From NCBI RefSeq assembly GCF_003841465.1, contig NZ_REFZ01000021.1, positions 1 to 50,022 of the forward strand: a DNA stretch of 50,022 nt, given 5' to 3'. The position numbers and the translations under genes were made by a program. The DNA is from Natrarchaeobius oligotrophus. Its GTDB lineage: Archaea; Halobacteriota; Halobacteria; Halobacteriales; Natrialbaceae. Under the pieces are notes generated by a model that searched no databases, was not told where the DNA came from, and saw only the letters and a list, made by a program, of their open reading frames with translations. Shown piece by piece: positions 1-50,022 of this stretch. Numbering within the stretch: the first letter of the stretch is position 1; each line of letters starts with the position of its first letter.

Positions 1-2754
1 GCCGACTGGTACCGGACGCTGCTCGGTCACTCGTCCGACGCGATCGTCGTTCTCGACGACGAGTACCGGATCACCGCGACGGGGCCGACGGTCGAGTCGG
101 CCGGGCCGTACGGGGACGAAAAGCGAGACGGCGCTCGAGTTCTCGACCCGATCCATTCGGACGACCAATCGAGGGTTCTCGACGCGCTCGATTCGCTGCG
201 AGACGGCCAAGAGGACGCGACGACCGTCGAGTACCGGTGTCGACGCGACGATCGGTGGCGCGTCTACGAGGCGACGTTCACCGACCGCTTCGGCGACGGC
301 GTCGTCGAGGGTATCGTCGGCTCGATCCGGGACGTTACCGCCTCCCGTCAGGTCGAACGAGAACTCGAGGAGTCGCTCGAGCGGGTGACCGACGCGTTCT
401 TCGCGCTCGATACGGAGTGGCGATTCACGTATCTCAACGACCAGGCGGTCGAAGACGTCGACCTCGATCGATCCGATCTGCTGGGTCGAAGCATCCTCGA
501 GGTGTTTCCAACTCTCGAGGACTCGGTCTTTCACCGCGAGTCCGTCGAGGCGCTCGAGACGCAGACTCACCGGACCGTCGAGGGATACTTCGAACCGTAC
601 GACGCCTGGATCGAAGCGCGAATCTATCCTTCGCCGACCGGCATCTCCGTCTACTGGCGCGACGTCACCGAGCGAATCGAACGCGAGTGGAAACTGGACG
701 AACGAACCGAACGGCTCGAGGCGCTCATCGAGAACGTCCCGGTCGGGCTGTTCGCCCTCGACGCCGACGGCACGATCACCTTCGCCGAAGGCCGCGCGCT
801 GGAGAACCTCGCGGTCGACCTCGACGGGCTGGCCGGCGAATCGATCGCGACGGTTTTCGACGACCAGCCGGCGATCCGCGCCGACCTCCGGGCGTCGCTC
901 GAGGGGTATCCGATCCACACGCAGCGACGGTTGAAAGATCGCGTCTTCGAGGCGTGGAGTCGGCCGATCACGACCGCCGGAACGGTCGAGCGGACGATCG
1001 GAATCGCCGTCGACGTCACCGACCGCGTCCACTACCAGGAGACGCTGAACGCGCTTCACGAGGCGACCAGTCACCTGCTGACCGTCGAGTCGAAGGCGGA
1101 CGCCTGCGAGTACATCGTCGACGTCGCCGCCGACGTGCTCGACCTCGAGGCCGTCGTCTACCGGTTCGACGAACGCGACAACGAACTCGTCCCGGCCGCA
1201 CATTCGCCGGGCATCGAGCAGATGGCCGGATCGCCACCGCGACTTCGCCCGCGCGACGGCAGCATCACGTGGAACTCGTTCGTCTCCGACTCCCCGCGCG
1301 CCTTCGACGACGTCCGCCGATCCGAGCACGTCTACAACGAGGACACGAACGTTCGAAGCGGCCTCTACGTTCCGCTGGGCGAACACGGCGTCCTCGTCGC
1401 GGCGTCTACGGAGACGGGGCAGTTCGACGAGAACACCGCCGAACTCGCCCAGCTGTTCGCCACGACGGCCGAAGCCGCACTCGATCGGATCGGACGGACC
1501 CAGCGCCTTCACGACCGCGAACGGGAGCTGAAGCGACAAAATGCGCATCTCGAGCGGCTCAACGAGACGAACGAGGTGCGACAGGAGATCGAACAGCTCC
1601 TCCTGATGGCCGACTCCCGCGACGAGATCGAACGCGGCATCTGCGAGCGCGTGACCGACCTCGAGGCGTGCTCGATGGCCTGGATCGGCGATCCGGATCC
1701 GAGCGGCAACCAGCTCGAACCGCGATGCAGCGCCGGTCGCGAACACGGCTACCTCGAGTCGGTCGCGGTGACGACCGTCGACGACTCGGCCGCGGAGCCG
1801 GCGGGGCGCGCCGCACGCGGCAGGGAACCGGTGTCCGTCGAAAACGTGGCGGACTCGGTCCACGACGGCGCGTGGCGCGCCGATGCGCTCTCGCGGAACT
1901 TCCAGTCCGTGTTCGCCGTCCCGCTGATCTACGACGGGTTCCTCTACGGCGTGCTCTCGATCTACGGTGACGAGCCCGACGCGTTCGACGACCTCCTGCG
2001 GTCGACGCTCGCAGAGCTGGGTGAGACGATCGCCCACACGATCGACGCCGTCAAACGAAAGACCGCCTTGCTCGGCGACGAGGTAACCGAGATCGAACTC
2101 GAGATCGGTGGAGATTCGATCCTCACGCAGCTGTCGGACCGTCTCGACGCGCAGGTCGCCTTCGAGGGGTCGACCCCCCGAGACGACGTGACGATCGTCT
2201 TCGCCTCGGTCGACGAATCGATCCCCGCGGACGGATCGGGGCTCGAACTGGACGACGTCGACGGCATCGTGGCGGGATCGATCATCGAAACCGACGACCG
2301 AACCCTGATCCAGCTCGAGGTGACGCGACCGTTTCTCGACTCGATCGTCACCGTTCACGGCGGAACGATCCGGGAGTTCGTCGCCACGAACGGGACGGCA
2401 TCGGCCGTCGTGGACGTTCCGACGACCGTCGACATTCGGGAAGTGGTGTCGACGCTCAACCGTCGGGGGATCACGGCGACGCTCGTCGCCCGACGCGAAC
2501 AGACCGACGACGACGTTCCGGCCCTCGACGGATCGACCCGAAGTCGACTGCTCGAACGGCTCACCGAGCGACAGCGGGAAGTCGTCCAGACCGCCTACCA
2601 CAGCGGATTTTTCGAGTGGCCTCGACGGACGACCGGCGAGGAGATCGCCGACTCGCTCGACATCTCTCCGCCGGCGTTTCACAAGCACGTCCGTTTCAGC
2701 GAGCAGAAACTCTTCGACACGATATTCGAGAGCGGATCGTCCGCTGATGGTTAA
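1..2754 (+). CDS. Bat-type multi-PAS/GAF sensor with HTH_10 (5' end missing)
   Basis: The frame is open from base 1, so the N-terminus lies outside the window; 917 residues are visible. Three PAS-like repeats come first (about residues 1-115, 120-230 and 235-340), each with the INxxG/WRDVTE-type ending. A GAF-like domain follows (about 345-490), then the second GAF-like region typical of bacterio-opsin activator proteins (about 510-660), a linker domain and a C-terminal HTH_10 (about 860-912) starting LTERQREVVQTAY. In the haloarchaeal Bat family such proteins sense light, redox or small ligands through PAS/GAF and bind promoters through HTH_10. No histidine kinase core is visible, so it is a one-component regulator. 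The target is unknown and no bacteriorhodopsin gene is nearby. The small HalOD1 gene just downstream may be functionally linked. Confidence 0.93.
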   Translation, partial: ADWYRTLLGHSSDAIVVLDDEYRITATGPTVESAGPYGDEKRDGARVLDPIHSDDQSRVLDALDSLRDGQEDATTVEYRCRRDDRWRVYEATFTDRFGDGVVEGIVGSIRDVTASRQVERELEESLERVTDAFFALDTEWRFTYLNDQAVEDVDLDRSDLLGRSILEVFPTLEDSVFHRESVEALETQTHRTVEGYFEPYDAWIEARIYPSPTGISVYWRDVTERIEREWKLDERTERLEALIENVPVGLFALDADGTITFAEGRALENLAVDLDGLAGESIATVFDDQPAIRADLRASLEGYPIHTQRRLKDRVFEAWSRPITTAGTVERTIGIAVDVTDRVHYQETLNALHEATSHLLTVESKADACEYIVDVAADVLDLEAVVYRFDERDNELVPAAHSPGIEQMAGSPPRLRPRDGSITWNSFVSDSPRAFDDVRRSEHVYNEDTNVRSGLYVPLGEHGVLVAASTETGQFDENTAELAQLFATTAEAALDRIGRTQRLHDRERELKRQNAHLERLNETNEVRQEIEQLLLMADSRDEIERGICERVTDLEACSMAWIGDPDPSGNQLEPRCSAGREHGYLESVAVTTVDDSAAEPAGRAARGREPVSVENVADSVHDGAWRADALSRNFQSVFAVPLIYDGFLYGVLSIYGDEPDAFDDLLRSTLAELGETIAHTIDAVKRKTALLGDEVTEIELEIGGDSILTQLSDRLDAQVAFEGSTPRDDVTIVFASVDESIPADGSGLELDDVDGIVAGSIIETDDRTLIQLEVTRPFLDSIVTVHGGTIREFVATNGTASAVVDVPTTVDIREVVSTLNRRGITATLVARREQTDDDVPALDGSTRSRLLERLTERQREVVQTAYHSGFFEWPRRTTGEEIADSLDISPPAFHKHVRFSEQKLFDTIFESGSSADG

Positions 2755-2868
2755 TCAGTTAACCCCCGGGAATGGGCTGCGTTACATAGTTAACGATTAG
2801 GCTCTTTACAGGTAGTCGCAAAGTAAGTGACGTCTACCCACTGAGCGCACTGGGGGTATGTATAACCT

Positions 2869-3168
2869 ATGACCGAGATGACTTCACAATCACCGTCCAC
2901 GAAAGCGGGGGAGCAGTTTTCTGTGCAGTACGACCGACTCGACGACGAACCACTGAGCGTCGCCGTAGCAGACGCCGTTGCGACGTTCTGTAGCGTCGAT
3001 ATCACGGAACTCGATCCGCTGCACTACGCGATCAACGCCGACGCGCTCGAACGACTGTTCGAACCGCGCGCGGACGGACTCCGAACGGGGGGATCAGTAT
3101 CGTTCGAATACAACGACTGCGTCGTAACAGTGACCGCCGACGGCGAGATCAGGGTCGAACCAGCCTGA
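2869..3168 (+). CDS. HalOD1 output-domain protein
   Basis: A 99-residue acidic protein made almost wholly of one HalOD1 domain, a haloarchaeal domain often attached to response regulators or found alone and thought to be a signalling output module. The diagnostic middle part contains PLHYAINADALERLF and the C-terminal strand pattern VSFEYNDCVVTVTADGEI. There is no receiver domain or DNA-binding motif. It lies 114 nt after the Bat-like regulator on the same strand, so it may be controlled by it or act with it. The start could also be the in-frame ATG three codons later. A second HalOD1 gene occurs at 10910-11251. Confidence 0.85.
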   Translation: MTEMTSQSPSTKAGEQFSVQYDRLDDEPLSVAVADAVATFCSVDITELDPLHYAINADALERLFEPRADGLRTGGSVSFEYNDCVVTVTADGEIRVEPA

Positions 3169-3446
3169 GACGGATTGCCGTACTAACGCAACCGCGGACG
3201 CGTCGCGGTTGCATCGGAAACGCCGGAAAGCGGGCCGAACGACGCTCGCTCACCTCGTTTTTTCGCGATCGGCCTCGAGCGACGGCGCAGGCGATCGCCG
3301 TCGGTTCGCGTCGCCGTCCGTTCGAACGGAGTCGAGACTTGACCGTCGTTACGGAGTCGTTTCTCTCCCGACCGACCGAATCAGGTCGCGTTGAGAGGCC
3401 GTACGTCCGATACTGATAAGTCGCCGCCGCTGGTGGGTTTTCGGAG

Positions 3447-3998
3447 ATGGCGTCCACCCGATCGCAGCCACAGCCCGTCCGCGAACTGCAGGTGCTGGCG
3501 AGCCTGATCGTCTCCATTCCGCTCGCCGCGATCGTCTTCGGCGGCTACCTGCAGTGGACCGGTCGAATGGCGTCCGTCGGCGCACTCTACGGACTGGACG
3601 GACTGGTCGAATCGTGGGCCGTCCACTTCGTCCACACGCTTCTGGCTGCGATGGGGTTCGTCCTGCTCGTCGCGTGCTGTCGGCCCCGCCGCCTCGTCTC
3701 GCGGCTCGGCCTCGAGGGATCTCACTGGACCGTGTTCGCGACCGTCCTGATCGGGGGCTGTTACGGCGCGGCGCTGTGGGTGGTCGCCGTCGCGCTGGGC
3801 GTTCCGCTCTGGATGGAGTTCGTCCTCGGCGCCGACCGACCGCTGCCGTACCCACACCGGGAGAGCTTCGTCGGGCTCGTCGCTTTCGGCGCGAGTTTCG
3901 CCGCGTGTTACGCGGGACTGCTCGAGTACGTCGCCGCCGACGGCTCCGATCCACCCCATCGTCTCGAGGACGACCGGGGCGACGGACGCGCCTCGTGA
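3447..3998 (+). CDS. Conserved haloarchaeal membrane protein, unknown function
   Basis: A 183-residue protein with about four hydrophobic segments (near residues 12-32, 55-78, 93-115 and 140-160) and a short acidic cytosolic tail. I recognise no enzyme motif. His residues in the second segment region (AVHFVHT) are the only polar features within membrane stretches. It starts 278 nt after the HalOD1 gene and ends 63 nt before the RidA gene on the same strand. Codon use is typical of the chromosome, which supports a real gene. No function is proposed. Confidence 0.75.
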   Translation: MASTRSQPQPVRELQVLASLIVSIPLAAIVFGGYLQWTGRMASVGALYGLDGLVESWAVHFVHTLLAAMGFVLLVACCRPRRLVSRLGLEGSHWTVFATVLIGGCYGAALWVVAVALGVPLWMEFVLGADRPLPYPHRESFVGLVAFGASFAACYAGLLEYVAADGSDPPHRLEDDRGDGRAS

Positions 3999-4061
3999 GG
4001 CACGTCGACGGACGCGCTCGTTCGGAAGCGTTTTTCTCGGTTCCTCGAGAACGCGTCTCCG

Positions 4062-4442
4062 ATGAAACCGATCGAACCCGCGGGCCACTCGCCACCGGTC
4101 CCGATTTCGCCGGGCGTAACACACGATGACCTCCTGTTCGTCTCCGGACAGGTTCCGCAAGAACCAGACAGCGGACGGATCCTCGGCGACGACGTCGAAA
4201 CGCAGACGGAGGCGGTCCTCGAGAACCTCGAGTCCGTACTGAACGAAGCCGACGCGTCGCTCGACGACGTCGTCAAGACGCAGGTGTTTCTCGCGGACAT
4301 CGCCGATTTCGACGGGATGAACGAGGCGTACGAAACGATCGTTCCCGAACCGTACCCCGCTCGCTCGGCCGTCGAAGTGGGCGGGCTCGTGGGCGACATC
4401 CTCGTCGAGATCGAAGCGATCGCGGTCGTCGATCGGGACTGA
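4062..4442 (+). CDS. RidA/YjgF family enamine/imine deaminase
   Basis: A 126-residue protein of normal length for the Rid family. It opens with the typical start region in which a Pro-rich segment precedes GVTHDDLLFVSGQVP. The central helix is QTEAVLENLESVLNEADAS, followed by DVVKTQVFLADIADF. The conserved PARSAVEVG segment carries the Arg that binds the carboxylate of the imine in active RidA proteins, so it is probably catalytic. RidA enzymes hydrolyse reactive 2-aminoacrylate-type enamines made by PLP enzymes; they act in the cytosol as trimers. It is a single gene with a short upstream spacer; no PLP enzyme is adjacent. Confidence 0.9.
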   Translation: MKPIEPAGHSPPVPISPGVTHDDLLFVSGQVPQEPDSGRILGDDVETQTEAVLENLESVLNEADASLDDVVKTQVFLADIADFDGMNEAYETIVPEPYPARSAVEVGGLVGDILVEIEAIAVVDRD

Positions 4443-5159
4443 TACGGGTTGGCGTACCGACGTACCGGCGGAACCGAAACCCGCTCGCAGCCGTGGCGAC
4501 ACTGGCGGAGAGTCGACCGCGTGAGCGGCGATTCGCCCCAGCGTCGACGGCGGCCGATCGACTCCCTCGCCGTTACCGACGCGGATCAACTTACTTCGCT
4601 GTCAATTACGCATAAATGGCCCGCGCACGAACTGACTACTGCACCGCAAGGTGCGCATGTATGTGACGGATCGACCACCTACCGGTTACCACCCGCCACA
4701 TACATTGCTTCCGAGCGGAAGCACACGAACGTTCTCCGCGAGCTTACTAAAGGATACTGCCCGATCCGAAAATAATAATTATCCAGACACTACAGCCCTG
4801 TCAGAAGAGATGCGACATTGATACATTTTCGACGCGGTACTCCAGCGCGATCGACGCCTGCTACCATCGCCGGTCGTTCGACGGTTGGCTCCGTCGTCTA
4901 CGCCAGCCACGCTCCGAGAACGGACTCGGTAGTGGCGGCTCCGCTCCCGGCAGCGGGTCGACGTGTCGGACCGATAACCGTACATTCAGGTATCACGATC
5001 CGCCAACGCGAAATTTTTGTATGCTGACTATTCATAGTGGCGTATGAGACGGCCGCAGTTCGGGCGTCGAGCGGAGACCGATCCGAATCGACGAGTCGCG
5101 GCGACGAGACGCGCTCGACTGTCGTGCCCGACGGAACGTCGGGGGGAGACGAAGGGACG
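4443..5159. other. Intergenic stretch with clustered hairpins
   Basis: About 700 bases without a convincing coding region. The stretch 4600-4830 is AT-richer than its surroundings. It contains a GNRA-capped hairpin (4641-4654), a 9-bp inverted repeat (4657-4665 with 4697-4705), a tight 7-bp hairpin (4707-4722) and an A/T run near 4770-4780 that could be a TATA element. The 3' part (5037-5159) can be read as an N-terminal extension of the transporter but looks like leader sequence. Confidence 0.5.
4641..4722 (+). ncRNA. Candidate structured RNA (three consecutive stems)
   Basis: Three stems follow each other. GCACC-GCAA-GGTGC at 4641-4654 has a GNRA tetraloop. ATGTATGTG at 4657-4665 pairs with CACATACAT at 4697-4705 around a 31-nt apical region. 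GCTTCCG-AG-CGGAAGC lies at 4707-4722 and is followed by ACA, as in H/ACA guide RNAs. The strand is uncertain because stems are symmetrical; the GNRA loop and the ACA favour the plus strand. No family was recognised, so this rests on structure alone. Confidence 0.3.
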
Positions 5160-6350
5160 ATGACGGAAGGTGCCACCGTCGATCGCCGCCTGTCGGGACT
5201 GCTCGTTCTGACCGCGTTCGTGCTGGCGGCGATCAACCTTCGGCCGGCGATCGCGTCCGTCCCGCCGGTTCTCGAGGTGATCCGTGCCGACCTGGCGCTT
5301 TCGTACACGGCCGTGAGCCTCCTGACGACGATTCCGATGTTCTGTATGGGACTGTTCGCGTTTTTGACGCCTCGAGTCGCGCGGTACGGTCGCGAGCGGG
5401 GGCTGTTTTGGGCGATCGTCTTCGTGGGTCTGGCGACGGCCGCCCGGATCGCCGGCCACAGCACCGCCGTCCTGTTCGCGACGACCGTCGTCGTCGGCAT
5501 CGCGATCGCCGTCGGCCAGACGCTGTTGCCGGCGCTGGTCGGCGAGTACTTTCCCGAACGAACCGCCTTCGCGACCGGAGTCTACTCGATCAGCCTCGCG
5601 ATCGGTGCGATCCTGGCCGCGGGGTTCGCGGCTCCGATCTACCAGTTCGCGAACTCCTGGACGCTCTCGCTCGCCGTCTGGAGCCTGCTCGCGGTCCTCG
5701 CGGCGGTCGTGCTCGTGCCGCTGGTTCGCGAGGGCGACGACCGCCCCGGAAAATCGTCCGACGGCCGGCGACGGCTCCCGTGGCGAAGCCCGCTCGCGTG
5801 GTCGGTGACGCTCTTTTTCGTCGGCACGTCGACGATCTTCTACTCCGGGCTCACCTGGCTGGCACCGCGGTACGTCGCGCTCGGCTGGACCGAAACGTCG
5901 GCCGGCTTCCTGCTGACGGTGTTTCTGCTCGCACAGCCGATCGGCATGGGGCTGTTCACGCTGCTGGGCGATCGGTTCGACGATCGGCGGCCCTGGATTC
6001 TCGGAATGGGCGCGATCACGGCCGTCGGCGCGATCGCGATCGCGCTCGCGCCCCACCTCTCTCCGTGGCTCGTCGTGATCGCGCTGGGAACCGGAAGCGG
6101 CGGCCTGTTCGCGATCGCGCTCACGCTTCCCGTCGACCTCGCACCGGACGGTCAGGCTACCGACCGACTCGCGACGATGGCGATGGGGATCGGCTACGTG
6201 ATCTCGGCGTTCGGCCCGTCGATCGTCGGGAGCGTCCGGGACCTCACCGGTAGTTACGTTCCGTCGTTCGTTGCCCTCTGCGTCGTGAGCGTCTTCCTCG
6301 TGATACTCGGAACCGCGTTCGAGCCCGCCCGAACGGGAACGATCGACTGA
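5160..6350 (+). CDS. CynX/NimT-type MFS transporter
   Basis: A 12-helix major facilitator of 396 residues from the ATG at 5160. The family signature is in the first helix, LAAINLRPAIASVPPVL, as in the cyanate/2-nitroimidazole (CynX/NimT) group. A further GTG at 5037 would add 41 polar residues not typical of the family, so I prefer 5160. The middle loop (about residues 195-215) is basic and acidic, as expected between the two six-helix halves. Substrate cannot be deduced: family members move cyanate or other small anions or drugs. No cyanase gene is adjacent. Confidence 0.88.
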   Translation: MTEGATVDRRLSGLLVLTAFVLAAINLRPAIASVPPVLEVIRADLALSYTAVSLLTTIPMFCMGLFAFLTPRVARYGRERGLFWAIVFVGLATAARIAGHSTAVLFATTVVVGIAIAVGQTLLPALVGEYFPERTAFATGVYSISLAIGAILAAGFAAPIYQFANSWTLSLAVWSLLAVLAAVVLVPLVREGDDRPGKSSDGRRRLPWRSPLAWSVTLFFVGTSTIFYSGLTWLAPRYVALGWTETSAGFLLTVFLLAQPIGMGLFTLLGDRFDDRRPWILGMGAITAVGAIAIALAPHLSPWLVVIALGTGSGGLFAIALTLPVDLAPDGQATDRLATMAMGIGYVISAFGPSIVGSVRDLTGSYVPSFVALCVVSVFLVILGTAFEPARTGTID

Positions 6351-6702
6351 GCGCTCGCCGCGCCGAACCGAACGTTCCCGCGTGATGCGGTCTGCCGTCT
6401 CGCCCATTTCCGGTGAAACCGCGACCCGTCTGCGGCCCCGTCGGGACGACAATCCGGACGAATCATTCGCTCGTCGCACGGCGATTCCGCGTTAACCGTC
6501 CGACGAACGAACGACGGGCACCGTCAGTACGGCTCGAGGATATCCCGCCTCGCACGAAAGATATTCTGTAATGACATACGGAAAGACGATCAGCTAAAAC
6601 CGCCCCTCTCCCCTGAGTTTTTCACATAACTCCGTCAGTCACCAGCCTGACACTGCCTGCCAGCGGCTTATATAACTCGATGCGGTACCCTTTCGGGAAC
6701 CC
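6351..6702. other. Intergenic region before the copper protein gene
   Basis: About 350 bases with no supported gene. The second half is AT-richer (6560-6640) and ends in the TATA element of the downstream lipoprotein gene. Nothing else recognisable. Confidence 0.5.
6667..6676 (+). promoter_or_regulatory. TATA element of halocyanin-like gene
   Basis: CTTATATAAC, 26 nt upstream of the ATG at 6703. That is the spacing expected for a leaderless haloarchaeal transcript and supports the chosen start. Confidence 0.65.
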
Positions 6703-7239
6703 ATGTCACTAGACGATCCACTATCGCGACGGAAGACGCTTCGACTCGGGAGCGCCGGCGTTGCGGCGGCATTTCTGGCGGGTTGTGGCGATGCCGGCCC
6801 CGGTAACGGCAACGGAAACGGCAACGGCGACGGCGAAGAACCGCCTGACGAGGAGGACGGAGCCGATACCGAGGAGGACGGAGCCGAAAACGGCGAAGAT
6901 GGAGACGCGATCGAGCCGGGCGAAGAGATCATGCTCGGTGGCGAGACACAGGCCTGGCAGGGACAGGAACCGGAGGCGATCGCCGACGAAGAGAATCCGA
7001 CGCTCGCGCTGCAAGAGGGGGAATCCTACGAGATCACGTGGGAGAACCTCGACGGCGTCGGCCACAACATCGAAATTCGAAACGACGACGACGAGGTCGT
7101 CGACGACTACGAAACCGAAATCGTAGACGAGGAAGGGGAGACGCAGACGCTCGAGATCGACGAGGTCACCGACGAGATGACTACCTACATCTGCGAACCC
7201 CACCAGAACACGATGGTCGGGGACATCGACGTTCAGTAG
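6703..7239 (+). CDS. Halocyanin-like blue copper lipoprotein (plastocyanin fold)
   Basis: A 178-residue exported electron carrier. The N-terminus has a twin-arginine motif (SRRKTLRLG) and a lipobox FLAGC, so it should cross by Tat and be lipid-anchored at Cys28. A low-complexity Gly/Asn then Asp/Glu linker (about 30-75) precedes a cupredoxin domain. All type-1 copper ligands are visible: His121 in GHNIEI and Cys164, His167 and Met171 in YICEPHQNTM. Halocyanins are membrane-attached one-electron carriers of respiratory chains facing the outside. The gene stands alone with its own TATA element. The exact redox partner is unknown. Confidence 0.92.
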   Translation: MSLDDPLSRRKTLRLGSAGVAAAFLAGCGDAGPGNGNGNGNGDGEEPPDEEDGADTEEDGAENGEDGDAIEPGEEIMLGGETQAWQGQEPEAIADEENPTLALQEGESYEITWENLDGVGHNIEIRNDDDEVVDDYETEIVDEEGETQTLEIDEVTDEMTTYICEPHQNTMVGDIDVQ

Positions 7240-7389
7240 TCGACGGCTCGTTCTCGGTCGCGTCCGAACGTCCGCTTTTCTCGCCGTCGCGGCGAGGTCG
7301 ACCCACGCGTCAGGGTGCGATTCCGTAGCACTACCGTCTCTCTCAAGGCCAACCGTTACTCTCGCTGACGACCTCTCGTACGTACTGAG

Positions 7390-7797
7390 ATGAACGTAGA
7401 CGCAATTGTAGACGCTCGGCTCGATCCGCCCGGATCTCGAGAGGTCCGCCTGACGTTTCTGGCGCTGTGGTTCGTCGATATGGTCGCCGCCGCGCTCTTT
7501 TTCGTCGTGCCGTACGCCACGGAACTCAATCCCGTCACGAACTACTTTTACGGGCTGTTCGGACTGGCCGGCGTCGTTCTGGCCGCCCTGTGTTACGCCG
7601 GAATCGTCGTGATCGCCGGCAACTTCCTGCCTCGTCCCCTCGATTTCCAGTTCCTGGTCGCGGTGGTAGCGCTATACGCGATGTTGGTGATCAACAACGT
7701 GCTCCTGTTGGTGCTCGGAGAGCCGGTACTGGCGGGTCTTCTGCCTGATCTCGACTGGATTACCTGGATTGAGTCTCACTCCGACGGTCGTTGGTGA
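7390..7797 (+). CDS. Small haloarchaeal integral membrane protein
   Basis: 135 residues, mostly hydrophobic, with about four membrane segments (near residues 20-42, 52-75, 78-100 and 102-120). It begins with a short polar N-terminus and contains LNPVTNYFYGLFG between segments 1 and 2. I recognise no catalytic motif. It ends 89 nt before the preferred start of the dehydrogenase gene and is on the same strand, so co-transcription with the PHA-degradation genes is possible but not shown. Confidence 0.7.
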   Translation: MNVDAIVDARLDPPGSREVRLTFLALWFVDMVAAALFFVVPYATELNPVTNYFYGLFGLAGVVLAALCYAGIVVIAGNFLPRPLDFQFLVAVVALYAMLVINNVLLLVLGEPVLAGLLPDLDWITWIESHSDGRW

Positions 7798-7886
7798 TGA
7801 AATCGGACGGACAACGCCGCACTGGCGACGTTGCTCACGGAGACAGAACGATTACCGTCTCTCGAATCGATCGTGAACACGCACTC

Positions 7887-8750
7887 ATGTCCGACGCCGG
7901 ATTTACCCTGGACGAGCCGACGGTGGCCCCCGGAGACGTCCTCCAGCTCGACGATCCGCATTTCACGACCGATTCCGTCGCGATCGTGACGGGGGCGGCC
8001 TCCGGAATCGGCGAAGCGACCGCGATCGCCCTCGCCTCGAACGGGCTCACCGTCGTCGGGGCGGACGTCGACGGTGATGGACTCGAGACGACCGCCGACG
8101 AGATCGGCGAATTCGAGCCGCCGGGAGCGTTCGTCCCCGTCCGGACCGACCTGACGGACGACGGTGACGCCGAGTCGATGGTCGAGGCGGCGTCTGCACG
8201 CGGCGACCTGCGATACGTCGCGAACGTCGCCGGAATGCAACACATCGCGTCGATCGCCGACTTTCCGATGGACCGGTACGACCTCCTGATGGACCTCATG
8301 CTCCGGGCGCCGTTTCTCGTCTCGAAGCTCGCCACACCGCACATTCGCGACACCGACGACGGCGTCGGTGCCATCGCCAACATGTCCTCGGTCCACGGCC
8401 ACTACGCCACCCGGGACAAGGCCGCATACGTCACCGCAAAGCACGGCCTCCACGGGCTGACGAAGGCGATTGCAGCGGAAGGGGAGGGAACGCTCCGCTC
8501 GTTCACCGTCAGTGTTGGCTACGTCTTGACGCCCCTGATGATCGATCAGATCGAGGACATCGCCGAGAAACGGGGCATCACGGAGCGCGAGGTCGTCGAG
8601 GACGTGATGCTCGGGCAGGCGCGCGCTCGTGAACTACTCACCCCGGTGGAGGTCGCAAATCTCTTCACGTTCGGTTTCTCCCGCCACGGAAAGCACCTGA
8701 ACGGCGGCGACCTGCTCTGGGACGGCGGTTACACGACCAGCTATGAGTGA
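7887..8750 (+). CDS. bdhA: Probable 3-hydroxybutyrate dehydrogenase (SDR family)
   Basis: A classical short-chain dehydrogenase of 287 residues from the ATG at 7887. The NAD-binding motif TGAASGIG is at residues 34-41. The catalytic Ser168, Tyr181 and Lys185 lie in NMSSVHGHYA and YVTAK. The C-terminal part (PLMIDQIEDIAE) matches 3-hydroxybutyrate dehydrogenases, which oxidise 3-hydroxybutyrate to acetoacetate. In-frame starts at 7791 and 7797 exist but would overlap the upstream gene and add an unusual extension. The stop overlaps the start of the patatin-like gene by 8 nt. In Haloferax mediterranei a bdhA gene lies beside the PHA-granule depolymerase PhaZh1, which supports a role in using stored polyhydroxybutyrate. 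The substrate is inferred. Confidence 0.85.
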   Translation: MSDAGFTLDEPTVAPGDVLQLDDPHFTTDSVAIVTGAASGIGEATAIALASNGLTVVGADVDGDGLETTADEIGEFEPPGAFVPVRTDLTDDGDAESMVEAASARGDLRYVANVAGMQHIASIADFPMDRYDLLMDLMLRAPFLVSKLATPHIRDTDDGVGAIANMSSVHGHYATRDKAAYVTAKHGLHGLTKAIAAEGEGTLRSFTVSVGYVLTPLMIDQIEDIAEKRGITEREVVEDVMLGQARARELLTPVEVANLFTFGFSRHGKHLNGGDLLWDGGYTTSYE

Positions 8751-9831
8751 GAACGCGCCGACGAGTGGCGGTCCGCCCGCGGACGACCCGGAACCGACGC
8801 GTGCCGAGGAATCGGCTGACGACGGCACGCCGGCGGCTGAGGAGAAACTATCCTCGACCACCGACGGCGGCTCCGACCCGACGACGGTGGCCATCGCCTG
8901 CCAGGGCGGCGGCAGCCATACCGCCTTCACCGGCGGCGTCCTCGCGGGCCTCCTGGGCGAGTGGGAAGACCACGAGTACGATCTCGTCGGGATCAGCGGG
9001 ACCTCCGGCGGCGCGTTCAACGCGCTCGCCGCCTGGTACGGCCTCGTGACCGCAGACGCCGACCGCTCGGTCGAACTCCTCGAGGCCATCTGGGACGACC
9101 TGGTCGCCGACGACGTCTTCGACCGGGTCGTCAACGACGGCGTCGTAGCCTGGTCGCGACTGGAGAGCGTCGGCCTCGGCATCCCCCGAGTGAGTCCGTA
9201 CCTGAACCCCGGCTCCCGGATCGGACAGGAACGCATCGTCGATACTCTGGAGCGACACATCGATTTCGACGCCATCCCGGACCTCTGTGGGTACGACACG
9301 CCCGAACTCGTCGTCGGCACCGTCGACGTCCAGGAAGGGGAGTTCGAGACGTTCGTCAACGAAGAAGTGACTCCTCGAGCCGTGCTCGCGTCGGCGGCCG
9401 TCCCGACGCTGTTCGAGGGCGTCGAGGTCCACGGTACGCTCCACTGGGACGGGATCTTCTCGCAGAATCCGCCGGTCAAGGACCTCCTGCACCTGCCGCC
9501 GGACCGCAAGCCCGAGGAGTTGTGGGTGATCCAGATCAACCCGCAGCGCCGCGAGGGGGTTCCCCGATCACTCGACGACATCGTCGACCGCCGCAACGAA
9601 CTCGCGGGGAACCTCTCGCTCAACCAGGAACTGCGGTTCGTCGAGTACGTCAACCACTGGCTCGACCGGGGCTATCTCCCCGAAGATCGGTTCGAACGGA
9701 TCGACGTCCACCGACTCCAGCTACCCGATCGCCACCACGCATCGACCAAGCTCGACCGATCGCCCGAGTTCCTCGAGGGGCTGTGGGAGCGTGGAGAGAC
9801 GCGTGCGGCGGCGTTCCTAAACGGACGGTGA
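8743..9831 (+). CDS. phaZh1: Patatin-like hydrolase, probable native-PHA depolymerase
   Basis: A 362-residue patatin-family serine hydrolase. The oxyanion-hole motif GGG is at residues 55-57, the nucleophile elbow GTSGG has Ser88, and the catalytic Asp236 sits in HWDGI, giving the Ser-Asp dyad. The first 45 residues are a polar acidic tail without a signal peptide, so it acts in the cytosol. The arrangement with the overlapping dehydrogenase gene is like phaZh1/bdhA of Haloferax mediterranei, where the patatin protein degrades native PHA granules. A phospholipase role cannot be excluded from sequence. The symbol is assigned by analogy. Confidence 0.8.
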   Translation: MSENAPTSGGPPADDPEPTRAEESADDGTPAAEEKLSSTTDGGSDPTTVAIACQGGGSHTAFTGGVLAGLLGEWEDHEYDLVGISGTSGGAFNALAAWYGLVTADADRSVELLEAIWDDLVADDVFDRVVNDGVVAWSRLESVGLGIPRVSPYLNPGSRIGQERIVDTLERHIDFDAIPDLCGYDTPELVVGTVDVQEGEFETFVNEEVTPRAVLASAAVPTLFEGVEVHGTLHWDGIFSQNPPVKDLLHLPPDRKPEELWVIQINPQRREGVPRSLDDIVDRRNELAGNLSLNQELRFVEYVNHWLDRGYLPEDRFERIDVHRLQLPDRHHASTKLDRSPEFLEGLWERGETRAAAFLNGR

Positions 9832-9899
9832 AAGGGCCTGGGGCCGTACCCGTCGGATATCGTCCGTTGTCGTTGCCAACGGCGACGGTTGCCGAACGC

Positions 9900-9937
9900 G
9901 TTCTCGGGGAGGATTCCGAACCACGGAAAAACTCACT
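9900..9937 (-). repeat. tRNA-Met-tail-derived direct repeat, left copy
   Basis: Thirty-eight bases that match 11932-11969 at 34 positions. The first half resembles the 3' end of tRNA-Met(CAT), read on the minus strand (acceptor stem and T arm). The second half (ACGGAAAAACTCACT) is shared only with the copy at 11932. It bounds a module of small genes. Confidence 0.6.
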
Positions 9938-10148
9938 GACCGAACCGCCTGGACCTTCCACAGCGTCTCGTCGTCGGCCCAGCACCCGACTCGAACGCAG
10001 AACCGACAGGTCGTCCGGGTGATCGACGTCCGCTGCTGGCCAGAGTGGGTCCTGGCGGTGCCGGGATCGTCCCGGTGCGGTCCTCGTCGCACCGTCGACG
10101 GACGTGACGATCCGTTCGTCCGACTCGAGGGCCGCCTGCGGAGTCCGG

Positions 10149-10319
10149 TTACTCCTGGACGTCGTGATCGGAGACGCCGCCGCTGAAGGTCGCCTCCTCG
10201 ATCTCTTTGCTGTGCTCGAAGCAACCGTTACAGATCCTCGGGTTGTGCCAGACGAGTCGATCGAACGCTCGTTGCGGCGAAACGTGTTCGTCGGTGGGGT
10301 GTGGTGACGTTGTGGACAC
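10149..10319 (-). pseudogene. Fragment of haloarchaeal CxxC protein
   Basis: A minus-strand reading frame of 56 codons from a GTG at 10319 gives a protein-like sequence with AFDRLVWHNPRICNGCFE in the middle. The WHNPRICNxCF pattern looks like the N-terminal zinc-binding part of a family that I remember from haloarchaeal plasmids and viruses but cannot name. The frame stops after 56 residues, and a plausible upstream start at about 10360 is in another frame, so I take it as truncated or frameshifted. It could instead be a complete small protein. Confidence 0.4.
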
Positions 10320-10553
10320 GGGCTGGAGAAAAGCGACGCTGCAGGGCAGACGTGGTCATCGTCGACGACCGCGGCCGCCGACTCGACGCCCCTTTGCGTG
10401 ACGTGCGTTTTCCTTATTGCGATGAATGCATAACAAACAAATAGATAGACTCGAATTTCGAGTCGATTCTATGGCGAACCAAGAGAGTAAGTGTTAGTAG
10501 GATGATTTCCATTTGCCAACAATTAACATACACCCCGTTGAATTCCACAGGCT

Positions 10554-10925
10554 ATGGGATCTCCCAGTACATCAGACGGGTCCAAGGAATGCATCACGCT
10601 CGAGACCAACGAAGACTGTCTGAGTCCATCAGCAGCATTTGAACTACTGGCTGATCAGAACCGTCGTTATTTGCTACATTACTTCCGAATTGAAACCACT
10701 CGCACAGCAGATACAGAGGAGGTCTGTGAATTTATTGTAAATGGATTACCCGATTCGGACGCTGACAAGGATTCATTGCAAATCGAACTACGGCATCAAC
10801 ATCTCCCAAAACTTATCGAATTTGATATTATCGAATACGACAACAGACACGAGACAATCCGATACCACCGCGATCCAGTAGTTGAACAATGCTTAGAGCT
10901 CGTTTCCTCTCACGATCTTGGATGA
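10554..10925 (+). CDS. DUF7344-like winged-helix protein
   Basis: 123 residues. The segment AAFELLADQNRRYLLHYFR followed by a helix and HQHLPKLIEFDIIEYD is the layout of the small haloarchaeal winged-helix proteins I know as DUF7344. These are presumed DNA-binding regulators. The gene is clearly AT-richer than the chromosome, and its codon use differs, which suggests transfer. Its 3' end overlaps the convergent HalOD1 gene by 16 nt. It is preceded by an AT-rich spacer (10430-10550) that may hold its promoter. Confidence 0.7.
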   Translation: MGSPSTSDGSKECITLETNEDCLSPSAAFELLADQNRRYLLHYFRIETTRTADTEEVCEFIVNGLPDSDADKDSLQIELRHQHLPKLIEFDIIEYDNRHETIRYHRDPVVEQCLELVSSHDLG

Positions 10926-11251
10926 TCCGAATCGAAATCCGCACGTGAAGTGTTAATGCAAATAACGTCGGATGCATAGACTGAAATTTCGAAACCATAA
11001 TACTCGAAGGATACTTTTCCCAGGGGACGTTCATTTTCTTCGGCTAGCGGTTCGAATAGCGCATCAAGCGCGTCTGGATTTACAACTGAATGCAGCGGGG
11101 GAATTTCTTCGGCTTGTTCGCCAGTTAAAGCAGCGATTCCTTTGACGATTGCTATTGGTAATGAGTAATCTTTTTCACGATCATATATCAGATAAGCTTC
11201 GTCGGTCGACGGATCGTATCCGACGAAATCTAATTGATTACCCCTGTTCAT
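10910..11251 (-). CDS. HalOD1 output-domain protein
   Basis: 113 residues with a HalOD1 core: LPIAIVKGIAALTG, then PPLHSVVNPDALDALFEP and VSFEYYGFEISVYASD, the same helix-strand order as the protein at 2869-3168. It stands alone without a receiver or kinase domain. It is convergent with the winged-helix gene (16-nt overlap) and 15 nt downstream of a second small winged-helix gene on the same strand. The latter two may form a unit. AT-rich composition marks it as part of the tRNA-Met module. Confidence 0.75.
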   Translation of the reverse strand: MNRGNQLDFVGYDPSTDEAYLIYDREKDYSLPIAIVKGIAALTGEQAEEIPPLHSVVNPDALDALFEPLAEENERPLGKVSFEYYGFEISVYASDVICINTSRADFDSDHPRS

Positions 11252-11266
11252 TGTGAATGTTGGCTG

Positions 11267-11572
11267 TTACCAACAACCAGCGTAATCCATCGTCAGCATC
11301 TGGATATATAACTCATAGGGATTCGAGGCCAGTAGAAAAATACCATTAGTAATGCTCGAACGGTCCCTCGACGACATCGAAGATCGATCGTCGGAGTAGA
11401 GTGCATATCGTGAGTGGCGTGCATCATTACAAACGGAACGTCCTTCGACAAGGCCTGTCTCGAGGAGTTGATCCAAAGCGTATTGTAGTGTGCTGTCTGC
11501 AAATTGTAGTCGGTCGGCAAGTGTATTGCGCGGTAGTTGACCTTCTTCACGCAATGTACGCAAGTTTTGCAC
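11267..11572 (-). CDS. Small winged-helix DNA-binding protein
   Basis: 101 residues from a GTG at 11572. It contains a helix-turn-helix followed by a wing: LPRNTLADRLQFADSTLQYA then LLETGLVEGRS and SRYALYS. This is the MarR/ArsR-like winged-helix pattern. The frame is open further upstream to a stop at about 11624, without a better start, so the N-terminus may have been cut. The last 35 residues resemble no domain I know. It probably represses or activates neighbouring module genes; the target is unknown. Confidence 0.5.
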   Translation of the reverse strand: MQNLRTLREEGQLPRNTLADRLQFADSTLQYALDQLLETGLVEGRSVCNDARHSRYALYSDDRSSMSSRDRSSITNGIFLLASNPYELYIQMLTMDYAGCW

Positions 11573-11620
11573 GTGGTGAGACGCCTTCGAGATCGTCAGG
11601 CAGGGTAATTTGAGCCGTAC

Positions 11621-11815
11621 TTATTGAAAGCTTGTTTGGCAGTAGCCGAGGGGTGAGCCTTGACAGCACCCGATTTGCATCGTGGAGAAGGTACCGGTCG
11701 CGTAGACGACGTCCTCGGCTTCCTTCTCGAGCTCCGGACGCTCGGTGATGTACTGGACGGTGCCGTCGAACGGAGCGCCTTCGTAGGACCGCCCGCTCGT
11801 GCAGCGACACCCCGG
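11621..11815 (-). pseudogene. C-terminal fragment of an unidentified protein
   Basis: One minus-strand frame reads as a plausible acidic haloarchaeal protein, with YEGAPFDGTVQYITERPE and then ELEKEAEDVVYATGTF. It ends at a TAA at 11621. There is no start codon and the upstream sequence runs into the repeat array. GC returns to chromosomal level here, unlike the three genes beside it. I take it as a remnant cut by the repeats. I do not recognise the family. Confidence 0.4.
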
Positions 11816-11931
11816 TTGGCCGTCACTACCGCAATATGTGGTTGATTTGTATCACTACCTGAAGTAGAGAATCCCGCGCCAATTCCCCGATGAGAAGGAG
11901 TATTTACGCGAGAATGCAAATAATTTGGTGG

Positions 11932-11969
11932 GTTCCCGGGGAGGGCTCCGAACCACGGAAAGACTCACT
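11932..11969 (-). repeat. tRNA-Met-tail-derived direct repeat, right copy
   Basis: Partner of 9900-9937 (34 of 38 positions identical). Read on the minus strand it carries TTCGGAGCCCTCCCCGGGAA, nearly the T-arm and acceptor end of tRNA-Met(CAT) at 12086-12236. It is also the outermost member of the tail array described separately. Confidence 0.6.
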
Positions 11970-12085
11970 TCGTTCGTCTTTCCTGCCCTCACCTCGCTTC
12001 GCTCGGTGACGACCACCGGGTTCTCCGCCTCCCCGGGCATTTTGCAGCGTCGTCACTTACTTCGTTCGTGACTCCAGTGGCAAAA
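11957..12085 (-). repeat. tRNA-Met tail array with hairpins
   Basis: Immediately 3' of tRNA-Met on the minus strand. The 17 bases at 12080-12096, which include the tRNA 3' end, are repeated exactly in inverted orientation at 12029-12045. The loop between holds GTCAC/GTGAC arms at 12052-12056 and 12068-12072 around CTTCGTTC. Two more hairpins follow: CACC/GGTG arms around TCGCTTCGCTC (11990-12008), and GGAAAGAC/GTCTTTCC (11957-11964 with 11976-11983). A third tail copy at 11932 closes the array. Confidence 0.7.
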
Positions 12086-12236
12086 TGCCCGGGGAGGGCT
12101 CCGAACCCTCGATCTCCGCATGTCCCAGGTTCGAGGCTCGGCAGTCCTCGAGGGACACGGAGGCTTCCAAGGCGAAACCGCACCGAATCTCTGAACCCTA
12201 TGAGTGCGGCGCTATGTCCAGCTAAGCCACCCGGGC
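12086..12236 (-). tRNA. tRNA-Met(CAT), elongator type, with 77-nt intron
   Basis: Read on the minus strand from 12236. The acceptor stem GCCCGGG pairs with CCCGGGC, with discriminator A at 12086. The D arm follows, and the anticodon stem CCGCA pairs with TGCGG. The loop CTCATA carries anticodon CAT. The T arm is GAGGG-TTCGGAG-CCCTC. An intron of about 77 nt interrupts the anticodon loop after position 37, the canonical archaeal bulge-helix-bulge site; mature length is 74 nt. Haloarchaeal elongator tRNA-Met is known to carry such an intron. Initiator tRNA and CAT-anticodon tRNA-Ile usually lack it. A TATA-like AAGCTTAAAG lies about 30 nt upstream. Confidence 0.93.
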
Positions 12237-12339
12237 TCGTTCTCCCGTAGAGCGGTGCGTTTCTTTAAGCTTCTTATTCCGCGCCGCCGTGTAACGGGGA
12301 CCCACGGATTTATCACGAGGCCATACGAACTACCGCCTC

Positions 12340-13461
12340 ATGAGCGTTCCCGGCATCGTCCAGTCTACTCTCACTGACGAGGACATCGCAGCGCGAGTCT
12401 CTCTCGGCGGCGAAGACGAACTCTTCATCACTCCGACGCGCACGCTCGTCTACCGTGCGGAAGGGCTCCTGAGCGACGAATCGGTCGACGAATTCCCCCA
12501 CGACGCGGACCGACTCACCCTCTCGGAGGGGCGACGAAAGACCAAGTTCACCCTCGAGTACGCCCTCGACGGCAGCCGCGAGTTCTCGGTTCCCGCCGGA
12601 AAAACCGACGCGGCGTTACACCCGGTGCTCGCCGGCGTGCTGAACGGCAACGACATCACCGAGCCGGGCGAGACCGTCGTCCAGACCTACCGATTCAGCG
12701 AACTGACGCTGATCATCACCAGCGAGCGGCTGGTCAAACACATCGGCGGTGCGGTCTGGGACGAGGATTACGAGGAGTACCACTTCGGCGACGTGACGAA
12801 CCTCGCGTTCGAAGACGGGAGCGTCGCGACCCAGATCGTTCTTACGGCCGACGGTCGTCCCCAGCGAATCAAAGCGCCCAACGAGGAAGCGAACGACCTT
12901 CGCGAACGACTCGAACGTGCGCTGTTCGAGTACCACGACGTGGATTCGCTGGCCGAACTCAACGAGAGAGTCGGCGAGGACGAGCCGACCGACGACGGTC
13001 CCGCGCCGTCGATGGACTTCGGCGACGGCGTCGATCCGCTCGACACCGAGCCGGCGGAACCGGACGAACGGGAACGCGCCGAGACCGAGGCGTCGGCCGC
13101 CGCCGAGTCGGCGATTCCCGACTCGATCGACGCACACCAGCGGCCGTCGGCCGACGACGCTCGAGACGGTTCCGAGCGAACGGAACCAGAATCAGTCCCG
13201 ACATCGAGCGCGGGCGAGACGAGACAGCGAACCCCCGTCGAGACCGGCGACGTCTTCGAAGAGTCGTCGGCCGGTTCCATCGAGCGATCGTCGCCCGATC
13301 CCGATCCGGCCGCGGAGTCGGCCCCCGACGCCGACCTCGAATCCGAACTCCTCGAGCGCGTCGCGACGCTCGAGGACGCGGTCGAGCGCCAGAACGACCT
13401 CCTCGAGCAACAACAGCGGACGATCGAACAGCTGATCGCGGAGCTCAAGCAGGGACGATAG
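12340..13461 (+). CDS. Conserved haloarchaeal protein, PH-like N-terminus and coiled-coil C-terminus (DUF7115-like)
   Basis: 373 residues. The first 200 form two similar beta-rich halves (DELFITPTRTLVYRAEGLL and RFSELTLIITSERLVKHIG), like a bacterial PH/GRAM-type fold. I remember this haloarchaeal family as DUF7115, but the number is not certain. An acidic, low-complexity linker follows (about 205-325). The last 45 residues are a strong coiled coil with heptads (LLERVATLEDAVERQNDLLE). No enzyme motif is present. The protein is probably a cytosolic or membrane-peripheral oligomer. It is transcribed divergently from tRNA-Met. Confidence 0.75.
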   Translation: MSVPGIVQSTLTDEDIAARVSLGGEDELFITPTRTLVYRAEGLLSDESVDEFPHDADRLTLSEGRRKTKFTLEYALDGSREFSVPAGKTDAALHPVLAGVLNGNDITEPGETVVQTYRFSELTLIITSERLVKHIGGAVWDEDYEEYHFGDVTNLAFEDGSVATQIVLTADGRPQRIKAPNEEANDLRERLERALFEYHDVDSLAELNERVGEDEPTDDGPAPSMDFGDGVDPLDTEPAEPDERERAETEASAAAESAIPDSIDAHQRPSADDARDGSERTEPESVPTSSAGETRQRTPVETGDVFEESSAGSIERSSPDPDPAAESAPDADLESELLERVATLEDAVERQNDLLEQQQRTIEQLIAELKQGR

Positions 13462-13488
13462 GACGGCTCTCGAGCGCCGTCCGAGAAC

Positions 13489-13875
13489 TCACTCGCGTCC
13501 AGTCACTTTTCGGATACACGAGGACCCGAACGGCCCCAGTTCTCCCGCGTCCAGGTCGATGAAGTACCCCGTCGAGAGACCGGAGCCACAGCGTCGACAG
13601 GAGAACTCCCCCTCTTTCGTGATCACTTCTTCGCCGAAGCGGACGTACTGTCGGCTCTTCGGACGGACGATCCCGTCCTCTCGCTCGATGATACCGCGAA
13701 GTTCGGCCTCGTCGAGTATCGTCCGCGTCACCGTCGGATCGGACGTGACCGTCTCGATGCGGTCGACGACGTCGGCCAGCGAGAGCGACTCGTGCTCGAG
13801 GCGTTTGAGCAGCGCGAGTCCGAGTTCGACCCGCTCGTCGCCACCGCTGGGACCGGCAGTGTCCTCTCTCCCCAT
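13489..13875 (-). CDS. DUF5830-family protein with zinc-binding C-terminus
   Basis: 128 residues from the ATG at 13875; longer readings upstream are Arg-rich and not credible. The N-terminal half is helical and winged-helix-like (LADVVDRIETV, then TRTILDEAELRGIIERED). The C-terminal part has FSCRRCGSG and a later Cys in SSCIRKVTG, which suggests a treble-clef-like metal site with three visible Cys. The family is known to me only as a conserved haloarchaeal one (DUF5830). It is convergent with the coiled-coil protein gene and divergent from the VTT gene. Confidence 0.75.
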   Translation of the reverse strand: MGREDTAGPSGGDERVELGLALLKRLEHESLSLADVVDRIETVTSDPTVTRTILDEAELRGIIEREDGIVRPKSRQYVRFGEEVITKEGEFSCRRCGSGLSTGYFIDLDAGELGPFGSSCIRKVTGRE

Positions 13876-13967
13876 CGATAGGTGCTGTCCGCCCGGAACG
13901 AATAAACGTTGTGCCGGTCCGGGAGCGAGACACAAAAGCTTCGGCACTCGAGGAAAAACTCGGGGCG

Positions 13968-14705
13968 ATGTCGGTTTCGCCTGCCCGGTCCGCCTCGACG
14001 CGAGCGATCGGCGGGGCGGTCGCGGTGGCCGCGGTCGTCGCCGCCGGATTGCTCGTCTCCCCCGAAGCGGCTTTCGGTTCGTTCGAGTCGCTCGCGGGCG
14101 ATCCGCTCGTGTTCGGCGTCGTCGTCGCCGGACTCTACCTCGTTCGACCGCTGTTCGCCTGGCCGACGACGCCCCTCGCCGTCGTCGTCGGCTACGGATA
14201 CGGCGTCGCACTCGGCGTACCGGTCGCGCTCGTCGGCGTCGTGGCGAGCGTCGTGCCGGTCTTTCTCGTCGCCCGCAGGTTCGCCGCGACCGACGGCGCT
14301 CGCCGCTGTGAAACCGACGGCGACGCGGCCGGTCGAAATCCGCTCGAGCGGCTGGGAGACGGCGTCGCGCGATACTACCGGACGGCGGGGCCGATACGCG
14401 GCGTCGTGGCGTCTCGGCTCGTCCCGATTCCGTCGGACGTCTCGACGTGTGCGGCGGCGGTGAGCGGGATCAAACTCCGTCACTTCGTGGCCGGAACGGT
14501 CGTCGGCGAACTGCCGTGGACGGTCGCGGCGGTGGTCGTCGGGGCGTCCGCGGCGACCGTCACGGCCGGCGGACTCGGCGAACTGGGTCTCGCGCTGGGA
14601 GTCGCTTGCGGGCTCGCGGCCGCGCTGTTGCTCGCCGGTCCCGCCTACCGCACGATCCGGTCGCGTCGTCACGCGAACGAGCCGCCTCGCTCCGTCGACA
14701 CGTAG
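13968..14705 (+). CDS. VTT-domain (TVP38/TMEM64, DedA-like) membrane protein
   Basis: 245 residues from the ATG at 13968; an in-frame start 57 nt earlier would add a polar tail. About six hydrophobic segments are present. The VTT core is visible: FAWPTTPLAVVVGYGYG with its re-entrant Gly-rich segment, then SRLVPIPSDVSTCAAAVSGI and FVAGTVVGELPWTVAAV. VTT/DedA proteins of this type have been linked to lipid scrambling and membrane homeostasis in bacteria and eukaryotes. The haloarchaeal role is not known. It is divergent from the DUF5830 gene, with 92 nt between starts. Confidence 0.85.
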   Translation: MSVSPARSASTRAIGGAVAVAAVVAAGLLVSPEAAFGSFESLAGDPLVFGVVVAGLYLVRPLFAWPTTPLAVVVGYGYGVALGVPVALVGVVASVVPVFLVARRFAATDGARRCETDGDAAGRNPLERLGDGVARYYRTAGPIRGVVASRLVPIPSDVSTCAAAVSGIKLRHFVAGTVVGELPWTVAAVVVGASAATVTAGGLGELGLALGVACGLAAALLLAGPAYRTIRSRRHANEPPRSVDT

Positions 14706-14747
14706 CGAGCGGCGAGCCGCGAGACGAGCACAGCCGAGAGAAATCGA

Positions 14748-14930
14748 TCACCGAAACGGATCGCTGCAGTCGATGACGACGCCGTGTTGTGGACAGACGT
14801 ACTTGCAGTGGCGCTTGTACAGCGGCGCCTGACAGTGCGGACAGGCCGGTGCGGACGAGCCGTCGTCCGGCGAGGCGGAACTCGCACTCGGTAGCTCGCT
14901 CGAGCCGTCCCCGCCACCGTTCGGTGCCAT
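14748..14930 (-). CDS. Small zinc-finger protein (HVO_2523-like)
   Basis: A 60-residue protein from the ATG at 14930. The first half is Ser/Pro-rich and disordered. The second half has CPHCQAPLYKRHCKYVCPQ then HGVVIDCSDPF, with five Cys and two His fit for a single zinc site. It closely resembles the small haloarchaeal zinc-finger proteins typified by HVO_2523. These are short, abundant and mostly uncharacterised, with DNA, RNA or protein binding proposed. It is 83 nt downstream of the nrdJ stop on the same strand. Confidence 0.8.
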   Translation of the reverse strand: MAPNGGGDGSSELPSASSASPDDGSSAPACPHCQAPLYKRHCKYVCPQHGVVIDCSDPFR

Positions 14931-15013
14931 ATCCGCTCGTTTCGCGCGAGCGGTGCTAAGTGTGGTGGTGCCGACCGGAACGATCGAACACGTGCGCCCG
15001 TCGTCGACCGACC

Positions 15014-18000
15014 TCAGCACTCGCTCCAGCCGCAGGACTCGCAGGTCTTGCAGCCTTCGGAGAAGTACAGCGACAGCGCGCCGCACTCGGGACACTCGGG
15101 GGACTCGCCGGCGTCGATCAGGTCCTGGGTCGCGTCGTCGTCGACGCTCTCACGCGGTCCCGCGTTCCCTCCTTCGACCGCAGCAGCGCCGCCGTCGGTC
15201 TGGGGTCCGTCGTACTCGATCTCGCCGGCGTCTGCCGACTCCTCGAGGGTCTGCTGGGTCGGGTACGGTTTGTCAATCTCGTCGGCGAGGTATCGGCGCA
15301 TCGCGGTGCCGATGGCGTCGGGGATCGACTGGATCTGCTCGCCTTTGTCCCAGGCGACCTTCGGTGAACGAGTTCCACAGAGTTCGTCGACGATCTCCTC
15401 GGGATCGACGCCCGACCGCAGCGAGGTCGAGATGACCTTGGCGAGCGCCTCGGTGAAGGAGTTGGTGAACCCGCCGGAGTGGCCGATGTTCGCGAACAGC
15501 TCGAACGGCTGGCCGGTCTCGGGATCCTCGTTGATCGTCACGTACACCTTGCCGTAGCCGGTGTCGATGCGCTGGCTGACGCCCTGGAGCGCGTCGGGAC
15601 GGTCGCGCTTTTCCGTGAAGTCGACCTCGACCGGACCGTCGCCGACCAGCGAGTCGACGTCTTCCTCGAGCACGTCGCGGACGTCCTCGCTCTCGAGGAA
15701 GGCCGCGAGGCCGCCGAAGATCTCGTCGATCTGTTCGACCAGCGCCGCCGCGGCTTCGGTTTCGTCGGCGAAGTCGGCGTTGTCCGCGCGCGTGGTCAGC
15801 ACCTGCTTCGAGCGGGTGCCGTCGCGGTAGTAGGTGACGCCCTTGCCGCCGTGTTCGTACACCCACTCGAAGACGTCCTTTGCGTCCTCGAGCGAGGAGT
15901 CGTTGGGCGCGTTGACCGTCTTCGAGATAGCGGAGTCGACGCCCTCCTGGCAGGCACACTGGACGGCGGCGTGCTGTTTCGCCGAGAGGTCGCTCGTGAT
16001 GACGAACAGTTCACCGATCGAGTTCGGCACCGTCGAGAGCCCCTCGACGCCCTCGAACTGGTTCGTGGCCATCTGCTCTTGGGCCTCCTCTTTGACGGCG
16101 TCGACGTCGATGTCGTTGGCCTCGAGCACCCGCAGGAAGTAGTCGTCGAACTCGACGAGCATCTCGTCGCCCTGGACGTCGTCGGTGACGTTCTTGTAGT
16201 AGGCGACGTTGTAGATGGGTTCGCAGCCGCCGGTTGTGTTGCCGACCATCGAGGTGGTCCCGGTCGGCGCGATGGTCGTCACGTTGTGGTTGCGGATGGG
16301 GAAGCCCTCGGCCCAGTCGTCGGCGTCCTCGCCGGTCTGGTGTTCGAACCACTCGCGGTACTCGGTCGGGTCGGCGTACTTCGAGTCCTCCCAATCGTTG
16401 AACGAGCCGCGTTCTCTGGCGAGTTCGTGACTCGTCGCTTTCGCGCCGTGGTTGATGTGGGTCATCAGCTGGCGGGCGACCTCGTTGCCCTCCTCGCTGC
16501 CGTACTTGATGCCAAGCTGGATGTACAGCTGTGCGAGCCCCATGATGCCGAGGCCGATCTTGCGCATGTCCCTGACCGTCCGCTCGATCTCCTCGACGGG
16601 GAAATCGGACATCGTGACGACGTTCTCGAGGAAGCGCGTGCCGTACTCGATGCGTTCGTCGAACTCTTCGTAGTCGATTGCCTCCTCGAGGAAGGCCTCG
16701 ATGGCGGCTTCGTGGGAGTCGTACTCGTCGCCGTGTTCGTCGGACCAGACGCGCCAGTCCGGCGCGTCGAAGTCCGCGACCGTCGAGAGGTTGATGTGAC
16801 CGAGATTACAGGCCTCGTGTTCCTCGAGCGGCTGTTCGCCGCAGGGGTTTGTTGCAAGGATTCTATGATCGGATTCTTCTTCGACGTCGAAGGAGTGTTC
16901 CTTGTTCACTCGCTCGAGATAGATGACGCCGGGTTCGCCGTTTTCGTGTGCGCCCTCGACGATGCGCTCCCAGACGAGTTCGGCGGGGATCGACAGCTCC
17001 TCACCGACTTCGACGTGCTCGCCGAGGTCGTAGCGGCTGTACATCTCCTTGGTCTCTTCGGTGGCGATATGCGGTTCGTCGGTTCGCGGGTTGGTGAACG
17101 TGTACTCCTCGCCGTTCTGGAGCGCCTCCATGAACGCGTCGGTGACGCCGACGGAGATGTTGAAATTCGAGAGGTGGCCCTCGACGGCGTTTCGGAGGTG
17201 CTTGGGAACGCGCCCGTCCTCGTCGATCAGCTCGCGCGCTTCCTCGAGCGCTTCGGAGAAGGTGGTGTAGGTGTAGTCGTCGGGGTCGTTCAGCCGGAGC
17301 GTGTGCGCCAGCGAGACGTCCTTGTTCTTCGCGTGGATGAACTCGATGACGTCGGGATGGGAGACGCGCATGATGCCCATCTGGGCACCGCGTCGGGTGC
17401 CTCCCTGTGCGATGGTCTCACAGAGCTGGTCGTAGGTCCGCATGAAGGTGATCGGACCGGAGGCGATGCCGCCCGTCGAACCGACAGAGTCGCCGTAGGG
17501 ACGCAGTTGCCAGAAGCCGTAGCCGACGCCGCCGCCGGACTGGAAGACTTCCGCCGCTTTTTTCGCGGTTTCGTGAATGTCCGAGAGGTCGTCGTCGGGA
17601 CTCATGACGAAACACGCCGAGAGCTGCTGGAGTTCGTCGCCCGCGTTCATCAGGGTGGGCGAGTTCGGCATGAACGACAGCGTCTCCATCCCCTCGACGA
17701 ACGTCTCCGAGACGTCCTCGACGTGATCGCGGACCTCCTCGGGAAGTTCGGGAACGATCGTTTCGTAGGCGAACTTGTTGACGTTGTGCTCGGTGAGAGT
17801 CGTCTCCGCTTCGCCGTCATCCGCCGTGACACCCGCTCCGAAGACCTCCGCTGCGAGTTCGTCTCGGCGGGGATGGTCCGGCTTGAGCTGATCGGGAGTG
17901 ACCGTGATCTCGAGGTCGTGCTTTTCGGCCTCGTAGACGGCCTCGGCCAGCGCGATGTTCTTGCCGACGCGCTCGAAGAGGTCCTCCTGTTCCTCGACGA

Positions 18001-18145
18001 GTTCGCCGTCCGCGTCCTTGCGGAGATACCGCGCGGGAAGGATGTTGTGGTAGGCGTTGGCAGTCAGTCGCTCCTCCAGCGTCTCACCCTCGGTGCGCTT
18101 GATTGGAAGCGTCAGCTCCGCCGCGGAGAGGTCGCGTTCGCTCAT
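15014..18145 (-). CDS. nrdJ: Adenosylcobalamin-dependent ribonucleotide reductase (class II)
   Basis: 1043 residues, full length for archaeal NrdJ. Motifs in order: NSPTLMNAG with a Cys in LSACFVM (redox pair), NPCGEQPLEEHEACNLGHIN (the N-x-C-x-E radical site near residue 437), APTGTTSMVGNTTGGCEP, and a C-terminal zinc-ribbon-like tail with CPEC, CKTC and CGWSEC that reduces the active site. It converts ribonucleotides to deoxyribonucleotides with a B12 radical. An insert near residues 820-870 is typical of this long form. A 420-nt AT-mixed region lies upstream and contains a perfect palindrome. The very long frame on the opposite strand is a by-product of GC-rich codon bias. Confidence 0.97.
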   Translation of the reverse strand: MSERDLSAAELTLPIKRTEGETLEERLTANAYHNILPARYLRKDADGELVEEQEDLFERVGKNIALAEAVYEAEKHDLEITVTPDQLKPDHPRRDELAAEVFGAGVTADDGEAETTLTEHNVNKFAYETIVPELPEEVRDHVEDVSETFVEGMETLSFMPNSPTLMNAGDELQQLSACFVMSPDDDLSDIHETAKKAAEVFQSGGGVGYGFWQLRPYGDSVGSTGGIASGPITFMRTYDQLCETIAQGGTRRGAQMGIMRVSHPDVIEFIHAKNKDVSLAHTLRLNDPDDYTYTTFSEALEEARELIDEDGRVPKHLRNAVEGHLSNFNISVGVTDAFMEALQNGEEYTFTNPRTDEPHIATEETKEMYSRYDLGEHVEVGEELSIPAELVWERIVEGAHENGEPGVIYLERVNKEHSFDVEEESDHRILATNPCGEQPLEEHEACNLGHINLSTVADFDAPDWRVWSDEHGDEYDSHEAAIEAFLEEAIDYEEFDERIEYGTRFLENVVTMSDFPVEEIERTVRDMRKIGLGIMGLAQLYIQLGIKYGSEEGNEVARQLMTHINHGAKATSHELARERGSFNDWEDSKYADPTEYREWFEHQTGEDADDWAEGFPIRNHNVTTIAPTGTTSMVGNTTGGCEPIYNVAYYKNVTDDVQGDEMLVEFDDYFLRVLEANDIDVDAVKEEAQEQMATNQFEGVEGLSTVPNSIGELFVITSDLSAKQHAAVQCACQEGVDSAISKTVNAPNDSSLEDAKDVFEWVYEHGGKGVTYYRDGTRSKQVLTTRADNADFADETEAAAALVEQIDEIFGGLAAFLESEDVRDVLEEDVDSLVGDGPVEVDFTEKRDRPDALQGVSQRIDTGYGKVYVTINEDPETGQPFELFANIGHSGGFTNSFTEALAKVISTSLRSGVDPEEIVDELCGTRSPKVAWDKGEQIQSIPDAIGTAMRRYLADEIDKPYPTQQTLEESADAGEIEYDGPQTDGGAAAVEGGNAGPRESVDDDATQDLIDAGESPECPECGALSLYFSEGCKTCESCGWSEC

Positions 18146-18565
18146 GCGCGCCCTCCGTCAGTCTGATTCCGCCGTCGTACGTCGATTCTGGCGCGCGTAG
18201 TGGACCTGACTCTCATCATTCGTGACGAAGGTCTGGTATTCATTCATTCCTCATAAAGCTGTTCTATCTGTCCTATTTTTCTTGTACTACACCAAATTCG
18301 GTTTCAAAGATGGCTCTGTGGCGTCTCCTGTTCGGCGAACGGCGGCCCGCGAGCGGGCCGCGTTCCTCTCTGTTAGACCGTACGAGGCGGATGGTCTTAA
18401 CGATTTTCAGAGGACCGTGAAAGTGGACGGCCCTCGGCCGCCGGACTCAGCGCAGTCCGTCGATTTTCTCTTTCACACCGGCTCGCGTTCCGGTTCGACC
18501 TCTCACCGAACCCGTCAGTCACGACATCCAGAAAGATTACGTCGGTTCGCTACGAGGGGCCAGGT
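18146..18565. other. Intergenic region upstream of nrdJ
   Basis: No supported gene. An AT-rich patch (18225-18315) contains C/T runs; a perfect palindrome lies at 18342-18361, and TCTTAACG near 18393 could be a promoter element. This region serves nrdJ (minus) and the small membrane-protein gene (plus). No cobalamin riboswitch is recognised. Confidence 0.45.
18342..18361. repeat. Perfect 9-bp inverted repeat with GA loop
   Basis: GCGGCCCGC at 18342-18350 and its exact complement at 18353-18361, separated by GA. A pyrimidine-rich stretch (GTTCCTCTCTGTT) follows on the plus strand. It could be a terminator-like hairpin or a dimeric protein-binding site about 200 nt upstream of the nrdJ start. 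Confidence 0.55.
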
Positions 18566-18742
18566 ATGCTCGATCCACTGTCCTCGGGAACGATCCTGCT
18601 CGCCCTCGCAGCGCTGGCCGCGTTCGCCGTCGTCGTCGTCGCGATCAAGATCGCGATCAAACTCGCGATTCGGGTCGGAATCGTCGCCGCCGTCGTCCTC
18701 GCGGCGCTTTATGCGACCGGATTCGTCGGCTTGCCGTTCTAG
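18566..18742 (+). CDS. Small two-helix membrane protein
   Basis: A 58-residue frame from ATG at 18566 to TAG at 18742. After eight polar residues it is almost entirely hydrophobic: a segment ILLALAALAAFAVVVVAIKI, a short basic turn (KLAIRVG) and a second segment VAAVVLAALYATGFVGLPF. GC-rich third positions fit chromosomal coding. The shape is typical of small haloarchaeal membrane proteins; no function is known. It is convergent with trpG, with 52 nt between stops. Confidence 0.6.
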   Translation: MLDPLSSGTILLALAALAAFAVVVVAIKIAIKLAIRVGIVAAVVLAALYATGFVGLPF

Positions 18743-18794
18743 ATCGGATCGATTCACCGGGACGAACGAGCGGCGGGTTCGGTCCCGTCGTCGC

Positions 18795-19454
18795 TCATCC
18801 GCGCACCGACTCGAGGAAGTTCTCTATCACGTCGTGACCGACCGCAGTGAGCACGCTCTCCGGATGGAACTGGACGGCTTCGATGGGGTGTTCGCGGTGG
18901 CGGACGCCCATGACCAGTTCCGTGCCGTCGTGGTCTGCCGTCGCCGTCACCGCGAAACAGTCCGGGACCTCGGTCGCGACGAGCGAGTGGTACCGCCCCG
19001 CGCGAAAGCCCTGTGCCAGGCCGGCGAAGACGCCCTCGCCGTCGTGGTCGACCGACGACGCCTTGCCGTGGATCGGCTCCGGCGCTCGCCCGATCGTGCC
19101 GCCGTACTCGTAGACGGCCGCCTCGAGCCCAAGACAGACGCCGAGCGTGGGGACGTCGGGACTGAGCTCGCGCAGCACGTCCATCGTGACGCCGACGTCG
19201 CGGTCGTGCTTCGGGTGGCCCGGTCCCGGACTGATGACGATCGCGTCGGGATCGGCCGCGCGGATCGCCTCGAGCGAGGCCGTGTTCTTCACCACCTCGG
19301 TTTCGGTTCCGGGAAGCTGGCTGACGTACTCCACGAGGTTGTACGTAAAGGAGTCGTAGTTGTCGACGAACAGGACGCGGATCGGCTCCGCGTCACCTCC
19401 GGGTTCGGCGACCGATCGTTCGCTCGTCGGTTCGTTCGCCGGTCGCCCGCTCAT
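18795..19454 (-). CDS. trpG: Anthranilate synthase component II (glutamine amidotransferase)
   Basis: 219 residues of the class-I glutamine amidotransferase family. Visible marks are NYDSFTYNLVEYV, ISPGPGHP, the nucleophile Cys in LGVCLGLE, the HGKASSV segment that contacts TrpE, and the catalytic His-Glu in QFHPESVLT. It supplies ammonia to TrpE in the first step of tryptophan synthesis. It is the last gene of trpDFEG and its ATG overlaps the trpE stop by 4 nt (ATGA). The symbol could in principle be pabA, but the operon settles it. Confidence 0.96.
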   Translation of the reverse strand: MSGRPANEPTSERSVAEPGGDAEPIRVLFVDNYDSFTYNLVEYVSQLPGTETEVVKNTASLEAIRAADPDAIVISPGPGHPKHDRDVGVTMDVLRELSPDVPTLGVCLGLEAAVYEYGGTIGRAPEPIHGKASSVDHDGEGVFAGLAQGFRAGRYHSLVATEVPDCFAVTATADHDGTELVMGVRHREHPIEAVQFHPESVLTAVGHDVIENFLESVRG

Positions 19455-21274
19455 CGACTCACCTCCGGCGTCGTCTCGAGGTCGTCCTCTCCGTCACTGC
19501 GATCGTCCCCGCCGTCTAAATCGCGATCTCCCGACTCGGACGACTCCTCGATTTCGCCGCCGTCCGTCCGCTCGATCCGCTCGAGCGCCGCCAGGACGCC
19601 GCCCATCTTCTTTTCGGTCTCCTCGTACTCCGCGGTCGGGTCGCTGTCGGCGACGAGTCCGGCGCCGGCCTGGACGGTGATCCGGTCGCAGTCGCCGTCT
19701 GCTCGCCGATCGTCGGTCTCCGCTCCCGGTTTGGCGGTGGGTGCCACAGTGCTCTTCTCTACCGTCGCCGTCCGAATGACGATCGCGAAGTCGGCGTCGC
19801 CGGTCCAGGAGTAGTAGCCGACGCCGCCGCCGTAGAGGCCGCGGGGTTCGGACTCGAGTTCGTCGATGATCTCCATCGCGCGGATCTTCGGCGCACCGGA
19901 GAGCGTCCCGGCCGGGAACGACGCGCGCGTGGCGTCGAACGCGTCGGCGTCGGCCGCGAGCCGTCCCGTCACCGTCGACTCGATGTGCTGGACGTGGCTG
20001 TACTTGAGGACGTTCATGAACTCGTCGACGCGGACCGTGCCGGCCTCCGAGACGCGGCGAACGTCGTTTCTCGCGAGGTCGACCAGCATCGTGTGCTCGG
20101 CTCGCTCTTTCCCGTCCGCGAGCATCTCTCCCGCGAGGCGACGATCCTCGACGGGACTCGTCCCGCGGTCGCAGGTGCCGGCGATCGGGTTCGACATGAC
20201 CTCGCGTCCGCGGACGGAGATCAGCGTCTCCGGGCTGGCTCCGACGACGGTCAGATCGTCGTGCTCGAGCAGGTACATGTACGGCGAGGGGTTCACCTCG
20301 CGCATCGCCTCGTAGAGGCCGAGCGGATCGACGTCGCCGTACAGCTCCCGCTTTCGGGAGACGACCCCCTGGTAGATGTCGCCGTCGAGGACGTGCTCTT
20401 TCGCCCGCCTGACGCTCTCCTCGTAGTCGGCTCGCGGACCCGCCGTCTCGGCCTCGCGCACGAAGCCGTTCGTCTCCGGCCGACTCGCCCCGTGGAGGGT
20501 GCGTTCGACCGATTCGACCTCCGCGAGGACCTCGTCGTACACCGCGTCGGCATCGTCGTCCGCCGAGAGGATCGGCGTGCAGACGAGCGACACCGTCCCG
20601 TCGCGTTCGTCGAACGCGAGCGTCTTCGTCGTCAGGACGAACTGCGCGTCGGGAAAGCGCGACTCGGGACGCTCGACGCCGACCTCCTCGAGCCAGAGGT
20701 CGTAGACGGCGTCGTAGGCGAGAAATCCGACGAGTCCGCCCTCGAGGTGCTGGCGGTCGCGGTCGGGAAAGTTCGCCAGTCGAACGTCGGGCATGGCGGC
20801 CCGAAGCGCGTCGACGACGTCGCCCGATTCGTCGACGTCGATCGACTCGAGGGGCGCTCGATCGGAGAGTGCGTCGACGGTCGTTCCGTCAGGACCGACC
20901 GTGACGACGGCCGCCGGATCGTACCCGACGTAGGAGTAGCGAGCGTGGCGTTCGGCCCCGGCCGAACTCGGCCGAAACGCGCCGTCGGGATCGCTCGAGG
21001 CGGTCTTCTCCGCGCTCTCGAGCAGGAACGCGTACGGCGACCGGTCGCGGTTGCTCTCCGACGAGCGGCCGGTGAGGGCGGCGTACGCCGCGAGCGGGGT
21101 CGTCTCGCAATCGAGCGTCGCGGCGACCCGGACGACGACCGGCCGCTCGCCCGCCGCGCCTTCGCGAAACGATTCGCGGTCGACATCGACCGTCGACGCC
21201 CCTTCGAACCGTTCCGTTCGCTCGTTCGAGTCCGTCTCCGTCGGTGGTTGCTCGGATTCGTTCATTGTAGTCAC
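19451..21274 (-). CDS. trpE: Anthranilate synthase component I
   Basis: 607 residues, longer than bacterial TrpE because of acidic haloarchaeal tails and a Ser/Asp-rich insert near the N-terminus. The chorismate-binding half is complete: PSPYMYLLEHDDLTVVGASP, PIAGTCDRG, LVDLARNDVRRV, KYSHVQHIES, FPAGTLSGAPKIRAMEIID and IQTGAG-equivalent VQAGAGLVADSDP. It converts chorismate and ammonia into anthranilate. The last 40 residues are a poorly conserved acidic tail. It overlaps both neighbours by 4 nt, so the operon is probably translationally coupled. Confidence 0.96.
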   Translation of the reverse strand: MTTMNESEQPPTETDSNERTERFEGASTVDVDRESFREGAAGERPVVVRVAATLDCETTPLAAYAALTGRSSESNRDRSPYAFLLESAEKTASSDPDGAFRPSSAGAERHARYSYVGYDPAAVVTVGPDGTTVDALSDRAPLESIDVDESGDVVDALRAAMPDVRLANFPDRDRQHLEGGLVGFLAYDAVYDLWLEEVGVERPESRFPDAQFVLTTKTLAFDERDGTVSLVCTPILSADDDADAVYDEVLAEVESVERTLHGASRPETNGFVREAETAGPRADYEESVRRAKEHVLDGDIYQGVVSRKRELYGDVDPLGLYEAMREVNPSPYMYLLEHDDLTVVGASPETLISVRGREVMSNPIAGTCDRGTSPVEDRRLAGEMLADGKERAEHTMLVDLARNDVRRVSEAGTVRVDEFMNVLKYSHVQHIESTVTGRLAADADAFDATRASFPAGTLSGAPKIRAMEIIDELESEPRGLYGGGVGYYSWTGDADFAIVIRTATVEKSTVAPTAKPGAETDDRRADGDCDRITVQAGAGLVADSDPTAEYEETEKKMGGVLAALERIERTDGGEIEESSESGDRDLDGGDDRSDGEDDLETTPEVSR

Positions 21275-21930
21275 GGAATCGGTTCCGCCGATCTGGCGGC
21301 TTTGGCGCGTGCGACGAACGACCGCACCGCGTCGTCGTCTTTGACGCCGCCCGTCGCTTCGACGCCGCTGGCGACGTCGACGGCGAACGGCTCGACCGTT
21401 CGAACGGCCTCGGCGACGTTCTCCGGCGTCAGTCCGCCGGCCAGAATCGTCGGCGACTCGAGGGAGTCGGCGGCCGCCCGGGTTCGGTCCCAGTCGTGCG
21501 TTCGGCCCGTCCCGCCGCCGCCGTCGGCAGCGGGCGTGTCGACGAGAAAGGCGTCGACGAGGTCGTCGAATCGGGCGGCCTCGGTCACCTCGTCGGCGTC
21601 GATCGCCGCGACGAACTCACGGTCGATGCGCGCGGCGAGGTCGTCGGGATCGTCGAGTTCGAGGACGCCGTGGAGCTGGAGGACGTCGGGCTCGACCGCC
21701 GAGACGAGGTCGGTGATTCGGTCGGGATCGGACGAGCGCGCCATCGTGACGAGGACGGTGGTTACGAACGGCGGCGCGCTCGCGACTAACGTCGCCGCGC
21801 GGTCGGTCGACACGTCGCGCGGCGTGTCGACCGGGACGTCCGCGATGACGCCGACGGCGTCCGCGCCGGCGTCGACGGCTATCTCGAGGTCCGCTTCGGT
21901 GGTGAGTCCACAGATTTTCACACGCGTCAT
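21271..21930 (-). CDS. trpF: Phosphoribosylanthranilate isomerase
   Basis: 219 residues, TIM-barrel enzyme of tryptophan synthesis that isomerises phosphoribosylanthranilate to CdRP. It starts with the hallmark VKICGLTTEADLEIAVDAGA, in which the Cys is the general base and the barrel Asp, in VDTPAADGGGGTGRTHDW, the acid. The phosphate-binding end is ILAGGLTPENVAEAV and DVASGVEATGGVKDDD. It is coupled to trpD and trpE by 4-nt overlaps. Confidence 0.96.
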   Translation of the reverse strand: MTRVKICGLTTEADLEIAVDAGADAVGVIADVPVDTPRDVSTDRAATLVASAPPFVTTVLVTMARSSDPDRITDLVSAVEPDVLQLHGVLELDDPDDLAARIDREFVAAIDADEVTEAARFDDLVDAFLVDTPAADGGGGTGRTHDWDRTRAAADSLESPTILAGGLTPENVAEAVRTVEPFAVDVASGVEATGGVKDDDAVRSFVARAKAARSAEPIP

Positions 21931-22943
21931 CGTCCCTCCAGTTCGGGCGCGACGCGCCGGAGGTCCTCGAGTTTCGCGGCCGCGTCGCCGACGTCGATCG
22001 CCTCGGCGGCCAGCGCCGCTCCCTCCTCGATCGAGGGGGCTTCGCCGGCGACGTAGATCGCAGCGCCGGCGTTCGCGAGGATGACGTCGCGTTTCGCACC
22101 CGCCACGTCGCCCGCGACGATTCCGCGCATGTCGGCGGCGTTTTCCTCGGGAGAGCCGCCCGCGATGTCCCCGATCGAGTGGGAGTCGAGACCGAGGTCG
22201 GCCGGCTCGAGGACGTACTGTTCGACCTCGGCACCGGTGACTTCGGCTACGGTCGTCTCGCCGTGGATGGCGATCTCGTCCGTCCCCGAACCGTGGACGA
22301 CCAGCGCTCGCTCGACGTCCATTCGAGCGAGCGCGTCAGCGAGGACGGAAACGAGGTCGGGGTCGTAGACGCCGACGACCTGCGCGTTCGCCCCGGCCGG
22401 GTTCGTCAGCGGGCCGAGTACGTTGAAGATCGTCCGCATTCCGAGCTCTCTTCGGGGGCCGATGACGGCCTTCATCGCCGGGTGAAACACCGGCGCGAGC
22501 ATGAAGCCGATGCCGTCGCGCTCGATCGCCTCCTCGACGGCCGGCGGCTCGGCCTCGACGTTGACGCCCACTTCCTCCAGGACGTCCGCGCTGCCAGAAG
22601 ACGAGGAGACCGAGTAGTTCCCGTGTTTCGCGACCGGAACGCCCGCCCCGGCGGCGACGATCGCGCTGGTGGTCGAGACGTTGATCGTGTCGTAGTCGTC
22701 CCCGCCGGTTCCGCAGGTGTCGACCAGCGGCTCGCGGTCGGGCGAGATCGTCCGCGCGGCCTCTCGCATCCCTTCCGCGAAGCCGGCGATCTCGGCTTCC
22801 GTCTCTCCTTTCGCGCGCAACCCCGCCAGCAGCGCGCCGATCTGTGCCGGCGTCGCCTCCTCGAAAACGGCCGACGAGGCCGCTCGAGCGTCCGATTGCG
22901 TCAGATCGTTCCCGTCCGTCACTCGTTCGACGTACTCCTGCAT
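21927..22943 (-). CDS. trpD: Anthranilate phosphoribosyltransferase
   Basis: 338 residues from the ATG at 22943; a start 39 nt further upstream would add residues unlike the family and use up the leader. Motifs: DTCGTGGDDYDTINVSTTSA (PRPP loop), KHGNYSVSSSSGSADVLEE, and MLAPVFHPAMK with RRELGMRTIFNVLGPLTNPA. It transfers phosphoribose to anthranilate. It is the first gene of the trpDFEG operon, the order also known in Haloferax. Confidence 0.96.
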   Translation of the reverse strand: MQEYVERVTDGNDLTQSDARAASSAVFEEATPAQIGALLAGLRAKGETEAEIAGFAEGMREAARTISPDREPLVDTCGTGGDDYDTINVSTTSAIVAAGAGVPVAKHGNYSVSSSSGSADVLEEVGVNVEAEPPAVEEAIERDGIGFMLAPVFHPAMKAVIGPRRELGMRTIFNVLGPLTNPAGANAQVVGVYDPDLVSVLADALARMDVERALVVHGSGTDEIAIHGETTVAEVTGAEVEQYVLEPADLGLDSHSIGDIAGGSPEENAADMRGIVAGDVAGAKRDVILANAGAAIYVAGEAPSIEEGAALAAEAIDVGDAAAKLEDLRRVAPELEGR

Positions 22944-23000
22944 AGTGCTCACCAATGTACGTAGTTGTCTTACAATGTCCAAATGAGTGCATCAAGTTAA
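22944..23000 (-). promoter_or_regulatory. trpD: trp operon promoter/leader region
   Basis: Read on the minus strand, ACGCTTAACTTG (about 50-60 nt before the trpD ATG) is a plausible TATA element. The following leader has a near-direct repeat GACATTGTA and TACATTGGT and a small dyad TTGT-AAG-ACAA. These could be the operator of a tryptophan-responsive repressor, by analogy with archaeal trp promoters. No Trp-rich leader peptide is encoded. Confidence 0.35.
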
Positions 23001-23116
23001 GCGTATCGGAGGTGCCGTGGTGTCTACCCGCGTGCTGCAACCGATTCGAAACCTTCAATTACGGTGGCGGGCTACCACCGAGTGCACACAACGTGGCGCC
23101 GCGCCGCGAGCCAGGC

Positions 23117-23191
23117 GGGTTGGTGGTCTAGTCTGGTTATGACACCTCCTTGACATGGAGGAGGCCGGCAGTTCAAATCTGCCCCAACCCA
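23117..23191 (+). tRNA. tRNA-Val(GAC)
   Basis: A full cloverleaf without intron, 75 nt. Acceptor GGGTTGG pairs with CCAACCC, with discriminator A at 23191. The D arm is GTC/GAC. The anticodon stem is CCTCC/GGAGG with loop TTGACAT (anticodon GAC). The T arm is GGCAG-TTCAAAT-CTGCC. The 3' CCA is not encoded. It is followed at once by the tail array. Confidence 0.96.
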
Positions 23192-23480
23192 TTTCTGACG
23201 GAACAAATCGACGAGCGGAGCGAGTCGTCGTTCCGTCAGAAATTGGGACGGGAAGATTTTGAACCCAGGAAGTCGCAGCTCGCACAGCGAGCGAAGCGAG
23301 CGAGCAAGAACGTCTTCCGTTGGTTCAAATCTGCCCCAACCCACTCGTTCTGTCACGAACAAACCCGTGAGCGACGGGATCGTGACGTTGAGCAGATTTG
23401 AACCAGACGAGTCGCAGCCCGGGAAGCGAACGAAGTGAGCGACCCGGAACGTCTCGGCGAGGTTCAGATCTGTCATCCGC
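23192..23480 (+). repeat. tRNA-Val tail array with alternating orientation and hairpins
   Basis: Directly after tRNA-Val. Hairpin 1 has 13-bp perfect arms (23192-23204 with 23230-23242) and an inner CGACGA/TCGTCG stem around GCGGAGCGAG. An inverted, degenerate tRNA tail follows at 23246-23268, then a linker with GAGCGAAGCGAG, then a direct tail identical over GTTCAAATCTGCCCCAACCCA, less the last stem differences, at 23325-23345. Hairpin 2 has GTCACGA/TCGTGAC arms with an inner CCCGT/ACGGG, followed by an inverted tail (23393-23408). Hairpin 3 has CCCGG arms around GCGAACGAAGTGAGCG, and a weak direct tail lies at 23460-23475. Confidence 0.75.
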
Positions 23481-24182
23481 CTACTTTTGCTGCGACAGCA
23501 AACTCGCGACGTTACGCAGTTTGAACGAGACCGAGTTTCCGCGCCGAAGGCCCAGATTCTCGAGCGGAGTGCAATCTGGCTCACCTCATCTTCGACGGAA
23601 CACACTCGAAGAGCGCAGCGCCTCGAGTTGACCGTCCGTCGAATCACGGAAGACACCGGGAGACGATCGAGCTTCCTCGAGTCGCGGTCGACGATTCGCG
23701 GACCGGTTGACGTCCGGATCGATCGCCCGATCCGCGTTTCATCCGGACTCGATTTCGACACGGCAAACGACGCCGCTTTCCGAGAAAAACCATCACGCAT
23801 CCAAAAACACTGTCCGAAACTGTGATTTACTGGCGAATCGTCGCAACCGTTCAGTATCGTGGGTGGCGTACGTCTCTTTACTATGCGTGGTACTAACAAG
23901 CATAGTTCTGCCGGGATACCGGTCGGGAGCACCCCCGTCTCGCCCTACGCGACGTGGGACGACCACCGGCGGGCGATCCGCCGAGCGTCGGACGAGGCTC
24001 GAGCGGCGCGTCGGTCCGCGAGGGAACCGCTCCCGTAACGCGCTTTTTTCGCGAACGACGCCGATCCGTGACGATCCGGCACGCCTCGACCGCCTCGACC
24101 CGTCGGTGAACGGCCTCGAGTGGCGTCGTCGCGACCGCGCGGAAACCGAACGGTAAAACCTCCGAGTCGACTCGAGGTGGGT
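23481..24182. other. Long intergenic region after the tRNA-Val array
   Basis: About 700 bases with no convincing conserved gene. The first 330 bases look like degenerated spacer. A 51-codon frame at 23883-24038 is listed separately with low confidence. The last 100 bases belong to the transporter promoter region. Confidence 0.5.
23883..24038 (+). CDS. Possible small basic protein
   Basis: A 51-residue frame from ATG to TAA with SPYATWDDHRRAIRRASDEA, an amphipathic, Arg-rich helix. The sequence turns from AT-mixed to strongly GC-biased at this frame, and a weak TATA-like TTTACTAT overlaps the start. I recognise no family. It may equally be chance. Confidence 0.25.
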   Translation: MRGTNKHSSAGIPVGSTPVSPYATWDDHRRAIRRASDEARAARRSAREPLP

Positions 24183-25091
24183 ATGGAGCTTCTGGGTCGG
24201 CTGCTTGCGCTGCTCGCGCTGTTGCTGGTCGGAACCGGTCTCCGCGCGGGCGGCGTGCTCGACCGGCGACGGACGGCGGGGCTCAACGCCGTGGCCTACT
24301 ACGTCGCGCTCCCAGCGCTCATCTTCGTCTCGACGTACGACCAGAACGTCGCTGATCTCCTCTCGCCCGCGCTGGTCGGTGGACTGCTCGTCGTGCTGTT
24401 CGCGACGGCCGGCCTCTCCTGGCTCGTTCACCGAAACGGCACCACGTCCGCTCGCTCGAGCGTGGCGATGGTGCAGTCGTATCACTCCAATCTCGGCTAT
24501 CTGGGGCTTCCGCTCGTGGCCGCGACGTTCGACGCGCGGGTGACGGCCATCGCCAGCGTCGTCCTCGGCGTCGTGACGCTGACGCAGCTGCCGCTGACGA
24601 TCGTCGTCCTGTCGACGCTCAACGGGGCCGACGCGGCGCTGGGCGACGAACTGCGCGGCCTGGCGAGAAATCCCGTCCTGGCGGCGCTGGTGGTCGGTCT
24701 CGCCGTCGGCTCGACCGGCGTGAGCATCCCGGCGGCGATCGCCACCGGTCTCGACGCCCTCGGCGCGCTCGCGCTGCCGGTCGCGCTGCTTTGCGTCGGC
24801 GCGTCGCTGCAGATCCAGGCGTCTACGATCGACGTCGGTGCCGTCTCCACGGTCGTCGGGCTCAAGATCGTCGGCATGCCGATCCTCGCGTGGCTCGTCT
24901 TCTCGGCGCTCGCGGTCGACTCGGCCACGTTCACCGCCAGCGTCGTGATGCTCGGCACCCCGACGGCCGTCTCGACGTACGTGTTCGCGGCCAAACTCGG
25001 CGGCGACCGGGAGTTCGCGTCGCTGAACGTCTTCGCCACCACCCTGGTCTCGATCGCGACGCTGTTCGTCCTGATCACGCTGGTCAGCTGA
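24183..25091 (+). CDS. AEC-family permease (auxin efflux carrier-like)
   Basis: 302 residues from the ATG at 24183; upstream codons are Arg-rich and unlikely. Ten hydrophobic segments in two halves, with the family signatures LNAVAYYVALPALIF in the first half and PVALLCVGASLQ, then VMLGTPTAVSTYVFA, in the second, where the broken helices cross. AEC proteins export or import small organic acids and related anions. The substrate is unknown. It is convergent with the acidic protein gene at 25109. Confidence 0.88.
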   Translation: MELLGRLLALLALLLVGTGLRAGGVLDRRRTAGLNAVAYYVALPALIFVSTYDQNVADLLSPALVGGLLVVLFATAGLSWLVHRNGTTSARSSVAMVQSYHSNLGYLGLPLVAATFDARVTAIASVVLGVVTLTQLPLTIVVLSTLNGADAALGDELRGLARNPVLAALVVGLAVGSTGVSIPAAIATGLDALGALALPVALLCVGASLQIQASTIDVGAVSTVVGLKIVGMPILAWLVFSALAVDSATFTASVVMLGTPTAVSTYVFAAKLGGDREFASLNVFATTLVSIATLFVLITLVS

Positions 25092-25108
25092 TCGCGCGGG
25101 AAGCGTGC

Positions 25109-25834
25109 TTATCGCGAGAAAAGGCGCAGGAGCCGTCCGAACAGCCCGGTTCGTTCGTCGCTCTCCCGTCCGGGGGCGTGTTTCTCGTCCGCCCGTCCAG
25201 CTGTCGTGCGCTCGTCGTCCGGCCGTTCGACGGAGTCGCTCGAGGGGGTCATTCCGGGCTCGTCGTCCGTGGTCGCATCCGACGGAGCGATCGCGTCCGT
25301 CCCCTCGGTCGCTCCGTCTCCGGCGTCCGTCGCCTCGAGATCGTCCATCGAGAGGTCGATCTCGTCGATATCGGGGGTCGACTCGCGGCCGTCGCCGGCC
25401 TCGGCCGCCCGGACGTCGGCGCCGGTCACCTGCCCGCGCTCGATGCGCGCCTCGAGATCGTCGCCGGGCGACCGCTCGACGGCGGATGCGTCCGGATCGA
25501 GGACGGAGGACGAATCCCGACTGGAGTCGCGACCGATCTCCCCTCCGATCGACTCGCCGTCGGCCGACCCGTCGCGAGCGGACGAACTGCTGGACTCGTT
25601 CGACGACGGGTCGGGTTCGTCCGCGCTCGCTCCTTTGGTCGACTCGAGCGACGCGAGAATGTCGTCGACGCTCTGGTCCGAGACGACGCGACGTGGGCCG
25701 CCGCCGGGCTCGAGGCTGCCGGCGTCCGAATCGTCGTCCGTGCCGTCGTTATCGGCGTCCCGGTCGTCGTCGGAGCCACCGGCTGGCTCGTCTCCGCCGG
25801 TTCCGGCGGGACGTGACGAGTGCTCGTCGCTCAT
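25109..25834 (-). CDS. Acidic, disordered haloarchaeal protein
   Basis: 241 residues, very rich in Asp, Ser, Gly and Glu, with no folded domain except short conserved patches: VVSDQSVDDILASLEST (about 50-65) and a basic amphipathic C-terminus GLFGRLLRLFSR that could touch the membrane. The gene lies 63 nt after the BrkB-like gene on the same strand, so it may share its transcript. Low-complexity composition makes homology hard to judge. Function unknown. Confidence 0.65.
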   Translation of the reverse strand: MSDEHSSRPAGTGGDEPAGGSDDDRDADNDGTDDDSDAGSLEPGGGPRRVVSDQSVDDILASLESTKGASADEPDPSSNESSSSSARDGSADGESIGGEIGRDSSRDSSSVLDPDASAVERSPGDDLEARIERGQVTGADVRAAEAGDGRESTPDIDEIDLSMDDLEATDAGDGATEGTDAIAPSDATTDDEPGMTPSSDSVERPDDERTTAGRADEKHAPGRESDERTGLFGRLLRLFSR

Positions 25835-25897
25835 CGTGGGTGCCTGTCCGCTCGGGCGCTATAGCCTTTTCCCACCCGGACGGGTGCACGCGCGAGA

Positions 25898-26680
25898 TCA
25901 CGCCGCGAGTGCCGGGCGCGATCGAACGACGTTGACGACGGCTCCCAGCAGGATGATGATCCCGGCGAAGTAGAGCCAGGTGACGAACAACAGGACGACT
26001 CCGACGGCACCGTAGGCCTGGTACCGGCCGGCGTTGGCCGCGTAGAGCTGGAAGCCGGCCTGCAGGATCGTCCAGCCGACGGCGGTGAAGACCGCACCCG
26101 GAAGCACCTCGCGGAGATCGACCGAAATCGGCGGGAGGACGTAGTAGATCGGAACGAAGACGAGGACGAGCCCGACGAACAGGGCGAGCCAGCTCAGCGT
26201 CCACGCGAACGGCACGACGCCGGCGACGAGCCCCAGGACGGTCCCGAGTCCGATCATCAGCGCGAGTGCGCCGGTACCGGTGAGGATGACGACCAGCCCG
26301 TTTACGACCTCCTCGAGGAACGACTCCTCGGCGACCTCGTCGTAGACGACGTCGAACGCCCGGCTGAGTCCGCGAAACACCTTGAGCGCGCCCCACGCGG
26401 CGACGCCGAGCGCGACGACGGTCGCCTCCGTCCGACCGGCTTCCGTGGTTAGCGCCTCCACGACCAGGTCTTCGCCGGCCTCCGGGAGGAAGTCGCCGGC
26501 GACGAGGATCAGCCGCTGTGCGACCGCTTCTCCGCCCAGCAGCGAGCCGACGACGAGCGCGAGCAGGACCATCGGGACCAGCGAGACGAACGCGTAGTAG
26601 GCGAAACCGGCGGCCAAAAATGTGACGTCGCGGTCACTCGCGGTCCGATAGATCGCGAACAGCCCCGCCTTCGCGTCCAT
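25898..26680 (-). CDS. YihY/BrkB-family membrane protein
   Basis: 260 residues from the ATG at 26680; a slightly longer start exists. Six hydrophobic segments with the family marks: FLAAGFAYYAFVSLVPMVLL near the N-terminus, ALKVFRGLSRAFDVVYDE in the cytosolic loop, VFVPIYYVLPP, and the final GRYQAYGAVGVVLLFVTWLY. The family was once called RNase BN and is now considered a membrane transporter or channel of unknown substrate. Short spacer to the acidic protein gene downstream. Confidence 0.88.
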   Translation of the reverse strand: MDAKAGLFAIYRTASDRDVTFLAAGFAYYAFVSLVPMVLLALVVGSLLGGEAVAQRLILVAGDFLPEAGEDLVVEALTTEAGRTEATVVALGVAAWGALKVFRGLSRAFDVVYDEVAEESFLEEVVNGLVVILTGTGALALMIGLGTVLGLVAGVVPFAWTLSWLALFVGLVLVFVPIYYVLPPISVDLREVLPGAVFTAVGWTILQAGFQLYAANAGRYQAYGAVGVVLLFVTWLYFAGIIILLGAVVNVVRSRPALAA

Positions 26681-26896
26681 ACGGACAAGACGGCGGCGCA
26701 ACTCAAGTATCTGTTACCGAACCACAGATTCCGAACCGGCGACGGAATCGAACGCGACGGCTCGAACGTCGCACCGGTGTCTCGAGGCTCGCGTCACGGA
26801 ACGTATCGGCTCGAGGAGTCGTATCGGCGGCTCGAGGCGTCGTCAATGACCGTGTCGGGTCGCCGCGTTCCTATCACCGACCGGCTCGAGGCGTCG

Positions 26897-27673
26897 TCAC
26901 CGATCGTGACAGAAGTTGTGCGACGCGTACACCGCACCGTCGTCGTCGATGTAGACGCCGACGCCGCCGCGGTCCCAGGCGGGACCGCCGTGTTCGTCGA
27001 GGATGGCCTCGCGGTGGGACGTCGAGTTCATCCACTGGTCGACGAGCCCCTCCGCGACGCCTTCCGCGGTGTAGTACTCCCGGACGTCACCGTCGCCCGG
27101 CTGTTCGACCGGCCTATCGAGCCACGTCAGCGCGATGTTCTCGCCGTAGCCCCGACAGTAGCCGTCGACGTCGGAGAACCGATCGAACGGACCCTCGTCG
27201 TCCGGGTTCACGTGAGCGAAGTAGTCTCGCTCGGCCATGTCGACGCTGTGGGCCCGGGCGACGGAGGCGACCGTGCCGTCCCACTCGAGGGGCTCGAGGC
27301 CGTGGTCGGCCCGTCGGTCGTTCACCTCGGCGTGGACGAAGTCCTCGACCGCGTCGGACGTAACTTCCTCGACGTCGGTCTCGTAGCTCGAGATTCCCGG
27401 ATCGCCGGGATCGGAGACGGCCGGGTCGCGTTCGCCGGCCGGCGGCGGCTCCGAACTCGGCTCCGGTCGATCCAGCGGCGCGACGCCGTCGACGTCCTCG
27501 ACCGTCTCGAGAAACGTCGGCGCAAGCGTCACCGCGCCGAACGCGAGCGCGGTCACCAGTCCCGCCGCGACGATCAGCCGGATCACCGCTCGAACGATCC
27601 CAACTCCCCTCGAGCCGCGACCCTCTCGCCGTCGGTCCGTCGGCGGCCCTCGTCCCATCGTCTCTCGAGTCAT
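26897..27673 (-). CDS. Membrane-anchored CAP-domain (SCP-like) protein
   Basis: 258 residues. A basic N-terminus is followed by one hydrophobic segment (about residues 28-50) that should anchor it with the rest outside. An acidic Pro-rich linker comes next, then a CAP domain (about 110-258). CAP motifs visible: HSVDMAERDYFAHVNP, GYGENIALTW, STSHREAILDEH and GVGVYIDDDGAVYASHNFC. Two Cys (in GYCRGYG and NFCHDR) may form a disulfide. CAP proteins are extracellular; their molecular role in archaea is not established. Confidence 0.88.
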   Translation of the reverse strand: MTRETMGRGPPTDRRREGRGSRGVGIVRAVIRLIVAAGLVTALAFGAVTLAPTFLETVEDVDGVAPLDRPEPSSEPPPAGERDPAVSDPGDPGISSYETDVEEVTSDAVEDFVHAEVNDRRADHGLEPLEWDGTVASVARAHSVDMAERDYFAHVNPDDEGPFDRFSDVDGYCRGYGENIALTWLDRPVEQPGDGDVREYYTAEGVAEGLVDQWMNSTSHREAILDEHGGPAWDRGGVGVYIDDDGAVYASHNFCHDR

Positions 27674-27959
27674 CGGCCCCGGATAAGACGGTCTGGATCG
27701 GTTGCAGCGGCTGATACAGGTGACGAGACGGGACTGTCACAGCTCCCGGACGGTTCGGCACGGTCGCGAGCGGACGACGGATCGTCGACTCGAGGGGAAA
27801 CGGCGCGGACGGGGGAGAAATGGACGGAGACGGCTCGGACGGGAGAGCAATCGATCGAGGACGGTTCGGACGGGAGAGAACCGGACGAACCGCCGCCGCG
27901 AGGTGGAACGGGTGACCTGCTCTCCCCGAACGTGCTCGAGTCGATTTCCACGCGCTCTG

Positions 27960-28277
27960 TCAACGCGTCCGCTCCTCTCGGTCCCCGTAGATGGTCTCGT
28001 GGACGCCGAGGACGAGTCCAGGGACGACGGCCATGAACAGGTGCTCCTCGAGCGGAATGCCGGCGACGTCGATACCGGTGCGGAGCTTGATGTCGAAAAC
28101 GCCGACTGCGAGGGTGTAGCGGTCCCAGACGTACGCGATCGGATACAGCGCGGCGATCGTCACGGCGGCTTTCCGAAGCGCGCCCGCCCGCCGGAGCAAC
28201 AGTGCGGCGACGGCACCCCAGAACAGCTCCGTTGCGAGGTAGGTGTATCGTCCGAGGACGCTGATGTCGACTCGCAT
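27960..28277 (-). CDS. Lycopene cyclase-domain membrane protein
   Basis: 105 residues from the ATG at 28277. Three hydrophobic segments and the motif pattern of a heterodimeric-type lycopene cyclase half: GRYTYLATELFWG at the start, AYVWDRYTL in the middle and GIPLEEHLFMAVVPGL near the end (the PxEE signature with its acidic pair). Full haloarchaeal lycopene cyclases (CrtY) contain two such repeats. A lone half may pair with itself or have another role. It is divergent from the CBS-protein gene, with 99 nt between starts. Confidence 0.8.
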   Translation of the reverse strand: MRVDISVLGRYTYLATELFWGAVAALLLRRAGALRKAAVTIAALYPIAYVWDRYTLAVGVFDIKLRTGIDVAGIPLEEHLFMAVVPGLVLGVHETIYGDREERTR

Positions 28278-28376
28278 ACCCCGACGTACGCCGGCGAAAG
28301 GCAAAATCGTTGGCACGAGCGAACGGGAACAGGCAGTATCTTCAAAACCCTCGCGGGAGTACATCCGTCTACAACG

Positions 28377-29534
28377 ATGAATATCGCTGATATCGCCACC
28401 CAGGACTACATCGAAGTGGACGTTGGCACGCGCATGGGGAAGGTCCGTTCGACCTTCGAGAACGGCAACCCCAAGGGAATTATCGTCACGGACGACGGGG
28501 AGTACGAGGGCGTCATCAGCGAGCGAGAGGTTCTCCAGTCACACGTCGAGGACGACGCGAAGGTGGCGGCGCTGATCAAGCCGAGCCGGAGCGCCCCGGC
28601 ACCGCGAGTCGGTCGCGACGAGGACGTTCGGGAAACCGCCCGGGTACTGATCGAAAGCAACGCGAAGATGGCACCCGTCTTCGAGAACGGCGATCTCTGG
28701 GGGGTGATCAGCAGCGACGCCCTCCTCGAGGCGGTCCTCGAGAATCTCGACGCGCTCACGGTCGAGGACGTCTACTCGGCCGATCCGGTGACGATCCGCG
28801 AGGACGACGGGATCGGAAAGGCGATCAACAACCTTCGCGAACACGGCATCTCCCGAATACCGGTTCTCAACGAGAACGACTACCTCACCGGCGTCGTGAC
28901 GACCCACGACATCGCCGACTTCGTCATCCGGGAGAACGAACGCATGACCACCGGCGACCGGGTCGGCGACAACGAGCGAATGCTCGACGTTCCCGTCTAC
29001 GACATCATGAACAGTCCGGTGGAGACGACGAGACTCGACGCTACCGCCGAGGAGGCCGTCGAAACGATGCTCGAGCTCGATTACGGCGGGCTGATGGTCA
29101 CGCCCGACGACGACGATCGGATCGTCATCGGCGTCGTCACGAAAACCGACGTCCTGCGCGCGCTGACGTTCACCGAGCAAGAGCACATGGACGTCCAGAT
29201 CACGAACATCTCGCTTCTCGATACGATCACTCGAGAGGGGATCGTCCAGAGCATCACGGAGGTCTCCGACAAGTACGCCGAGATGCAGGTGCTCCACGCC
29301 CACGTCCGGTTCAAAGAACACAAGGAGAAACTGCGCGGAACGCCGCTGATCCACTGTCAGATCCGTCTGCGCACCAACAAGGGACAGGTCGCCGGCACCG
29401 GAGAGGGCTACGGCGCGGAGAACGCCTTCCGCGTCGCCCTCGACAAACTCGAGCGCAACGTCCTCGAGGTCAAGGGAGTCACGAGCGACGAGGAGTACCG
29501 CGGACAGCTCCTGCGAAAGCTCAACGAGCTGTGA
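28377..29534 (+). CDS. Four-CBS protein with HPF/RaiA-like C-terminal domain
   Basis: 385 residues. Four CBS repeats (two Bateman modules, about residues 1-60, 66-125, 127-185 and 200-265) carry the usual GIIVTDDGEYEGVISEREVL and GISRIPVLNENDYLTGVVT patterns. The last 115 residues begin EHMDVQITNISLLD and end NAFRVALDKLERNVLEVKG, which looks like the ribosome-binding hibernation-factor (HPF/RaiA) fold. CBS pairs bind adenine nucleotides, so the protein may report energy state to the ribosome. The domain reading is by eye. Start at 28377 chosen because upstream codons are Arg-rich noise. Confidence 0.85.
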   Translation: MNIADIATQDYIEVDVGTRMGKVRSTFENGNPKGIIVTDDGEYEGVISEREVLQSHVEDDAKVAALIKPSRSAPAPRVGRDEDVRETARVLIESNAKMAPVFENGDLWGVISSDALLEAVLENLDALTVEDVYSADPVTIREDDGIGKAINNLREHGISRIPVLNENDYLTGVVTTHDIADFVIRENERMTTGDRVGDNERMLDVPVYDIMNSPVETTRLDATAEEAVETMLELDYGGLMVTPDDDDRIVIGVVTKTDVLRALTFTEQEHMDVQITNISLLDTITREGIVQSITEVSDKYAEMQVLHAHVRFKEHKEKLRGTPLIHCQIRLRTNKGQVAGTGEGYGAENAFRVALDKLERNVLEVKGVTSDEEYRGQLLRKLNEL

Positions 29535-29652
29535 ACGTTCGCGCGAAATAGACTGGCCAAATCCACACGCTGACCGGGGATCGAACCCTCGATTTTTCGG
29601 ATCGATCCGTCCCGTCGGTTCGTCGCCGAACGGCTCCGGTGCGATCTTTCCC

Positions 29653-30429
29653 TCACAACCGGTCGTCGCCGCCTTCGACCCCCGAATCCGTGATCCGGAA
29701 CTGGGCGGACTCGCCGGCCGGCTTCGACCGGTGTTTCTCGAGCGTCGCCCGTCGGTTGCCGCCGCGAAACCGCTCGAGGCGAAGGACGACGCCGGTCCAG
29801 TGCTCGAGGGTGTTCCCGCCGAGCCCGCGCGTTCGATCGGAGTCCGGATCGGAAAACACCTGGTTGGTCAGGACGACCGCCAGGTCGTGTTTACGGGCGA
29901 GCGAAAGCAGGTGTGTCACCTGCCGGGTCACCCGCCGGAGCGCTTCGCCGCCGTCGCCGTCGGCCGTTCGCTCGAGTCGGTAGAAGCCGGTCGCGCTGTC
30001 GACGACGACCAGATCCGCCCGCTCGGCGAAGTCCTCGACGTCGCGGACCGCCTCGGCCTGCTCGTCGAAGTCGAGCGCGTCCTCGATGACGATCCTGGAG
30101 GCGATCGACTCGACGTCCGCGGCCGGATCTGCCGAGCCGTCGCGGTCTCCGTCGGGTTCGGTCGCCTCGAGCGTCCGCGTTCGGGCGTCCGTCTCGCCGT
30201 CCACCCGCGCCGACAGCAGCTGTTCGAACCGATCGACCGAGACGCCCTCCGTATCGATGTAGACGACCGTCCCACCGGCGACGGCGGTCTCGACCGCGGC
30301 CGACAGCGCCAGGTTCGTCTTGCCGGCGGCCGGCGAGCCGTACAGCTGCGTGACGGTACCCCGCTCGAATCCACCGCCGAGTAACTCGTCGACCGGCCCA
30401 CAGCCGGTCGGAATCGGCTCGTCGTTCAC
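29653..30429 (-). CDS. radB: DNA repair and recombination protein RadB
   Basis: 258 residues, RecA-fold recombinase paralogue of archaea that modulates RadA. It starts IPTGCGPVDELLGGG. Walker A is GSPAAGKTNLAL and Walker B is DLVVVDSATGFYRLE, then VVLTNQVFSD and ENTLEHWTG-like GGNTLEHWTGVVLRLERFRG. There is no N-terminal helix-hairpin-helix domain, which separates it from RadA. An acidic insert (about residues 80-115) is typical of haloarchaea. Divergent from the RNase H-fold gene. Confidence 0.95.
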   Translation of the reverse strand: MNDEPIPTGCGPVDELLGGGFERGTVTQLYGSPAAGKTNLALSAAVETAVAGGTVVYIDTEGVSVDRFEQLLSARVDGETDARTRTLEATEPDGDRDGSADPAADVESIASRIVIEDALDFDEQAEAVRDVEDFAERADLVVVDSATGFYRLERTADGDGGEALRRVTRQVTHLLSLARKHDLAVVLTNQVFSDPDSDRTRGLGGNTLEHWTGVVLRLERFRGGNRRATLEKHRSKPAGESAQFRITDSGVEGGDDRL

Positions 30430-30575
30430 GGTCGCAGTTGGAACCGTTCGCGCAAAAAGCCCCCGAAACCGTTCGCAACGTCCGGAGTTTTCGTCGACTG
30501 CGAACGCTCGAGCCGATTCGACCGCGACACGCTCGAGTTCGACCCGACTACGAACGCTCGAGTCGGGGGACGAAC

Positions 30576-30583
30576 AGTATATT
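30576..30583 (+). promoter_or_regulatory. TATA element of gene at 30608
   Basis: AGTATATT, 24 nt before the GTG at 30608. The spacing fits a leaderless start and decides between that GTG and Arg-rich upstream codons. Confidence 0.6.
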
Positions 30584-30607
30584 CACTTCGGGGTCGAACG
30601 TCGTGGC

Positions 30608-31345
30608 GTGATCGTCGTCGCCACGTCGGATTTCGAGGTCTACCACGGGGTCGTCAGCGAGCTTCGCGACCGCGGTGCCACGTTCACGACCGTCGAACCC
30701 GACGACGAGTTGCCGGACCGAACCGCCGTCGTGATCACCGGGGCGTCCGACGAGGAGTCGTTCGCCCCCGTCCCGACGGTCGTCGCAGCGCCCGAGGAGC
30801 CGCGCCGCGCCGTCGACCAGGCGCTAACGACCGTTCGCGGCGACGCCGGTCGAACGATCGTCGGCGTCGATCCGGGACGAAAACCCGGAATCGCGGTGCT
30901 TTCGGGTGAGACGGTCGTCGCGGCGTTCCAGGTGCCGCTGTCAGCCGCCGTCGACGTCGTCCAGGAGGAGGTGAGCGATGCGACCGACCCCGTCGTCCGC
31001 ATCGGCGACGGCTCGCGACTCCAGAGCGCCAGATTGATCAACGAACTCGAGGACGTCAGGGTCGAACTCGTCGACGAAACCGGCACGACGCCGTACCTCG
31101 GAACCGGCGCCCGCGGGATGGAGGACGTCCTCGCCGCGGTGAACATCGCCCGCCTCGAGGGCGAGGTCGTCGAGGCTCGAGAGATCGAGCCGACGGCGGG
31201 CGAACTGCAGGTGATCAAGGACCGCTCCCGCGAACGAAGCGAGACGAATCGCGCGATCGACGAGGAACTCGCCCGCCGGGTCGCCGCCGGCGAGTTGACG
31301 ATCGACGAGGCGCTCGTCGAACACCGAGAGCGCGACGAGGGGTGA
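30608..31345 (+). CDS. Conserved archaeal protein with RNase H/RuvC-like fold
   Basis: 245 residues from a GTG start. The first 80 residues form a small alpha/beta domain. Then IVGVDPGRKPGIAVLSGETV shows the first strand of the RNase H/RuvC fold with the leading acidic Asp, followed by PVVRIGDGSRLQSARLINEL and ETGTTPYLGTGARGMEDVLAAV. The C-terminus is an Arg/Glu-rich helix (IKDRSRERSETNRAIDEELA). Proteins of this type are conserved in haloarchaea beside DNA-metabolism genes, and here the gene is divergent from radB. Nuclease activity is a possibility, not shown. Confidence 0.75.
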   Translation: MIVVATSDFEVYHGVVSELRDRGATFTTVEPDDELPDRTAVVITGASDEESFAPVPTVVAAPEEPRRAVDQALTTVRGDAGRTIVGVDPGRKPGIAVLSGETVVAAFQVPLSAAVDVVQEEVSDATDPVVRIGDGSRLQSARLINELEDVRVELVDETGTTPYLGTGARGMEDVLAAVNIARLEGEVVEAREIEPTAGELQVIKDRSRERSETNRAIDEELARRVAAGELTIDEALVEHRERDEG

Positions 31346-31387
31346 CCCGCCCGCGGACCGCGACGACGCTCGAGACGGTCGACGATG

Positions 31388-32089
31388 TCACCGCGTCGCC
31401 GTCGCCCACGCTCGACGGACGGTCGGCCGACTGATCGTCCACCAGGCGGTCGCGCCCCCGACGCAGCCGGCGAAGGCGAGCCAGCCGTCGGTCGCGCCGC
31501 CGGTCACGAGCACGGCGGCGACGCCGAGAGCCACCGCCAATCCGAACGCCCTGGCGGGGTCGGCCCCCGCGAACGACTCCGCGAGAAGGAGGTAGGCGAC
31601 GCCGAAGCCGACCGAGGCGACCACGTCGACGAGGTAGTGCACGCCGAGCGCGAGCCGCGAGAAGCCGACGAGTCCGATCAGCGCCGAGGCGACGACCAGC
31701 CGCGCTCGCGGATTTCCTCGATCGCTCCAGCGCGCGAGCGACAGCCAGAGGATCGTCGCCGCCATCGTGTGTCCGCTCGGGAAGCCGCCGCTCTCGCGGG
31801 GGATCGCCTGCAGCTCCGCCGGCGGTCGCGAGAAGCCGAACGCCGTCTTCAGGACGAGCGTCAGCGCGAGCCCGCCGAGCACGATCGCGAGCAGCGACGC
31901 CGTCCGATGCTCGAGAATCCGGTCCGAGCCTCGGCGGCTCGAGCGGACGACGCCGACGGCGGCGACCAGGCCGAGGACGCCGACCGCGAGCAGTTCGTCG
32001 CCGAACGACGCGGCGACCTCGAACAGCGGCACCGTCCACTCGGGAAGGTTCGACCGTATCAACTCCGTGACGCCGACGTCTCGATCCAT
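31388..32089 (-). CDS. PAP2-family membrane phosphatase
   Basis: 233 residues with about six membrane segments. All three PAP2 signature motifs are present: KTAFGFSRP (KxxxxxxRP), GFPSGHTMA (PSGH) and SRLALGVHYLVDV (SRxxxxxHxxxD). The enzyme dephosphorylates a lipid-linked phosphate at the outer membrane face. In archaea, candidates include polyprenyl or dolichyl diphosphate, which would connect to the glycosylation island 2 kb away, but phosphatidic acid or other substrates are equally possible. Confidence 0.92.
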   Translation of the reverse strand: MDRDVGVTELIRSNLPEWTVPLFEVAASFGDELLAVGVLGLVAAVGVVRSSRRGSDRILEHRTASLLAIVLGGLALTLVLKTAFGFSRPPAELQAIPRESGGFPSGHTMAATILWLSLARWSDRGNPRARLVVASALIGLVGFSRLALGVHYLVDVVASVGFGVAYLLLAESFAGADPARAFGLAVALGVAAVLVTGGATDGWLAFAGCVGGATAWWTISRPTVRRAWATATR

Positions 32090-32325
32090 ATTCGAGTGGC
32101 CGTTCGCGGGGGAACCGTGGTCCGTTGGCGGCGCTGGAACGGGCTACACCGGCGCGGAAGTTAACTCTTGAGCGCGACCGCCCGCCGGTCGGCGAGACGA
32201 CGAGTTCGCGACAGCCACCCGATTCTCCCCTGTCGCCCGCTCCGGCCCTGGACGCGAGGTATCCGGTGAACGACGCCGTCCGCGGTGACGTTCAGGATCG
32301 CCCGTCTGTCCGTCCAGCTTGAAAA

Positions 32326-32334
32326 AATTATAAC
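32326..32334 (+). promoter_or_regulatory. Strong TATA element of the regulator gene
   Basis: AAATTATAA inside an A-rich run, 50 nt upstream of the ATG at 32385. The long G/T-rich leader between (GTTGGGGTTGTGTGTGTTG) is unusual for a haloarchaeal leader. Confidence 0.55.
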
Positions 32335-32384
32335 ACATCAGTTGGGGTTGTGTGTGTTGAGTGGGTGTCAATCAGTGAGAACGT

Positions 32385-33506
32385 ATGAGTGACTCGAGTT
32401 TGTCATCCGGCCAGCGGCGTGATAACGGCGTCTCCGCCCCTCGAGCGGTAGTTCACAAGAAGATCCTCGACGCCGCCGAATCCCGGCCGGGAGCGACGAT
32501 GGAGGAACTCGCGGAGACGGTCAGCGGCGCGACCATCGAAATCGTCGAGAAGGTGCTGAACGAGTACGGCGATCCGGCGTCGGCCGAGCCGGAGGACGGA
32601 GCGACGACGGAGACTGAGAACGCGACGGCGGCCGAGACGGAAAATGAGGGAGCGGTTGGGACGGAAACTCCGGCGACGGACGAACGGGAACGTGACGGCG
32701 ACGGAACCGATCACGCGGAGGAGGAGTCGCCGCAGTCAGCGACCGTAGGCGACCACCGAGCGGGCGAGTCCGAATCCCCGTCGGCCGAGGCGGTCGCCGA
32801 GCGGATCGAGCCGTCCGACGTCACCGAGAAGCAACTCGAGACTCTCCGGGAGATCCGCGCGCATCCGACGGCGACGCAGGCGGAACTCGCCGACAATCTC
32901 GGCGTCACCAGCGCGACGATCAGCCAGCGGGTGAACGGGATCGACGGGTTCGACTGGTCCGAGCGCCGGCGGATCGTGTCGGCGCTGTTCGACGGTGATT
33001 CCGGCTTCGCTCGCGACGAACGGACCGTCGAGCGCGACGCGGACAACGTTCGCCCGGTCGCCGCGAACGGCGCTTCACCGGAACTCGAGGACGATCGATC
33101 CGATTCGACCGCCGACGGTACTGAACTCGGTTCGGTCGATGACGACGACGGACCCGACTCGGGCGACGACGATGCCGAATCGGATTCTGTCGACGGGTTC
33201 GATCGGACGGAACGGACCGCCGACGCCGATGAGACGGCGCCGACCGCGGGCGCGATCGACGACTCGCTCGGGGAGGTTTCCGAGGAGCTCACACGGATGA
33301 CGCGGCGTCTCGAGGCGCTCGAGGAGACGATTGCAGCGGATCCGACGGGAGGCGACCGGGCGTCGTCCGGACGGGCGGAGATTCCGACCGATCCCGAACT
33401 CGTCCACATGATTTTGCGGGCCTGTCTCGGCGCGGACCACGTCACCGAGGACGACGAACGACGAATCGTGGCGGCGCTGCTCGCGTCCGAGGGCGAATCC
33501 CCCTGA
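32385..33506 (+). CDS. Winged-helix transcription regulator with acidic linker
   Basis: 373 residues. N-terminal helix-turn-helix-like segment (ILDAAESRPGATMEELAETV, about 25-55), then a repetitive Glu/Thr/Ala-rich linker. A second, clearer HTH follows at about 145-195, with ITEK-like VTEKQLETLREIRAHPTATQ and LADNLGVTSATISQRVNGI, typical of MarR/Lrp-like archaeal regulators. Then another acidic linker, a coiled coil near 300-318, and a folded end (PELVHMILRACLGADHV). It probably binds DNA as a dimer. The target is unknown; it lies just upstream of the glycosylation island. Confidence 0.8.
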   Translation: MSDSSLSSGQRRDNGVSAPRAVVHKKILDAAESRPGATMEELAETVSGATIEIVEKVLNEYGDPASAEPEDGATTETENATAAETENEGAVGTETPATDERERDGDGTDHAEEESPQSATVGDHRAGESESPSAEAVAERIEPSDVTEKQLETLREIRAHPTATQAELADNLGVTSATISQRVNGIDGFDWSERRRIVSALFDGDSGFARDERTVERDADNVRPVAANGASPELEDDRSDSTADGTELGSVDDDDGPDSGDDDAESDSVDGFDRTERTADADETAPTAGAIDDSLGEVSEELTRMTRRLEALEETIAADPTGGDRASSGRAEIPTDPELVHMILRACLGADHVTEDDERRIVAALLASEGESP

Positions 33507-34293
33507 CCGGCACACCCGTCTCGAAGACGCCGATCGCGCTCTCGAGTCGGATGCGCCCGTTCGACGATCGGGCGGAGCCGTTCTCTCACGTCGGGTTCCG
33601 ACCGCGTGAGCCGTCGCTCGTCGATCACGCCACGAGCCACGGGTACGCTACTTCGCTCAAGTAGGGACGTCCGCCCGTCCGAGCCACCGCTCCCCTCGAG
33701 TCGCGGTACCAAACGATTACCGTCGACTCGTCGCGAGTAACCACCGACTCGCCGCCAGTTACTGTCGATCCGACGACGTAAACGGGACGGCGGACTAGTA
33801 GCGGACGCCGTCTACGCGGATCGATACTAGTGCGAACGGTTCGCGATCGTCCACTGCCGGCGCGCGAACGCGAAGTTCGCGTCCGCTCGGACCTCGAGCG
33901 GCGGATCCGCCGATCGGTCGGTTCGATTCGCCTGGAGGCGCGCGGTCGAGTGGCCTCCGAGGGAGAGGATCGAGACCGAGAACGGTCGATTCGACGCGTC
34001 CCGTCGGTCGGAACTCTAGGGGCGATCCTAGTACTAGCGGTCCGGTCGACCGGTTCGGCGCTTCCAGCGCGACCGGAGACGACGGAAAGTACCTCTTTCG
34101 TGATGAGTTCTCGTCACCGCCGACCCGGGATCGCTCGGCCGTCTCGATGTCCGACGATCCGACGCCGGCGCCGACTGCACTCGAGGCGCGTTCCGAGAAC
34201 GCCGGACCGGTTCGAGGCGCGTCGCCGGCCGGATTCGAGCCTCGACCGGCGGGTCGGCGACCCCCGAGCGTAGCATGCGATTACCGGGACCAG
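33507..34293. other. Long intergenic spacer before the glycosylation island
   Basis: Nearly 800 bases without a supported gene; the reading frames found are Arg-rich noise. It has several CTAG tetramers between 33795 and 34045 (five by eye), a word that is normally rare in haloarchaea. There is also repeated text around GACTCGTCGCGAGTAACC and GACTCGCCGCCAGTTACT (33728-33766). It may be a remodelled boundary of the island. Confidence 0.45.
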
Positions 34294-34300
34294 CTATTTA
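34294..34300 (+). promoter_or_regulatory. aglF: TATA element of the nucleotidyltransferase gene
   Basis: CTATTTA, 25 nt before the ATG at 34326, fitting a leaderless start. A related promoter (TTATTTAAC) precedes the decayed copy at 42776. Confidence 0.6.
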
Positions 34301-34325
34301 CCGGGGTTCGGAGTGGTGGTCGCAC

Positions 34326-35099
34326 ATGCAAGCTGTCGTCCTGGCGGCAGGAAAGGGGACCCGCCTCCGGCCGCTCACAGACGAGAAACCGAAAGCGCTC
34401 GTGGAAGTCGACGGGCGACCGATCGTCGAGGACGTCTTCGACAACCTCCTCGAGATCGGTGCCGACGAACTGATCGTCGTCGTCGGTTACCTCAAAGAAC
34501 AGCTCATCGACCGGTACGGCGACGCCTACGAGGGCGTTCCGATCACGTACGCCCACCAGCGCGAACAGCTGGGGCTCGCCCACGCGATTCGCCAGGTCGA
34601 GCCGCTCGTCGACGACGACTTCGCGTTGATGCTCGGGGACAACGTCTTCCGGGCCAACTTAGCGGACGTGGTCAACCGTCAGCGAGAGGAACGCGCGGAC
34701 GCCGCGTTCCTCGTCGAACAGGTCCCCTACGAGGAGGCCTCCCGGTACGGCGTGCTGGATACGAACGAGTACGGCGAGATCGTCGAGGTGGTCGAAAAGC
34801 CCGACGAGCCACCGTCGAACCTGGTGATGACCGGCTTTTACACGTTCACGCCCGCGATCTTTCACGCCTGCCAGCTGGTCCAACAGAGCGACCGCGGCGA
34901 GTACGAACTGCCCGACGCCATCGACCTGCTCATCCAGTCCGGACGGACGATCGACGCGATCCGGATGGAGGGCTGGCGGGTCGACGTGGGCTACCCCGAC
35001 GACCGCGACCGCGCGGAGGAGCGGCTGCAAGACGGGACGGCTGGCTTCGGTGAGACGGGCACGGAGGTCGACCAGCTGGCCGAACAGGGAACGGACTGA
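34326..35099 (+). CDS. aglF: Sugar-1-phosphate nucleotidyltransferase (AglF-like)
   Basis: 257 residues. The nucleotide-binding signature AAGKGTRLRPLTDEKPKAL opens the protein. VGYLKEQLIDRYGD, GLAHAIRQV, LMLGDNVF and VVEKPDEPPSNLVMTGFYTF follow, as in glucose-1-phosphate uridylyl- or thymidylyltransferases. In Haloferax, AglF makes UDP-glucose for the N-glycan; the same role is likely here. There is no left-handed helix domain at the C-terminus, which ends in an acidic tail. It opens the glycosylation island and has its own promoter. Confidence 0.88.
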   Translation: MQAVVLAAGKGTRLRPLTDEKPKALVEVDGRPIVEDVFDNLLEIGADELIVVVGYLKEQLIDRYGDAYEGVPITYAHQREQLGLAHAIRQVEPLVDDDFALMLGDNVFRANLADVVNRQREERADAAFLVEQVPYEEASRYGVLDTNEYGEIVEVVEKPDEPPSNLVMTGFYTFTPAIFHACQLVQQSDRGEYELPDAIDLLIQSGRTIDAIRMEGWRVDVGYPDDRDRAEERLQDGTAGFGETGTEVDQLAEQGTD

Positions 35100-35410
35100 G
35101 AGAATGCTGCTACTCCTCCACGATCGACTTTCCACAGGACGGGCACACCCAGTTCGCCGCCACTCGAAATGGGCTCGTTCGAGTTGGATAAGATTACATC
35201 GGCGTGATGACGGGCGTTCGATCGAGGATGCGTGTAAGCGAATGCAAACAATAGTTGCCCGTCTCGAATCGGGCTCGAGGGCCGTCATCGAGATGTTATG
35301 TGTGTCGTCCTCCCTTTGATCCAACCGCCAAACTCGCCGGAAGACTACCCGGGACTCATCCATTCTGGGAATTTCGAGCGGACGGATCGCATACACAACG
35401 GTAGATCGTA
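35100..35410. other. Intergenic region with a CPxCG micro-frame
   Basis: About 310 bases between the nucleotidyltransferase and STT3-like genes. Apart from a possible micro-gene on the minus strand (35110-35163), nothing was recognised. Confidence 0.4.
35110..35163 (-). other. Possible micro-ORF or remnant with CPSCG motif
   Basis: A GTG-initiated frame of 17 residues, ANWVCPSCGKSIVEE in its core, with a TATA-like TAATCTTATCC 27-37 nt upstream. It could be a remnant of, or an extremely short, CPxCG zinc-finger protein. Too short to judge further. Confidence 0.25.
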
Positions 35411-37849
35411 ATGGTCGACGAACCCACCGCCATCGCCGACGCGACAGCGACCTTCTGCGAGGAGTACGACGAGGGCGACCGGAAGATCGAGTCAGTTCTC
35501 GCGGTTGACGCTGACCACGACACGTGGACCTTCGACGACGTGCCAGTGGACTCCGGCACGTTCGGCGAACTCGTCTCCCGCGGAATCGTGACGAAAGTCG
35601 ACGGCGAGTACAGAATTTCGAGTCGCGAAGGGGTACGGGCAGGACTCGAGGGGAGTGAACTCGAGTCGAGTGGGATTGCGTTTGACCTCTCGCTATCGAG
35701 TCCGATCACCCTCGATCTGCGTGCGGTCGGTGCGCTCGTCGGTGCGCTCGTCTTTCTGTTCGGAATGCGGATCCTGAACTACCGGGAGGTGATAAGAGAG
35801 GATGGGCAGGTCGTTTCGCCGGCGAACGACCCCTATTACTACCGCTACTGGATGGAAGAACTGCTCGCGGAGTCGAACGGGATCACGGACGTCGGTATCG
35901 TCGCGAACCTGCCCCCGGGGGCCGTCGAACGCCGGCCGCTGACCCACGCGACACACTGGTTTCTCGCCGAACTCCTCGGTGGGGACCAGTGGGCTGCCGA
36001 TATGGTCGCCGCCTGGCTTCCCGTCGTTGCAACGCTCGCGCTGGGAGTCGTCGTCTACTGGCTCGCGGTCGTCGTCGCCGACGACGTGCGGGTGGGTATC
36101 GCGTCGGTCATCCTCTTCGCGCTGACTCCCGCTCACGCCGTCTACACCGGGATCGGATTCCTCGAGCACCGACTCCACCAGTACTTCTGGCTCGGCGTGA
36201 CGATGCTGGCGCTGGCCTGGCTGGCGGTCGACCTCCAGCGGCGGCGGGCCAGTTCGACGGATGGCGGACTCGAATCCGTCCGTGGTCACCTCCTGTCCCC
36301 GTGGACGTGGCTCGCGAGCGTCGTCCTCGGCGTATCGATCGCCCTCTCCATGCACGCCTGGGGCGGATCGATACTGATGCTCGTTCCCCTCGCGGCGTAC
36401 GTTGGATTGAAAGCGCCGCTCGACGCTCGAGCAGGTCTCTCGCCGGTGCTGGCGAACGCGTCCGTCGTGGTCGGTCTGATCCTCGGATGGGGGCTTACCA
36501 CGGCGTTGCACCTCGGTCTGGGATGGCACGAGTCGTTCATCGTGGTCGTCCCGTTTCTCGTGGTCGTCGGTTCGCTCGCCGTGATGGGGCTCGGGGAACT
36601 GTGGTACCGCCTCGAGTGGCCGACTGCACCGTTTCTCGGACTCGAGATCGTCCTGGTCGGGGCCGGGCTCTGGGCGCTTCGGACGTACCATTCGACCGAG
36701 TGGAACCGGTTGATCGAGCGAGCGGACGACCTGTTCTTCCGGGAGGAGGGGACCGAATCGGGATCGATCTTCGCGGCGGACAACGCGTTCATCTTCGAAC
36801 CGATGATCCAGCTCGGGCTCGACTTCTACCTCGCGATAATGGCACTGGGATGGGCCTGGTGGGCCGTCTATCGACGCTACGAACCCGGATGGCTGCTGAT
36901 CGCCATCTACGCGCTCTTCTGGCTCGTACTGGCGGCGTTCCAGGGACGGTTCGCGGGCCAGCTGACGATCCCGCTCTCGGTACTCGGCGGGCTAGGACTC
37001 GTCTACCTGCTGGCCCGCATCGAACTCGCCCGAGTTCCCGGACCGTTTCGCAGCGGTGGCGATTCGGATCGAGTGGAGACGTCGGCGAATCGCGGCACGG
37101 TTTCCGACGGCGGACGGAAACGCAGTATCGTCGTCCCAACCGATCTTCGGACGATCGTGGCCCTGGTCTGGATCGTACTCCTGATCTGTGGAATGAGCCT
37201 GATCTTCGCGCCGTCGCTGACCGCACAGATCACACACGGCGACACCCAGTTCGAAGCCGCCACGACTATCGACGAACACGCGACCGATGCGGAGCGGGAG
37301 TACCCCGAAAACTACGTCCTGAGCAACTGGGGTGACAACCGGATGTACAACTACTTCGTCAACGGGGAATCTCAGACCTACTGGTACGCGTCGCAACACT
37401 TCGCGGAGTTTCAGTCCGACGACGATCCCGACGGCTGGTACGAGCGCTTCGACGAGGACGACGTCGGGTACGTCGTGATGACGAGCGCGGGCGGATACGA
37501 CGAGGAGAGTTCGCAGGTGCGACTTCACCACGAACTCGGCACCGGCGGCGAGGAGACCGAGCCGCTCGAGCACTACCGGGCAATCTACGTGACCGACGAC
37601 GTGACGGCCTTCGCGGTGGTCCCCGGCGCGACGATCACCGTCCCCGGCGAACCGGGTGAGACCGTGGCGCCCGAGACCGGGGTGACCGTCACTGGTGAGA
37701 CGTTCTCCTACGAACGAGAGGTAATCGTCGACGAGAACGGAACGGCGACGGTGACGGTTCCCTATCCGGGCGAGTACACGGTGGGTGACCGCGAGATCGA
37801 CGTTTCGCCCGACGCGGTCGAAGGCGGGGAGACGATCGAACTCGAGTGA
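35411..37849 (+). CDS. STT3/AglB-family oligosaccharyltransferase-like protein
   Basis: 812 residues. A cytosolic N-terminal domain (about 1-85; TWTFDDVPVDSGTFGELVSR then TKVDGEYRISSREGV, winged-helix-like) precedes 11-13 membrane segments. STT3 marks: NDPYYYRYW (near 139) with the first-loop acidic residue, and GFLEHRLHQYFW (near 250), the counterpart of the archaeal DHH motif. The soluble end has LSNWGDNRMYNYF (near 636) where classical AglB has WWDYG, so the acceptor-binding motif is altered. The C-terminus is a beta-rich domain. It should transfer a lipid-linked glycan to Asn, but its activity is uncertain, and a separate canonical AglB may exist elsewhere. Confidence 0.85.
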   Translation: MVDEPTAIADATATFCEEYDEGDRKIESVLAVDADHDTWTFDDVPVDSGTFGELVSRGIVTKVDGEYRISSREGVRAGLEGSELESSGIAFDLSLSSPITLDLRAVGALVGALVFLFGMRILNYREVIREDGQVVSPANDPYYYRYWMEELLAESNGITDVGIVANLPPGAVERRPLTHATHWFLAELLGGDQWAADMVAAWLPVVATLALGVVVYWLAVVVADDVRVGIASVILFALTPAHAVYTGIGFLEHRLHQYFWLGVTMLALAWLAVDLQRRRASSTDGGLESVRGHLLSPWTWLASVVLGVSIALSMHAWGGSILMLVPLAAYVGLKAPLDARAGLSPVLANASVVVGLILGWGLTTALHLGLGWHESFIVVVPFLVVVGSLAVMGLGELWYRLEWPTAPFLGLEIVLVGAGLWALRTYHSTEWNRLIERADDLFFREEGTESGSIFAADNAFIFEPMIQLGLDFYLAIMALGWAWWAVYRRYEPGWLLIAIYALFWLVLAAFQGRFAGQLTIPLSVLGGLGLVYLLARIELARVPGPFRSGGDSDRVETSANRGTVSDGGRKRSIVVPTDLRTIVALVWIVLLICGMSLIFAPSLTAQITHGDTQFEAATTIDEHATDAEREYPENYVLSNWGDNRMYNYFVNGESQTYWYASQHFAEFQSDDDPDGWYERFDEDDVGYVVMTSAGGYDEESSQVRLHHELGTGGEETEPLEHYRAIYVTDDVTAFAVVPGATITVPGEPGETVAPETGVTVTGETFSYEREVIVDENGTATVTVPYPGEYTVGDREIDVSPDAVEGGETIELE

Positions 37850-38440
37850 GCGTCGCCATCCGTGTGGCGGATCTCGATCGGCGGATCTGTCGTTGCTACT
37901 GCCGAAACGAATCTGAAAGCCCCCAGGCTGTCGACTCGGGGGACCACACCTGCGCTCCTCGATCCCGCCGGTCGCTGCGGTGCTTGGCGAATCCGCCGTC
38001 GTCGACGGCCTCGCCCCTTACACCCAGTCCCTGTCGTTCGTCCGGGCGGCCGATTCGAGTGAATCGAACGGTCCTAGTCGTCCGACTAGACCGAACTACG
38101 CTACCGACGCCGGTGGACTCGAGACACGGGCTCGGCTATCGTTTCCGTTCGGCAACTCCGTATTGCCTCGAGGATACGCCGTGATTGAGAACACGAAACG
38201 AAGTACCGGGATCGCGTGAGAGGCCACATTATTCGGAAGAGGGCCTCGTGCAACGTCCGGAGTGGATATGTAATTGGACCGTTCGAGCCACATCCGGCAG
38301 CGTACGTTCCACGTTATCGACAGCCACATGATTTCGACGACTGAATACACAATTGAAGCGACCGGAATAGATTCCGCTCCTCAATTATCTCGAGAAAAAA
38401 CCAAATGGGTTATGAGAACGGTGAATGTGCCACGCGGTAA
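37850..38440. other. Intergenic spacer with a C5/G5 hairpin
   Basis: Nearly 600 bases without a gene. CCCCC (37920-37924) and GGGGG (37938-37942) can pair, and the following GC-rich text (to about 38010) resembles interspersed spacer elements I remember from other haloarchaea, though I cannot name one. CTAG words recur near 38085-38095. The last 200 bases are AT-richer and probably hold the promoter of the glycosylphosphotransferase gene. Confidence 0.4.
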
Positions 38441-39889
38441 ATGGTGACCGGATGGCGGTATCGAGTGGTGAGCGTGATCGGCGTCCTAGTACTGACCGTC
38501 GGTGCCGTCGCGGTGTCGAACCATCCGACGTCACAGGTGTTGTTTACGACCTACGTTCCGCTGTTCAATCGTCTCGAGGCGACGGTGCTGACCGGTTCGT
38601 CGCTCTACCAGGCGCTCGCGTTGAGCGTCGGTGCCGTGACTGCGAGTCTCGTTCCGCTGTACAGACCCCAGCCGCGTCGCGTCCTCGACACTGCCGTTCT
38701 CGTCGGGAAGCGAGTTATCGTCGCCGGGCTCGCGCTGGCGGCGCTCGGCTACTTCAACTGGTCGTACCGGCTGCCCCGGGCGACGCTCGTGATGATCGTC
38801 GGAACGCTCGGCGTCTCCCTCCCGCTATGGTTCGTCTGGATCCGGCGCCGGCCGAACGGCGACGAGGGTCGAACGATTGTCGTCGGCGACGACGCCGACC
38901 AGATTCAGCGCGTCGCCACCGCGGTTTCGGGAACCGTTCTCGGCTATCTCTGCCCGTCCGTGGTCACGACCGTGGACGACCCGAACGGGGCCCCGACGTT
39001 GGCCGACGGCGGCGCTATCTTCGAGGAGCCACTCGCCGGGGCCGAGGCCGATAGCGCGGATCGAATTGAGCTTCCGGACCGCCTCGGAGGGCTGTCACGA
39101 CTCGAGGACACTCTCGTCGAGAACGATATCGATACGGTCGTACTGGCGTTTCGACGGGCCGATCGCGCGGAGTTTTTCGGAGCACTGGACGTCTGTCACA
39201 AACACGGGATCGCGGCGAAGGTTCACGGCGATTACGTCGACAAGGTACTCGTCGCCGACGACGCGGTCAGTACGCTCGCCGACATCGAGATCGAACCGTG
39301 GGACGCGCTCGATCACCTCCTCAAGCGAACGTTCGACGTCGTCGTCGCCGGCGCGGCGCTGATCGCCGTCTCGCCGATCGTGCTCGGGATCGTGCTCGCG
39401 ATCAAACTCGAGGGCGAGGGACCGATCTTCTTCAGCCAGACGCGGACGTACCTCTACGGAGAGACCTTCCAGGTGTTAAAGTTCAGGACGCTCAAACCGG
39501 AGAAAGGCGGGGAGGTCGGCACCGTGATCGACGAGCACCGACGGACGCCGCTGGGATCGTTCCTCCGGACGACGCACCTCGACGAGATTCCGCAGTTGTG
39601 GTCGATCCTCGTCGGCGACATGAGCGTCGTCGGCCCCCGGCCCGCCCAGACGGAACTCGAGCCGGAGTTCGAAAACGAGGCGATCCAGTGGAAGCAGCGA
39701 TGGTTCGTCAAACCCGGACTCACGGGACTCGCCCAGATCAACGACGCGACCAGCCAGGAGCCGGCCGAGAAGATCCAGTACGATCTCCACTACATTCGAA
39801 ATCAGTCGCTGCTGCTCGATACGAAAATCCTGCTCCGTCAGCTCTGGAAGGTCGTCGAAGACGTGGCGGAACTCGCCAGACGACGCTGA
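38441..39889 (+). CDS. Polyprenyl glycosylphosphotransferase (WcaJ/PglC-type)
   Basis: 482 residues. Four to five membrane segments (about 7-130), a Rossmann-like middle domain (about 145-285) and the catalytic bacterial sugar-transferase domain (about 292-482). The catalytic part starts LLKRTFDVVVAGAALIAVSP and contains FKVLKFRTL-like FQVLKFRTL, TTHLDEIPQLWSILVGDMSV, GPRPAQ and RWFVKPGLTGLAQIND. It moves a sugar phosphate from a nucleotide sugar to dolichyl phosphate, the first step of glycan assembly. Its 3' end overlaps the convergent dehydrogenase gene by 52 nt. A decayed C-terminal copy lies at 44246-44447. Confidence 0.93.
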   Translation: MVTGWRYRVVSVIGVLVLTVGAVAVSNHPTSQVLFTTYVPLFNRLEATVLTGSSLYQALALSVGAVTASLVPLYRPQPRRVLDTAVLVGKRVIVAGLALAALGYFNWSYRLPRATLVMIVGTLGVSLPLWFVWIRRRPNGDEGRTIVVGDDADQIQRVATAVSGTVLGYLCPSVVTTVDDPNGAPTLADGGAIFEEPLAGAEADSADRIELPDRLGGLSRLEDTLVENDIDTVVLAFRRADRAEFFGALDVCHKHGIAAKVHGDYVDKVLVADDAVSTLADIEIEPWDALDHLLKRTFDVVVAGAALIAVSPIVLGIVLAIKLEGEGPIFFSQTRTYLYGETFQVLKFRTLKPEKGGEVGTVIDEHRRTPLGSFLRTTHLDEIPQLWSILVGDMSVVGPRPAQTELEPEFENEAIQWKQRWFVKPGLTGLAQINDATSQEPAEKIQYDLHYIRNQSLLLDTKILLRQLWKVVEDVAELARRR

Positions 39890-41205
39890 TCCACCTCCGT
39901 CGTGGTCCCGTCGCCGAGCCGGAGAACGGGCATCGACAGATCCGACGGAAGGGCGTCCTGTGCGTCGAAGACCAGCGGAGCGTCTTCAAGCGGGCCGTAC
40001 TCGAAATCGTCGTGATCGACCAGCAAGAGAACGACGTCGGATCCGGAGATCACGTCGCGATCGATTTCCGGCTCCGGCTCTACCCGTTCGCCGTCGACGG
40101 CAACGCTGTCCACGTGGGGATCGACGGGGACGACGCTCGCACCCCTGGACACGAGCGACTCGTAGATCGTCAGCGCCGGTGCGTTCCGGACGTCTGCGAC
40201 GTCCGGTTTGTACGTGAGGCCGAGAACGGCCACGTTCGCGTCCTCAAGGGGAACTCCTCGCGCTTCGAGAGCCGTTCGGAGCCGATCGACGACGTGTACT
40301 GGCATCCGGCCGTTCATCCCGTTGGCCTGTTCGACCATCTCGAGCGGTTGGTCGTGGCGACGACCGAGCCAGGTGAGAAATCGAGGATCGATCGGAATAC
40401 AGTGGCCGCCCACTCCCGGTCCGGGGTAGAACGCCTGGAAGCCGAAGGGTTTGGTGTCCGCGGCGTCGATCACCTCCCAGACGTCGACGCCGATCTCCTC
40501 GGCGTAGCGCGCGACTTCGTTGACGAGGCCGATGTTCACCATCCGGTAGGTGTTCTCGAGCGTCTTCGTCATCTCGGCGGCCTTCGTCGAGTTAACCGGC
40601 ACGGTTTTCACGGTGACAGCATCGAACAGCGCCCGCGCGGCTGTTCGCTCGCGGTCGGTGTCGGCGCCGACGATCAGGGGGATCTCCTCGAAGGGGTACT
40701 CCCCGCCCGGATCGATCCGTTCCGGAACGACGGCGACGAGGGCGTCGTCGCCCGGCGTCCGCCCGAATACTCGAAGTTCGTCCCTGACGATCTCGTCGGC
40801 CGCACCCGGGTACACCGTGCTGGAACAGACGTAGAGGATCTCCCGATCGGGAGCGTATTTGGCGATGGTGCGGCTCGCGATTCGAACGGCGCTCATGTCC
40901 GGTTCGTCGCCGTTCATACCCGTCGGGACGGCGACGACGAAGGCGTCGGCCGCCGAGAGGCGCGTCGGGTCCGTAGTCGGTTCGAAGCCCGCTTCGAGCG
41001 CCTCGGTGACGTCACGGTCGGGAACGTCGTCGACGTACGACGATCCGTTCCGGAGGGCGGCCATTCGGTCCTCGTCGACGTCGAAGCCGACGACGTCGAA
41101 TCCCGCCGTGGAGAAGTGACACGCCAGGGGGAGCCCGACGTAGCCGACGCCGACGACCGCGACGGTCGCCGATCTGCTCTCGACTTTCCGCCCGATGGCC
41201 GTCAT
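39838..41205 (-). CDS. UDP-HexNAc/UDP-sugar 6-dehydrogenase (WecC/WbpA-type)
   Basis: 455 residues. NAD-binding VAVVGVGYVGLPLA, then KTLENTYRMVNIGLVNE with the catalytic region, and the nucleophile Cys269 in GPGVGGHCIPIDP, the form seen in UDP-N-acetylmannosamine or -glucosamine dehydrogenases rather than UDP-glucose dehydrogenase. The C-terminal half (VLGLTYKPDVADVRNAP) binds the nucleotide. It oxidises C6 to a uronic acid. Haloarchaeal glycans are rich in uronic acids. The last residues are encoded in the overlap with the convergent gene. The start overlaps the epimerase stop by 1 nt. Confidence 0.92.
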   Translation of the reverse strand: MTAIGRKVESRSATVAVVGVGYVGLPLACHFSTAGFDVVGFDVDEDRMAALRNGSSYVDDVPDRDVTEALEAGFEPTTDPTRLSAADAFVVAVPTGMNGDEPDMSAVRIASRTIAKYAPDREILYVCSSTVYPGAADEIVRDELRVFGRTPGDDALVAVVPERIDPGGEYPFEEIPLIVGADTDRERTAARALFDAVTVKTVPVNSTKAAEMTKTLENTYRMVNIGLVNEVARYAEEIGVDVWEVIDAADTKPFGFQAFYPGPGVGGHCIPIDPRFLTWLGRRHDQPLEMVEQANGMNGRMPVHVVDRLRTALEARGVPLEDANVAVLGLTYKPDVADVRNAPALTIYESLVSRGASVVPVDPHVDSVAVDGERVEPEPEIDRDVISGSDVVLLLVDHDDFEYGPLEDAPLVFDAQDALPSDLSMPVLRLGDGTTTEVDQRRLASSATSSTTFQS

Positions 41206-42179
41206 CAGACCACCTGCCCGTACTCTGCCGGCCGGCGTTCCTCGATGACGTCTCGAACGGTCCGAACGAGATCTGTTTCGGGATGCCAGCCGAGCGTGCG
41301 CTCGAGTTTCGTTACGTCCGGTTCGCGCTGTTGGGGCTCTTCGAACTGCTCGTCGAAGGCGACCTCGTATGGAACGTGTTCGATCTCGGAATCGGAGTCG
41401 GCGAGGTCGATCACCAGCTCGGCGAGATCGTTGATGCTCGTCGGATGCGGCGATCCCACGTTGTAGACGTCGCCGTGGGCGGCTGGCGTCTCGAGCAACT
41501 CACGCGTGATCTCGACCGCATCCCTCACGTGGGTAAAACTCCGCGTCTGGGTCCCGTCGCCGTAGACGGTCAGTGGCTCGTCGTTCAGGGCCTGCTCGAC
41601 GAACGTCGGCACGACCATCCCGTACTGACCGGACTGTCGGGGGCCCACGATGTTGAAGTATCTGCCGACGACGACCGGAAGCCCGTGTTTCTCGTAATAC
41701 GCGAGGGCGAACATCTCGTCGACCGCCTTCGCCGAGGCGTAGCTCCAGCGGAGACTCTCCGTCGGACCGAGGGTGCGGTCGTCGGACTCGTCGAACGGGA
41801 CCGACTCGTCCTTTCCGTACACCTCCGAGGAGGATGCGACGAACGTCGGGACGTCGTACGTCGAGGCGGCCCCGAGGACGAGTTCCGTTCCCCGAAGGTT
41901 GGTCTCGAGGCTCTCGAGCGGTTCGTCCACGATCTTCTCGACGCCCACGGCTGCCGCGAGGTGGTAGATCTCGTCGACGCGCTTGACGGCCTCCCTGACG
42001 ACGGGCTCGCTTCGGATATCCGACGAGACGACCTCGAGGCGATCCGAGTCGGGAAGGTTGTCGATCGATCCTGTCGAGAAGTCGTCGACGACTAGGACGT
42101 CTCTGGACGGGTCCTTGAGCAGGGAGTCGACGAGATGGGAGCCGATGAAGCCGGCACCTCCCGTGACGAGCGTTTTCAT
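41205..42179 (-). CDS. NAD-dependent sugar-nucleotide epimerase/decarboxylase
   Basis: 324 residues, extended SDR. TGGAGFIGSHLVD binds NAD. The catalytic set is Ser in SSSEVYG and Tyr-Lys in YASAKAVDE. GRYFNIVGPRQSGQYGMVVP and VYGDGTQTRSFTHVRDAVE follow. The set SSSEVYG with RWSYASAK and the GxRQSGQYGMVVPxF run is like UDP-glucuronate decarboxylases and related 4-epimerases; I cannot choose. It is the upstream partner of the dehydrogenase (1-nt overlap), consistent with consecutive steps on one UDP-uronate. Confidence 0.88.
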   Translation of the reverse strand: MKTLVTGGAGFIGSHLVDSLLKDPSRDVLVVDDFSTGSIDNLPDSDRLEVVSSDIRSEPVVREAVKRVDEIYHLAAAVGVEKIVDEPLESLETNLRGTELVLGAASTYDVPTFVASSSEVYGKDESVPFDESDDRTLGPTESLRWSYASAKAVDEMFALAYYEKHGLPVVVGRYFNIVGPRQSGQYGMVVPTFVEQALNDEPLTVYGDGTQTRSFTHVRDAVEITRELLETPAAHGDVYNVGSPHPTSINDLAELVIDLADSDSEIEHVPYEVAFDEQFEEPQQREPDVTKLERTLGWHPETDLVRTVRDVIEERRPAEYGQVV

Positions 42180-42740
42180 GACACAGTACGGCCATTTGCT
42201 TCCGGCTTAGCCATTACGACGGTGACTGGAGCAACCGAAGGATAACTTCTGAAATTATGTTGAAATCGTAAACTTTACCTCGAAGATCAAACCGTTTCCT
42301 TTCGGGAGGGCGGATGATAATCGTATAGTTCAGAATGAAAATTTCCTCTGGGCTGACAGACTGACGTATTTGAGACTATGAGCGAAGCTGTGAGCGCACT
42401 AGATGCTCGTAACGAATCTAGTCTGGTTTCAAGCCAGAAAGGGAATTTAGACAGCCAATCTTACATTTGGTAGCTATGGAGCACTAGCTCTCAATCCACC
42501 TGTAACGCTAGTATGGGCACACACGCACTATTGCGATGCCGATGCCGGAGAAACATCAGCGGCCAAGCGTAGACATCGGCCGAGAGGGACTAGTGCGGTC
42601 TCGCTGTACGCAGAGTGATTGCCGAGAACAACTGTTTAACACGCTTGTTATCCGCGAGAGCATCAGGCAGGTGTGGCCCGTCCGTCGCTGCAATACGTCG
42701 CTTCGAATCGATACGATTCGATAACTAGCAGTTACGTGAA
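42180..42740. other. AT-richer spacer with CTAG words and dyads
   Basis: About 560 bases without a supported gene, between two divergent units. It contains CTAGAT/ATCTAG arms (about 42398-42420) followed by TCTGG-TTTCAAG-CCAGA (about 42422-42438). At least five CTAG words are present. A 31-codon frame at 42378-42473 shows no sign of selection. Confidence 0.4.
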
Positions 42741-42775
42741 TCAGTTATTTAACCGGGTCCGTACAGCCCGAGGAC

Positions 42776-43042
42776 ATGGAAACCGTCGTTCTGGCAGCGG
42801 TAAACAGAGTGCATCACCGGGCGCTAATCAAAGACGAATTGCAAGCGCTCGTCGAGATCGATGAGAGACCAATCGTTGAAGGCGTGTACGATACTCTGCT
42901 CGAGATTAACGTCCCAGAACTGTTCAGTGTCGTCGCCCCTCCAAGCGACCGTGGTCGAGAGAAGGAACGTATACTACCCGCATTGGTCAGAGTCGGTAGG
43001 ATAGAATCTGAGACGGGGAACATGTCGGCAGGGAGGACGTGA
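42776..43042 (+). pseudogene. Decayed N-terminal copy of the AglF-like nucleotidyltransferase
   Basis: The 88 codons align along the first 60 residues of the gene at 34326: VVLAA, ELQALVEIDERPIVEGVYDT and LLEINVPELFSVV match ALVEVDGRPIVEDVFDNLLE and its flanks. The nucleotide-binding GxGTRLRPLT loop is destroyed (AAVNRVHHRALIKDE), and the rest of the protein is missing, so it cannot be active. A TATA element TTATTTAAC at 42746-42754 is kept in the same place as in the intact gene. The frame runs into the start of the epimerase gene, which may now use this promoter. Confidence 0.8.
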
Positions 43043-43047
43043 TCAGT

Positions 43048-44067
43048 ATGATGCACGCACTCGTAACCGGTGGTGCAGGGTTTATCGGATCACACATCGC
43101 TACTGAACTCCTAGAACGAGGACACGAGGTCACTGTTCTCGACGTTCTAGATCCGTACTACGATCTTCGGATCAAAGAACGAAACTTGGAGCTTTGTCGC
43201 GAAGCTGGCGGTGATCGGTTTCGGTTCGTCGAGGGGTCGGTCACCGACGAGAAACTCGTCCGCGATATCCTCTCGAGTCACGACGTCGAGGTCATCTATC
43301 ATCAGGCGGCGCAGGCGGGCGTCCGAACGAGCGTCGAAAATCCAAAGAAGCCTCACAGGATCAATACGACCGGGCTCCTTACGCTGCTGATCGCGGCGGA
43401 CGAGTTCGGCATTCGACGGTTCGTCAACGCGTCGTCGTCGTCAGTCTACGGCGAAGTCGAGTACCTCCCGTACGACGAGGACCACCAGACCGTCCCACAG
43501 AGCCCGTACGGCGTAACCAAACTAGCCGGGGAGCACTACTGCCGACTCTGGGACGAGATCTACGACGTCCCGACCGTCACGCTCAGGTACTTTACGGTCT
43601 ACGGACCGCGGATGCGTCCGAATATGGCGATCACCAACTTCACTTCGCGGTGTCTCAACGGAGATCCGCCCGTCATCTACGGCGATGGACAGCAGACCCG
43701 CGATTTTACCTACATCAACGACGTCGTCGATGCCAACCTCACGCTACTCGAAAGCGCAGAATGTGACGGCGAGATCGTCAACGTCGGCTCGACCCGAACG
43801 ATTACGATCGAAGAACTCGCCAACCACGTCATCGAGGAAACGGGGGCGAACGTCGACCTCGAGTACGCGGAGCCGAAAGAAGCCGACGCACGTCACACCC
43901 ATGCAGACGTTTCGAAAGCCTGCGATTTGCTCGATTACAAGCCGTCGACCGGAATTCGGGAAGGTGTTTCGAAGTTCGTCGACTGGTATCGGCAGAACCG
44001 GGAGTGGTACGAACCGCTGGTACGAGGGACGCAACAAACCCGGACGTCACCGTCTAGTACGTCCTGA
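43048..44067 (+). CDS. NAD-dependent epimerase (UDP-glucuronate/UDP-glucose 4-epimerase-like)
   Basis: 339 residues, extended SDR. TGGAGFIGSHIATELLERGH binds NAD, Ser-Ser in NASSSSVYGEVEYLP and Tyr-Lys in YGVTKLAGEHYC are catalytic, then TLRYFTVYGPRMRPNMAI and GDGQQTRDFTYI. The pattern fits UDP-glucuronate 4-epimerase or UDP-GlcNAc 4-epimerase. The last 20 residues are Thr/Ser-rich and look like read-through into spacer. GTG at 43039 is an alternative start. It is intact although both neighbours are decayed, so it is likely under selection. Its stop overlaps the next remnant by 1 nt. Confidence 0.88.
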   Translation: MMHALVTGGAGFIGSHIATELLERGHEVTVLDVLDPYYDLRIKERNLELCREAGGDRFRFVEGSVTDEKLVRDILSSHDVEVIYHQAAQAGVRTSVENPKKPHRINTTGLLTLLIAADEFGIRRFVNASSSSVYGEVEYLPYDEDHQTVPQSPYGVTKLAGEHYCRLWDEIYDVPTVTLRYFTVYGPRMRPNMAITNFTSRCLNGDPPVIYGDGQQTRDFTYINDVVDANLTLLESAECDGEIVNVGSTRTITIEELANHVIEETGANVDLEYAEPKEADARHTHADVSKACDLLDYKPSTGIREGVSKFVDWYRQNREWYEPLVRGTQQTRTSPSSTS

Positions 44068-44245
44068 TGACCGACCAGCCAGACCTCGCCCCAGTCGTGG
44101 ATGCGATGGTCACGTTTCACGGAGTGGATGACGTTGAGGATGTCCTCGCAGTCAACACCAGCCGCAATGGGTGGACGTTAGACGGCGTTCCGGTCGATTT
44201 TCGCACATTCGCCGAACTCGTCTCGTGCAAACTCGTGAATGATAC
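44067..44245 (+). pseudogene. Remnant of the STT3-like protein N-terminal domain
   Basis: The frame from 44067 begins like the N-terminus of the protein at 35411: VEDVLAVNTSRNGWTLDGVP and VDFRTFAELVS align to SVLAVDADHDTWTFDDVPVD and SGTFGELVSRG. After the domain the match stops abruptly at about 44240, before any membrane segment. What follows belongs to another gene, so this is the left half of a deletion junction. Confidence 0.75.
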
Positions 44246-44447
44246 TACCTCTCGAGGAAGACACACCAACGTGGCGCAAGCGCTGGTTCGTCAAACCCGG
44301 CCTGACACAGATGAACGTCCTGTCCAGTACCAATGCCGAAATGAAACTGCGCTAAGAACTCGAATAGATCCGGTGCCGTCGTTATGACTCGATATGAAGA
44401 TTGTTGTGCGGCAGGCGTGGGGCATGCTGGAAATACTCTGCCGATGA
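44246..44447 (+). pseudogene. Remnant of a glycosylphosphotransferase C-terminus
   Basis: In a frame different from the preceding remnant, LEEDTPTWRKRWFVKPGLTQ matches QWKQRWFVKPGLTGLAQIND of the gene at 38441. It continues MKLR-stop-ELE-stop-IR and, after a frameshift, MKIVVRQAWGMLEILCR against TKILLRQLWKVVEDV. Three residues after GLT are deleted, two stops interrupt it, and it ends at the TGA at 44445. The copy is dead. The N-terminal three quarters of the gene are absent. Confidence 0.8.
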
Positions 44448-44586
44448 ATTTGATCGATAGTACGCCGATCGATATGTTCACTCCGTTACTGAATAGCGGT
44501 TGGGATCGATCGATTATTTCATCGCGGGAATTCGACCTCCATCGAACAGAGGGTAGCTACGCCAACTTCAAGGAGGGTCGATCCAG

Positions 44587-45417
44587 ATGACTACGAACCA
44601 TACCTCCTTCTCAGTACTGATGTCGGTCTATCGTGACGAAACAGCTGATCACGTACGGACAGCACTCAAGAGCGTGTTCGACCAGACGATACCTCCGGAC
44701 GAAGTTCTGATCGTAGAGGACGGACCGTTACCTGTCAATCTCAAGGAAGTGATCACGTCGTTCAAAAGACAATATCCAGACACAGTACAGATAATCTCTC
44801 TGTCCACGAACCGTGGACTGGGTGTCGCGCTTCGCGTAGGTGTCGAGGCATGTTCCAACGATCTAATTGCTCGAATGGATGCGGACGATGTCGCCGTCGA
44901 GACCCGTTTTCAGGATCAGTTGGCATATCTCTCTGCCAATCCTGAGATCGATGTTCTCGGCGGTTACGTGATGGAATTTAGCAGAGATCCCAACGAATCA
45001 GGACAAATCCGCGAAGTGCCCGTTGACCCTGAGCGCGTTCGATCCTTCGCCCGCTTCCGGTGTCCAGTGAACCACCCGACTGTGATGTTCCGTCGAGAGG
45101 CGGTACTCGAGGCCGGTAACTACCGATCTTTTCGCTCAATGCAGGATTACGAACTTTGGATGCGAATGTTGTCCCAGGGACACACGATCGCGAACCTGCC
45201 CACTGTTCTAGTGAAGTGTCGTACGGGTAATGATCTGTTCGACAGACGAGGCGGATTGAGGTATGCCCGAACGGAAATTCGGATCCAACATGAGTTCCTG
45301 AAGCATAGTTCAGTTTCCCCCGTCGTGTTCCTGCTCAACATAGTAGCAAGAATCCCACTCCGGTTGACTCCCAACGTGGTTCGCAAGCGGGTCTACCAGT
45401 CTATTTTACGGAGTTAA
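44587..45417 (+). CDS. GT2-family glycosyltransferase
   Basis: 276 residues. GT-A fold with FSVLMSVYRDE at the start, VFDQTIPPDEVLIVEDGP, the LSTNRGLGVALRVGVEACSN helix region, and the metal-binding RMDADDVA (about residues 97-103). CPVNHPTVMFRREAVLEAGN, SMQDYELWMRM and VLVKCRTGND complete the family signature (acceptor side, catalytic Asp in QDYELW). It adds one sugar from a nucleotide donor in the cytosol. Composition is AT-richer than region 3. It is preceded by a 140-nt spacer after the remnants. Confidence 0.92.
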   Translation: MTTNHTSFSVLMSVYRDETADHVRTALKSVFDQTIPPDEVLIVEDGPLPVNLKEVITSFKRQYPDTVQIISLSTNRGLGVALRVGVEACSNDLIARMDADDVAVETRFQDQLAYLSANPEIDVLGGYVMEFSRDPNESGQIREVPVDPERVRSFARFRCPVNHPTVMFRREAVLEAGNYRSFRSMQDYELWMRMLSQGHTIANLPTVLVKCRTGNDLFDRRGGLRYARTEIRIQHEFLKHSSVSPVVFLLNIVARIPLRLTPNVVRKRVYQSILRS

Positions 45418-45445
45418 ATTAATACTCTTAAGAAGATAAGTGTAA

Positions 45446-46564
45446 TCACACCCCTCGCTGTGTCAATTTTGCATCTATCAACTCAAGATACTGTGAAACG
45501 ATTGTTTCTACACTGAAATCTTGTGCCCGGTCACGGAGCACTTCTGAATCGGGTGGATCAGAAAGAGTTTCCAGTATTGTCTTAGCCATCTGAGATACAT
45601 TGCCTACGGGAATCAGTGGGCCGTACGTACCGTCATCAAGAATTGTCACGGGACCACTGCCACATTTCGTTGCCACGACCGGTGTTCCACACGACATGGC
45701 TTCAACCAACACGTTTCCGAACCCCTCTGAACGGGACGAAAGAACAAACAGATCAGCCGCCTTCATATACGGGTACGGATCGTCGACAAAACCATACAGA
45801 CAAACTCGGTCCTTGACGGCGAGTTCCTTGGAGAGTGTTTCCAGTTCATTGCGTTGTTCCCCATCTCCTAGGATCATCAGCCGTCCCCTGATCCTTTCAC
45901 TAACTTTACTAAACGCTCGTATCAACGTAGAGAAGTCCTTTTCTGGAGTATATCTACCAGCAGCTAAAAGGACTGGCTCATTCAACGAAAACCATTCGTG
46001 TTGCTCCGTGACTGAGCACGAGACTTCGTCTGTATTATTAACTGGTGAGGCGAGTTCTACTGGATTATGGATAACGGTAATATCCTTTCGAGAAACATTT
46101 GACCAGCTCAACACGTCGCGAGCAACAGAATCTGAGACTGCAACAATTTCGTCTGATTTGTTGTATGTGGCCATTCCCAACAAAAAATCGCCCTTGAACG
46201 CTACACTTTTCCAAGTACGATCACTTCGAACAGAGTGTTCAGTCACTATCACCATTGGCTGATACCGCGATATTTTTGCTGACAAGACCGTCAGCGCATT
46301 CTCAACGGTCATCACGGAAATTACTACGTCCGGCCGCCTCCTATTCAGATATCTGATTATGGACGGTAAACTCCATCTAACTCTTGATGCATACAATGGA
46401 TTGAGAGTGACTTTCTCATCAAGATTACTTGCGAGTGGTCCTTCATCCTTTAAGACCACAAGATCAGTTTCGTAGCCTCGATCAGCGAATCCGTTGGCGA
46501 GATTTACGGCAACTTTTTCAGCACCACCGATGGAGAGTGTTCCAACGAGAACCGTGATTTTCAT
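45446..46564 (-). CDS. GT4-family glycosyltransferase
   Basis: 372 residues from the ATG at 46564; a longer reading adds a non-homologous tail. GT-B fold: LVGTLSIGGAEKVAVNLANG at the N-terminus, donor-binding VLLAAGRYTPEKDFSTLIRAF, LMILGDGEQRNEL, VCLYGFVDDPYPYMKAADLF, and the E-x7-E motif in SRSEGFGNVLVEAMSCGTPV. It is a retaining transferase using a nucleotide sugar. It is AT-rich and convergent with the GT2 gene (29 nt between stops). It is probably part of the acquired end of the island. Confidence 0.93.
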   Translation of the reverse strand: MKITVLVGTLSIGGAEKVAVNLANGFADRGYETDLVVLKDEGPLASNLDEKVTLNPLYASRVRWSLPSIIRYLNRRRPDVVISVMTVENALTVLSAKISRYQPMVIVTEHSVRSDRTWKSVAFKGDFLLGMATYNKSDEIVAVSDSVARDVLSWSNVSRKDITVIHNPVELASPVNNTDEVSCSVTEQHEWFSLNEPVLLAAGRYTPEKDFSTLIRAFSKVSERIRGRLMILGDGEQRNELETLSKELAVKDRVCLYGFVDDPYPYMKAADLFVLSSRSEGFGNVLVEAMSCGTPVVATKCGSGPVTILDDGTYGPLIPVGNVSQMAKTILETLSDPPDSEVLRDRAQDFSVETIVSQYLELIDAKLTQRGV

Positions 46565-47393
46565 TGCGTCTACCCCTCTCAATCTTTCATATAACCAGCT
46601 TCTGTAATTGTGATGGTACACAACGTTAGCATTTGGTTAGACTCTGTTGGAGTGCTAGCAGAAAGTGTACGATATCCTTCCTGGTAAATGGTCCCTCGAC
46701 AGATGAAACGAAAGGAACACCGTCACCGATGACCGGGCCCAAAAGATTGATTGAGGCTTGACCACCCAAGACCGACAGTTTCGGACGGCCGCTTAAACCA
46801 CGCGTGTTTTTACTCGGTTTTGATCACCTACGTGTTCTAACCAAAAACGATGATCCGGTAGCCTGTCGCCTTCAGTGTCGGTCACTTCTTTGATCTTTTC
46901 ATGTCAGCGCCATTGTTCGACGAGATCTGCTTTGTAGTGACGCGGGCGAGCTGTCTGGTAGAACAGGCCCGCCCGCTCAATCACACGATACATGTGAACG
47001 TCTCAGAAATGTGCTCACGGACAAGAGCTAGCATCCACGTCGGATTATCGTAACCTGCTTCTGACGGTGACGCTGGCGGCGTCAACGTCAGTTCTGCCCA
47101 CCGGCCATCGGTGAGACGAGTGGATTAACCTGACCGAGGGAGGTGCCGAGCGCAACCCAACCGCACTGGGTGACAGTGTTGTGGTAATCATACGCCGTCT
47201 GTTCGGGGGAAGCAAAGGACTCCTTGAGCTGGTGATTTTTCCTGTCCATACAGCAGCGCACTTCCGGGGCGGTTGACCGCTTTTACATCCGTCTCCGTGC
47301 GCAGTTGCTGGCGTAACTGTCTCCTTATCAGCACCATCCAACCTACCTTCACGTTGTCATGAGGCTCTCTACGGGCCCAAGAGATACGAACCC
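46565..47393. other. Gene-free stretch occupied by a transposase remnant
   Basis: About 830 bases without an intact gene, between GT4 and the ligase-like gene. The minus strand reads as a broken IS630-type transposase in at least four frames, listed separately. Confidence 0.6.
46625..47260 (-). pseudogene. Frameshifted IS630-family transposase remnant
   Basis: Pieces on the minus strand in order: SPEQTAYDYHNTVTQCG, YDNPTWMLALVREHISETF, YRVIERAGLFYQTARPRYYK, LPDHRFWLEHVGDQNRVK, then SGRPKLSVLGGQASINLLGP, VIGDGVPFVSSVEGPFT and KDIVHFLLALQQSL up to a TAA. This order (HTH, linker, first DDE strand region, middle strand, helix) is that of IS630-type transposases in haloarchaea. The catalytic end is missing and frames change several times, so it is dead. 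No clear terminal repeats were found. Confidence 0.7.
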
Positions 47394-48668
47394 TCACTCA
47401 CGATACTGAGTGAGGTTAATGACAGTCGCTAACATATAAGCCCAAATAACTTGCCTATAACCGGGACCGGTCATTGTCGTTTCGGCAGCACCATGTAGAC
47501 TGAGTGAAAGCAACACAGCAAGAGCTATTGTTAAACGAAGCCGAGGTTCGGAATGGGGATTGGTTGACATATAGTTTTTCACTCCAACGCCTATAGCGCT
47601 AGTTAATAGTAGAACAAATAAGATGAACCCGACCAGTCCAAGTTCAGCAAGGATAGCAAAATAATCGCTATGAGTACTAGCTTCAATTCCTGCGGGTTTT
47701 AGAATTGACTCGCTTGAAACACCGAATCCGATACCAAAGATTGGATTATCAGGGACCGATGAAAGCAATGGTCTCCAAATATGTAGCCGAGTGTCAAATG
47801 AAATTGATGTTAAGCGGTCAGCCTCGTCTGACTGCAACAAGAAAAAGACACCAACAACTGCCGGCACTGATGCTGTTTTAAGTATGTGTCCAACATTTAT
47901 TTCGTCATTGATTTTCAATACTGTAATCACACTAAGCGAAGCTACTGCAGCAATAAATCCAGTTCTTGACAACGTTAGTACAAGTGCTATGAGTTGTAAA
48001 ATTGCCCCGGAAAAAAATACTGTAGGGAAAGATTTGATTCCCAATCCAACACTCACTGCCAGGGAGATTGCCAAAAATCCAGCAAGGGAGTTCGGATTAT
48101 GCAATAATGAGCCAATCCGTTCATCATTACCAAAGGCTTCTTGACCAACACTCATACCAGCAACGGAAATACTTTGTACAGTATATCCGTCGATCACCAT
48201 TGTCTCCCCAAATATATACAATATTATGCCTATTATACTTAGAGATGTCCCTACAGAAAATATAGTCATTGAGAGAGTCCAAAAGGTTTGTTTGGGATGA
48301 CGGTCAGCAGCTACAACAGCAATCATTGCAACAGGGCTAAGAAAAGTAATTAGCGAGCGCTGAGCCGTCAAGCGGGGATATTCCGACCAATGACTACTAA
48401 GAAGGCTCAGCATTACGAAAGCAATCAGAAGCCCGATAACTGGTACCGCTTTATGCTGAAAGCGGAATTTATCATAATAGAAAAGTATGGCCACGACCAA
48501 TGAGAATATTATAACCTGCCCAATGAGAAAAGCAAATGGTAAATATCGGACGCCAAATGGCGACCGAAATTCGGTGAAAATGTATAGAAGAATACCTGCA
48601 CAGACCATAATTGAGTAGGAGCTACGATATCTCATTGGTGCCAAATCAGGTACTATGATCTGCAACAT
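47394..48668 (-). CDS. O-antigen ligase/polymerase-like membrane protein
   Basis: 424 residues from the ATG at 48668; a TTG at 48785 or an ATG at 48635 are alternatives. About ten to eleven hydrophobic segments. The Wzy_C-type region is visible: LSRTGFIAAVASLSVITVL, then the large loop with DTRLHIWRPLLSSVPDNPIF and GIGFGVS, and HSDYFAILAELGLVGFILFV. The Arg in LSRTG and the His in THSDYF are typical of O-antigen ligases and polymerases. It would join or polymerise lipid-linked glycan at the outer face. Strongly AT-rich, unlike region 3, so probably acquired. Confidence 0.85.
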   Translation of the reverse strand: MLQIIVPDLAPMRYRSSYSIMVCAGILLYIFTEFRSPFGVRYLPFAFLIGQVIIFSLVVAILFYYDKFRFQHKAVPVIGLLIAFVMLSLLSSHWSEYPRLTAQRSLITFLSPVAMIAVVAADRHPKQTFWTLSMTIFSVGTSLSIIGIILYIFGETMVIDGYTVQSISVAGMSVGQEAFGNDERIGSLLHNPNSLAGFLAISLAVSVGLGIKSFPTVFFSGAILQLIALVLTLSRTGFIAAVASLSVITVLKINDEINVGHILKTASVPAVVGVFFLLQSDEADRLTSISFDTRLHIWRPLLSSVPDNPIFGIGFGVSSESILKPAGIEASTHSDYFAILAELGLVGFILFVLLLTSAIGVGVKNYMSTNPHSEPRLRLTIALAVLLSLSLHGAAETTMTGPGYRQVIWAYMLATVINLTQYRE

Positions 48669-48778
48669 TAATCTATCCCTCAAGCCAAACGGTGCTGTTT
48701 CGTGGGAACGAAAATCAGGGGGATATAATATTGTATGTATGTGTGATAGAATCCGATCTTCGTGATTGCAATGAGTAG

Positions 48779-49546
48779 TCAGCAATCAGCAGAGATAATC
48801 GAAGTTGGATTGATCCATTTGAGGGGATCAAAGGGACAGTACTCAACAGATACGTTTGAAAATTCGTTTCTACAGAATTCGATCGTTTGCCGATAATCAT
48901 AGCCTCGATGTTCGGTTGGATTGTCCACGGGCGGACGTTTCGCAGCGGCTGAAATATATTCTGATATAGACTTTGAGTTTTGTCGGCGCCCAGTCATGAG
49001 TCGATATATATCTCTGTAAATGATTGGAAAGCCCAATTCAAGAGGAGCGCTAATTATGAGCCGCCCCTCATTCGAAAGAACGCGTCGCAGTTCTTCAACC
49101 GCACGTCGCTCATTGGGTATATGCTCTAATGTGTCTAAAGCAAATGCGACATCAACAGCGTCATCTTGCATTGGCATTCGTGTTCCATCCGCATGAATTA
49201 TTGACAGGTGATCAGTTGAGGCCCCAGTACGATCCAGAATATCGAGACCATCATCAATTTTTGAACGGGAAATTTCAACGGCGTATACGCCTTTTGCATC
49301 TCGAAGTAGCGTAAGGGAAAAAACTGCATTTCCGCTTCCGAGTTGAAGAACTGTCTTGTCTGTCAAATCAGGAGCCGCTTGCAATGCCATATCAAGCCGG
49401 CGATGATAGTATCTCGATAACCGTCCGGTGTACATATTCAACAGATGGTCATGCTCCGGATCAACATCATTTGAGTCAATTAGGTTAGAGGCTCGAACTG
49501 CCTTCATAACCCTATGACCACCAATCAGACACATAACGTTTATCAA
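48779..49546 (-). CDS. Class I SAM-dependent methyltransferase
   Basis: 255 residues. Motif I is VLQLGSGNAVFSLTLL, followed by VYAVEISRSKIDDGLDIL, HADGTRMPMQDDAVDVAFAL and DTLEHIPNERRAVEELRRVL (motif with the HIPN loop), as in Methyltransf_11-type enzymes. It uses S-adenosylmethionine; in a glycan island it probably methylates a sugar, though other substrates are possible. A start at the internal Met in HRVMKAV is also possible. AT-rich like its neighbour; the two are on the same strand, about 110 nt apart. Confidence 0.88.
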   Translation of the reverse strand: MINVMCLIGGHRVMKAVRASNLIDSNDVDPEHDHLLNMYTGRLSRYYHRRLDMALQAAPDLTDKTVLQLGSGNAVFSLTLLRDAKGVYAVEISRSKIDDGLDILDRTGASTDHLSIIHADGTRMPMQDDAVDVAFALDTLEHIPNERRAVEELRRVLSNEGRLIISAPLELGFPIIYRDIYRLMTGRRQNSKSISEYISAAAKRPPVDNPTEHRGYDYRQTIEFCRNEFSNVSVEYCPFDPLKWINPTSIISADC

Positions 49547-49635
49547 TTTATAAATGAATATCAGTAGAGCAAGAAAATATATTAAATAGCGCTGGCTAAA
49601 TGAGAGTTTGAGGAATGAGCAGATGATGGCGAGAA

Positions 49636-49900
<265 letters not shown>

Positions 49901-49901
49901 A

Positions 49902-50022
49902 TCACTGTAACACCTGAATATCGGGAAGAAAGGTCTCAATCCAGTCAACAGCAAAGCTAAGTCGCTGACTCAACCGAAGAAACGTCTCGCTGAGAAACTC
50001 ACGGAAGTGGTCTTTGCCCTCG
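49902..50022 (-). pseudogene. C-terminal end of a transposase, truncated by the window edge
   Basis: Minus-strand frame open to the window end and closed by TGA at 49902: DHFREFLSETFLRLSQRLSF then AVDWIETFLPDIQVLQ. It looks like the last 40 residues of a haloarchaeal transposase (helical end, IDWL...PDIxV). I cannot fix the family, nor whether the complete gene outside the window is intact. Confidence 0.5.

Follow-up and report, generated by a model that had tools for sequence, protein, structure and literature searches.

A structured repeat array behind a haloarchaeal tRNA-Val gene, tentatively read as an RNA element of the 3′ trailer

The tRNA-Val(GAC) gene of the window (the whole stretch of DNA analysed, 50,022 nucleotides) is followed by an array in which the 3′ end of the tRNA recurs between hairpins. 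This array is one case of a haloarchaea-wide structured repeat family behind tRNA genes, and we tentatively propose, with slightly less than even confidence, that the repeats are a candidate RNA in the 3′ trailer. The conserved structured element follows roughly half of the tRNA genes censused in haloarchaea, occurs class-wide, and is nameless in both Rfam and open-access papers. Acting as RNA, it would represent an extra layer in archaeal tRNA biogenesis; acting as DNA, it would represent a cassette system with tRNA genes as its base. In either case it is a possible source of tRNA-like debris and of spurious ORFs ('RFEP...') near haloarchaeal tRNA genes, and tail copies found near these genes should not be taken for integrase scars.

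Two arrays in the window and the anatomy of a unit

The tRNA-Val(GAC) gene occupies positions 23117-23191 on the forward strand (ARAGORN; Rfam RF00005, 64.7 bits), and its final 21 nt, GTTCAAATCTGCCCCAACCCA (23171-23191, +), running from G53 to the discriminator N73, form the repeated tail of an array that extends to 23475. The first unit begins with hairpin A (TTTCTGACGGAAC...GTTCCGTCAGAAA, inner GACGAGCGGAGCGAGTCGTC; 23192-23242, +; inverted repeat I1 and fold), followed at about 23246-23266 (−) by an inverted T-arm copy, GATTTTGAACCC, recognised as an inverted repeat and from its sequence, which carries one inserted T and prolongs an 83% inverted repeat between 23175-23204 and 23230-23259. 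Hairpin B with its T-loop flanks (GGAAGTCGCAG...GAGCGAAGCGAG...AACGTCTTCC) spans 23253-23334 (+; covariance model R1, 82.7 bits, E 6e-18) and leads into a direct tail copy at 23323-23343 (+) that is identical to the tRNA at 21/21 positions by sequence match. The second unit repeats this order with hairpin A at 23344-23390 (+; CTCGTTCTGTCACGAACAAACCCGTGAGC...GTGACGTTGAG; sequence and fold), an inverted T-arm copy, GCAGATTTGAACCA, at 23392-23405 (−) that is complementary to 23321-23334 at 14/14 positions, hairpin B with its T-loop flanks at 23392-23473 (+; R1, 91 bits, E 6e-20), and a weak direct tail copy, GGTTCAGATCTGTCA, at about 23461-23475 (+; sequence and direct repeat D1). When the downstream 300 nt were dinucleotide-shuffled 2000 times, the best direct match was at most 15/21 (observed 21/21) and the best inverted match at most 12/14 (observed 13/14); the 364-nt stretch folds with a z-score of -7.55. 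The succession of inverted, direct, inverted and weak direct tails with hairpins between them, as described in the sequence-only reading, is therefore real. Long spurious ORFs (RFEPTEDVLARSLRS...) run antisense to tail arrays, for example at 23072-23932 (−) in the window, and may get annotated as proteins.

A second array, missed by the sequence-only reading, lies behind an intron-containing tRNA-Met(CAT) gene at 12086-12236 (−; tail 12086-12107), which was recovered by ARAGORN with introns and by RF00005 (43.2 bits) and is not called by the default tRNA scan. Its order of tail, hairpin, inverted tail, hairpins and direct copy reproduces the layout at tRNA-Val, with the inverted copy at 12018-12039 (+) being nearly full-length (acceptor part 12/12) and the direct copy at 11933-11954 (−) matching at 21/22 positions. 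That palindromes alternate behind both of the window's tRNAs, and that the inverted tail at tRNA-Met is nearly full-length, is what would be expected of a selfish or passive palindrome of the REP/BIME or IS605/PATE type, in which hairpin B spreads and lodges behind tRNAs without a host function, and alternation arises when GNA hairpins prompt fold-back or template switching. We consider this explanation improbable, since fold-back predicts full-length inverted copies, whereas in the edge profile of units at large the inverted copy matches no better than chance over its acceptor part.

Units run from hairpin A through an inverted T-arm piece and the conserved hairpin B to a cognate tail copy (G53-N73), and across 79 of them the median period is 126 nt (5-95% range 100-172). 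According to the edge profile, the direct copy is ~95% identical from G53 to N73 and near chance beyond both borders, and the inverted copy matches at about positions 53-65 only, that is, the T-loop and the 3′ strand of the T-stem. This inverted piece (at least 9/12 identical) occurs in 61 of the 79 units, where 5.5 would be expected. Together with hairpin B and the T-arm half of the copy, it makes up a single long imperfect hairpin that is selected on the tRNA-sense strand; hairpin A varies in sequence and has moderate structure (mean z -2.1, 79 units). A T-run often begins directly 3′ of the tRNA. The GAGCGNAGCGAG word by itself is a poor marker, as only part of its 35 genome matches are near tRNAs. 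CCA follows none of the 79 tail copies, which argues against the mature tRNA as donor and led us to reject retro-copying from it; the tRNA genes themselves do not encode CCA either.

Tail copies and hairpin B across the haloarchaea

To determine how common tail copies are, we censused three haloarchaeal genomes, namely the window's own (G000), one of the same genus (G003) and one of another family (G021). In G000, 25/44 tRNA genes have their own last 21 nt recurring within 700 nt downstream (at least 15/21 identical), and 0/44 have such a copy upstream. With a 600-nt limit, own-tail copies are found behind 23/44 (G000), 22/43 (G003) and 22/38 (G021) tRNAs. The match is cognate: when the query is restricted to the 12 nt at the 3′ end (acceptor, at least 11/12), tRNAs match their own tail in 19/44, 18/43 and 19/38 cases, and the tails of other tRNAs used as query match in 0.3%, 0.3% and 1.2%, respectively. 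Units also occur behind two G000 tRNAs outside the Rfam census, a tRNA-Pro (L097) and the tRNA-Met of the window. By eye, A57 tRNAs (GTTCAAATC) of G000 bear units more often than G57 tRNAs (GTTCGAATC), at roughly 19/29 versus 4/15. Some genomes such as G028 carry tail copies without a recognisable hairpin B, which counts against reading the units as a trailer element.

Direct tail copies downstream of tRNAs resemble attR sites and could thus be decayed scars of integrative elements (proviruses or plasmids) that used tRNA 3′ ends. We regard this as very improbable. Two control genomes of the same phylum, called methanogens from kinship only, have own-tail copies at 0/14 and 1/16 tRNAs, the sole match being a tandem second tRNA-Gly gene; methanogens are likewise targets of such elements and yet essentially lack such copies. 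Scars are also difficult to reconcile with the uniform spacer of ~100-170 nt and with the same hairpins behind unrelated tRNAs in 189/194 genomes. Hairpin B has no match in 50,697 phage records, its exact pattern is absent from the scanned viral contigs, and its plasmid matches are confined to two large (mega)plasmids. The lack of phage and viral matches led us to reject a provirus or plasmid origin. The sequence-only reading had likewise held that these are not simple integrase scars, and we concur because the same alternation and hairpins follow many tRNAs across the class and keep to the tRNA strand. Rather than single, unrelated spacers, the related genomes carry units at about half of the censused tRNAs.

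The class-wide distribution was established with R1, a covariance model of hairpin B built from 31 copies, which detected the hairpin in 189 of 194 genomes of the class (62/65 genera). A phylum-wide draw of 197 genomes yielded 31 positives, all in the same order, and outside the class the model matched none of about 164 genomes. Among named records, hairpin B is present in, for example, Natrinema, Natronorubrum, Halorubrum, Haloarcula, Halobaculum, Halarchaeum, Halapricum, Halovivax and Halosimplex. The best loci sit 32-329 nt behind a same-strand tRNA in 28/30 cases, and these tRNAs are diverse (Val, Phe, Ser, Glu, Gly, Arg, Ile, Lys). Of the matches in G000, essentially all 30 follow tRNAs; one exception is a displaced Gly-type unit beside what, by eye, looks like the start of an IS1595-like transposase. 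Only 24/38 exact matches in the named set are behind a detected tRNA, because Halorubrum has hairpin B inside another, dispersed repeat. This occurrence in larger non-tRNA repeats favours the selfish palindrome, which nevertheless would struggle to account for tRNA-type-specific conservation, covariation, fixed orientation and cognate copies without selection. The Halorubrum repeat (L253, L254, L257, L262, L280, L281, L284, L285) is ~350 nt long, begins after TTTATAAA, contains GAGGCTGGGGAGG...GTGGGACTCAAAGGGGCAGCC...GGCTGGGGCTTTGGAGGTGTTC around the hairpin B core, and is possibly an unrecognised structured RNA or a mobile repeat.

Hairpin B also bears the marks of a conserved fold. In a MAFFT alignment of 58 copies, which was not structure-fitted, 92.9% of cells are paired. 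Both-side changes affect 14 pairs and 143 cells compared with 48.6 +/- 7.4 after shuffling, and the covariation score is 0.324 compared with 0.03-0.09, and never more than 0.088, for slid structures; kinship inflates such counts, and the slid control retains relatedness. Pairing reaches 99.4% in the lower stem (18-24/64-70), where CG/GC/UA and GC/AU/CG exchanges occur. The tRNA-sense strand is the better folder in 117/160 copies (p 4e-11), and G-U wobbles outnumber A-C mismatches by 48 to 21. However, the strand preference holds with DNA energy parameters too, and RNA is therefore not proven. The commonest loop is a C-G closed GNA triloop (89/160), a type of outstanding stability in DNA, while tetraloops are the usual preference of RNA; this predominance counts against the RNA reading. 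By eye, hairpin B fits neither bulge-helix-bulge splicing nor a kink-turn. No curated Rfam 15 family corresponds to hairpin B or to the unit, tRNA alone scoring above the cut-off.

Inheritance and turnover of the arrays

Units behind the same tRNA type are highly similar between two congeneric species (Ser-CGA 96-97%, Asp 93%, Leu-CAG 90%), and Tyr units are 94% identical over 71 nt between two families. The strong similarity among units is mainly vertical and tRNA-type-specific. A divergent trpD-like gene adjoins tRNA-Val(GAC) in the window, and homologous trpD/tRNA-Val(GAC) loci in many genera carry zero, one or two tail copies that track lineage changes of the acceptor (CCCCAACCC, CCCGAACCC, CCCAAACCC).

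Some arrays consist of alternating blocks. The array behind tRNA-Tyr in G021 is of the form ABAB (units 1/3 97% and units 2/4 95% identical), as is one behind tRNA-Gly (L043), and an ABA array follows Ser-CGA in G000. Such block duplications are as expected for unequal recombination between tails, and the pattern indicates that arrays grow and shrink by whole units via recombination between identical tail copies. At orthologous loci, units are precisely present or absent: tRNA-Glu(CTC) has one 104-nt unit in G003 and none in G000, with orthologous flanks on both sides (85%), and tRNA-Tyr has a unit in G000 and none in G003, where the flank directly continues from the tail (79% over 78 nt). Val-CAC of G000 and Val-GAC of G003, two genes with identical tails, are followed by units that match at 91% over 114 nt. 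Mean tail-copy identity for units 1, 2, 3 and 4 is 20.0, 19.4, 20.6 and 21.0 of 21.

Several of these observations would suit a tiny non-autonomous integrative cassette for which the T-loop-to-3′-end part of the tRNA is the attachment block. A single-stranded recombination site, loosely attC-like, would result from folding of the inverted T-arm with hairpin B and the T-loop, and a host tyrosine recombinase would insert, remove and homogenise units in trans. Three tRNA integration regions have been described (PMC8371274), and the G53-N73 block is the duplication expected from integration at the T-loop or the 3′ end. Exact unit gain and loss between tails, the exchange between the two Val genes with the same tail, the nearly perfect distal copies, orphan tail-flanked units without a tRNA, and a bulged hairpin with DNA-stable GNA loops point in the same direction. 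So do the proximal and distal tails of tRNA-Glu(CTC) in G003, which derive from two alleles, the distal copy differing in allele from the gene itself. As proof of integrase action this locus is ambiguous, because the whole tRNA body is of the other allele and both flanks are orthologous, so that allele replacement with a fossil tail explains it equally well. We nonetheless hold the cassette, the main rival of the RNA reading, to be less probable than that reading. The unit contains no integrase and none was linked to it, units are mostly inherited with the tRNA type, ordinary recombination suffices for ABAB arrays, and the searches gave 0 matches in the phage records, no exact pattern in viral contigs and matches in only two large plasmids. 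The attC core GTTRRRY is likewise unmatched (GTTCAAA), and it is the sense (GTT) strand that folds better, whereas integrons use the bottom strand.

The sequence-only reading had proposed that each step arose by fold-back or by retro-type copying primed from the tRNA end, with decay increasing with distance. The decay is apparent at the tRNA-Val locus and only weakly so in general, as the unit means given above indicate. As an ongoing process, either kind of copying is unsupported given this weak decay, the absence of CCA and inheritance by tRNA type, and it is further disfavoured by block duplication and the truncated inverted piece. The unit is instead ancient, modular and inherited with its tRNA type. 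Fold-back could still describe the remote origin of the first unit and is unneeded for present-day arrays.

Other repeats and one tRNA cluster occur besides these arrays. Two genomes (L177, L251) have orphan Val-type units that are flanked by tails, lack a tRNA gene and resemble each other in upstream sequence. Six tRNA-Glu(CTC) loci (L235, L238, L239, L248, L249, L250) lack a unit and bear several copies of another repeat of ~75 nt, which reads CCCGACGCCNTCTNGCGATT...GGGCAATNA. tRNA-Arg(GCG) (L031, L032, L036, L089) is followed by another conserved element with inverted and direct acceptor pieces, CGTCCTGACG...CTCCGTCAGGACG, which is common across families. At G021:C1:2635124-2637763 (L163), ~14 divergent tRNA genes form a cluster that lacks hairpin units and looks like a tRNA array carried by a virus or plasmid.

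A proposed trailer RNA and its comparison with known systems

We infer that what folds is RNA, in the form of the pre-tRNA's 3′ trailer, and consider RNA more likely than single-stranded DNA in this role. An RNA trailer element is our first choice because of the strand preference, the wobble excess, the fixed orientation and the tRNA-specific conservation. Hairpin B, capped by the T-arm/acceptor-like copy, may act in 3′ processing, termination or stability of the pre-tRNA, or the unit may alternatively be released as a stable RNA, comparable to the E. coli tyrT repeats. Transcription could, however, stop at the T-run right after the tRNA, before the units, and an RNA role alone leaves the cognate-acceptor match of the copy unexplained. 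On folding whole units, the 5′ acceptor pairs with the distal tail in 43/53 arrays. Shuffled hairpins A and B give the same result (p 0.94), so the hairpins are not designed for alternative acceptor pairing, and we rejected an alternative-tRNA switch. A broader proposal, which we hold more loosely than the trailer element, is that of a genome-wide haloarchaeal system in which many tRNA genes possess their own array of structured cassettes with a copy of the gene's 3′ end, predating the family split and serving as a new class of tRNA-linked regulatory RNA or as a recombination system that recognises structure and has tRNA genes as platforms.

The tRNA-tail hairpin family is apparently undescribed: no description was found in open-access papers, and its novelty is provisional because the literature search covered these papers only. 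Among known systems, the attC sites of integrons, including archaeal integrons, end tandem units in a folded, bulged and imperfect hairpin that is recognised by structure, with exchange at a short shared core (PMC9668308). Hairpin B is similarly bulged, covarying and foldable as a single strand. However, its core is GTTCAAA/TTTGAAC rather than GTTRRRY/RYYYAAC in the alignment, and, unlike integron cassettes, the haloarchaeal units are without ORFs, have a strongly conserved internal motif and fold best on the opposite strand.

Tyrosine recombinases that target tRNAs fall into T-loop and 3′-end classes (PMC8371274). As in the elements that they mobilise, the haloarchaeal identity block runs from the T-loop to the 3′ end of the tRNA at both borders, and by spanning this region the duplicated block restores the tRNA. 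In contrast to such elements, the unit of 100-170 nt is too short for an integrase, is vertically inherited and accompanies half of the tRNAs, and no free, viral or plasmid form was found except for the two megaplasmids.

Short intergenic palindromes of alternating orientation are shared with REP/BIME and with PATEs, which are IS605-type elements (PMC3119063). Unlike REP/BIME, the haloarchaeal units are tied to tRNAs, contain cognate sequence, have an orientation fixed by the tRNA and are conserved class-wide. Nearly all matches in G000 are behind tRNAs, with dispersal only in some genera such as Halorubrum.

The nearest precedent is the tyrT locus of E. coli, although permissive Rfam scans gave no match to its stable RNA, rtT (RF00391). 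At that locus, 178-bp repeats that each include the last ~19 nt of tRNA-Tyr are transcribed and yield rtT. The haloarchaeal arrays are similar in that tandem units behind a tRNA carry its cognate 3′ end in direct orientation. However, whereas the tyrT repeats represent one locus in E. coli, the haloarchaeal units are found at about half of the tRNAs across an archaeal class, and they additionally possess an inverted T-arm and the conserved hairpin B.
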